33,308 nucleotides of DNA. Source: a virus. Made by a program: the position numbers and the translations under genes. The notes below the pieces were generated by a model. It saw nothing but the letters and a program-made list of their open reading frames with translations. It did not search any database and had not been told where the DNA came from. The DNA lies in IMG/VR virus record IMGVR_UViG_3300027847_002038, positions 1-33,308 of that record; one strand, 5' to 3'. The first letter of the stretch is position 1. Every line of letters begins with the position of its first letter. Shown piece by piece: positions 1 to 33,308 of the stretch.

Positions 1-213
1 GTGCTGAACCGTATCGAACAGTCGTCGGTCGACATGGAGACAGGTGAGGTTGTCTTGTCCCCCAACCAAATGGTCATGAAGATGTTGGATTACCTCCAAC
101 CGTCGTATTGGCGAGTTGGAGCATTGAATAAAATCGGACTCAATCCCGATAACTATTGCGAGTCATCCGACCCTAAAATAAGTGTCATCATCAGAAGAGG
201 TAACGCAGAATGA
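1..213 (+). CDS. Hypothetical protein, possibly truncated at the window edge
   Basis: A 70-codon reading frame opens with GTG at the first base, so the true start may lie upstream of the window. I do not recognise a family. The product is small and soluble-looking, with a VDMETGEV stretch near the N-terminus and no membrane segment or obvious catalytic motif. Its TGA stop overlaps the ATG of the Rad52-like gene in an ATGA arrangement, which suggests translational coupling with the recombination genes and a role in the same replication block. That role is inferred from context only. Confidence 0.55.
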   Translation: MLNRIEQSSVDMETGEVVLSPNQMVMKMLDYLQPSYWRVGALNKIGLNPDNYCESSDPKISVIIRRGNAE

Positions 214-848
214 GTAAAGAAGTACTGAAGCAACTGTCCACACCGTTTCCCGAAGAACTGGAAGGAACCCTGAATAAAGGGGGAGTTGCCTTTAGGTTTG
301 TTTCGGTCAACGAAGTAATCGCGCGCCTGAATGATGTTCTCGGAGTCGAGAACTGGGACTTCAAAGTCATCTCCTGCGAGCGCAGTCTTGAAGGGGGCGA
401 CAACATCGTCGCCCATGTTCGTCTGTCGGCACGCATCGGCGACAAGTCGCTCCAAAGAGATGCATACGGTGGCGCGGAAGTCAAGTCGAAAAAAAACGGA
501 GGTCTCCTCGATTTGGGGAACGACCACAAGATCGCCATCTCGGACGCCTTGAAGAAGGCCGCTTCCATGATGGGGGTTGGTCTCTACCTCTACCGTTCCG
601 AAGAAGCCCTTGCCCACGAGGCTCACTCTTCCGAGGATCCAGAAGTGAAGCAGTTGTACGACAACTTCACCAGCCTGATTGAGAAGTTCGACAAGGCCCA
701 GAAGGAAGAAGTTGCGGTGTTCTGGAAGGGGCACGCTGGGGGGCGTCCCAAGCCGAAGCCCGAAGCCATGGGCAGCATTGAGGATCTGACAGCCCTCGTC
801 CAGCAGTGTGTCGCGATCTCCTTTGGCGGAGAGGCCAAGAGTGAATGA
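210..848 (+). CDS. Rad52-type single-strand annealing protein
   Basis: This 212-residue protein looks like a phage member of the Rad52/Rad22 family, which coats single-stranded DNA and anneals complementary strands during recombination-dependent replication. The conserved core spans roughly residues 28-135. It has an AFRFVSVNEVIARLNDVLG start, a GGAEVKSKKNGG loop, and the family-typical helix ISDALKKAASMMGVGLYLYR. The C-terminal third is variable, as is usual in these proteins. The ATG follows a GAGG ribosome-binding site and overlaps the preceding stop. A Cas4/AddB-like nuclease is encoded about 0.8 kb downstream, which fits the annealase-plus-exonuclease pairing common in phage recombination systems. 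I am confident of the family; the partner relationship is inferred. Confidence 0.85.
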   Translation: MSKEVLKQLSTPFPEELEGTLNKGGVAFRFVSVNEVIARLNDVLGVENWDFKVISCERSLEGGDNIVAHVRLSARIGDKSLQRDAYGGAEVKSKKNGGLLDLGNDHKIAISDALKKAASMMGVGLYLYRSEEALAHEAHSSEDPEVKQLYDNFTSLIEKFDKAQKEEVAVFWKGHAGGRPKPKPEAMGSIEDLTALVQQCVAISFGGEAKSE

Positions 849-996
849 GCCGGCCGCCAAGTGGCCGAAGAACTCCATGTACCAGTGCCCGTCGTGTGTT
901 CGTCATTACCTGGGCGGAGGGTCCGCAGAACGATACGACGCATCCTGTAATGTCTGCGGCACCGCCATCGACCCGAAGGCAGACCGCATCAAATGA
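841..996 (+). CDS. Small zinc-ribbon protein
   Basis: This is a 51-residue product if the GTG at 841 is used; that start has GGAGAGG about 7 bases upstream and overlaps the annealase gene by 8 bases. The protein contains CPSC and CNVC pairs separated by about 20 residues, the layout of a treble-clef or zinc-ribbon metal site. It presumably binds zinc and may contact nucleic acid or another protein, but nothing more specific can be read. An upstream ATG at 808 in the same frame would give a longer product overlapping the annealase by 41 bases and is less likely. Confidence 0.6.
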   Translation: MNEPAAKWPKNSMYQCPSCVRHYLGGGSAERYDASCNVCGTAIDPKADRIK

Positions 997-1115
997 GTAC
1001 CATCATGCAGACTCAGTTCGACACATTTACTCGTGAGGCGCTTCTTCGCCTCAGGGAAGAAGAGGCCGAGCGAATGAGACTGAAGTGGAAGGCAAAGGAC
1101 AAAAAATCTAAATAA
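993..1115 (+). CDS. Tiny hypothetical protein (40 residues)
   Basis: A short frame begins at an ATG overlapping the previous TGA in an ATGA junction and ends at TAA 1113-1115. The product is strongly charged, with an acidic LREEEAERMRLKWK centre and a lysine-rich end, and probably forms one amphipathic helix. The tight coupling on its 5' side and the AAAGGTG ribosome-binding site for the next gene directly after it argue that it is a real gene in the run. Function is unknown. Confidence 0.45.
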   Translation: MSTIMQTQFDTFTREALLRLREEEAERMRLKWKAKDKKSK

Positions 1116-1127
1116 AGGTGAATGCAA

Positions 1128-1616
1128 GTGGATACTTTAAGTACGACGGGGATGATCCAGAGGTTCAAGCAGCGGGCTGACGCTGTACGCAAGCGCACCA
1201 TGCCTCCGGTTGCGGGGGCTGAACGTAGAGAATTTGTCAAGCAGGCCGAACTCGATTATCAAGACTTTGCCCTGGTCGCTGACTCTGTAATAAGTTTGGA
1301 CGGGGGAATCTTGACGATTGATTTACGGCCCGCCATCTGCGATGCCGCCATTCGCGGTGAAGGGCACCTGGAACGAGAAACTCAGGTCGCCATGGAGAAC
1401 ATCGCCAATGCCCTCCCGACCGATGGAAACCTGATCACCCCCGGAATGCTGGATTCCAAAGCAGACCTTCAAGCCCTGATCGACGGAACCGAGATGTTTA
1501 AGGTGGTTGAGACCATCGCATCGGTCAACGTAAACGAGTGTCCCGGTTCGACTCTGGGCGTGCCCGCCGCACCGGGACCTGCTGGTTTCAGTCTGACTCA
1601 TGGGTATTTGGTATGA
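1128..1616 (+). CDS. Hypothetical protein in the recombination block
   Basis: I do not recognise this 162-residue protein. It has a basic, helical N-terminus with IQRFKQRADAVRKR, then a segment with alternating hydrophobic residues (SVISLDGGILTIDL) that looks like beta structure, and a Pro/Gly-rich tail. No cysteine cluster or catalytic motif stands out. The GTG at 1128 is preferred because AAAGGTG at 1114-1120 is well spaced from it, whereas an in-frame ATG at 1122 sits only one base from that site. The stop overlaps the start of the nuclease gene (ATGA), so the two are probably translated together. Confidence 0.7.
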   Translation: MDTLSTTGMIQRFKQRADAVRKRTMPPVAGAERREFVKQAELDYQDFALVADSVISLDGGILTIDLRPAICDAAIRGEGHLERETQVAMENIANALPTDGNLITPGMLDSKADLQALIDGTEMFKVVETIASVNVNECPGSTLGVPAAPGPAGFSLTHGYLV

Positions 1617-2380
1617 CGGCTGTAGCGCCCCCACACCTGTCGCCTTCGTCGATGGGCACTTTCCGCCAGTGCCCTCTCAGATTCAAGTACAACAAGATTG
1701 ACAAGATCCCCGACCCCTCCGGCAAGGAGGCGTTGATGGGGAACTTCGTCCATGATGTGCTAGAGGGTCTCTACGGCTACGCCCCCGAAGACCGCACTCA
1801 GGATCGCGCCCAGTCTTTGGCCCGGGAGGTATGGGACAACGACAACTGGGGGGAAAGAGTGCAGCCCCTCGTTCCAGACGCAGAGGAATATCGGATGTTC
1901 CGCTGGAAGGCCTGGTGGTGCATCGAGAACCTGTGGAAAATTGAGAACCCAGAGGAAATAGAACCCGACGGTTTGGAGTATGAACTCAACGGGGAAGTAT
2001 CCGGAGTGAACCTCAAGGGATTCATCGATCGCTTCACTATGGACGAAGACGGTGGAATTGTCATTTCCGACTATAAGACCGGCAAGGTCCCACGAGCAGA
2101 TTACGTCGATCAGCGATTTCTGCAACTGCGTATTTATGGAACGTTGGTCAATGCCTTAGGTATCGGACGGACCTCCAGTTTGGAACTGCTCTACCTCAAG
2201 GACGGAGTCAAGTTCGAAGTTCCCTTTAGTGAAGAAGACATCACTAATACGAGCGAGTATGTACGAAATGTTAAAGACGATGTAGATAAGGCATGCGCTA
2301 CGGGAGATTTTCCTGCACAGAAATCGGTTTTGTGTGGATGGTGTAGTTACAAGGGGATCTGTCCACTATGGGCCAACTGA
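1613..2380 (+). CDS. PD-(D/E)XK nuclease, Cas4/RecB-like, with four iron-sulphur cysteines
   Basis: This 255-residue protein has the architecture of Cas4 and the AddB/RecB nuclease domain. The catalytic core contains D139 in GFIDR, then D153 and K155 in DYKTGK, followed by the QxxxY motif at Q171-Y175. One cysteine lies near the N-terminus (C20, in FRQCPLRFKY) and three near the C-terminus (C241, C244, C250), the spacing that holds a 4Fe-4S cluster in Cas4 and AddB. Such enzymes resect DNA ends, usually 5' to 3'. With the Rad52-like annealase upstream it likely forms the phage recombination pair. The ATG at 1613 overlaps the previous stop; a longer in-frame start at 1538 would run far into the upstream gene and is unlikely. 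No cas1 or cas2 is nearby, so a CRISPR role is not supported. Confidence 0.85.
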   Translation: MTAVAPPHLSPSSMGTFRQCPLRFKYNKIDKIPDPSGKEALMGNFVHDVLEGLYGYAPEDRTQDRAQSLAREVWDNDNWGERVQPLVPDAEEYRMFRWKAWWCIENLWKIENPEEIEPDGLEYELNGEVSGVNLKGFIDRFTMDEDGGIVISDYKTGKVPRADYVDQRFLQLRIYGTLVNALGIGRTSSLELLYLKDGVKFEVPFSEEDITNTSEYVRNVKDDVDKACATGDFPAQKSVLCGWCSYKGICPLWAN

Positions 2381-2400
2381 CTGGAGAAAAGGTGAACACG

Positions 2401-2904
2401 ATGCCTGACGAATTCTTTGCTCGGTTGGTTGCAGACGATGTGAAAAATCGCGTTACTGCACAGCAAAGAAAAGAGTTGCTGCTCGAAGAGAATTGGGATC
2501 GCTGGAAAAGGGGAATTTTGTGCCTTCTGGACAATCTCGAAGATCAAATTGAGAATATCGAAATAGATGCTCAGGCCGATGCGGTCAGGTATGGGGGCAT
2601 GGGGCGGCCCGGCAAGCGTTTGGCGGACGAGGCCGCACGGGCCTACGACATGCGTAAAACCAAAGTCGAACGGTTCCGGCTGCATGTCGAACGTCGCCTG
2701 AGCCAAGTGGAAAGCATGATCAAAACGGGTAAGCCCATCTCCGAGAATCCGTGGGAAACGGTTGACTTCTATCGTCGAGCAATCATTACACATCGGAAGA
2801 TGCTCAACGAACTCGATCTGGAGGATACGGCAATCGACCGAGCCCTGTGGGCTACTCTCGAGAACCGCTGGGACTTCGATCGGGTAGATCCGCTGACGCT
2901 TTAG
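2401..2904 (+). CDS. Hypothetical helical protein
   Basis: This product is 167 residues from the ATG at 2401, which has GGAGAAAAGGTGA just upstream; an alternative ATG at 2368 overlaps the nuclease by 13 bases and lacks such a site. The sequence is rich in Glu, Arg, Lys and Leu and predicted by eye to be almost wholly helical, for example around VERFRLHVERRLSQVE, with coiled-coil character. No catalytic motif is visible. It sits between the nuclease and the HNH gene, so a role in DNA metabolism is possible, but this is context only. Confidence 0.7.
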   Translation: MPDEFFARLVADDVKNRVTAQQRKELLLEENWDRWKRGILCLLDNLEDQIENIEIDAQADAVRYGGMGRPGKRLADEAARAYDMRKTKVERFRLHVERRLSQVESMIKTGKPISENPWETVDFYRRAIITHRKMLNELDLEDTAIDRALWATLENRWDFDRVDPLTL

Positions 2905-2922
2905 TAGGAGTAGATTTCAATC

Positions 2923-3225
2923 ATGCGCAGCCGCAGCAAGAAGAAACAACGTGAATATGTTGAGCGCCGCAAACTGGTTAAGAGGATGCTGGAAGAGCGC
3001 CCATATTGCGAAGCCTGTCCTGTTTTCGCTGAACATGATGGGGCTGGCTCTTACGTTCGCAACGGCAGCGTCGATATCCACGAATTGAAACGCCGTTCTC
3101 AGGGGGGATCCATCACAGATGAATCGAACTGCATGGCGGTGTGTCGCAGATGTCACCAACGTATCGGTGACCGCCCCCAACTCGCTGTCGACTTGGGCCT
3201 CGCTAAAAAAAGTTGGATGCCATGA
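2923..3225 (+). CDS. HNH endonuclease-like protein
   Basis: This 100-residue protein has a compact HNH fold. After a basic N-terminus come C29 and C32 (CEAC), the first-histidine segment DIHELKRRSQGG with H53, N69, and the CRRCHQRIG end with C74, C77 and H78. The four cysteines would hold a structural zinc and H53/N69/H78 the catalytic metal. Family members nick or cut DNA. In many phages a free-standing HNH protein assists terminase packaging, but here it lies among recombination genes and directly upstream of the RuvC-like resolvase, with which it shares an ATGA overlap. It could therefore serve recombination, host DNA degradation or homing. No intron boundary is evident. Confidence 0.8.
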   Translation: MRSRSKKKQREYVERRKLVKRMLEERPYCEACPVFAEHDGAGSYVRNGSVDIHELKRRSQGGSITDESNCMAVCRRCHQRIGDRPQLAVDLGLAKKSWMP

Positions 3226-3773
3226 ACATTCTCGGACTTGATCCGTCGCTTACTTCAACGGGAATATGTGCCGGCGATAACCACGGTGTCGCATATCAGT
3301 CCCGCGAAGAAGATGCAGCGCGGCTGGTGGACATCCGCGACTATGTCTTGCGAATGTGTCTCGAAAATGATGTCAAGTGCGTGATCATGGAGGGCTACTC
3401 TTACGGGTCGCGTACTCGAGCGCACGCCCTGGGGGAACTCGGTGGAGTGCTAAAAGTGGCGTTTAACGAGGCATGGATTCCCTATGTCCTCGTGCCCCCC
3501 ACCTCGCGAGCCAAGTTCGCTACCGGTCGAGGGAACGCCGGCAAGGCTGAGGTCATTTCTGCTGTGTCGTTTAAGACCAACAGATCATGGTCGGGCAAGG
3601 GCATCGAGGATCGCATCGATGCTTGGGTGCTTCATGAAATGGGTCTCGAATATCTTGGCCAGAGTCAGTACGAGTGGCCGGCGGAGAACCGCAAGGCTCT
3701 TGATGGTATCAATTGGGAGCCATTACTGATGATGATAGGAGTGGAGAACGGTGAACCGATCACAACCGATTAG
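3222..3773 (+). CDS. RuvC-like Holliday junction resolvase
   Basis: This 183-residue protein begins with the RNase H-fold strand ILGLDPSLTSTG carrying the first catalytic aspartate (D7). E57 lies in VIMEGYSYGS, and D130 and D133 in the terminal EDRIDAW helix, matching the four acidic residues of RuvC-type resolvases. The enzyme would cut four-way junctions or branched DNA produced by recombination-dependent replication before packaging. The ATG at 3222 overlaps the HNH stop; a TTG three codons earlier is less plausible. Its length is close to bacterial RuvC. Confidence 0.85.
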   Translation: MNILGLDPSLTSTGICAGDNHGVAYQSREEDAARLVDIRDYVLRMCLENDVKCVIMEGYSYGSRTRAHALGELGGVLKVAFNEAWIPYVLVPPTSRAKFATGRGNAGKAEVISAVSFKTNRSWSGKGIEDRIDAWVLHEMGLEYLGQSQYEWPAENRKALDGINWEPLLMMIGVENGEPITTD

Positions 3774-4095
3774 TCAGGTCGACATTGAGAATCAACTCAT
3801 GTACCTGATCGAATCGTTGGAGAGTGAGACGGAAGCCTTCGAGCAGTTGGCGGAAGATGCTGCAAAGAAGGAGTCACGGTACAAGGCCAGTTGGGCCAAA
3901 GAGTACCTTTCGGCTAAAGGGTCAATCAAGGAGCGGGAGTCGTGGGCTGACTACAAGTTGGCCGACACGCAGTTTGACTTCAAGTGCGCCGAGGCTCTCG
4001 TCAAGGCTAAACGGGAGAAGTTACTCTCGTTGCGAACCTCGATTGACGCCATGCGAACCCTCAACGCAAATGTCAGATTTCAAGTAGGTCCGTGA
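3751..4095 (+). CDS. Hypothetical coiled-coil protein
   Basis: This 114-residue protein starts at GTG 3751 with GGAGTGGAG just upstream, overlapping the resolvase by 23 bases. It is highly helical and charged (SLESETEAFEQLAEDAAKK, AKREKLLSLRTSIDAMR) and probably forms a coiled coil or helical bundle. No enzyme motif is present. Its 3' end overlaps the first ParB-like gene, so it could belong to the recombination group or to the ParB/PAPS-reductase cassette. Function unknown. Confidence 0.7.
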   Translation: MNRSQPISQVDIENQLMYLIESLESETEAFEQLAEDAAKKESRYKASWAKEYLSAKGSIKERESWADYKLADTQFDFKCAEALVKAKREKLLSLRTSIDAMRTLNANVRFQVGP

Positions 4096-4880
4096 TGGAA
4101 CACAACGTGAACGAGTCGTTGAAATCCCTGCTTGTTCCTCTGGATTCTCTTACTCCGTTGGAACATAATCCACGGGTTGGAAATGTCCCAGCGATCATGG
4201 CTTCCTACGAGGAGTTTGGTCAAGTCAAACCAGTTGTGGTGAGACCCAATGGCGATGGCATGTCAACCGTTATTGCTGGGAACCATCAGGTCGAAGCAGT
4301 GAGGCGTCTCGGATGGACGCATATTGCTGCCGTGCCGATCGATGCGGACGACAAGCGAGCGGTTGCATTTGCTCTCGCAGATAACCGAACAATGGAGTTG
4401 GGGCATACGGATTCGGCGGAGGCGGCCGAGATGATCGTTCAAATTGTTGATGAGTACAACGATTTGATGGAGAGTCTCCAGTGGGATGATTTCGAAATCG
4501 CTTACTACGAAGAACAGTCCAGGAGGGGAAAATCTGACGATGGGGATGAGGTTGGTTTTATCATCCCGGGGATTACGGAAGTGGTTGGGGCCGCAGCCGA
4601 AATGTTGGCAGGGATGGTCCAAGAAGATGAAGATGGGACACGACAGATTGTTGCCGACGATTCGGTAGACCATGCCGATGTGGCGGTTCAAGGAAGCACG
4701 GCGGTAGTGCCGGGTGCCGCTCCGCGGGCAGTGGTCCAATACACGATCGTTTTTGACGATGCCGACCAGCAGAAGCGGTGGTACGACTTCATCAGATGGC
4801 TTCGAAATAATCCAGGTTATGACGGAACCACCACAGGGCAAAAGATTCTCTCATTTATTGATTCTCATTCAGAAGTATGA
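4095..4880 (+). CDS. ParB-like (IbrB-type) nuclease-domain protein, first copy
   Basis: Residues about 12-105 of this 261-residue protein carry a ParB/sulfiredoxin-fold domain: the NPR motif in LEHNPRVGN, FGQVKPVVVRPNG, the nucleotide-loop equivalent AGNHQVEAVRRLGW, and FALADNRTMELG. ParB-family domains bind CTP or ATP and act as switches, nucleases or kinases depending on the subfamily. The remaining 150 residues are acidic and unassigned. The gene immediately precedes a PAPS-reductase-like gene (4-base overlap), and a second ParB-like gene follows that, an arrangement related to ibrB-ibrA. The GTG at 4092 is an equally possible start. The fold is clear; the biochemical role is not. Confidence 0.8.
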   Translation: MEHNVNESLKSLLVPLDSLTPLEHNPRVGNVPAIMASYEEFGQVKPVVVRPNGDGMSTVIAGNHQVEAVRRLGWTHIAAVPIDADDKRAVAFALADNRTMELGHTDSAEAAEMIVQIVDEYNDLMESLQWDDFEIAYYEEQSRRGKSDDGDEVGFIIPGITEVVGAAAEMLAGMVQEDEDGTRQIVADDSVDHADVAVQGSTAVVPGAAPRAVVQYTIVFDDADQQKRWYDFIRWLRNNPGYDGTTTGQKILSFIDSHSEV

Positions 4881-6007
4881 GTCGTCAGAGAATGTTCCTC
4901 GACATATCGTGTGTCGAGGCGGCCCGACAAAGAATCCGGCACGTTTACGACACATTTGACACCGTCTGCGTTCAGTTCTCCGGGGGCAAGGACAGCACGG
5001 CGGCTTTATACCTAGCCAAAGAAATCCATGAAGAACGTGGCCTGGGTCCAGTAAAAGTCATTTTCCGCGACGAAGAAATGGTCAGCCCGCTCGTCGAAGA
5101 ATACGTCAACATGGTTCGTCAATTCGACTGGGTTGACATGGAGTGGTATTGCTTGCCTGTTGGCGCGGAGATTTGGGTGTTGGGCCGCCGACAGTCTTTG
5201 ATCATCTGGGATGAAGAGCGGGCAAAAGAAGGAAAACTGGTACGCCCCATACCCGACTGGGCCATCACCGCCTTTCATTTTGGGTTAGATCATTCCAAGC
5301 CCTTGACCAAACCCATGGACGAATACATGATGCAGGGCAAGGCCGGTCAGGTCGCTTTTATTACCGGAGTCAGGGCTTCCGAGTCCATGATTCGTTACAG
5401 GTCGGTTGTCCAGAAGTTGAACGAGAATTACATTAATAATCCTTACAAATTGAGCAAGAGCGTTCCCCTCAAGTTGGCCAAAATCATTTACGACTGGAAC
5501 ATTGATGACGTGTTCCGGTTCATTTCGGAAGAACACAACGCGCCCTACTGCGAATATTACGACCGGGCGGTGGTGACCGGATCCAATACTAGAGTCGGAG
5601 TTCCACTGCACGCTGTTGCTGCCCGCCGCCTCGGCGATTTGGTAGCAACGGAACCAGAGTTCTTTGATCGTCTTTGCGAGTGTTTTCCACAAATAGATGC
5701 CCAGCGGCGATGGTGGAAAGATGTTGACGTTGACAAGTTCATCGCCCTCTATTCCGAGAACGGTTGGGAGGGTGTTTCGGAATTCATTGATGCCTACATG
5801 ATCGGACCCGGTAATACTCAGCGGGCTAAGGCGTTGACTGCAGAGTTCCGTCGCAAGCATGCTCGTGATCCATATTCGTATCCATTCGAAAACCTGTTGC
5901 GTCACTTGCTGCTGAAGGAAATTGGTAGCGCCAGGTCAGTAACGCCGGTCGGGCCAAAGACGCGAGCGCATACGCTCCGGTTGAAGGAGAATGAAAATGG
6001 AGATTGA
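4877..6007 (+). CDS. PAPS reductase-like / IbrA-type ATP-pyrophosphatase protein
   Basis: This 376-residue protein has the PP-loop SGGKDST at residues 35-41 and a following FRDEEMVSP segment, the signature of the PAPS reductase / adenine nucleotide alpha-hydrolase family. These enzymes activate a substrate with ATP, often for sulphur transfer. The downstream region with ITGVRASES, WNIDDVFRFI and NTRVGVPLHAVAARRLG resembles the long IbrA/DUF3440-type members found in prophages and plasmids rather than assimilatory CysH. DndC, the DNA phosphorothioation protein, is a more distant relative. It lies between two ParB-like genes with short overlaps at both ends. A DNA or RNA modification, or a regulatory role as reported for IbrA/IbrB, is plausible but unproven. 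Confidence 0.85.
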   Translation: MSRQRMFLDISCVEAARQRIRHVYDTFDTVCVQFSGGKDSTAALYLAKEIHEERGLGPVKVIFRDEEMVSPLVEEYVNMVRQFDWVDMEWYCLPVGAEIWVLGRRQSLIIWDEERAKEGKLVRPIPDWAITAFHFGLDHSKPLTKPMDEYMMQGKAGQVAFITGVRASESMIRYRSVVQKLNENYINNPYKLSKSVPLKLAKIIYDWNIDDVFRFISEEHNAPYCEYYDRAVVTGSNTRVGVPLHAVAARRLGDLVATEPEFFDRLCECFPQIDAQRRWWKDVDVDKFIALYSENGWEGVSEFIDAYMIGPGNTQRAKALTAEFRRKHARDPYSYPFENLLRHLLLKEIGSARSVTPVGPKTRAHTLRLKENENGD

Positions 6008-6563
6008 ATTGGTCGAGGGTGAATCCCTCAACGTTCCCGACTGGGGTGCCACTCATATTCTGAGGCCCGATCTGCTGGTCTTGGCGCGGTCCATCGCCGA
6101 ACACGGAGTTCTTGCGCCACTGGTGGTGCAGCGGGAGGGATCCAATGTCATCGATGGAGCACAGCGCCTGCGTCTCTGTTTGGACAATGCTGCCCTTAAC
6201 GAGGCGTGCGAGGGGAAGGTCCCCGTGGTGTGGATCGACTGTGACAACGCGGAAGCGATGATCTTGCATATCCAAATCAATCGAGGACGTGGGGCGGTGG
6301 TAGCCCACAAGTTGTCCAAATTGATCAAGACACTCAAACGTGTCATGCGTATGACCGACGCTCAATACAAAGATTTATTCAATATGAAATTTGATGAACT
6401 CGAGTTGTTGTTAGATGGTTCGATCATCAAGCACCGGAAGGTTGCGAACCATAGGTATTCTCGGGCGTGGGTTCCGGTAGAGGCTCCGCCGGGGACGACT
6501 GACAGCGATCTGGCGATTCGTCGTAAGGTCGCTATAGAGAAGCCACCCAATCCCGACAGGTAG
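5997..6563 (+). CDS. ParB-like protein, second copy
   Basis: The protein has 188 residues from ATG 5997, which is preferred over ATG 5991 because AAGGAGA at 5984-5990 is correctly spaced only for the later codon. It has a second, divergent ParB/sulfiredoxin-like domain: LARSIAEHGVLAPLVV, the DGAQRLRLCL loop, VPVVWIDC and LHIQINRGRG. Residues from about 105 form a helical segment and the tail is Pro-rich and basic. It overlaps the PAPS-reductase-like gene by 11 bases and ends the first gene block. Its sequence differs strongly from the ParB-like copy at 4095, so this is not a recent duplication. Confidence 0.75.
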   Translation: MEIELVEGESLNVPDWGATHILRPDLLVLARSIAEHGVLAPLVVQREGSNVIDGAQRLRLCLDNAALNEACEGKVPVVWIDCDNAEAMILHIQINRGRGAVVAHKLSKLIKTLKRVMRMTDAQYKDLFNMKFDELELLLDGSIIKHRKVANHRYSRAWVPVEAPPGTTDSDLAIRRKVAIEKPPNPDR

Positions 6564-6584
6564 TGAATGGTAGACTCTTACTTA

Positions 6585-6594
6585 GATTCGAATC
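6585..6594. repeat. 10-base perfect palindrome in the module-boundary gap
   Basis: GATTCGAATC is perfectly self-complementary and lies 15 bases upstream of ATG 6609. It superficially resembles a tRNA T-arm but no tRNA fits around it. It could be an operator. A second palindrome, GCAGCGCTGC, lies at 6798-6807 in the same gap. Confidence 0.35.
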
Positions 6595-6608
6595 CTGTAG
6601 GAGCCTCT

Positions 6609-6830
6609 ATGAAGTTCGGTATATTCAGTGGATTTAGGCTGCTTGTAACGCTCATGTCGTTGCAGCCTTTTTGGATCCAAACCAATTGGGCCGACCGGTT
6701 CAAACTGCGCTCGGGTCTAACTCGCCGTTTGGCAAGTGCTGCTCTCAGGCGGAGGACTTCAGGACGCAGAACCGAGAGCGTAAGAGATCTGACGCGTGCA
6801 GCGCTGCGGAATAGAAGGTCTGGATCGTAG
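6609..6830 (+). CDS. Doubtful small basic ORF
   Basis: From ATG 6609, which has TAGGAG five bases upstream, a 73-residue product could be made; the frame also opens at ATG 6567 without a good ribosome-binding site. The N-terminus is hydrophobic (MKFGIFSGFRLLVTLM) and the C-terminal half is very rich in arginine, so codon use does not look like its neighbours. A terminator-like hairpin at 6636-6672 lies inside it. It may be an artefact of a regulatory gap, or a leader peptide. Low confidence. Confidence 0.3.
   Translation: MKFGIFSGFRLLVTLMSLQPFWIQTNWADRFKLRSGLTRRLASAALRRRTSGRRTESVRDLTRAALRNRRSGS
6636..6672 (+). terminator. Probable intrinsic terminator between early-type and structural genes
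   Basis: AGGCTGC at 6636-6642 pairs perfectly with GCAGCCT at 6662-6668. Inside, AACG pairs with CGTT around a 7-base loop, leaving a 4-base bulge on the 5' side, and five T residues follow at 6668-6672. The position, after the last ParB-like gene and before the first connector gene, fits a transcription boundary. The T-run is short and the bulge weakens the stem, so efficiency is uncertain. Confidence 0.5.
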
Positions 6831-6859
6831 TGACTTGCCTGCGAGGATGGTAGAAACGC

Positions 6860-7510
6860 ATGGCATTAGTAACCAAAGCCGACATTGTCAAATATATGGA
6901 CATGACTCTGAGTCCCTTGCAAGAGGACTCGGCTGATGTGATTTTGGCGGGTCTACAGTCTGAGATGGAAACCTATTTGGGTCGCCCGCTTGAGGTCAAC
7001 ACATACACGGACGAGGTGCATGTGATGGAATCCGATCATGTCGGCGTTCCCATGGGCTCCTTTTTCTACAATTATGACTCTTCTAGCGCTGTCTCTGGCG
7101 CCTGGCCCACCGTCTCGACCTTTACCGATCCGCCCGAGACGGTGTATCTCCGCAATAGTCCTATCGTAACTGTTACATCTGTTACGCGTAGGGGTGCGTC
7201 GGCTTCTGCCACTACGGACACGTTGGTGGAACATACAAATTATGTCATTCGCCGTTACGGAATCGACGTGTACGGCAGCCTGCCCAACGACAAGATCACG
7301 GTCACCTATACGGCAGGCTTGCTGGGTTCCGGCATCCCGATGTTCAAATTGATGATCTTGCGCGCTGCGGCTCGAGAGATGCAGAACATGCACGATGATG
7401 TTGTCGGCATCAAAGATCTCGATCCGAGAGAAACCACTCTGGCGGAAATCGGTTTCATGGAAAAAGAATTGCTCGCCATTAAGAGATACCGGCGCGTAAG
7501 GGTTTCGTAA
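6860..7510 (+). CDS. Head-tail connector protein (gp6-like)
   Basis: The N-terminal part of this 216-residue protein (ITKADI-like ALVTKADIVKYMD, then DSADVILAGLQSEMETYLGRPL) matches the helical start of phage head-tail connector/adaptor proteins of the HK97 gp6 type, which form a ring below the portal. It continues with a beta-rich insert and the typical PIVTVTSVTRRG and KITVTYTAG strands, ending in helices. The gene starts the structural block, directly before a Mu gpG-like gene. The ribosome-binding site is weak (GAGGA 12 bases upstream). Portal, protease and capsid genes, which usually precede it, are not in the window. Confidence 0.75.
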   Translation: MALVTKADIVKYMDMTLSPLQEDSADVILAGLQSEMETYLGRPLEVNTYTDEVHVMESDHVGVPMGSFFYNYDSSSAVSGAWPTVSTFTDPPETVYLRNSPIVTVTSVTRRGASASATTDTLVEHTNYVIRRYGIDVYGSLPNDKITVTYTAGLLGSGIPMFKLMILRAAAREMQNMHDDVVGIKDLDPRETTLAEIGFMEKELLAIKRYRRVRVS

Positions 7511-7980
7511 TGCGGATCGATATTGATGTCGAATACGACGACGACGAAGCCCAGAACAAAATCGATGCGATACAGCGCCGGGGTAAGAACTTCAAACCTC
7601 CCTTAGAGGAAATCCGCGACGAGTTGCAGAAAGCCTGGACCGGCAACTTCATGGCCAATGGTCTTGCCGTGGGAGGTTGGGCTCCGCTGGATGCAGAATA
7701 CGCGTCTTGGAAGGCTGTTCATTTCCCGGGAACGCCACCGCTCGTCCAGACTGGAGAACTTTTCAAAGCCATCTCCACTTTGCGTGGAGTAGAGATTGAC
7801 ATCGATCGCCACAAAGCCGAATTCAGCCTCAACAATATTCGGATAGCAAAGTTTCACCAGTATGGAACAGAACACATGGCCAAACGTGAAATCATTTTTG
7901 AACCAGCAGGCGCGAACAGGCGTTGGGGCAAGATGATGAGGGAATACCTTGAAGACGGCGGGGACGGAGATCTGTTGTAA
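7510..7980 (+). CDS. Virion morphogenesis / tail completion protein (Mu gpG-like)
   Basis: This 156-residue protein has the features of the phage virion morphogenesis family: a short N-terminal strand, LEEIRDELQKAWTGNF, the WAPLDAEYASWK motif, PLVQTGELFKAIS, then IAKFHQYGTEHMAKREIIFEP. That pattern of (W)xPL, L..TG.L and HQ.G....P.R is diagnostic for the family, which helps join head and tail. Its ATG overlaps the previous TAA by one base, and its own stop overlaps the next start in the same way. Confidence 0.8.
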   Translation: MRIDIDVEYDDDEAQNKIDAIQRRGKNFKPPLEEIRDELQKAWTGNFMANGLAVGGWAPLDAEYASWKAVHFPGTPPLVQTGELFKAISTLRGVEIDIDRHKAEFSLNNIRIAKFHQYGTEHMAKREIIFEPAGANRRWGKMMREYLEDGGDGDLL

Positions 7981-8681
7981 TGGCACTTCCTACACTTCGA
8001 TTAATGCACGGTGCACATTTTGCGAAGCAGTTTGTCACCGACTATCTGACTGGGGATCTTCCTGCTCGCGTACTCGATTACAGAAATGGCTGGGGAGGGC
8101 TCACGGACGCGGAACTACCTCTTCCTGTCAAATATCTCAGTTACGAACCCGTGGCATTGGACAAGTGGCCCACCATCATTACGGTTGCCCTCTCGACAAA
8201 CAACTTGGAGCGCGTCGGTTATGGCGGCGGAAGCACCGTTGCTTACGGTATGGACCCCGAATATCGGGTGGCATACAACATGAGAACTTACATTTGGTGT
8301 CGAGGTGGCAACTCGGAAAGCGCAACGCTGATTCGTGACCGTCTTACAACTGTTGTGCGTTCAGCCTTGTTGGATTATCCAAGCCTCAAAGCCACTGACC
8401 CTTCTCATTCCTTCCGGGCAGAGATTGACGAGTCGGGTATGAGGGAAGAATTTTCAGACCTTACCCCTCTAAAAGGTGAGCGTTTTTTGGCTGGTGCCTA
8501 TTTAGGGTATGAACTCTCCCTTGATGAAGTTGTGATGCGTAAGGCCTATGGCACAGTTGACGAAGACGGAGTTTCCTTCGGGGTTAAGAACGTCGGTCTG
8601 TCGAAGGACACTGCGGCTGGAGCGGCACTTCAGGAACTCTCACTCGCGACCGCCCCTGTTCAGGGTGGTGCTTCCGAATGA
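7980..8681 (+). CDS. Neck / tail terminator-like protein
   Basis: I do not recognise this 233-residue protein from a single motif, but its place after connector and gpG-like genes, and its mixed pattern with PTIITVALSTNNLERVG and YRVAYNMRTYIWCRG followed by a helix (ATLIRDRLTTVVRSAL), fits a tail terminator that caps the tail tube. The start overlaps the previous stop by one base. The C-terminus is Ala/Gly-rich and may be flexible. The functional call is inferred from synteny. Confidence 0.6.
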   Translation: MALPTLRLMHGAHFAKQFVTDYLTGDLPARVLDYRNGWGGLTDAELPLPVKYLSYEPVALDKWPTIITVALSTNNLERVGYGGGSTVAYGMDPEYRVAYNMRTYIWCRGGNSESATLIRDRLTTVVRSALLDYPSLKATDPSHSFRAEIDESGMREEFSDLTPLKGERFLAGAYLGYELSLDEVVMRKAYGTVDEDGVSFGVKNVGLSKDTAAGAALQELSLATAPVQGGASE

Positions 8682-8947
8682 TGCCCATTGTCGAAACCGA
8701 CTGCATCTGCAAAGAATTAACCAGCGCTCTTGATCCGGATGCCTTCGATTACGAACGCGCCAATGCTGTGGTAATTTACAACAACAGCGGATTCATCCTT
8801 ACGACTTGTGGGTATGGACACAGGGTGGCCATTTTTGCTTTAGGGCTGTGTTCTCCCGATCACCCAAACGTTGCGGATGCAATCGAACGTGGCTTGGTGG
8901 CAGTCAAGAGGAAGTATGATTCCTTCGGACATCCTGTAGGCGACTGA
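8678..8947 (+). CDS. Hypothetical small protein in the neck region
   Basis: This 89-residue product starts with ATG ATG at 8678, overlapping the preceding TGA. It has several cysteines (CICKEL, TTCGYG, GLCSPD) but they are not arranged as a clear metal site. The middle looks like beta strands (ANAVVIYNNSGFILT) and a helix follows (PNVADAIERGLVAVKRKY). Its position suggests a minor structural or assembly protein. No family is recognised. Confidence 0.6.
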   Translation: MMPIVETDCICKELTSALDPDAFDYERANAVVIYNNSGFILTTCGYGHRVAIFALGLCSPDHPNVADAIERGLVAVKRKYDSFGHPVGD

Positions 8948-8960
8948 TAAGGTACAATCT
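8948..8960 (+). promoter_or_regulatory. -10-like element just before a start codon (leaderless candidate)
   Basis: TAAGGTACAATCT contains the hexamer TACAAT at 8953-8958, six bases before ATG 8965. Transcription from it would begin at or next to the start codon. The same 13-base pattern with one difference lies in the same place before the gene at 21643. No good -35 box is visible, and the following gene lacks a well-spaced ribosome-binding site. Confidence 0.4.
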
Positions 8961-8964
8961 CATC

Positions 8965-9270
8965 ATGGCGAATAAAACTTTCAAGCATTCAGATCATGCA
9001 TCCCACCTCGACGATCCTGCCGGATTGACCTGGGTGCGAAACCCGACTATGGCCTCTTGCACGGTCACCAGCGAAGGTCATGTTCTACCATCAAAGACCT
9101 GTGGTGGAATGTCATCAGTAGATGACATCACTCGGGCACTCATCGAAAACAAAACACTTATCCCCTGTTCAGCCCCTGCCACTGATAGAGGAAAGCCTCG
9201 CGAAAAAGAGGTAAAACGGCCCGACGCGAAGAGTAGCGCCGGCGATACCCAGGAAGAGAAGTCAGATTAA
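8965..9270 (+). CDS. Hypothetical protein upstream of the tail sheath
   Basis: The first 70 residues of this 101-residue protein look folded, with HASHLDDPAGLTWVRNP and a SSVDDITRALIENKTL helix; residues 72-101 are charged, Lys/Glu-rich and probably disordered. No family is recognised. There is no ribosome-binding site at a normal distance: the only AAGG is 13 bases away. TACAAT six bases upstream of the ATG suggests a leaderless transcript. Its place between neck genes and the sheath gene suggests a small virion or assembly protein. Confidence 0.6.
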   Translation: MANKTFKHSDHASHLDDPAGLTWVRNPTMASCTVTSEGHVLPSKTCGGMSSVDDITRALIENKTLIPCSAPATDRGKPREKEVKRPDAKSSAGDTQEEKSD

Positions 9271-9305
9271 CGCACGGACTTCAGAAGGATGACTCTTCGG
9301 GGGCT

Positions 9306-9359
9306 CCATAGTGGTAATCTTATGGGTAGTAGTTGCACGAAGACCCCATAAGGTCCTCG
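9306..9359 (+). promoter_or_regulatory. Alternative hairpins upstream of the tail sheath gene
   Basis: Within the 124-base gap before the sheath gene three segments can pair in exclusive ways. CCATA (9306-9310) can pair with TATGG; CTTATGGG (9319-9326) pairs perfectly over 8 bases with CCCATAAG (9345-9352); and CGAaGACC (9338-9345) pairs with GGTCcTCG (9352-9359) around the loop CCATAA with one mismatch. The core ACCCCATAAGGT (9343-9354) recurs in a hairpin before the holin gene. This could be an RNA switch or a DNA operator. Confidence 0.4.
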
Positions 9360-9365
9360 TACAAT
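9360..9365 (+). promoter_or_regulatory. Possible -10 box of a sheath gene promoter
   Basis: TACAAT follows directly after the hairpin ending at 9359. A TTGCAC at 9333-9338 could be a -35 box but the 21-base spacing is too long for a standard sigma-70 promoter. If used, the transcript would have a leader of about 20 bases before the sheath ATG. Confidence 0.3.
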
Positions 9366-9394
9366 AATAGACGAATATCAACGGGACGGTTCAT

Positions 9395-10855
9395 ATGCCT
9401 GGTGTCACGATTTCAACTGCAGTCCGAAGTGGTCCAATAGGGAACACTATTCGGCCATCCTCACAGGCTTTCTTTTGTGGACTCGCCGATCGGGGTCCGA
9501 CAAACAAAGCCACCCTTTGTGCCAGCCTTGTCGACTTTGAGTCGGTCTACGGCCAGTACCAGTCCTATGCGTATCTTCACTCAACTGTGGAAACCTTCTT
9601 CGAAGAGGGTGGCACACAGTGCTGGATTAGTCGCGTAGCCGGCCCGGCAGCCACTACGGGGTTTGTAACCCTGAACGACGGAACCAACGACACGGTTACG
9701 TTCACTGCCAACGGTCCCGGTGCATGGAGTTCCGGTCTGTCAATCACCACGGCTGCTGGCAGCGTTGCTAACAGCAGGACCGTCACTCTTGCTCTCAGCG
9801 GCACAACGATTTTCGTAGCCTCGGACACTACGGCCACCGATCAGATCGTCAGCAAGTTCACCAGCAGCCCTATCGCTTCCTACTACGTCACCGTGACTGA
9901 CGAAGGCGGCGCACTGGTTGACATCTTCGCTAACGCCCAGTCGCTGTCAGCAGGCACCGATGATCGCGCCAACGTGACCTCTGCACATTACGTCACCGGT
10001 CTGACGAACTTCAACGACGCCTACGGGGTCGGTGCGGTGGCTTGCCCGGAGTCAGAGGTTCAGGCCGTATACCAGGGCCTGCTCTCTCACGCCAACTCTC
10101 ACAACCGGATCGCACTCATCCACTCGGCAGCGGCACAAACTTCCGCTCAAGCCGAAACGCTGGGAATCACCATCCGAAGCAACGAATCGAACGGTGAACA
10201 CGGTGCGTTGTATTGGCCGTGGGTCAATGTCCCAACTGCCCTCGCCGGTGTCACTCGCAAGATCCCACCGGATGGATACGTTGCAGCCTGTCGGGCACGC
10301 GCCCATAACGGCAAGGGTTCCCATCAGCCGGGCGCTGGCATCATTTCCGTAGCCCGCTGGGTGGCCTCTCTCGAAAGCGAAGCCAACTCGGCGGTCGGCA
10401 ACGCACTGGACTACGACAATGTCAACGCCCTCCGGGTCATTGACGGAGCCGTTCGGGTCTACGGTGCACGCTCCCTGTCAAATGACACGAGCAACTTCCG
10501 GTACATCACCGCCCAGGACACAGTCAACGGAGTCGTTTACGAGGCCAACAAGTCTCTCGAAGACTTGGTCTTCAGTGTTATCGACGGCCGAGGCAACATC
10601 TTCGCAGCGATTGCGGCCAGGTTGATAGCCATTCTGGAGCCACGCCGCACCTCGGGGGCCTTGTACGAAGCCTTCGATGCACTGGGCAGGCGAATCGACA
10701 TGGGCTACACCGTCAAGTGCGACAAGAGTCTCAACCCCGCGACACAGTTGGCGGATGGACTCGTCAAAGCAAAGATTGGCGTTCGGGTGTCTAGTGTCGG
10801 CGACCAAATCAATGTCGACATAGTCAAGAGCAACCTCACCACTTCAGTGGTGTAG
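9395..10855 (+). CDS. Tail sheath protein
   Basis: This 486-residue protein matches contractile tail sheath proteins, which polymerise around the tail tube and contract to drive it through the host envelope. The N-terminal PGVTI start, the segment with AFFCGLADRGPTNKATL, the FESVYGQYQ and VETFFEEGGTQCWISRVAG motifs, and the C-terminal region with ARSLSNDTSNFRYITAQ and ALGRRIDMGY are all typical. A central beta-rich domain (about residues 90-200) is the usual variable surface domain. Its presence assigns the phage a myovirus morphology. A weak GGGACGG ribosome-binding site precedes the ATG; the 124-base gap upstream holds hairpins and a possible promoter. Confidence 0.93.
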   Translation: MPGVTISTAVRSGPIGNTIRPSSQAFFCGLADRGPTNKATLCASLVDFESVYGQYQSYAYLHSTVETFFEEGGTQCWISRVAGPAATTGFVTLNDGTNDTVTFTANGPGAWSSGLSITTAAGSVANSRTVTLALSGTTIFVASDTTATDQIVSKFTSSPIASYYVTVTDEGGALVDIFANAQSLSAGTDDRANVTSAHYVTGLTNFNDAYGVGAVACPESEVQAVYQGLLSHANSHNRIALIHSAAAQTSAQAETLGITIRSNESNGEHGALYWPWVNVPTALAGVTRKIPPDGYVAACRARAHNGKGSHQPGAGIISVARWVASLESEANSAVGNALDYDNVNALRVIDGAVRVYGARSLSNDTSNFRYITAQDTVNGVVYEANKSLEDLVFSVIDGRGNIFAAIAARLIAILEPRRTSGALYEAFDALGRRIDMGYTVKCDKSLNPATQLADGLVKAKIGVRVSSVGDQINVDIVKSNLTTSVV

Positions 10856-10869
10856 ACGGAGGTACTTAA

Positions 10870-11370
10870 ATGCCACACGGTGGACCACAAAAACTTTCAC
10901 AGCGCCAGATCGTATGTTCGATCACTCCAGCGGACGACATCTCCCCTTCGTGGGGTGAGTTTCTATTCGCTCAGGTTTCCGGTGGTGAAATTACCGCAGC
11001 CGTAGAGAAGGTCTACGAAGGTGGAGCCGAGCACCCATCTGTGCTATGCGCCCCTTACGAAATCGGTGATATTACTGTCACGGCCCACATGGACGACAAA
11101 GAAGAGCAGAGCACGGAACCTGGCTTTGGTGGCCAGGGCGTTGCTGCCAAACTGGCACTTCTGAGGCCAAAGGTCGGGCGGGCTTACTACACGCTCAACG
11201 TGTACCTGACGGACTGCGACATCACAATCACCGGAACTGACCGGATCTACACCAGTGCGCTACTGGTAGGTATCACGGAGCCCGAAGGTGATGCTTCTTC
11301 GGGAGCACCAGCAACCTTCTCGCTAACCTTCGCCTGTCAGGGTGTTACTTCAGACTTGGCTTCACACTAA
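10870..11370 (+). CDS. Tail tube protein
   Basis: This 166-residue protein directly follows the sheath gene, the invariant position of the tail tube gene in contractile-tail phages, and has GGAGG seven bases before its ATG. It is beta-rich with motifs such as SGGEITAAVEKVYEGG and ITVTAHMDDKEE, as expected for the inner tube that forms hexameric rings threaded by the tape measure. The call rests on size, fold pattern and synteny. Confidence 0.85.
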   Translation: MPHGGPQKLSQRQIVCSITPADDISPSWGEFLFAQVSGGEITAAVEKVYEGGAEHPSVLCAPYEIGDITVTAHMDDKEEQSTEPGFGGQGVAAKLALLRPKVGRAYYTLNVYLTDCDITITGTDRIYTSALLVGITEPEGDASSGAPATFSLTFACQGVTSDLASH

Positions 11371-11416
11371 ATCTTTCCGACTTTCGGTAGTTGCTGTGAG
11401 CAAGTCGCGGGTGTGC

Positions 11417-11422
11417 TAGTTT
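11417..11422 (+). promoter_or_regulatory. Possible -10 box before the tail assembly chaperone (leaderless candidate)
   Basis: TAGTTT in the context TGTGCTAGTTT lies seven bases before ATG 11430. The gap between tube and chaperone genes is about 60 bases and no ribosome-binding site is visible. The match to a consensus -10 is modest. Confidence 0.3.
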
Positions 11423-11429
11423 TTTGCCC

Positions 11430-11981
11430 ATGAGCACTGAACTATACACAGACGAATCTTCTGAAGAAAAGCCAGCGGCAAAGAAGGCTGCCCCCACCGG
11501 CGCCCCAAAGGTCCCTGACATCCCAGAAGTCAGCATTCTCGAACGCCTCAGGGACACGATCTCCAAGGAAGTCGAACGATCTATCGTGTTGCTCGAAGTT
11601 CCCGAGCGTGAAGGGGTCATGCTTCGCATCAGCCCCAACATCAACCAATCAAAGATGCGCAATTGGCGCAAGCAGGCTGGTGAAGAAACCAAGAACGGGT
11701 TGGATCCAACCAAGTTCGCTTGTTACGTCGTTGGACATTCGACCGTTGGTGTCGAAATGGACGGCGAAGAAGTCATGGACGACGATGGTTATCCCTTGAA
11801 CTTCGCTTCTTCCGTGATTCTCAAGATGACCGGTGCCGGCCGTCCTGTACCGGATGCTGTTCGCAACTTCTTCGGAAACGATCCTCACGTCGAATCGGCT
11901 GCTCTTGCCGTTTTGGAAGCCGCAGGGTTCTCAGACGTTGTTGACACGGTGGACCCTATGAACGAATCTTCACTCTCCTAG
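11430..11981 (+). CDS. Tail assembly chaperone, zero-frame product (gpG-type)
   Basis: The protein has 183 residues from ATG 11430; a TTG two codons earlier is less likely. It lies between the tube and tape measure genes, where tailed phages encode a pair of tail assembly chaperones that keep the tape measure soluble and nucleate tube assembly. The N-terminus is disordered and Lys/Ala/Pro-rich (SSEEKPAAKKAAPTGAPK); then come a VERSIVLLEVPEREGVMLRI strand region and helices. The stop TAG at 11979-11981 is followed at once by an open -1 frame encoding a conserved-looking C-terminal domain, consistent with a programmed frameshift that makes a longer minor product. Confidence 0.8.
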   Translation: MSTELYTDESSEEKPAAKKAAPTGAPKVPDIPEVSILERLRDTISKEVERSIVLLEVPEREGVMLRISPNINQSKMRNWRKQAGEETKNGLDPTKFACYVVGHSTVGVEMDGEEVMDDDGYPLNFASSVILKMTGAGRPVPDAVRNFFGNDPHVESAALAVLEAAGFSDVVDTVDPMNESSLS

Positions 11982-12142
11982 GGGAAGATTCGTACATAAA
12001 GTCTGCAGCGCGACTGTCAGAAGCGTTCTCTACTAGTCCTGTAGAACTCCTTAAATGTGACGATTTCGAATGGGCTGTTCTGTTGGCTTGTGCTAAAGTT
12101 ATACAGGATGACCGGGAGAGACAAGAGCGGGCGAACAAGTAA
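11945..12142 (+). CDS. Tail assembly chaperone -1 frame extension (gpT-type)
   Basis: A frame offset by -1 is open from 11945 to TAA 12140-12142 and has no ATG, GTG or TTG start in its useful part. It encodes GEDSYIKSAARLSEAF, then SPVELLKCDDFEWAVLLACA and KVIQDDRERQERANK, the helical type of sequence usually found as the frameshifted half of phage tail chaperones. The slip must occur between 11945 and about 11978. No canonical X-XXY-YYZ heptamer is visible there; a single-tRNA slip at C-CCT (11954-11957) is a candidate. The long product would be about 240 residues. Confidence 0.7.
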   Translation, partial: HGGPYERIFTLLGEDSYIKSAARLSEAFSTSPVELLKCDDFEWAVLLACAKVIQDDRERQERANK

Positions 12143-12186
12143 AACTCCTCGTATCTAACCGGCTCTGAGTCCTCTCTGGAGCACAT

Positions 12187-15100
12187 ATGGCCGATGTAAA
12201 TCTTGTAGTCAGAGCCCACCTGCGCGGCGAGCGAGAACTAAACAAGGCTGAACGCAAACTAGCCAGAATCGCTCTTGCGGCAAAAGCGGCCGACAACAAC
12301 ATGGCCAGTCTCGGCGCTTCTTCTAAGAAGTTCGGCCGGATCATGGAGCAAACCTCCAAACGGTTTGAACTAATCATGACCGACTGGGACAAGTTGGTCA
12401 AGGGGTTCGGCTCACTGATCACCAAGGTGCTTGGTGGGGCAACCAAGTTCATGGTTGCCGAATTCGCGCTAGTAGCGGCTTCAATGATTGTTGTTCACGG
12501 CCTGTTCAAAATTGGTCGATGGTTAATGAAGGGGTACCACGGCGCCATCAAGATGATGGCCGGTGCAGCAGCGGGCGCTGCCGCTGCCCTGTCAGTTCTT
12601 TCTGCCGCTATTCGTGAGCAGCAAGCCGCCATGTTTTCCTACAAGGGTCTGGAACGGAATTACAAGGATCTCAAGGGTGGGATCGCTGCCGTAAGAATGG
12701 AAATGCGTGGCATGGCCACGGATGTGACGATGGCCGCTATGGGCATTGAGAACCTCAACACCATTTTTGCTGGTGCTAGTCAACGAGGCACTTTCAACAA
12801 GGGTCTGACCAAAGGCTTGATGGATATTGCTGCAGCGGGTCAGCCGCTTGAAGCAGCAGCGAAGTGGCTGGGTGAAGTAGTCGGTCTCCTGACTGACCCC
12901 AAGGTGAACATGGGTGAAATCAGGAAATCCTTCGAGGGCATGGGCGAGTTGGGGAAGAAGACCTGGGAGACACTCCGGAAGCGGGGTATCAACTCGGTCG
13001 AAAAAGTAAAGAATGCGATCCGAACTGGTCTCATATCTGAAATCGCTGGCGTTGAGGGTCAATGGGATGCGGTTTCTGGAACATTGGTCAGCCGATTCAA
13101 AGCGGCTTTTACTATTATTCGTACCGATTTTGCTGATATCGGTGATGCTTTCCTCGGAGACGTAAAAGGGTCTCTTGATGAAGTGACGATTATTTTCCGA
13201 CGTTTGCTGTTCAAGATTCGTGCTGATGTTGTCAGGTTTGGGAAGGGCGGTCTTCTCGGTGGCATGGTGTCGGCCATGGAGAAGATCGAAAGCGGAATGG
13301 TCAAACTTATGACCAAGTGGCTTCCCAAAGCGGAGGGCATGTTCGGGCGGATAGCCGATTGGTGGGGTCGGTTTACTGACGGGTGGAAGAAGGTCACATC
13401 TTCTCTTGCTCCGTTGCTGAGTGCCGCTCGAGTTCTTGAAGATATGTTCATGAACATTCTTCGTCCGATAGGTGATTATTTCAGCAGTTCATTTAAGAAC
13501 CTGAGAATTTTCTTGATTGATTCGAAGAAGGATTTCTTGGCGCATGGCACTGCGATCGGGAGTCTTCTTGAGGCACTACTTGGTTTTAAAACGGCATGGA
13601 CAGAAATGTTTCAAGACGCCATGCCGTTTATCAACAAAATGATCGATGGTGTAACCCAGTTGGTTGAAACGTTTACCAGTTTTGCCAAAGGAGTTAAGGG
13701 GTTGGTTGGTGGCATTACGGGGGGGAGATTTTCACCGCTCGGCAAGGCGGAAGGGAAGAATCCGGGATTAGGTTCCGCATTCACGATGATGGCTCTGAGT
13801 CAGGCGTTCAGGGGGGCGAAGAACACGAAGGGGACATTTGTAGAAAAGGGGCTTGATCTAAAAAACCTCAACAACATGACCGTGACTGCCGCAAATGTCA
13901 ACATTAACGGTGCACCCATGGGCGCAGGCGGTGGCGCAGGCGGCGGCGGTAAGGCTCTTGCTGATTACGGTTACGCCCCAAGCGCCGCAGTCATACATGC
14001 AACAAGGAATTCAACACTCGGACTTGGTGGTGGCGCAGCAGCAGCAGCAGGTGGCGCAGCGGCAGCAGGAGCAGGTGGCTGGGGTGCAATAGGCGGCAGC
14101 CTTGGCGTTGGCGGCGCAGCAGTCGGCCCTCGACTCTTCGGTGCGAACGACTACAACACTGCCGATAAATATCAATTTGGTCCGCCAGGCCAGGGTGTCA
14201 TGAGACCTGGCGCTGGTAGTGGAACGGGTTACACCTCCCCGAATGAACAACTCTCAATGGATACCTTGCTCGGCGAGCAGGCCGCCACGCCGTATTTCAA
14301 CGAGGGCACGATGCGCTTCCATCGTCGCGACAAGGAGTTTGGTGCCGGGAACATGGTCCCGAATGCGGTGGGAATGGCGTCGCTAGGGCTGTCGCCCTCG
14401 GGCGGCGTTCTTGAGGAGTACATGAAACCCCAGGGGGCCGCCGAGCAGGGATCTTTGTTTACATCGGATATTGGTGCGGCAGCCCCCGGCACCGGGCCTG
14501 GAGGATTCGTTGAGCCCGGCTTTAGTCGAACCGCCCTCGCACCCAGCGCGGCCGACAGACTCAAGCGGGAGGTTGCCGGGGGTGGGGGACTGGCCGCATC
14601 GCTGGGTGGTGCTTATGGCGACGGAACCGGTGCTAATGGACTCGATTTCAGCCAAATGACTCCGGGCCAACTGAAAGAGGTAATACGGGCGAACGAGGAA
14701 GTGGCCCGGCCGGGTGGCGGAGTGGAAAGAAATCCGTATTACGGGAAGAGTGTAGGAAGGTCCCTGGCGGGTGCTGCGCGCGGCAAGGCGGGCCGAAAGG
14801 CATTGAGGGGAAACCTCAAGGCGGCGTGGCAGCGAGAAAAGTTGATGAGCACCACTCGGTTAACGAGTGACCCGACAGGCCCCAAAACGCTCAGACAGAA
14901 GATGAGAACTAAAGCGATGCGACGGCTGGGCGCCGGCAGTGCTCGATCCGCCCAGATCAGAAATAAAGTGGGAAGTGGATCAGGTTTTGGCACGCGCATG
15001 GGTGTGGGCATGGGCATGGGTGTGGCGAGCGGCTTCATGAGTGACGAAGCCCAAGGGGCAATGAACCTTGGTTCCTCAATCGCCATGATCAATCCCCTGC

Positions 15101-17073
15101 TGGGTGCCGCCGTTGGTCTTGGTGGTACCGCTCTGAAAGCACAAACAGCGGCGGGGGGAGCGATGGCCGGTGCTGGTGCCGGTGCCGCTCTCGGTGGAAT
15201 GATCGGCCCACAGGGCGCTGTCGTCGGCGCCATCGTTGGCGCCATAGCGGGAGGCGTTATGGGGCACTTCGGCAAAGGCAAAGCCGCCAGAGAAAAAGTT
15301 GAAGCAAACGCCAGAGAGACCGCCAGCGAGATTTGGGGAGGGATGATTTCGGGTATCGACAATGCCCGGGCAGGAGGAAAGGCGTTTACCGGAAAACGGA
15401 TGAAGCGTGTCATGAATGTCGACCGAATGGGCGGCCTCATCACGAGCGGCAACGCAGCCAATGCTCTGCAGAGGAAGGGCGGCAGGCAGTGGGATGAGGA
15501 GGCCGGAAAATGGGTTGACCAGACAGAGAACGAACGGGCAGGTCACGCCGCCCGACAAGCAGTCGTGCAAGATATTTACAACAACCAAACCAAGTTTGGC
15601 GTCTCAATGACGACAGATGAACGCGACGAAGCCCTTAAACGGCCGTTCGAATTCTTGGATGAAATGCTGCCGGAAATAACAAAGCATCACGGCGTAGCGA
15701 CCACTGTTCTAGACAAGTACAGCAACCGCATGGAACACATGACAGGCATGTTTGATGTTTCGGAAGAGAAACTTCTCGAAATGGCAGGCACCGTTGGTGT
15801 CAATCTGTATGACGCAGCCCAAAGTACTACAGAGATGATTAAACAACTTTCTGGGGCATTGATGCAAACCCGAGATGCCATCAATCAAATCTTCGAAGAC
15901 CAGATGGCTACAACCTATGAATCGTTGGATGTGGACGCCAAGGCGTTTGAGGCGTCCATTGCCATGGACGAAAGCGCCAGGGCTTGGAAGGAAAAGGTTG
16001 ACGCTGGAGATGTAGGACAGGGGGACGCTGAACGATTCCTTCAGGATCAAATGGGTTATGCCATAGATCTCGCTAAGGGCGACTCGATGGCCGGGGAGGC
16101 CATGTTCAATAGGTTGTTTGCTAACGATAAGGCATTCACTCAGACGAACGGTGTTCTCGCAGGAGACAAGTACCGGTCGTCAATTATGACCGGGAATATC
16201 CCGGGGATTCTCGCCGATCAGGCGTCCACGTTCGATGAGCGGAAAGTGTCTTCTCTTAGGCGGTCGGTAACTGGCAATTTGATGGGGGCTGGCGTTGAAG
16301 GCACTTTGAAGCAAGGCGTCATGCAGGACCTGGACTTCCGTAGCCAGCAGCATCTCGCCCAGATGTTTGCCGGGATGACCGCATTGGAAACGGGGGGGGA
16401 GTTCAAAGACGACGACGGCAATCTTAACGCTGCAGGTCGGACCCGGCTGAAGGACTCTCTCAATGACATTCTTGGTCCGGGTGCCATAACTAACCTCACT
16501 GCACTTAAGGAAGGCGTAGGGACGGAGGCGTTGTCAGGGGAAGACATGGCTGGCTTCGCCGACACATTCAAAACCAGCGTGGGAACGTTCGAAGTCGCTG
16601 TCAAAGATCTCGCTGCCAAACTGAGTACGGGCGACACAAAGCATCCGATGGGTGATACGTCAAGCGCTATGGCTGGCACTCTCGCAGCGCACGATCGCAT
16701 TAGCGGGGGGCTGGCCGGGAAGCGCACCATTACGTCCGGATACCGCAATTACGCTCTTGGGTCCAGCAACTCCGACCATGTAACCGGCAGGGCTCTAGAC
16801 CTTGTGGGCGACAATCTTGGGGCTTACCAGCAGGGCATCAAGAGTGGTGGGGGGTACGCGGAGTTCCACGGCATGGGCGACTCCCGGCATCTGCATACCG
16901 TGCCTGCCGTTGGCGACACTTCATCGTCCCAGGGGGGAATGGGAGGCGGGTCGAGTACCAACAATTACACCATTAATGTGACTGGTGGACCTAACGCGAA
17001 TTCACAAGAAGTGGCCTCGATGGTTATGAATGAGATTCAGAATTTGAACAGATCTAATCGGGAGAGGTCGTAA
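12187..17073 (+). CDS. Tail tape measure protein with C-terminal M15-like peptidase domain
   Basis: At 1628 residues this is the longest gene and follows the chaperone pair, as tape measure genes do. The N-terminus is helical and basic (LNKAERKLARIALAAKAADNN). Hydrophobic segments occur near residues 85-140 and again near 960-1030 (a Gly/Ala zipper, GAVVGAIVGAIAGGVMG). A Gly/Ala-rich low-complexity stretch lies near 575-650. Residues about 1510-1575 form a zinc-peptidase-like domain: SDHVTGRALD with H1531 and D1538, and a later HLH with H1568 and H1570, the M15 D-Ala-D-Ala peptidase pattern. It may cut peptidoglycan during DNA entry. At about 0.15 nm per residue the tail would be roughly 240 nm long, an estimate only. 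GGAG precedes the ATG. Confidence 0.92.
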   Translation: MADVNLVVRAHLRGERELNKAERKLARIALAAKAADNNMASLGASSKKFGRIMEQTSKRFELIMTDWDKLVKGFGSLITKVLGGATKFMVAEFALVAASMIVVHGLFKIGRWLMKGYHGAIKMMAGAAAGAAAALSVLSAAIREQQAAMFSYKGLERNYKDLKGGIAAVRMEMRGMATDVTMAAMGIENLNTIFAGASQRGTFNKGLTKGLMDIAAAGQPLEAAAKWLGEVVGLLTDPKVNMGEIRKSFEGMGELGKKTWETLRKRGINSVEKVKNAIRTGLISEIAGVEGQWDAVSGTLVSRFKAAFTIIRTDFADIGDAFLGDVKGSLDEVTIIFRRLLFKIRADVVRFGKGGLLGGMVSAMEKIESGMVKLMTKWLPKAEGMFGRIADWWGRFTDGWKKVTSSLAPLLSAARVLEDMFMNILRPIGDYFSSSFKNLRIFLIDSKKDFLAHGTAIGSLLEALLGFKTAWTEMFQDAMPFINKMIDGVTQLVETFTSFAKGVKGLVGGITGGRFSPLGKAEGKNPGLGSAFTMMALSQAFRGAKNTKGTFVEKGLDLKNLNNMTVTAANVNINGAPMGAGGGAGGGGKALADYGYAPSAAVIHATRNSTLGLGGGAAAAAGGAAAAGAGGWGAIGGSLGVGGAAVGPRLFGANDYNTADKYQFGPPGQGVMRPGAGSGTGYTSPNEQLSMDTLLGEQAATPYFNEGTMRFHRRDKEFGAGNMVPNAVGMASLGLSPSGGVLEEYMKPQGAAEQGSLFTSDIGAAAPGTGPGGFVEPGFSRTALAPSAADRLKREVAGGGGLAASLGGAYGDGTGANGLDFSQMTPGQLKEVIRANEEVARPGGGVERNPYYGKSVGRSLAGAARGKAGRKALRGNLKAAWQREKLMSTTRLTSDPTGPKTLRQKMRTKAMRRLGAGSARSAQIRNKVGSGSGFGTRMGVGMGMGVASGFMSDEAQGAMNLGSSIAMINPLLGAAVGLGGTALKAQTAAGGAMAGAGAGAALGGMIGPQGAVVGAIVGAIAGGVMGHFGKGKAAREKVEANARETASEIWGGMISGIDNARAGGKAFTGKRMKRVMNVDRMGGLITSGNAANALQRKGGRQWDEEAGKWVDQTENERAGHAARQAVVQDIYNNQTKFGVSMTTDERDEALKRPFEFLDEMLPEITKHHGVATTVLDKYSNRMEHMTGMFDVSEEKLLEMAGTVGVNLYDAAQSTTEMIKQLSGALMQTRDAINQIFEDQMATTYESLDVDAKAFEASIAMDESARAWKEKVDAGDVGQGDAERFLQDQMGYAIDLAKGDSMAGEAMFNRLFANDKAFTQTNGVLAGDKYRSSIMTGNIPGILADQASTFDERKVSSLRRSVTGNLMGAGVEGTLKQGVMQDLDFRSQQHLAQMFAGMTALETGGEFKDDDGNLNAAGRTRLKDSLNDILGPGAITNLTALKEGVGTEALSGEDMAGFADTFKTSVGTFEVAVKDLAAKLSTGDTKHPMGDTSSAMAGTLAAHDRISGGLAGKRTITSGYRNYALGSSNSDHVTGRALDLVGDNLGAYQQGIKSGGGYAEFHGMGDSRHLHTVPAVGDTSSSQGGMGGGSSTNNYTINVTGGPNANSQEVASMVMNEIQNLNRSNRERS
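14024..14080 (+). repeat. GCA/GGC low-complexity tract inside the tape measure gene
   Basis: A run of GCA, GGT and GGC codons encodes a Gly/Ala stretch near residues 613-631 of the tape measure. It is prone to slippage and length change and probably forms a flexible linker. Confidence 0.7.
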
Positions 17074-19211
17074 TGCCGAAAGGAAGATATGGCGCCCGGT
17101 GGCCCACGGTTGAACTGACGGATTCGTTGGTCCCCGGACAGTTGAAGTGGCCCGCTGTCATCTCGGACGACCCAACGAACTCCGGCAATCAGTATTTGGT
17201 TGATTCTGCTCCCACCGAGTTGTCGTTTATTTCCCAGGCTAATAGTGGCATGTACAGCGACGTGCTTGGCAAACTTTACCGGGCAACCGATTACGAGGGA
17301 TTGCGCGGAACATATTTCATACGAGACGGTGTTGTTAATGAAAATACTAGTGCCCTGCAGCGTTATCAGTTGTGGGAGTGGATTGGATGGGCGGCTGACA
17401 AGTACTTAGATCCTACAGATATTGCTTTTATAAACGGCTTGAACGTTGAACATGCAAATCGAATGGCCAAAAGAGCGGAGGAAGCGGGTTTGCCGGCTGT
17501 GAGAGAGATGTATTTCTGGGACGGTCACAGCAGACATGATGATGGCGGTCTCAAATTCTCTTTGTATTACACGGATGGTCAGGGTCAAAGAACAACTGGA
17601 GTGGGAACGGTCGGCATTGACTTCTACGAGATGCTAAGCAGCAGCGTCGCCGACGATTGGGTAAAGGATGTCCAGGCTGGAGTCCGTGGTCAGGGGCGAA
17701 ACCCCGGGGGTCGTCGTCTCAATCCCGATGGAACACGACCATGGGAAAGGCAGCGGGCTGTGCCTGGCGCCGAGGATGACGCAGGCGAAAATTCTGCGGA
17801 GGAGGCCTATCAGAGGGTGTACGCAACAACCCTGGCGTGGCAACGCTTGTCCGAGTTTCGTAGGATTCATGCCTCGGTTGGAGCCCAGAAGCGTCGGCAG
17901 CGAACAGGTTTGGGTAACTTGGGCGATGGAAACGTAGGGTTCGTGGACACTGAGGCGACCAACACTATGTACGAAATCTATCGACCCCAGATGCTGGACG
18001 CAGTTTCAACTGTTTTCAAAAGTATTCAACTGGGTGGAATTGGTGGTTCTCCGGACCATGTTCAAAGCCGGATCCAGGCAATGCTTCGAACCAAGTTGCT
18101 ATCTGAGGGTTTTACTTCCGCTTGGATTGAAGTCTTCTACGCTGAAGAACAAATCGAAACCATCACTCCGGAAGGATTTGATGTTTACGGAATGGATCAG
18201 GGTAGGCGGCCGGTTGTCGCCGGAAGCGATCCTGGTACCAGGAACGACCGGACAAACCCGGGGGATTACACGACTTACCCCTATGTGGCTCCGCTGTCAC
18301 CACCGGCTTCACGAGTCGTCGTGCACGCGCCCTTTGGTTACCTTGTGCCGCCGGGGGGAACCTCTGGTCCAAGGGGCGGCCCTCCAAACACTCAGTTGGA
18401 TCATTGGACTAAGCCTCAGTTGTTGCAGAGATACCCGCATGACTACAGTTTTGCCAACTACACGTTGCATACGTTGAATCCTCGGATTGCGAAAGATGAG
18501 ATATTCTATTTCGATTATGCTCCAAGTAATGTTTCTTATCAGGGGCTTGGAGCCCAGTGGGTTGAGGTTCCTCGATCTGGGGATCTTCCCATCGTGGAGT
18601 TTTCTTCGTGGTCTCTTATGAAAGTTTCTATGGATTTTCTGATTGCTAATACTGTAACGTCAAGCATGGGAGTCTCGCTTCCGGATGGTCTTGTCACCGG
18701 AATTTATGAAAAAATAGAAGTTCTTCGGCGAATGGCACAACGGCCATATCCGATTTCTGTTTTCCACTTGGATCAACTTTTGAGGGTTTCCATGAGACGC
18801 GCTGAGACAACTGGCAAACCATTGGAGTTTGTTATCAGTGATCTTTCTATCAGTTCTATGCGTCGTACAATCGAGGCGGGCAACAAGGAAATCACGACTG
18901 CACAAATCAAGTTGACTTTGCAGGAGATGCCTGTCGAATCGATTAAGTCGGTTCGGTTTGGCAAGCCCAACATTGTGGTTCCGTTGATGCCGAGTGACGC
19001 ATCTAATGCGGCGAAGGATTCGGCAGTCGGCCCGTCACCGGAGGCCCTCAAGGCGATTGAGGCCCGAGGTAGCCAAGACGTTGACCCGGAGGTGTATCAG
19101 GCTTGGGCGAGCGCGAACCCGGGCCAGGCGAGCAATACGACCATCAACAGCAGTGGAGGCCAGGCCGCCATCGACTACGACGGTTACGACGAGTGGGGGT
19201 CGAGTCAATAA
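17073..19211 (+). CDS. Large tail/baseplate protein, unassigned
   Basis: This 712-residue protein is encoded directly after the tape measure, its ATG overlapping the previous TAA by one base with GGAGAGG upstream. In contractile-tail phages this place usually encodes a baseplate protein that initiates the tube, often with a LysM domain. I see no convincing LysM. The C-terminal part (about residues 490-640), with WVEVPRSGDLPIVEFSSW, KIEVLRRMAQRP and FVISDLSISSMRR, looks like a tube-like or hub-associated beta domain. The N-terminal 200 residues, including ANRMAKRAEEAGLPAVREMY and YFWDGHSRHDD, are unfamiliar and may be a separate domain. The tail after residue 650 is probably disordered. Confidence 0.7.
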   Translation: MPKGRYGARWPTVELTDSLVPGQLKWPAVISDDPTNSGNQYLVDSAPTELSFISQANSGMYSDVLGKLYRATDYEGLRGTYFIRDGVVNENTSALQRYQLWEWIGWAADKYLDPTDIAFINGLNVEHANRMAKRAEEAGLPAVREMYFWDGHSRHDDGGLKFSLYYTDGQGQRTTGVGTVGIDFYEMLSSSVADDWVKDVQAGVRGQGRNPGGRRLNPDGTRPWERQRAVPGAEDDAGENSAEEAYQRVYATTLAWQRLSEFRRIHASVGAQKRRQRTGLGNLGDGNVGFVDTEATNTMYEIYRPQMLDAVSTVFKSIQLGGIGGSPDHVQSRIQAMLRTKLLSEGFTSAWIEVFYAEEQIETITPEGFDVYGMDQGRRPVVAGSDPGTRNDRTNPGDYTTYPYVAPLSPPASRVVVHAPFGYLVPPGGTSGPRGGPPNTQLDHWTKPQLLQRYPHDYSFANYTLHTLNPRIAKDEIFYFDYAPSNVSYQGLGAQWVEVPRSGDLPIVEFSSWSLMKVSMDFLIANTVTSSMGVSLPDGLVTGIYEKIEVLRRMAQRPYPISVFHLDQLLRVSMRRAETTGKPLEFVISDLSISSMRRTIEAGNKEITTAQIKLTLQEMPVESIKSVRFGKPNIVVPLMPSDASNAAKDSAVGPSPEALKAIEARGSQDVDPEVYQAWASANPGQASNTTINSSGGQAAIDYDGYDEWGSSQ

Positions 19212-20363
19212 ATGCCCGACATCGACATGCCGTCGTCGGCGGTGGCGAGAGATTCTGGACTCATCTGGAACGAGGGTCAGATAGACGCGGGAATAGATGC
19301 CGCCATACTCTCCGTCAACGTCAGTTACAGCATGTCTTTATGCGCTCAGGTGAACGTAACTGTTCACGATCCCGCTTTCCATCTTGCAAAGAACAACTTT
19401 TTTTGGGTCACGCGCGATGTTTGGTACCGCTCAAAACAGATTATGGCATTCGAGGATCCGCTCTTTAGTGGTCAAACTTCGTACTTGACTCAGGCGTTTG
19501 AGATTGGGAGATCCAGTCTGGGGCCGAGTCAGGGAGCGGGTGCGGTTTGGTCGCTAGAATTGCGAACGAAAGCAATCCAGCAGATGAAACGAGACCGGGG
19601 AAACATGGCGAATCCGAAGGGCGACCCGGCGGGGGATATTCCGGGAGTGGGCCACGTTTACGCGATAAATGCTGCGCGTAAATATGGACTGGTTCCGGTC
19701 GTCGAAGAAACCACTAAGGGCGACGACAGCGTGCAGACCATTCAACCCTTTAACCCAGACCCTACCGGGAGCGGGGAAGGGCAAGAAGGAACGAGCGTGT
19801 GGGACGCCCTCAAGGCGATGGCTAGCGCAGCAAAATTCGTGACTTTTGAAGCAGACGGTCAACTGTTTTTTTGTTCGCATAAGTTCTTGTTGGGGAAGTG
19901 GGGGACTTCGAGTACTCGCGTGCGGGTGATGAACCCGGAAACGAATACGAGACATTCGATGCTGGCGGCGTATTGTCCAGCGCAATGGCCCACCGATAAG
20001 GGGGCAATCATCCAGGTGTTGGCGGTGCCCACGTTGTCGAAATCTGATAATGACCCATTCGAGGTACAGGGGTCCATGATCGTTGATCGAACGAACGGGA
20101 TGTCTCTTCGTCCTGGTATGACTATTCAGATGCAGGGCATCCCTATGTTCGGTCCCGCGATGGATGGTACGGATGATGGGCATAGTGGTTTGTATCTGAT
20201 TACCAATGTCGACTACGACCATTTGGGAACTCAGCCGGTGAAAGTTTCGTTCACTTCGCCGACACGCGAGCGTCATTACATTGCTTGGCAGAAGGTTCAC
20301 AACAATCCGTCTCTGTCCCCCGGAACCATGAGGTCTGCTAACGCTGGAAGCGGCCGACAGTAA
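19212..20363 (+). CDS. Baseplate hub protein (gpD / XkdQ-like)
   Basis: The gene begins on the base after the previous stop and has only a weak ribosome-binding site, suggesting coupled translation. The 383-residue product has the layout of tail hub proteins of the P2 gpD / late control D type: an N-terminal beta domain (ILSVNVSYSMSLCAQVNVTV), a middle with SVWDALKAMASAAKFVTFEADGQ, a common hub motif where a helix is followed by FxxDGxLFF, and a C-terminal beta domain (GLYLITNVDYDHLG). The hub joins tube and spike. The assignment rests on these patterns and on the spike gene directly downstream. Confidence 0.78.
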   Translation: MPDIDMPSSAVARDSGLIWNEGQIDAGIDAAILSVNVSYSMSLCAQVNVTVHDPAFHLAKNNFFWVTRDVWYRSKQIMAFEDPLFSGQTSYLTQAFEIGRSSLGPSQGAGAVWSLELRTKAIQQMKRDRGNMANPKGDPAGDIPGVGHVYAINAARKYGLVPVVEETTKGDDSVQTIQPFNPDPTGSGEGQEGTSVWDALKAMASAAKFVTFEADGQLFFCSHKFLLGKWGTSSTRVRVMNPETNTRHSMLAAYCPAQWPTDKGAIIQVLAVPTLSKSDNDPFEVQGSMIVDRTNGMSLRPGMTIQMQGIPMFGPAMDGTDDGHSGLYLITNVDYDHLGTQPVKVSFTSPTRERHYIAWQKVHNNPSLSPGTMRSANAGSGRQ

Positions 20364-21625
20364 TGGCTTATACAAGTTTCCATGGTGGTTCATCTCATCC
20401 GGTTACTCCTGGTGCGGTTTATCGAGGAACAGTCAAAAAGGTTACGGATAATGGGTTATTGACTATCACCGTTGCTCGTTTGGGTAATCAGGCTTTTTCG
20501 AAATGCAACGCGTTGCGTGGCCCGGAAAGCAATCCGTATCTTGTTGACGATCAGGTTCTCTGCGTTTTTCTAAACAATGAACTTAGTGAACTGTTTGTTT
20601 TGGGGCGTTTTAATTACAAGGTTGATGTAAACAATCCGGACTTCAACCCCGAGTTGGCTGGCTCTTTCTCTGCGTCTGAGCGGACCCCTACAACATATCG
20701 ACATGTTGGTATCAACATTCACGATCCTACATATCCGTTGCATGTCGGTGGGCAGACGCGGCAATGGTCCTCTCAGATAAGGGTTGAGGCCACTACCCAC
20801 CCGGATTCTAATAGGGCTTCGATTCTGTTGGACCGGACTTCACTACTCGGCGGCGGAGCATCGGGCAAGCGTGGCGATTTTGCTGTCTACGACGGATTTT
20901 CATCCGGGTGGACAATTGAACATAGCGGATATTGGGGCACCGATGGTGGCCATTTCGGGAACTGGGAGGATGCCTTTTTCCGGGTCAGGGGTGCTAGTGG
21001 TGGTACCGGAAGGACCACGCCCGCTGGAGACCAGGAGCGATACTTCACGATCTATCCCACCTTGGGTGGTTTTAACACAGAGGTTCTCCAACTGTATTGG
21101 AGTGGTCATTCTGGCGGGGGGTATGGCTTTCTCTCCTTTGGAGATCCCACATATTTCAACTCAAATGTCGCTCCTGCGGGCTGGATTGAAAATTACGACC
21201 TTGGTACCAGCAGTTACCGTTGGCAAGACATCTACCTCATGAATCAGCCGAATGTGTCTTCTGACGAAACTCTGAAAACTGATATTGTTGACTCGGATTT
21301 AGGTTTAGATTTTATTAACGGACTACGTCCCGTGTCATTCAAGTTCATAGACGGTGGGGTTCGGACACACTACGGACTGATCGCCCAAGAAGTACGAGAT
21401 CTGTTAGGTGACGTTGCTTCCGACACGGCCATCTGGACCGAAGAGACTATTTCAGCGTCAGATGCGCAACCTGAGAAACTGGATGAGGACGGCAAAGTCA
21501 GAATGCCAGCCTCACCTGCCGTCGAAGAACACACACTACAGGGACTACGGTACGACGAGTTGATCTCCCCACTCATCAAAGCCATTCAGGAACTCACTGT
21601 TCGGGTCAAAGCACTAGAGGGGTAG
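20363..21625 (+). CDS. Baseplate spike with C-terminal S74 intramolecular chaperone
   Basis: The first 90 residues of this 420-residue protein (GAVYRGTVKKVTDNGLLTITV, VDDQVLCVFLNNELSELFVLG) have the OB-fold pattern of the gpV/gp5 spike family. A beta-rich centre follows. From about residue 295 the sequence is a peptidase S74 chaperone domain: SSDETLKTDI with the candidate Ser-Lys dyad (S300 or S299 and K305), GLDFINGLRPVSFKF, HYGLIAQEVRDLL, LRYDELISPLIKAIQEL and a short coiled-coil end. Such domains help trimeric fibres fold and then cleave themselves off. The gene overlaps the hub gene by one base. Confidence 0.82.
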   Translation: MAYTSFHGGSSHPVTPGAVYRGTVKKVTDNGLLTITVARLGNQAFSKCNALRGPESNPYLVDDQVLCVFLNNELSELFVLGRFNYKVDVNNPDFNPELAGSFSASERTPTTYRHVGINIHDPTYPLHVGGQTRQWSSQIRVEATTHPDSNRASILLDRTSLLGGGASGKRGDFAVYDGFSSGWTIEHSGYWGTDGGHFGNWEDAFFRVRGASGGTGRTTPAGDQERYFTIYPTLGGFNTEVLQLYWSGHSGGGYGFLSFGDPTYFNSNVAPAGWIENYDLGTSSYRWQDIYLMNQPNVSSDETLKTDIVDSDLGLDFINGLRPVSFKFIDGGVRTHYGLIAQEVRDLLGDVASDTAIWTEETISASDAQPEKLDEDGKVRMPASPAVEEHTLQGLRYDELISPLIKAIQELTVRVKALEG

Positions 21626-21638
21626 TAAGGTAAAATCT
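21626..21638 (+). promoter_or_regulatory. -10-like element just before a start codon (leaderless candidate)
   Basis: TAAGGTAAAATCT contains TAAAAT at 21631-21636, six bases before ATG 21643. It matches the element at 8948-8960 at 12 of 13 bases and has the same distance to the start codon. No ribosome-binding site is well placed for the gene, and no clear -35 box is seen. Confidence 0.4.
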
Positions 21639-21642
21639 GGTT

Positions 21643-21939
21643 ATGGACACAATCAAATTCCCCATCCAATTCGACAATACTGGACTCTCGAAACTGGTCG
21701 AGGGATCTAGTGACTATTTTAAACAGTTGCTTACACTCGCCATTATCACTGAGCCGGGCCGTCACCCGCTGACTCCATCGTTCGGTATCTATGACCCCTC
21801 ATTCACCAGTCTAGACAAAGGCCAGTTCGTGATCCAAGCCGCACGCTATGTGCCAGAAGTCGCTATTACCGGAATCGATGCCGAGTTGAGCATAGAGGAA
21901 GAAGTTTCAGTTGTGTTCGGATTTAAGGTGCGAGACTAA
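21643..21939 (+). CDS. Baseplate wedge protein (gp25 / gpW-like)
   Basis: This 98-residue protein of the T4 gp25 / P2 gpW family initiates baseplate wedge and sheath assembly. It starts with IKFPIQFDNTGLSKLVEGSSDYF, then LLTLAIITEPGRHPLTPSFGI, the typical segment in which a helix leads to a xPGxRxxxPxxG-like turn, and ends with beta strands (VAITGIDAELSIEEE). Size and position before a J-like gene agree. Its stop overlaps the next ATG by one base. Confidence 0.85.
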   Translation: MDTIKFPIQFDNTGLSKLVEGSSDYFKQLLTLAIITEPGRHPLTPSFGIYDPSFTSLDKGQFVIQAARYVPEVAITGIDAELSIEEEVSVVFGFKVRD

Positions 21940-23504
21940 TGCCCGCTGATTTCAGTAGATATGTAGACCTGACAGCGTTTGATGCCGACCCAACAGACAT
22001 CTATCTGGGGGCACTTCGGTTAGCGCGATTGACTCTTCCCGAATTTCGTCTACGTCAGGGAACCGTTGAGGACGCCCTCTTTCAGGCGTGCGCATACATG
22101 CAGTCGCTTAACGTGGCAGCGATCAACCGTGTCCCCAATCGTCTCATGGAGGGGATCTCCAGAATTGTTGGGGTAACCCGAGTCGAAGGCACCCGATCCA
22201 GCGTAGATGTCACCGTGTCGCTCAACGAGATTCCCGAAGTTGGACTCCCGTTTACGCTTGCCAAGGCGAGCGCATTCACATACGCAATTTCGTATCCAAG
22301 CGGGAACGTCGATTATCCGTTTATGACAACCCAAGTGGCAACCTTTTCGCATTATGCCGTTCGCGTGGCATCGACTGCCAACGTTGCCATTGCTACAGCG
22401 TTGACGAATGGTGACACCATTGATGGTGAGACTCTGGTTACCGGCGATCGTGTTCTTCTAAAAGATCAGACTGCTGGTGCCGAGAACGGGATTTATGTCG
22501 CTGTTGCCTCGGGGGCTGCGAGCAGGGCGGTCGATGCTGACACTGTTGCCGAACTGCCGCTGTTCATTTCCGTATCGGAAGGAACGGCAGGGGTTGGCAC
22601 TGGCTGGAACATGACCAATGTCGGAGAAATTGTTTTAGGAACGACAGCCCTTGTCTTTGCGACCGGAACGTATCCGTCGAAGACCTTCACTTTGGTCTCC
22701 CAGAGTGTGGGCGTTCACCCCACTCCTACGGCCGGACAGATTGTGATATCAACGTCTGTTGCTCCGGAAATTCAAAGTGCGGTTATCGCAGCGGTCCCAG
22801 CCTTCACCGTGGGAACCAATCCTGAAAGCGATGCCAAATACATGGATCGCTGCGTGACGTACCTGCAGGGTTTGTCGTCGACCTCGATCACCACAAACCA
22901 ATTGAAAATTTATATTCTTACCAATCATTCCGATGCGGTGCGATGCTCGGTGTACAACACCATGACATCGGCTGCAAGGGGATTGGATCAGTTCGGATCT
23001 GGACCGACAGTTAACGCTGGATATGTTCTTGCTGTCGTGTATGGACCCAACAGACTTCTGACCTCGGCAGAACGCACCGTGATTGAGATTGCGGCAGCCG
23101 ACAGAACAAGTGCCGGTCTAACATTGGCGGTCGTGGATCCAGTGCTTATTGATCTTGAAATCGTTGCTGATGTGATCGTAGAGAAGCGACGGAATGCGAC
23201 TGATATGCAAACCGATATTCAGATCGCCCTGAGGCGAAGCCTCACTCCAGGTCTCTGGGCAGGCGGGGTCGAGGCAATTATGGCTTCTGACATTATGAGC
23301 ACCATTCGAAATGTCGACGGCGTGTCGTCCGTAACCAAAGCGACGGTCGTGCCGACAGCCGGCTCCGCCTCGGACACGGTGTACTCCGGCAACGATGCTG
23401 CGCTACTCAGCGCAGCGAATCCCAATGTCTACTTTGTGTCCGCTGGAACGCTGCCAGACCTAACCCTAGCGAACTCCACCATTACGGTCACCGTTGAGTC
23501 TTAA
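21939..23504 (+). CDS. Baseplate J-like protein with an inserted fibre-type domain
   Basis: This 521-residue protein follows the gp25-like gene, as gpJ does. Baseplate J features are the N-terminal FRLRQGTVEDALFQACAYM, RVEGTRSSVDVTVSL, the NPESDAKYMDRCVTYLQGLSS motif, and the C-terminal domain with GVEAIMASDIMSTIRNVDGVSSV. Between residues about 138 and 245 lies a domain foreign to J proteins, containing GDRVLLKDQTAGAENGIYV, SRAVDAD and TTALVFA. It matches domains in the fibre genes at 27026 and 29089. The insertion is in frame and the flanking J parts appear complete. J proteins form the wedge ring linking hub to fibres, so the insert may add an external surface. Confidence 0.85.
   Translation: MPADFSRYVDLTAFDADPTDIYLGALRLARLTLPEFRLRQGTVEDALFQACAYMQSLNVAAINRVPNRLMEGISRIVGVTRVEGTRSSVDVTVSLNEIPEVGLPFTLAKASAFTYAISYPSGNVDYPFMTTQVATFSHYAVRVASTANVAIATALTNGDTIDGETLVTGDRVLLKDQTAGAENGIYVAVASGAASRAVDADTVAELPLFISVSEGTAGVGTGWNMTNVGEIVLGTTALVFATGTYPSKTFTLVSQSVGVHPTPTAGQIVISTSVAPEIQSAVIAAVPAFTVGTNPESDAKYMDRCVTYLQGLSSTSITTNQLKIYILTNHSDAVRCSVYNTMTSAARGLDQFGSGPTVNAGYVLAVVYGPNRLLTSAERTVIEIAAADRTSAGLTLAVVDPVLIDLEIVADVIVEKRRNATDMQTDIQIALRRSLTPGLWAGGVEAIMASDIMSTIRNVDGVSSVTKATVVPTAGSASDTVYSGNDAALLSAANPNVYFVSAGTLPDLTLANSTITVTVES
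22351..22674 (+). repeat. Copy 1 of a dispersed fibre-type domain
   Basis: This in-frame segment of the J-like gene shares the pattern GDxLDGxxLxTGDRVLxKxQxxGAENGIYxVAASG with 27460-27790 and, more distantly, 29830-30240. DNA similarity is still visible, for example AATGGTGACACC and GGTGCCGAGAACGG in copies 1 and 2. Confidence 0.65.
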
Positions 23505-23506
23505 TC

Positions 23507-25609
23507 ATGGCCACGACTAGAAACTATTTGAGTCTTGCCAACCATTTAAATATCTACGATTCTGATTACAGCAGAGTAGACGCATCGGTTTACACCACGT
23601 CATGGCAGGCGCTGAACGCCACCATCAGGGTGACGGATACTCCAACAGCGATCATGGATATCGATTATTACGCGTTGGAAATTATGCCAACCAATCTAGG
23701 TAAGGTCACGCTGTATCTGAATAGCATATCTGTGCCCGAGTTTTTGATGGCTCGGGAAATGATATTTCACTGTCAAGTGAAGTGTGCTACTGATGTTGAT
23801 ACGACTACGTCACTGTTCGAAACCGGACAGCCAATGGGGTTGTTGACTGCCAACACGAAGAAAACAACCAGAGACCAGTTTTCAACTGTTCGCAGCAACA
23901 TTTGGCCACTCTTCCGTTACGAGGGCGACAAGACTGGAACGATCGAACTTGATTTTGAAAATCATGGCGGAAACATTATTTATCTAACTATTCCTGCTGT
24001 AATAAATCATTTTGATTTCTATAGGAATTCTGTAGTTCGGTCTTCTAGAACGGTAATACCGGACGCATACTGGAGATTGGACTTTGAGCAGTCCGATCCA
24101 CAGTTTCCTATGTATAAATTGCTGGATACATTAACGAATACATCTAATGATGTCATGCAATTGTTCAGCAACTGGTTCGACCATGAGTTGGATGAACTTG
24201 CTCCCGGCCTTACCGGAACTGAACCTTGGACGAAAAGCACCCTGACGGATCCGACCTTAGCGGATGCGGGGAACATGGATTGGCTCGCCCAATTCACTGG
24301 CTCCGGACTCAAAGGCAATATTGTTGGAACCGATCAGCCGGCAGGAACCGCTCGAGATTTCTATACCGCTTCAACCGATATTAACGCCTTTCTACAATGG
24401 CAGTTGGAAAATTCGTATTACGGAAGGGGGGCCGGCACGCGAGAAGCGATGATATCTGCGGCTCAACGGGTGCTTACGGGAAACAAAGATGTGGCACTCA
24501 TCCCGCACTTTGGTACCCATGCTTGGAAAATCCAGGTGCAAACACTCCGATCCGAAACACAAGATTTCGATGCAAGCACCTTTAGTTCTGATGACGTTTT
24601 AGATGCCGTGGCCCAAGCCTCCCCAATGGGGTATGAGATATTTCATATGGCGGTTCTGTTCTTTGCCTTTACGTTGGGCAATGTCGGTCTTGGTCGGCTG
24701 GGACTGGGTGTGCTGGGTGGACCGGGCGGGTATGTCCCGCCAGATGCTCCAGGAAGCCTGAGTATTTCTGCCGGCGGCACTCCGTCAACCGAACTAACTC
24801 TCACCTGGCCCGCCCCCGCGTACAACGGTGGGGACGTGGTTTCGGCTTATCTGATTCGGCGAGACGGTTCGATCATTGTCGCCAACACGGGCAGCACGAA
24901 CCTGACCTACACCGACACGGGTCGGTCACCGGGCACCGCGTATTCCTACACGGTGGCAGCGATCAACGGCGCCGGTGCCGGTGATCAAAGTCCCAGCGCA
25001 TCGGGAACCACCGATCCGATTGTTTCGAATGCCCCAACGAGCCTGACGGCTGCGGCGGGATCTACGCCTTCCAGCATGATCAACCTGTCGTGGGTTACTC
25101 CTGTCTATACCGGTGGAGCGGCAATCGTCGGCTACCAGATTACGGAGAACCGTGCTGGGGCTGGAGATGTGGTGATTGTCAGCAACACGGGCAGCACCGC
25201 CACCACATACGCCAGGACCGGATTGGACCGTGCTGTTTCGCACACCTATTCGGTCAAGGCAATCAACTCTGCGGGCGTTGGCGCAGCCAGCAACACTGCC
25301 GTGCTCACAACTGCCGCCGAACTTCCGGGTCCTCCAACTGGTCTCACTTTGACTGCCGGATCGCCTGCCATGACGGTAATCAGTCTGTCGTGGACTGCTC
25401 CAACCGAAACCGGTGGGGCGGCCATTTCCGGCTACCGGATCAAGAAGAATGGTTCGATAGTTGTGGCCGACACCGGTACGACAGCGACGACTTATTCGGC
25501 TACCGGTTTGACCGCTGGCGCAACGTATACGTTCGCGGTGGCGGCCATCAACTCTGCCGGTGCCGGTGGGGACAGCAACGTACCGTCACTGACTACATCG
25601 GGATCGTAA
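23507..25609 (+). CDS. Tail protein I-like baseplate protein with three fibronectin III domains
   Basis: The gene follows the J-like gene, the place of P2 gpI. An N-terminal beta domain (residues 1-190) precedes a region (about 195-400) with WRLDFEQSDPQFPMYKLLD, MDWLAQFTG and YGRGAGTREAMISAAQRVL, a pattern typical of gpI-like tail proteins that cap the baseplate arm. A Gly-rich hydrophobic linker (GNVGLGRLGLGVLGGPGG) joins three fibronectin type III repeats at about 413-505, 508-605 and 607-700, each with a TLTW/NLSW/SLSW strand, SGY or AYL strand and TYTxxVAAINxAGxG motif. Fn3 domains on virions are thought to bind host surface carbohydrate. Total 700 residues. Confidence 0.82.
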   Translation: MATTRNYLSLANHLNIYDSDYSRVDASVYTTSWQALNATIRVTDTPTAIMDIDYYALEIMPTNLGKVTLYLNSISVPEFLMAREMIFHCQVKCATDVDTTTSLFETGQPMGLLTANTKKTTRDQFSTVRSNIWPLFRYEGDKTGTIELDFENHGGNIIYLTIPAVINHFDFYRNSVVRSSRTVIPDAYWRLDFEQSDPQFPMYKLLDTLTNTSNDVMQLFSNWFDHELDELAPGLTGTEPWTKSTLTDPTLADAGNMDWLAQFTGSGLKGNIVGTDQPAGTARDFYTASTDINAFLQWQLENSYYGRGAGTREAMISAAQRVLTGNKDVALIPHFGTHAWKIQVQTLRSETQDFDASTFSSDDVLDAVAQASPMGYEIFHMAVLFFAFTLGNVGLGRLGLGVLGGPGGYVPPDAPGSLSISAGGTPSTELTLTWPAPAYNGGDVVSAYLIRRDGSIIVANTGSTNLTYTDTGRSPGTAYSYTVAAINGAGAGDQSPSASGTTDPIVSNAPTSLTAAAGSTPSSMINLSWVTPVYTGGAAIVGYQITENRAGAGDVVIVSNTGSTATTYARTGLDRAVSHTYSVKAINSAGVGAASNTAVLTTAAELPGPPTGLTLTAGSPAMTVISLSWTAPTETGGAAISGYRIKKNGSIVVADTGTTATTYSATGLTAGATYTFAVAAINSAGAGGDSNVPSLTTSGS

Positions 25610-25665
25610 TCGTCCGCTACCTCGCATCCTAAGTGTTACTCTGTTAGTTAATAGGAGGCTCAAAC

Positions 25666-25956
25666 ATGCCATCAAGAGGAATTAAAACCTGGACAACCGG
25701 TGACGTTTTGCAGGCTACAGATGTCAACGAATACCTGGCCGAACAGGCAGTTATGGTATTCGACGACTCTTCAGACCGAGACTCCGACCTTGCAGCAGGC
25801 CCTGGAGCAACTGAAGGTATGACCGTATACCTGAAAGATGTCAACCAAATCACTTATTACGACGGTTCTGCATGGGTTCGTATGGGAACTTATGCCGAAG
25901 TTCAGGCTGTTGAGAGTCGTGTTCCGCGCATGTTGATCTACATGGAAGTCTACTGA
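25666..25956 (+). CDS. Small tail protein, probably fibre-associated
   Basis: This 96-residue protein has a strong TAGGAGG ribosome-binding site. The sequence KTWTTGDVLQATDVNEYLAEQAVMVF, then EGMTVYLKDVNQITYYDGSAWVRMG, is a pattern I associate with small tail proteins encoded near fibre genes in actinobacterial and other phages. The YYDGSxW ending recalls fibre attachment or tip segments. The exact role is unknown. It begins the fibre cluster after a 56-base gap. Confidence 0.7.
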   Translation: MPSRGIKTWTTGDVLQATDVNEYLAEQAVMVFDDSSDRDSDLAAGPGATEGMTVYLKDVNQITYYDGSAWVRMGTYAEVQAVESRVPRMLIYMEVY

Positions 25957-25960
25957 TTTC

Positions 25961-26023
25961 TCGAAGGTGGTAAAATGGAAGGCGAGTACCCCATAAGGTA
26001 CTCACTGTCACATCCACCTTCGA
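25961..26023 (+). promoter_or_regulatory. Two-level hairpin immediately upstream of the holin gene
   Basis: TCGAAGGTGG (25961-25970) pairs perfectly over 10 bases with CCACCTTCGA (26014-26023). Nested inside, GAGTACC (25984-25990) pairs perfectly with GGTACTC (25997-26003) around the loop CCATAA. The outer helix ends only 12 bases before the holin ATG. The inner hairpin shares its 12-base core ACCCCATAAGGT with the element before the sheath gene. No T-run follows, so it is not a standard terminator. Confidence 0.65.
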
Positions 26024-26035
26024 AAGGCTACCTCC

Positions 26036-26245
26036 ATGAGTTTTTGGAAAGATGCAATCGAACGGGCTGCCCGAACATTTATCCAGGCTTACCTGGGTGT
26101 ATGGATGGCAACCGGAGCGGATTTTGATGGGTTCAGTAACGTCGATAACCTCAAAGCAGGTGCTGTCGCCGTTGCCCTTTCTGTTGCTATGGCAATGGGA
26201 TTCAAGGGTGTTGGACCCAACAAGGATTCGGCTTCGACCGTTTAA
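26036..26245 (+). CDS. Holin, r1t-type
   Basis: This 69-residue protein has the r1t holin family start, FWKDAIERAARTFIQAYLG, and two short hydrophobic segments (about residues 16-28 and 40-58, the latter AGAVAVALSVAMAMGF) around a polar turn with GADFDGFSNVDNLKA. Holins form pores in the cytoplasmic membrane that time lysis. AAAGG at 26023-26027 is the only ribosome-binding site candidate. The gene stands alone between strong hairpins on both sides, in the middle of tail fibre genes, and no endolysin is encoded beside it in the window. Confidence 0.8.
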   Translation: MSFWKDAIERAARTFIQAYLGVWMATGADFDGFSNVDNLKAGAVAVALSVAMAMGFKGVGPNKDSASTV

Positions 26246-26261
26246 CCAACGAACTAAGCCA

Positions 26262-26318
26262 TTGGGGCCGCTTTCCTCATCTACAATGTGGGTAGATGAT
26301 CAAGGAGAGCGGCCTTAA
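26262..26318 (+). promoter_or_regulatory. Long hairpin that buries the ribosome-binding site of the next gene
   Basis: GGCCGCTTTCCT (26266-26277) pairs with AGGAGAGCGGCC (26303-26314) over 12 pairs including one G-U, and CATCTAC (26278-26284) pairs with GTAGATG (26292-26298) around a 7-base loop, leaving a 4-base bulge. Four further weaker pairs extend the helix to the A of ATG 26318. The AAGGAG ribosome-binding site at 26302-26307 lies inside the helix. No T-run follows. Confidence 0.7.
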
Positions 26319-26710
26319 TGCTTGCTGGAACTTACAACATGCTGACCGAACAGGGGTCAACGATGTATCGAGTGATTAGTCTCGAATACCCCGATTTAGC
26401 CAATGACCCTTCAGGTGAAACATACCTGCCCTGGGATCTAAACGGCTATACCGCACGCATGCAGGTGCGCAGGCTAATAGAAGATGCAGCCTACATGATT
26501 GAGATCACTACTGAGAATGGTGGAATCGTCGTCGAATCGTTGGGCAGTGCGGACAAAGGAAGAATTGATCTCCTCATGACGGCCACACAAACCGCAGCAC
26601 TTGATTCGAACGGAGTTTACGATCTTGAGATCATCGACACTGGTGCAACGGGAACCGTTTCTAAAGTAATCAAAGGAACATTTACTTTGATACCTGAGGT
26701 TACCCGATGA
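26318..26710 (+). CDS. Small baseplate/fibre-associated protein
   Basis: This 130-residue protein follows a pattern common in phage fibre clusters: an N-terminal MYRVISLEY strand, then LPWDLNGYTARMQVRRLIEDA, ENGGIVVESLGSADKGRIDLLMTATQTAAL and VYDLEIIDT, ending KVIKGTFTLIPEVTR. The DLxGYxARMQVR and GxFxLxPEVTR motifs occur in many phage proteins similar to the N-terminal part of upper baseplate proteins. It is probably a beta-sandwich structural subunit. Its ribosome-binding site is buried in the hairpin upstream, so expression may depend on structure opening. The stop overlaps the next start (ATGA). Confidence 0.72.
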   Translation: MLAGTYNMLTEQGSTMYRVISLEYPDLANDPSGETYLPWDLNGYTARMQVRRLIEDAAYMIEITTENGGIVVESLGSADKGRIDLLMTATQTAALDSNGVYDLEIIDTGATGTVSKVIKGTFTLIPEVTR

Positions 26711-27015
26711 CGACTAATAACGTCACCATCGATGAAAGCACCGCCAATCAAGTTATTGTTGACTCAGAAACCGCCAATCTGGTTGCAGTGCGAACTGGCG
26801 CCGTTCCGTCAGTAGCAATCATTCGCCGGTACACACATACACAGGCAGTCCCTGCCACCACATGGGCAATCGTCCATGATTTAACAGGAAAACCATCAGT
26901 TACTATCGTCGACACTTCGGATACCCATGTTGTCGGTGATGTAACATATAACAGCACGACCAGTATCACTGTGGCGTTCACGGCAGCGTTCGCCGGATAC
27001 GCGTATTTGACATAA
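26707..27015 (+). CDS. Small beta-rich tail fibre-tip type protein
   Basis: The C-terminal 65 residues of this 102-residue protein (YTHTQAVPATTWAIVHDLTGKPSVTIVD, then VVGDVTYNSTTSITVAFTAAFAGYAYL) form a small beta domain that I recognise as recurring at the ends of phage fibre proteins and as single-domain proteins. A related end, HNMGTRDVIIQVYD, closes the fibre encoded by the next gene. The N-terminal 35 residues have two similar short strands (ESTANQVIVD and SETANLVAVR). Probably a virion surface component. Confidence 0.68.
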   Translation: MTTNNVTIDESTANQVIVDSETANLVAVRTGAVPSVAIIRRYTHTQAVPATTWAIVHDLTGKPSVTIVDTSDTHVVGDVTYNSTTSITVAFTAAFAGYAYLT

Positions 27016-27025
27016 GGCAGGGCAA

Positions 27026-28579
27026 ATGGCCACAAAGTTCGTTACCAATCTTGACCTTAATCAGAACCAGATTCTGAACGGTCGACTCGAGGCACTCGCG
27101 TCTGATCCTGCTTCTGGCAACTTCGAAGGTCGGATGATTTACAACACGACCGAAGATGTTATTAAATTCTATGCTGGTGCTTCGTTCCGGAAAACAATTC
27201 ACGCCCTTGCCAGTGGTACGAATGCGCTGACCGTTTCCGAAGCCAACGGTACGGCCACCTATTCAATTGCGAACGTTGTCAATGGCGGAGATTCCGGTCT
27301 TCTGACTGGCGCCGACAAAACGAAACTCGACAACGCCACAAGCACCAACACCAACTCCACTCTCGTCCTGCGTGACGGCAGCGGTCGTATACAGGTTTCG
27401 ACCCCTTCCGCAGACCTGGATGCCGCCAACAAGGCTTACGTCGACGCCGCCCGCACCGGACTTGATGTCAAGGCATCCGTCGTAGCCGCTACTACGGCTG
27501 CCCTCACTCTGTCAAGTGACCTCGAAAATGGTGACACCCTCGATGGTGTAACGCTGGCCACCGGCGACAGGGTTCTGGTCAAAAACCAGGGTACTGGTGC
27601 CGAGAACGGCATCTACATCGTCGCCGCTTCTGGCTCACCGAGCAGGTCAACTGACGCTGACTCCAACACGGAGATGACGCCGGGAATGTTCACCTTCGTT
27701 GAAGAAGGTACAACGAACGCTGATTCCGGCTGGGTGATGACCAACGACGGTGACATTACTGTCGGCACAACTGCCCTGACCTTCGCCCTCTTCTCGGTTG
27801 CTGGCACAATCTTTGCCGGTGACGGCCTCAGTAAGACCGGCGACGTACTCAACGTCAATGTGGCTGGTACCGGCGGCATTGTCATCACCAGCGACGACCT
27901 CGAAATCGAAATCGATCCAGGGATCAGTGGTCTGGGTACAAGTGCCAGCGGCCTCGCCCTTCAGGCCGCCATAGGTGGTGCTGGTCTCACCTTCACAACT
28001 GGCATTGTTGCAGTTGGGGCCGGAGACGGCATCACGGTCAACGCCAACGATGTCGCATTGGCAACCACCACCGGTGGCGCAGGCCTTACTTTCACCAGCG
28101 GCGTCCTCGCGGTCGGATCCGGAGACGGCATCACTATCAATGCCGATGATGTTGCTCTCGCCAGTAGCACCGGCGGCGCAGGTCTAACTTTCACCAGCGG
28201 CGTTCTCGCCGTTGGAGCCGGAGACGGCATCACTATCAATGCAGACGATGTTGCATTGGCAAGCAGTACTGCTGGTCACGGCATTACATTCACATCTGGC
28301 GTTCTCTCAGTTACCGGTCTCGCTGTCTCGGCTTCCGGTCTGACAACCAGCACGCCAACAACTGCTCGCATTGCGAGCGACACTATCGGCGACGGTAGTG
28401 CAACAGCATTTGTGATCACTCACAACATGGGAACACGCGATGTAATCATCCAGGTTTACGACGCGGCCAGTTACGACACGGTTATCGCAGATGTCGTTCG
28501 TACATCTACTGACACGGCCACTGTTACTTTCTCCACTGCTCCGGCCAGCAACGCCTACGTCGCTATTGTTACTGGCTAA
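27026..28579 (+). CDS. Tail fibre protein with tandem 33-residue repeats
   Basis: The N-terminal region of this 517-residue fibre contains a YNTTEDVIKFYAGASFRK-like attachment motif and SADLDAANKAYVDAAR, a short helix common before fibre shafts. Residues about 145-255 are the dispersed fibre domain (GDRVLVKNQGTGAENGIYI). Residues about 317-430 consist of three near-identical 33-residue repeats and a partial fourth with GLTFTSGVLAVGxGDGITIN, expected to form a beta-helical or triple-stranded shaft. The C-terminus is a tip domain (HNMGTRDVIIQVYDAAS). An AGGG ribosome-binding site precedes the ATG. Likely host-recognition fibre or a shaft segment. Confidence 0.82.
   Translation: MATKFVTNLDLNQNQILNGRLEALASDPASGNFEGRMIYNTTEDVIKFYAGASFRKTIHALASGTNALTVSEANGTATYSIANVVNGGDSGLLTGADKTKLDNATSTNTNSTLVLRDGSGRIQVSTPSADLDAANKAYVDAARTGLDVKASVVAATTAALTLSSDLENGDTLDGVTLATGDRVLVKNQGTGAENGIYIVAASGSPSRSTDADSNTEMTPGMFTFVEEGTTNADSGWVMTNDGDITVGTTALTFALFSVAGTIFAGDGLSKTGDVLNVNVAGTGGIVITSDDLEIEIDPGISGLGTSASGLALQAAIGGAGLTFTTGIVAVGAGDGITVNANDVALATTTGGAGLTFTSGVLAVGSGDGITINADDVALASSTGGAGLTFTSGVLAVGAGDGITINADDVALASSTAGHGITFTSGVLSVTGLAVSASGLTTSTPTTARIASDTIGDGSATAFVITHNMGTRDVIIQVYDAASYDTVIADVVRTSTDTATVTFSTAPASNAYVAIVTG
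27460..27790 (+). repeat. Copy 2 of the dispersed fibre-type domain
   Basis: It encodes residues about 145-255 of the fibre, including NGDTLDGVTLATGDRVLVKN and AENGIYIVAASG. It is the closest partner of the insert in the J-like gene at 22351-22674. Confidence 0.65.
27974..28312 (+). repeat. 99-base tandem repeats in the fibre gene
   Basis: Units lie at 27974-28072, 28073-28171 and 28172-28270, with a partial fourth to 28312. Each encodes 33 residues of the form GGAGLTFTSGVLAVG followed by GDGITINADDVALASST. Units 2 and 3 differ by only one residue, so the array is young or kept uniform by recombination. Confidence 0.85.
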
Positions 28580-28591
28580 GGCAATCTCATA

Positions 28592-28607
28592 GCGCTCTGA
28601 GGAGCGC
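28592..28607 (+). promoter_or_regulatory. Short hairpin in the gap before the gene at 28633
   Basis: GCGCTC (28592-28597) pairs perfectly with GAGCGC (28602-28607) around TGAG. No T-run follows. It may influence translation or RNA processing of the following gene, whose ribosome-binding site is poor. Confidence 0.4.
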
Positions 28608-28632
28608 GGATTAGAAAGGTACGGTCGAGGCC

Positions 28633-29079
28633 GTGGCTCAGAAATTCAAAACCTCTATCTCCGTTGAGGAACTCGCAGCAGCATCGTCGCAGGCGGTCGG
28701 GGTCAAGGTCGATGGGGATTCTGAGCCACGAGTCAGGATTGATGCCGGCGGCAAGATCACCTGGGGCTCTGGCGATGCTGCCGGTGATGTCACTCTGTAC
28801 CGTTCTGCTGCCAACACCCTGAAAACGGATGACGCTCTCGATGCCAGCACCGCCGGTGTTGTCAACCTGGTTACCAGCGGAGAGCCCTCGGGGGCTGCCG
28901 CTGATGGAACCATCGCGATCGACACCACAAACAACAAGTTCTATTTCAGATCAGATTCGGCGTGGCAGGAAATTGCTCTAGACACCCTGTCTGCAACGGC
29001 AGCAGACGGTGGCTCCTCGGCTTCCTGGGTTCGATTTCACATCAATGCGGATGGCCAAGACTCCACCGTGAATGTCTAA
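28633..29079 (+). CDS. Small fibre-like structural protein
   Basis: This 148-residue protein from GTG 28633 starts MAQKFKTSISVEELAAASS. The middle (GDSEPRVRIDAGGKITWGSG and DVTLYRSAANTLKTDDAL) resembles shaft segments of phage fibres that display data-like repeats; DTTNNKFYFRSDSAWQEI is a fibre attachment-type strand pair. GAGG sits only two bases before the GTG and AAAGG is rather far away, so translation initiation is weak or coupled. Probably a minor fibre or collar protein. Confidence 0.7.
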   Translation: MAQKFKTSISVEELAAASSQAVGVKVDGDSEPRVRIDAGGKITWGSGDAAGDVTLYRSAANTLKTDDALDASTAGVVNLVTSGEPSGAAADGTIAIDTTNNKFYFRSDSAWQEIALDTLSATAADGGSSASWVRFHINADGQDSTVNV

Positions 29080-29088
29080 GGAGTAGCC

Positions 29089-32000
29089 ATGGCTGCAATC
29101 ATTCAGTTTCGTAGAGATACCGCCGCCAACTGGACTTCTAATAACCCCACGCTCGCTGCCGGTGAGATCGGGTATGAAACCGATACCGAGAAGTACAAGA
29201 TCGGTGATGGCTCTACTACCTGGACCTCTCTTGGGTACACAACTTTTGGTGGCATTCCTCAAATCTTGATCGACGCTAAGGGCGACCTTGTTGTCGGCAC
29301 GGCAGATAATACGGCTGGGATACTCGCCGTAGGAAGCGATGGGCAGCACCTCGTTGCCGACAGCAGTGCTGCTGGTGGCGTTTCATGGGAAGCCAATACT
29401 GAGAGTGTTGAAGACATTGTTGGCGCTCAGTTCGTTACCAACGGCTCCCATTCTGGTATCGCCGCTACTTATGATGACGCTGGCGACGGTGCAATTGATC
29501 TGAACGTGGATGACTTCACGATCACTCTTGCTGGCGACTTGAGCGGTAGCGCGACTATTACCGACCTCGCTGACGCCACATTGACTGCAACCATTGTCGC
29601 TGACGCAACAGCGTTGGGAACCGACACCACGGGCGACTATGTCGCCAGTCTCGTAGCCGGCACTGGCGTCACTCTCGCTAACAACAGTGGAGAAACTGCA
29701 ACCCCAACCGTTGCCATCGGACAAGCCGTAGGCGCGTCAGACACCCCCACCTTCGGGTCAGTCACAATCTCCAGTACGGTCGCCAACGCGACACACGCTG
29801 CAACCAAGGCCTACGTTGACAACGCCATCGCTGGTCTCGATTGGCACGAGGCCGTCAACTACGCCTCTGCTGCGGCATTGCCGAACACCCCGACCTACGA
29901 CAATGGGACTGCGGGAGTAGGGGCAACCCTGACTACATCAACACAGGTTCGTCTCGTCATCGACGGTGCAAACGCAACTACCGGAAATCGGGTTCTTGTT
30001 CAAGACCAGGCAGCCGGAGCCCATAACGGCATTTATGACGTAACCGCTCAGGGCGCGGCGGGTTCTGCCGCATGGGTACTGACAAGGGCCACCGATTTTG
30101 ACGGAGCACCCACTGGTGAGATCAAAGCGGGCGAAGCCGCCTACGTTCTGGCGGGTTCCACCAACAGCGGCCAGGGCTTTGTAGTCACATCCATAAGCGA
30201 CCCGCACACTGTTGGAACAGACGCGATCACCTGGACCCAGTTCACTGGCACTCAGGCGTTCAGCGCCGGTACGGATCTGACGATTAGTGGTAACACTATT
30301 AACCACGATGCTTCTGGAGTTTCGGCGGCTTCCTATGGGAGCGCTACTCAGGTTCCCGGGTACACCGTTGACGCTCAGGGTCACTTAACTGCCGCCTCAA
30401 ACACTACGATTGCCATTCCGTCAACCGCAGTAACGGACTTCACTGAGGCAGTCCAAGACGCAACTGGAGCCCAGGTGGCCACCAATGGCTCTCACACGGG
30501 CATAGCGGCCACCTACGACGATGCTGGTGACGGAGCCGTAGATCTTACACTTACTGCCTCTGGCGTCTCTGCGGCTTCCTACGGGAGTGCAACTCAAGTA
30601 CCTGGCTACACGGTCGATACTTATGGCCGGTTGACAGCAGCATCTAACACAACGATCGCTGTTCCTTCTACAGCGGTCACCGACTTCACAGAGGCTGTAC
30701 AGGACGTTGCCGGAGCCCAGGTTGTCACCAACGGTTCGCATACTCATCTAACTGCCACCTATGACGATGCGGGTGATGGGGCCATCGACATTGCGCTAAA
30801 TACCACGGCTGTTACCGCAGCCGCCTACGGAAGCGCTACGCAAGTTCCGGGCTACACGGTTGACGCCTACGGACGTTTGACCGCAGCGGCAAACACCACG
30901 ATCGCTATTCCCTCAACAGCAGTTACGGATTTCACGGAAGCCACTCAGGACGTTGCGGGTGCCCAGGTGGCCACCAATGGATCGCATACCGGCATTACTG
31001 CTACCTACGACGATGCCGGTGATGGCGCTATCGATCTGGCTCTCGTCACAGAGAATGTTCAAGACATCACTGGTGCCCAGTTGGCTACCAACGGTTCCCA
31101 TACGGGCATCACCGCAACTTATGACGATGCTGGCGATGGGGCGGTTGACCTTGCCTTAATAACTGAAAACGTTCAGGATATTGTTGGAGGACAGTTAGTC
31201 ACTAACGGTACTCATACTGGTATCGCTGCAACTTACGATGACGCTGGTGATGGAGCCATCGATCTGAATGTCGATGATTTCACAATCACCTTGGGTGGTG
31301 ACCTTACAGGTAACGTCACGATTACTGATTTGGCTAGTGCAACCCTTACCGCAACAATTGCTGCTGATTCTGTCGCCTTGGGCACGGATTCGACAGGCAA
31401 TTACGTTGCCACGGTAGCAGGAACCGCAAATGAGGTAGATGTAAGCGGCTCAGGTTCAGAAACCGCAGCAGTAACAATTGGACTTCCTGCTGCCGTTACG
31501 GTCACAACCTCTCTTACGACTCCTTTGGTCAACGTTTCTGGTGCGTCCATTGTCATAGAGGGCGCTACGGCGAATGACTTTGAGACCACTCTTACGGTTA
31601 CTGATCCCACAGCGGACAGAACGATCACCTTCTTGGATGAAACCGGCACCGTCTTTACGACGGCAAGCGTTCAAGCCCTAGCGGACGGTGTTACCGGTAC
31701 GACTCAATCAGCGAGCGACGCCTCAACGAAACTAGCCACTACGGCTTACGTCGATACCGGCCTTGGTGCTTTGAGTAGCGATTCGATTACTGACGCTGAT
31801 GCCAACACGAAGATTCAGGTTGAGGAATCAGCCGACGAAAACATCATCCGTTTCGATACCGCTGGTACGGAACGTATGTCGATTGCTGCCGATGGCACAG
31901 TAACCATTGTCGGGAATCTGGTAGTCAACGGAACAGAAACAACGATCAGTTCCACAACGATCACCGTTGACGATAAGAACATCGAAATCGGCTCAGTCGC

Positions 32001-32892
32001 TACCCCGACAGACGTTACGGCTGACGGTGGTGGTATCACCCTGAAGGGCGCTACCGATAAGACATGGAACTGGGTCAACTCCACCGATGCGTGGACTTCC
32101 TCAGAGCATGTCGCTCTCGCTACCGGCAAGAGTGTCTACATCGATGGTGTCATCCAACTGTCCAAGAACTCCCTTGCGGCAACTGTAGTTCTCGCTGATG
32201 GTGTGATCGCTACTACCCAGTCGGCTGATGACAGTTCGACAAAGGTCGCGACTACAGCGTTCGTAATGACGGAGGTCGGTGACTACCTGCTGACTGCTAC
32301 GGCGGCCAGCACTTACGCTCCGTTGGCTTCTCCAACGCTCACTGGTGTTCCTGCTGCTCCAACTGCAGCAGCAGATACGAACACGACACAGATTGCCACT
32401 ACGGCTTATGTCCAGACAGAACTGGGTGCTCTTAGTAGTGACTCAATCTCAGATGCTGATAGCGACACGAAGATTCAGGTTGAAGAGTCCGCAGACGAAG
32501 ACAAGATCAGGTTTGATGTTGCAGGTTCAGAGTTCGCTGTCATGGACGGCTCTACTGTGGATGTCACCGGTAACGTCATTTACAACCTTGCCCGTGAGAC
32601 CCAGACTGGCACTACCTACACCTTTGTGGCCGGTGATCGTGGCAAGTACGTCACCATGAACAATGCCTCGGCGTCCACTTGTACCGTTCCCCCGAACAGC
32701 GGTGTTACTTTCGCTGTTGGAACGCAGGTGCAGGTCATCCAGTTGGGCGGAGGCCAGGTAACCATGGTTGCCGGTTCTGGTGTAACGTTGCGTTACACGC
32801 CGGGTTTGAAACTTAGGGCTCAATACTCGTCTTGTACTTGCATTAAGATTGCTACAGACGAATGGATCGTTATCGGCGATCTAGATGACTGA
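29089..32892 (+). CDS. Giant repeat-rich tail fibre / receptor-binding protein
   Basis: This 1267-residue protein has a good AAGGAG site. Residues 1-55 (IIQFRRDTAANWTSNNPTLAAGEIGYETD, then KIGDGSTTWTSLGY) form the short Mtd-type N-terminal attachment domain shared by many fibres. A copy of the dispersed fibre domain lies at about 248-388. Six copies of a module with TNGSHTGIAATYDDAGDGAID follow, some separated by SAASYGSATQVPGYTVDAxG segments. After residue 880 come two copies of an ATTAYV..LGALSSDSI..KIQVEESADE module 660 bases apart. The last 90 residues (TGTTYTFVAGDRGKYVTMNN and VITMVAGSG-like strands) form the tip. It is probably the main long fibre. Confidence 0.85.
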   Translation: MAAIIQFRRDTAANWTSNNPTLAAGEIGYETDTEKYKIGDGSTTWTSLGYTTFGGIPQILIDAKGDLVVGTADNTAGILAVGSDGQHLVADSSAAGGVSWEANTESVEDIVGAQFVTNGSHSGIAATYDDAGDGAIDLNVDDFTITLAGDLSGSATITDLADATLTATIVADATALGTDTTGDYVASLVAGTGVTLANNSGETATPTVAIGQAVGASDTPTFGSVTISSTVANATHAATKAYVDNAIAGLDWHEAVNYASAAALPNTPTYDNGTAGVGATLTTSTQVRLVIDGANATTGNRVLVQDQAAGAHNGIYDVTAQGAAGSAAWVLTRATDFDGAPTGEIKAGEAAYVLAGSTNSGQGFVVTSISDPHTVGTDAITWTQFTGTQAFSAGTDLTISGNTINHDASGVSAASYGSATQVPGYTVDAQGHLTAASNTTIAIPSTAVTDFTEAVQDATGAQVATNGSHTGIAATYDDAGDGAVDLTLTASGVSAASYGSATQVPGYTVDTYGRLTAASNTTIAVPSTAVTDFTEAVQDVAGAQVVTNGSHTHLTATYDDAGDGAIDIALNTTAVTAAAYGSATQVPGYTVDAYGRLTAAANTTIAIPSTAVTDFTEATQDVAGAQVATNGSHTGITATYDDAGDGAIDLALVTENVQDITGAQLATNGSHTGITATYDDAGDGAVDLALITENVQDIVGGQLVTNGTHTGIAATYDDAGDGAIDLNVDDFTITLGGDLTGNVTITDLASATLTATIAADSVALGTDSTGNYVATVAGTANEVDVSGSGSETAAVTIGLPAAVTVTTSLTTPLVNVSGASIVIEGATANDFETTLTVTDPTADRTITFLDETGTVFTTASVQALADGVTGTTQSASDASTKLATTAYVDTGLGALSSDSITDADANTKIQVEESADENIIRFDTAGTERMSIAADGTVTIVGNLVVNGTETTISSTTITVDDKNIEIGSVATPTDVTADGGGITLKGATDKTWNWVNSTDAWTSSEHVALATGKSVYIDGVIQLSKNSLAATVVLADGVIATTQSADDSSTKVATTAFVMTEVGDYLLTATAASTYAPLASPTLTGVPAAPTAAADTNTTQIATTAYVQTELGALSSDSISDADSDTKIQVEESADEDKIRFDVAGSEFAVMDGSTVDVTGNVIYNLARETQTGTTYTFVAGDRGKYVTMNNASASTCTVPPNSGVTFAVGTQVQVIQLGGGQVTMVAGSGVTLRYTPGLKLRAQYSSCTCIKIATDEWIVIGDLDD
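29398..31275 (+). repeat. Six-copy module in the giant fibre gene
   Basis: Modules begin near 29398, 30442, 30688, 30934, 31048 and 31162. Copies 2 to 4 are spaced 246 bases apart, and copies 4 to 6 are spaced 114 bases apart. The shorter period lacks the SAASYGSATQVPGY segment. The first and last copies share a following DDFTITLxGDLxG segment, so the array is framed by matching ends. Confidence 0.8.
31735..31878 (+). repeat. Duplicated distal module, copy A (copy B at 32395-32538)
   Basis: Both copies encode ATTAYV, then LGALSSDSI, DAD, TKIQVEESADE and RFD with high identity. They lie exactly 660 bases apart in the same frame near the C-terminal end of the giant fibre. Confidence 0.75.
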
Positions 32893-32910
32893 TAAGAGGG
32901 TTATTCTATA

Positions 32911-33308
32911 ATGGCTGGAGAACCGAGGGATCAGGGTCCCCGGAAAGAAGAAGTCCCCAACATTGTTGGGCAGACGGCCACTAACGCCAACTCTCAGATC
33001 ACTTCAGCCGGGTTCGATGTAGGAACGGTATCGGAGACACCCGCCCCTTCGGGAAACCCGGGGGTAGTAGACAATGTTGTCAGCCAGGTGCAGACGGCTG
33101 GCAACATCATGGTGTTGTCGACAGACATCGACTACACCAAATACAACCCCCACTTCCCGCCGTACTTCCCACCGTTCTTTCCGCCTCACTTCCCCCCATT
33201 CTTCCCACCCTTCTTTCCGCCTCACTTCCCCCCCTTCTTCCCGCCCTTCTTCCCACCTCACTTCCCTCCATTCTTCCCACCGTTCTTCCCCCCATTCTTC
33301 CCCCCATT
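32911..33308 (+). CDS. PASTA-domain protein with Pro/Phe/His 12-residue repeats (partial, runs off the window)
   Basis: The frame opens at ATG 32911, with AAGAGGG ten bases upstream, and is still open at the window end (132 codons seen). Residues about 15-75 form a PASTA-like domain: VPNIVGQTATNANSQITSAG, FDVGTV, then VVDNVVSQVQTAG. PASTA domains bind peptidoglycan fragments and are best known from serine/threonine kinases and penicillin-binding proteins. From residue 81 the protein is a repeat of HFPPFFPPFFPP-like units encoded by 36-base repeats. It could be a virion protein that touches the cell wall, or part of the lysis apparatus. The product's total length is unknown. Confidence 0.65.
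   Translation, partial: MAGEPRDQGPRKEEVPNIVGQTATNANSQITSAGFDVGTVSETPAPSGNPGVVDNVVSQVQTAGNIMVLSTDIDYTKYNPHFPPYFPPFFPPHFPPFFPPFFPPHFPPFFPPFFPPHFPPFFPPFFPPFFPP
33151..33308 (+). repeat. 36-base tandem repeat, pyrimidine-rich
   Basis: CAC codons mark unit starts at 33151, 33187, 33223 and 33259, exactly 36 bases apart. The + strand is almost purely C and T. Units encode HFPPxFPPFFPP with Y or F in the variable position. The array is cut by the window end. Confidence 0.85.

Follow-up and report, generated by a model that had tools for sequence, protein, structure and literature searches.

What does a PP-loop ATP pyrophosphatase do when its gene lies between two genes for ParB-fold proteins in a viral genome? 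The question is raised by a cassette in the IMG/VR virus record IMGVR_UViG_3300027847_002038, of which we analysed a stretch of 33,308 nucleotides (hereafter, the window). Position and conservation suggest to us that the cassette probably forms the core of a hypermodification system for phage DNA.

The three genes and their products

The open reading frames of the window bear out the initial annotation in that a PP-loop gene is flanked by two ParB genes and overlaps both; all three genes run in the same direction and their coordinates stand unchanged (Table 1). The start codon of ParB-A is ATG 4095, which overlaps the TGA stop of the gene before it; GTG 4092 lies in frame as well. The ParB-A stop overlaps the PP-loop ATG at 4877 by 4 bp and the PP-loop stop overlaps the ParB-B ATG at 5991 by 17 bp, ATG 5997 being an alternative start. 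The adjoining phrog_1389 gene is a conserved arrangement in the window's clade. As no terminase follows the cassette, a chimeric assembly at 6563-6860 was suspected; it was ruled out by near-identical and ~71-85% identical contigs showing the same gene order. Arg/Lys-rich ORFs sit directly after ParB-B in relatives too. No tRNA or Rfam match was found across the whole window.

Table 1. Positions of the cassette genes, their motifs and neighbouring genes in the window
Feature	Position	Strand	Description
RuvC-like resolvase (phrog_159)	3213..3773	+	syntenic neighbour; context, not counted in the cassette
phrog_1389 gene	3751..4095	+	conserved beside ParB-A in the window's clade; 1-base overlap with ParB-A
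ParB-A	4095..4880	+	ParB/Srx-fold protein, 261 aa
ParB-A box AGNHQ	4275-4289	+	sequence motif, GERR equivalent
PP-loop ATP pyrophosphatase	4877..6007	+	IbrA/PAPS-reductase-like, phrog_2302; 376 aa
SGGKDS PP-loop, residues 35-40	4979..4996	+	identical in 59 triad and 78 IbrA-type non-redundant sequences
FRDEE, residues 63-67	5063..5077	+	D65 and E67 invariant in triad and IbrA branches
GVRASESxxR, residues 164-173	5366..5395	+	G/R/E/S/R invariant or almost so
Cys225 codon	5549..5551	+	Cys in 98% of triad branch, Asn in IbrA branch
ParB-B	5991..6563	+	ParB-fold protein, 190 aa, IbrB orthologue
ParB-B pocket residues IDGxxR; N97-R98	6150-6167; 6279-6284	+	conserved
Small basic ORF after ParB-B	6567..6830	+	Arg/Lys-rich ORFs at this position in relatives

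The PP-loop protein matches PF01507 (1.6e-9) and phrog_2302 (8.9e-76). Its SGGxDS motif and the PP-loop fold of its AlphaFold model (pLDDT 83.7; closest PDB folds FAD synthase and CysH) identify it as a PP-loop ATP pyrophosphatase. Both motifs first noticed in it, SGGKDST and FRDEEMVSP, are present, and the PP-loop site is intact throughout the homologues, so that the degraded active sites envisaged as a counter-argument were not encountered. Cys225 is the sole nearly invariant cysteine of the triad branch and aligns to the YC of FAD synthase. DUF3440 (PF11922) gave no match to the window's protein at E 0.1, compared with 1e-86 for a Streptococcus phage IbrA, and a DNA-level search of E. coli genomes for the PP-loop gene returned no match.

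The two ParB proteins were originally called unrelated, and they do belong to distinct families, the two profiles scoring 432 and 77 on ParB-A and 67 and 274 on ParB-B. ParB-A matches PF02195 (E 1.4e-6) and phrog_723 (2e-35), and also carries LADNRT and a conserved C-terminal segment, YxxVFDxxxQQxxWxxFxxWLR. The closest PDB folds to its AlphaFold model (pLDDT 71.7) are Noc, ParB, KorB, Srx and SerK. It does not retain the GERR arginine, which makes its NTP use uncertain. ParB-B matches phrog_2159 at 2e-24 and is sub-threshold for Pfam ParB_N (17.9 bits against a cut-off of 26.3). ParB-B is the orthologue of IbrB and ParB-A an added partner. Neither qualifies as a ParABS partition protein, as TIGR00180 scored 33.0 and 15.0 bits against a cut-off of 58.45; no ParA-type gene was detected among the cassette neighbours scanned.

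Conservation of the triad and its partners

We surveyed 98 PP-loop loci, non-redundant at 80% identity. ParB-A lies upstream of the PP-loop gene in 75 of 83 evaluable loci, with three more hidden by ORF-start artefacts, and ParB-B lies downstream in 85 (plus five) of 93. The full order ParB-A/PP-loop/ParB-B was found in 63 (plus eight), or about 71 of the 78 evaluable non-redundant viral loci, the additions in all three counts being by-eye calls from listed coordinates. The median overlap is 4 bp at both junctions of this operon, and the triad also occurs in isolated phages of Arthrobacter, Mycobacterium, Bacillus and Rhizobium. Co-occurrence of the three genes in related phages, which had been proposed as a check, is thus borne out, and such conservation excludes a chance arrangement. 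The two-ParB form is not special to this phage but standard in the phrog_2302 branch, whereas loci of the IbrA branch (DUF3440) carry a single ParB and, in a minority, an SNF2 helicase. No natural single-chain PP-ParB fusion was met in passing, in an unsystematic look.

Relatives that are not marine carry, along with the triad, either a GNAT or a SAM methyltransferase, often an HNH-like protein, and then the terminase. GNAT and methyltransferase are mutually exclusive: each occurs in 25 of 65 loci and both in none (hypergeometric P 6e-8, independence assumed). Well-supported branches of the PP-loop tree force at least seven exchanges between the two, and parsimony gives 13. The methyltransferase family, phrog_11826, occurs in 18 of 50,697 phage records, every one a triad phage, and the HNH-like protein in five, likewise all triad phages. 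A Mom-like GNAT was considered and ruled out, since there was no Mom PHROG match and only generic acetyltransferase families were hit. In the window's marine clade, the neighbours of the triad are RuvC and head-tail genes instead of the terminase, which is not next to the triad in Bacillus and Rhizobium phages either. Neither GNAT nor phrog_11826 methyltransferase was found in 11 records of this clade; its large contigs contain neither of them elsewhere, nor an N6/N4 methyltransferase, and its larger contigs showed no TerL PF03354. The initial annotation had looked to the recombination nucleases as telling neighbours; more telling are the GNAT, methyltransferase, HNH and terminase genes of relatives, together with the modification genes that share the triad's slot.

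We compared this slot, the interval from ParB-A to TerL, among Bclasvirinae and relatives whose TerL (45-74% identity) and ParB-A (43-74%) are both homologous. In Obutu, it is filled by the PP-loop gene and ParB-B. The same interval holds a DpdA-like TGT with QueC/D/E and FolE in Boyle (Rosebushvirus) and CRB2, a TAGT glycosyltransferase in NTR1 and, in Apex, a weak Tet_JBP-like oxygenase, an ADDT amino acid:DNA transferase and a P-loop nucleotide kinase. DNA methyltransferases are also among its occupants in mycobacteriophages and relatives. At least 26 of 55 non-redundant viral loci of actinophage-type ParB-A, counted by local profile matches rather than curated annotation, carry or have fused 7-deazaguanine, TET/JBP, TAGT, N6/N4 or C5 enzymes, and three of the 55 have the PP-loop and ParB-B module. 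None of 14 such DNA-modification query enzymes was found near any of the 98 PP-loop loci. The comparison draws on actinobacteriophages, whose ParB-A is only about one third identical to that of the window; the order ParB-A, modification module, terminase is seen in Obutu and other actinophage loci, while the window has ParB-A and the module without a terminase beside them.

Possible functions of the cassette

As the module recurs widely and, among related phages, fills the place in which others carry enzymes that chemically disguise their DNA, we regard it as a probable, as yet uncharacterised system of DNA modification. In the mechanism that we propose, the PP-loop protein would bind ATP and adenylate a substrate atom on DNA (a base carbonyl or similar), and a nucleophile would then displace the adenylated group; the invariant PP-loop site and the closeness of the fold to FAD synthase, an adenylyltransferase, and to CysH count in favour of this reading. 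ParB-A and ParB-B may serve as NTP-switch partners in DNA handling, delivering the DNA or licensing it. This role is modelled on the ParB-like ATPase DpdB, reported to serve DpdA in DNA modification (PMC12839542), and ParB domains have been tied to DNA modification (PMC12783734). The GNAT or SAM methyltransferase of many relatives would add an acyl or methyl decoration and, the two being interchangeable, the final mark would differ among phages. Modification would precede packaging and might protect against host restriction. More tentatively, and with distinctly less conviction, we consider that the PP-loop protein and the two ParBs might represent an unrecognised class of phage DNA hypermodification that installs a non-sulfur, adenylation-driven core mark, with GNAT and methyltransferase modules swapped on top to vary the final product; the bacterial IbrAB/YbdNM pairs would then be cellular relatives that place a mark on DNA and regulate genes epigenetically.

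A different role, unlikely in our estimate, is that of an IbrA/IbrB (YbdN/YbdM)-type regulatory or epigenetic co-activator, in which the PP-loop protein and ParB-B would control phage or host expression, perhaps via modification of a protein or RNA polymerase, with ParB-A as an accessory DNA-binding factor. IDGxxR, NRxRG and W160 are common to ParB-B and IbrB, the PP-loop gene has a ParB-B partner in nearly all of the 80 bacterial loci found, and E. coli K-12 possesses the ybdNM pair. E. coli IbrAB is reported to be a transcriptional co-activator, which counts against DNA modification, and reportedly activates eib genes (Sandt 2002, cited in PMC10434257). Such a co-activator leaves unexplained why the module swaps with DNA-modifying cassettes, why its GNAT and methyltransferase partners exclude each other and why it lies before the terminase, and the co-activator effect could itself result from DNA modification.

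PP-loop and GNAT enzymes modify tRNA as well, which counts against DNA as the substrate, and tRNA-modification enzymes commonly include PP-loop, GNAT and SAM methyltransferase proteins. TilS and TtuA are moreover among the structural matches of the PP-loop model. Even so, TilS/TmcA-like modification of tRNA or other RNA, which would help to translate phage transcripts or to escape a defence aimed at tRNA, appears quite improbable: the two ParB-fold partners and the slot common to DNA-modification cassettes favour DNA, and Pfam finds no RNA-binding domain.

Phosphorothioation of phage DNA (DndC/SspD-like), or countering of that of the host, is very improbable, although DndC and BrxP profiles match weakly across the first 80 residues of the PP-loop protein and sulfur could come from host IscS. 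The alignment of triad and IbrA-type proteins has no conserved cysteine pair, even Cys225 giving way to Asn in the IbrA branch; an Aminotran_5 desulfurase (PF00266) is present in 0 of 13 phage records, a host enzyme not being excluded; and a padloc scan of the three proteins showed no Dnd/Ssp partner. Together with the absence of a CysH motif, this leaves both phosphorothioation and sulfate reduction unsupported. From the original idea of a nucleic-acid-modifying enzyme complex, what survives is a conserved complex that is probably modifying, without the phosphorothioation link or the nuclease context.

Slimmer still is the chance that the cassette handles packaging or cos sites, with the ParBs nicking or marking DNA for the terminase and the PP-loop protein energising the process. 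In many phages the triad directly precedes terS/terL, and an HNH-like gene stands between them, but base-modification enzymes occupy the same slot and the triad is away from the terminase in the clades mentioned above. Finally, an auxiliary metabolic gene (cysH) for assimilatory sulfate reduction is scarcely credible despite the PF01507 match and the PAPS-reductase AMG labels of related genes in published annotations (PMC8879888, PMC10434257), as the catalytic cysteine motif ECGLH is missing from the protein and the alignment, the ParB linkage holds in almost all loci and the PP active-site pattern is shared with IbrA.

Cultured actinophages commonly carry the triad genes and marine viromes contain them in abundance, yet current annotations label them partition proteins or sulfur-metabolism AMGs. 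Should the module make a new DNA base, it would add a class of chemistry to phage counter-restriction and make interchangeable decorating enzymes for DNA available. It would also correct a recurrent AMG misannotation and open the still unsolved function of E. coli IbrAB/YbdNM to testing.

Comparison with known systems

By E-value, the closest PDB fold to the PP-loop protein is FAD synthase (FMN adenylyltransferase), with YC, DW and SGGKD motifs in common; the phage protein differs in being 376 aa long and helical towards its C-terminus, in its ParB partners and in having no known flavin role. Dnd/Ssp systems likewise combine a PAPS-reductase-like PP-loop protein (DndC, SspD) with a ParB-superfamily protein (DndB), but no DndA/D/E or SspB/C was seen with the cassette, which has neither a desulfurase nor the Cys dyad. 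The TET/JBP, ADDT and TAGT cassettes of actinophages lie in the same ParB-A-to-TerL interval and differ in their oxygenase, transferase or glycosyltransferase chemistry on modified pyrimidines. Rosebush-type 7-deazaguanine phages (DpdA, QueC, QueD, QueE, FolE) share the slot, a homologous ParB-A as first gene and a homologous terminase, and their QueC is a PP-loop-type enzyme too; the cassette has no TGT/DpdA or preQ0 pathway and has a second ParB. In bacterial Dpd, a ParB-fold NTPase (DpdB) also stands beside a DNA base-modification enzyme (PMC12839542), with a TGT where the cassette has the PP-loop protein, whereas the cassette has two ParBs and no restriction genes were seen in it. IbrA/IbrB (E. 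coli ECOR-9; K-12 ybdN/ybdM) differs in its DUF3440, in the absence of an upstream ParB-A, in having an SNF2 helicase in place of GNAT, methyltransferase and HNH partners, and in Asn for Cys225. Nevertheless, it has the same order of a PP-loop gene followed by an adjoining or overlapping ParB gene, and the invariant PP-loop residues are common to the cassette and 78 non-redundant IbrA-type sequences.

Conservation of the triad

The ParB-like/PAPS-reductase-like/ParB-like cassette described in the initial annotation was borne out as three plus-strand genes, ParB-A, the PP-loop (PP) protein and ParB-B, which overlap at both junctions. Gene calls were mechanical and the contigs compared are fragments, as the 33,308-base IMG/VR virus record itself probably is. 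An assembly artefact as the source of the cassette was ruled out, since the gene order 3′ of it is kept in independent contigs.

Features of the window
Feature	Position	Strand	Remarks
ParB-A	4095-4880	+	Pfam, PHROG and NCBIfam assignments
PP-loop protein	4877-6007	+	SGGKDST and FRDEEMVSP; Pfam, PHROG and NCBIfam assignments
ParB-B	5991-6563	+	phrog_2159 match, 2e-24; under Pfam cut-off
Small basic ORF	6567-6830		follows ParB-B
Tail or baseplate protein	23507-25609		700 aa; three C-terminal fibronectin type III domains
Tail protein	29089-32892		1267 aa; N-terminal Mtd_N domain, long repeats
PASTA-domain ORF	32911-33308		adjoins 1267-aa tail protein; terminal HFPPFFPPFF repeats run off contig

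Searching viral contigs with the PP protein returned 579 relatives, and in almost all of the best 80 loci, where flanks allowed, ParB-A was found upstream and ParB-B downstream. Together with three more scans, which started from phages of Mycobacterium, Bacillus and Rhizobium and were limited to the best 80 loci each, this gave a set of 98 PP loci once redundancy at 80% identity was removed. By script count over this set, the PP gene was accompanied by ParB-A in 75 of 83 loci, by ParB-B in 85 of 93 and by both in 63 of 78; judging from the listed exceptions, 3, 5 and 8 further loci, respectively, have a partner masked by an over-long ORF start. Thus, the three genes, for which the initial annotation suggested an enzyme complex, show conserved co-occurrence in related phages. 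In 69 of 73 loci from the reciprocal search with the window's ParB-A, this gene has the PP gene downstream of it. The triad is also present in the cultured phages Kovu, Waltz, Obutu, prophi79-1, 031MP003 and RHph_I4. Four related viruses (L578-L581) encode a ParB-A 56-57% identical to that of the window, without a downstream PP gene and in a different neighborhood, with a ribonucleotide-reductase-like ORF recognized by reading only.

In the window's own viral relatives (the marine clade), a phrog_1389 gene precedes ParB-A and a small basic ORF follows ParB-B. This ORF is short, fast-evolving and Arg/Lys-rich (~19-38% R+K), and often ends in a (R)DIIRRG-like sequence (also in L057, L031, L030, L054, L444 and others). 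A dCMP-deaminase-like ORF lies before ParB-A in about nine loci, and a ThyX-like (flavin-dependent thymidylate synthase) ORF lies between ParB-A and the PP gene in seven clade loci, including L029 and L040; both were recognized by reading, not by family search.

The PP-loop protein and its relatives

Comparison of 59 triad-branch sequences with 78 IbrA-type sequences, all non-redundant, revealed residues invariant in both branches, among others R19, S35-S40, D65, E67, W111, R123, R166, E169, R173, D206, W207, D211, Y228 and R239. Judged from sequence, this is the signature of a functional PP-loop site; degraded active sites, which would have spoken against the enzymatic role suggested initially, were not seen across these homologs. 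No cysteine is universally conserved across the two branches. Aligned to FAD synthase, Cys225 falls on its YC; this residue is kept in 98% of triad-branch sequences and is Asn in the IbrA branch. Cys92 occurs in ~85% of each branch but is absent from Kovu, 031MP003 and RHph_I4. The folds nearest to the AlphaFold model (mean pLDDT 83.7) are FAD synthase and CysH, followed by TtuA, TilS and GMP synthetase.

ParB-B shares DGxxR, NRxxG and W160 with IbrB, and in nearly every bacterial locus an IbrB-type ParB directly follows the IbrA-type protein. Since a SNF2-type helicase gene precedes this pair in a sizeable minority of bacterial loci (L099, L101, L103, L110, L112, L122, L137, L155, L173 and others), a three-gene IbrAB-helicase module is suggested in bacteria. 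Pfam confirmed DUF3440 in two phage members of the IbrA type. In Microbacterium phage Dewdrop (L091, 1112-6167), a PP-loop/DUF3440 gene without a ParB neighbor closes a run annotated in the record as three glycosyltransferases, an acetyltransferase and a methyltransferase. ParB-A is a ParB separate from ParB-B; its model fold is nearest to Noc/ParB, and its sequence relatives include ParB domains of phage DNA methyltransferases.

Alternative partners and a shared slot

Among the 65 of 98 PP loci outside the marine clade, 25 have a small GNAT, 25 a class I SAM methyltransferase (MTase) and none both. The partner gene follows ParB-B or, in some loci, directly follows the PP gene; in one it is upstream of the triad. 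Under independence, this exclusivity has P 6e-8, a value that overstates significance because the loci are related. At least seven exchanges on the PP tree are forced by well-supported branches, and parsimony gives 13, only slightly fewer than the mean of 17 for shuffled labels. Never found together and repeatedly exchanged, GNAT and MTase therefore behave as interchangeable alternatives. The partner methyltransferase family occurs in 18 of 50,697 phage records and an HNH-like protein in five, all of them triad phages; among phage genes, the GNAT is matched best by Kovu gene 8. Neither a GNAT nor the phrog_11826 MTase was found in 11 records of the window's clade.

Genomes of cluster B mycobacteriophages and their relatives open with a ParB-A homolog as gene 1, followed by a short interval, the slot, and then by terminase (TerL). 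Obutu has PP and ParB-B in the slot. Boyle and CRB2 have a DpdA-like TGT, QueC, QueD, QueE and FolE there; Apex has an oxygenase with a weak likeness to Tet_JBP, together with ADDT and a P-loop kinase; NTR1 has a TAGT glycosyltransferase; and Mariokart has a GNAT-containing and a formyltransferase-like protein. All these phages have homologous ParB-A and homologous TerL. DNA of Rosebush-type phages reportedly contains a 7-deazaguanine. In a wider sample of slot-type ParB-A (best 80 viral loci, 55 non-redundant), recognized DNA base-modification enzymes adjoin or are fused to ParB-A in at least 26 of the 55, a ParB-methyltransferase of unspecified substrate occurs in seven and the PP module in three. 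Near the 98 PP loci, none of 14 query enzymes from other slot modules was found. The slot evidence comes from actinophages; in the window's clade the triad has RuvC and head-tail genes as its neighbors.

The GNAT-containing slot protein (~370-400 aa) of Gordonia phage Mariokart (L471, 1-4175) recurs in nine viral loci, six non-redundant (including L474, L482, L490, L498, L524 and L534); some of these proteins begin with an ATPase-like region and have a formyltransferase-like partner. These genes are possibly another undescribed DNA-modification module.

A putative modification pathway

Three conserved partners, an intact ATP site, an alternative GNAT or MTase and a common slot are what the sequences offer. 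We propose that the PP protein would adenylate a position on DNA, where another nucleophile would displace the adenylated group; both ParBs may work as NTP-gated DNA handlers, and the GNAT or MTase would complete a mark that could protect the DNA. Sulfur as the displacing nucleophile is disfavored, because conserved cysteines are lacking and 13 records contained no phage-encoded desulfurase; host IscS would be a possible source.

We rate the triad as probably belonging with phage DNA hypermodification, its chemistry putative. The triad, the GNAT/MTase exchange and the slot replacement had no description in the literature searched, from which most subscription journals were absent. Phage papers in that literature name such genes AMGs, co-activators or partition proteins, and the individual components and the IbrAB pair are already known by name.
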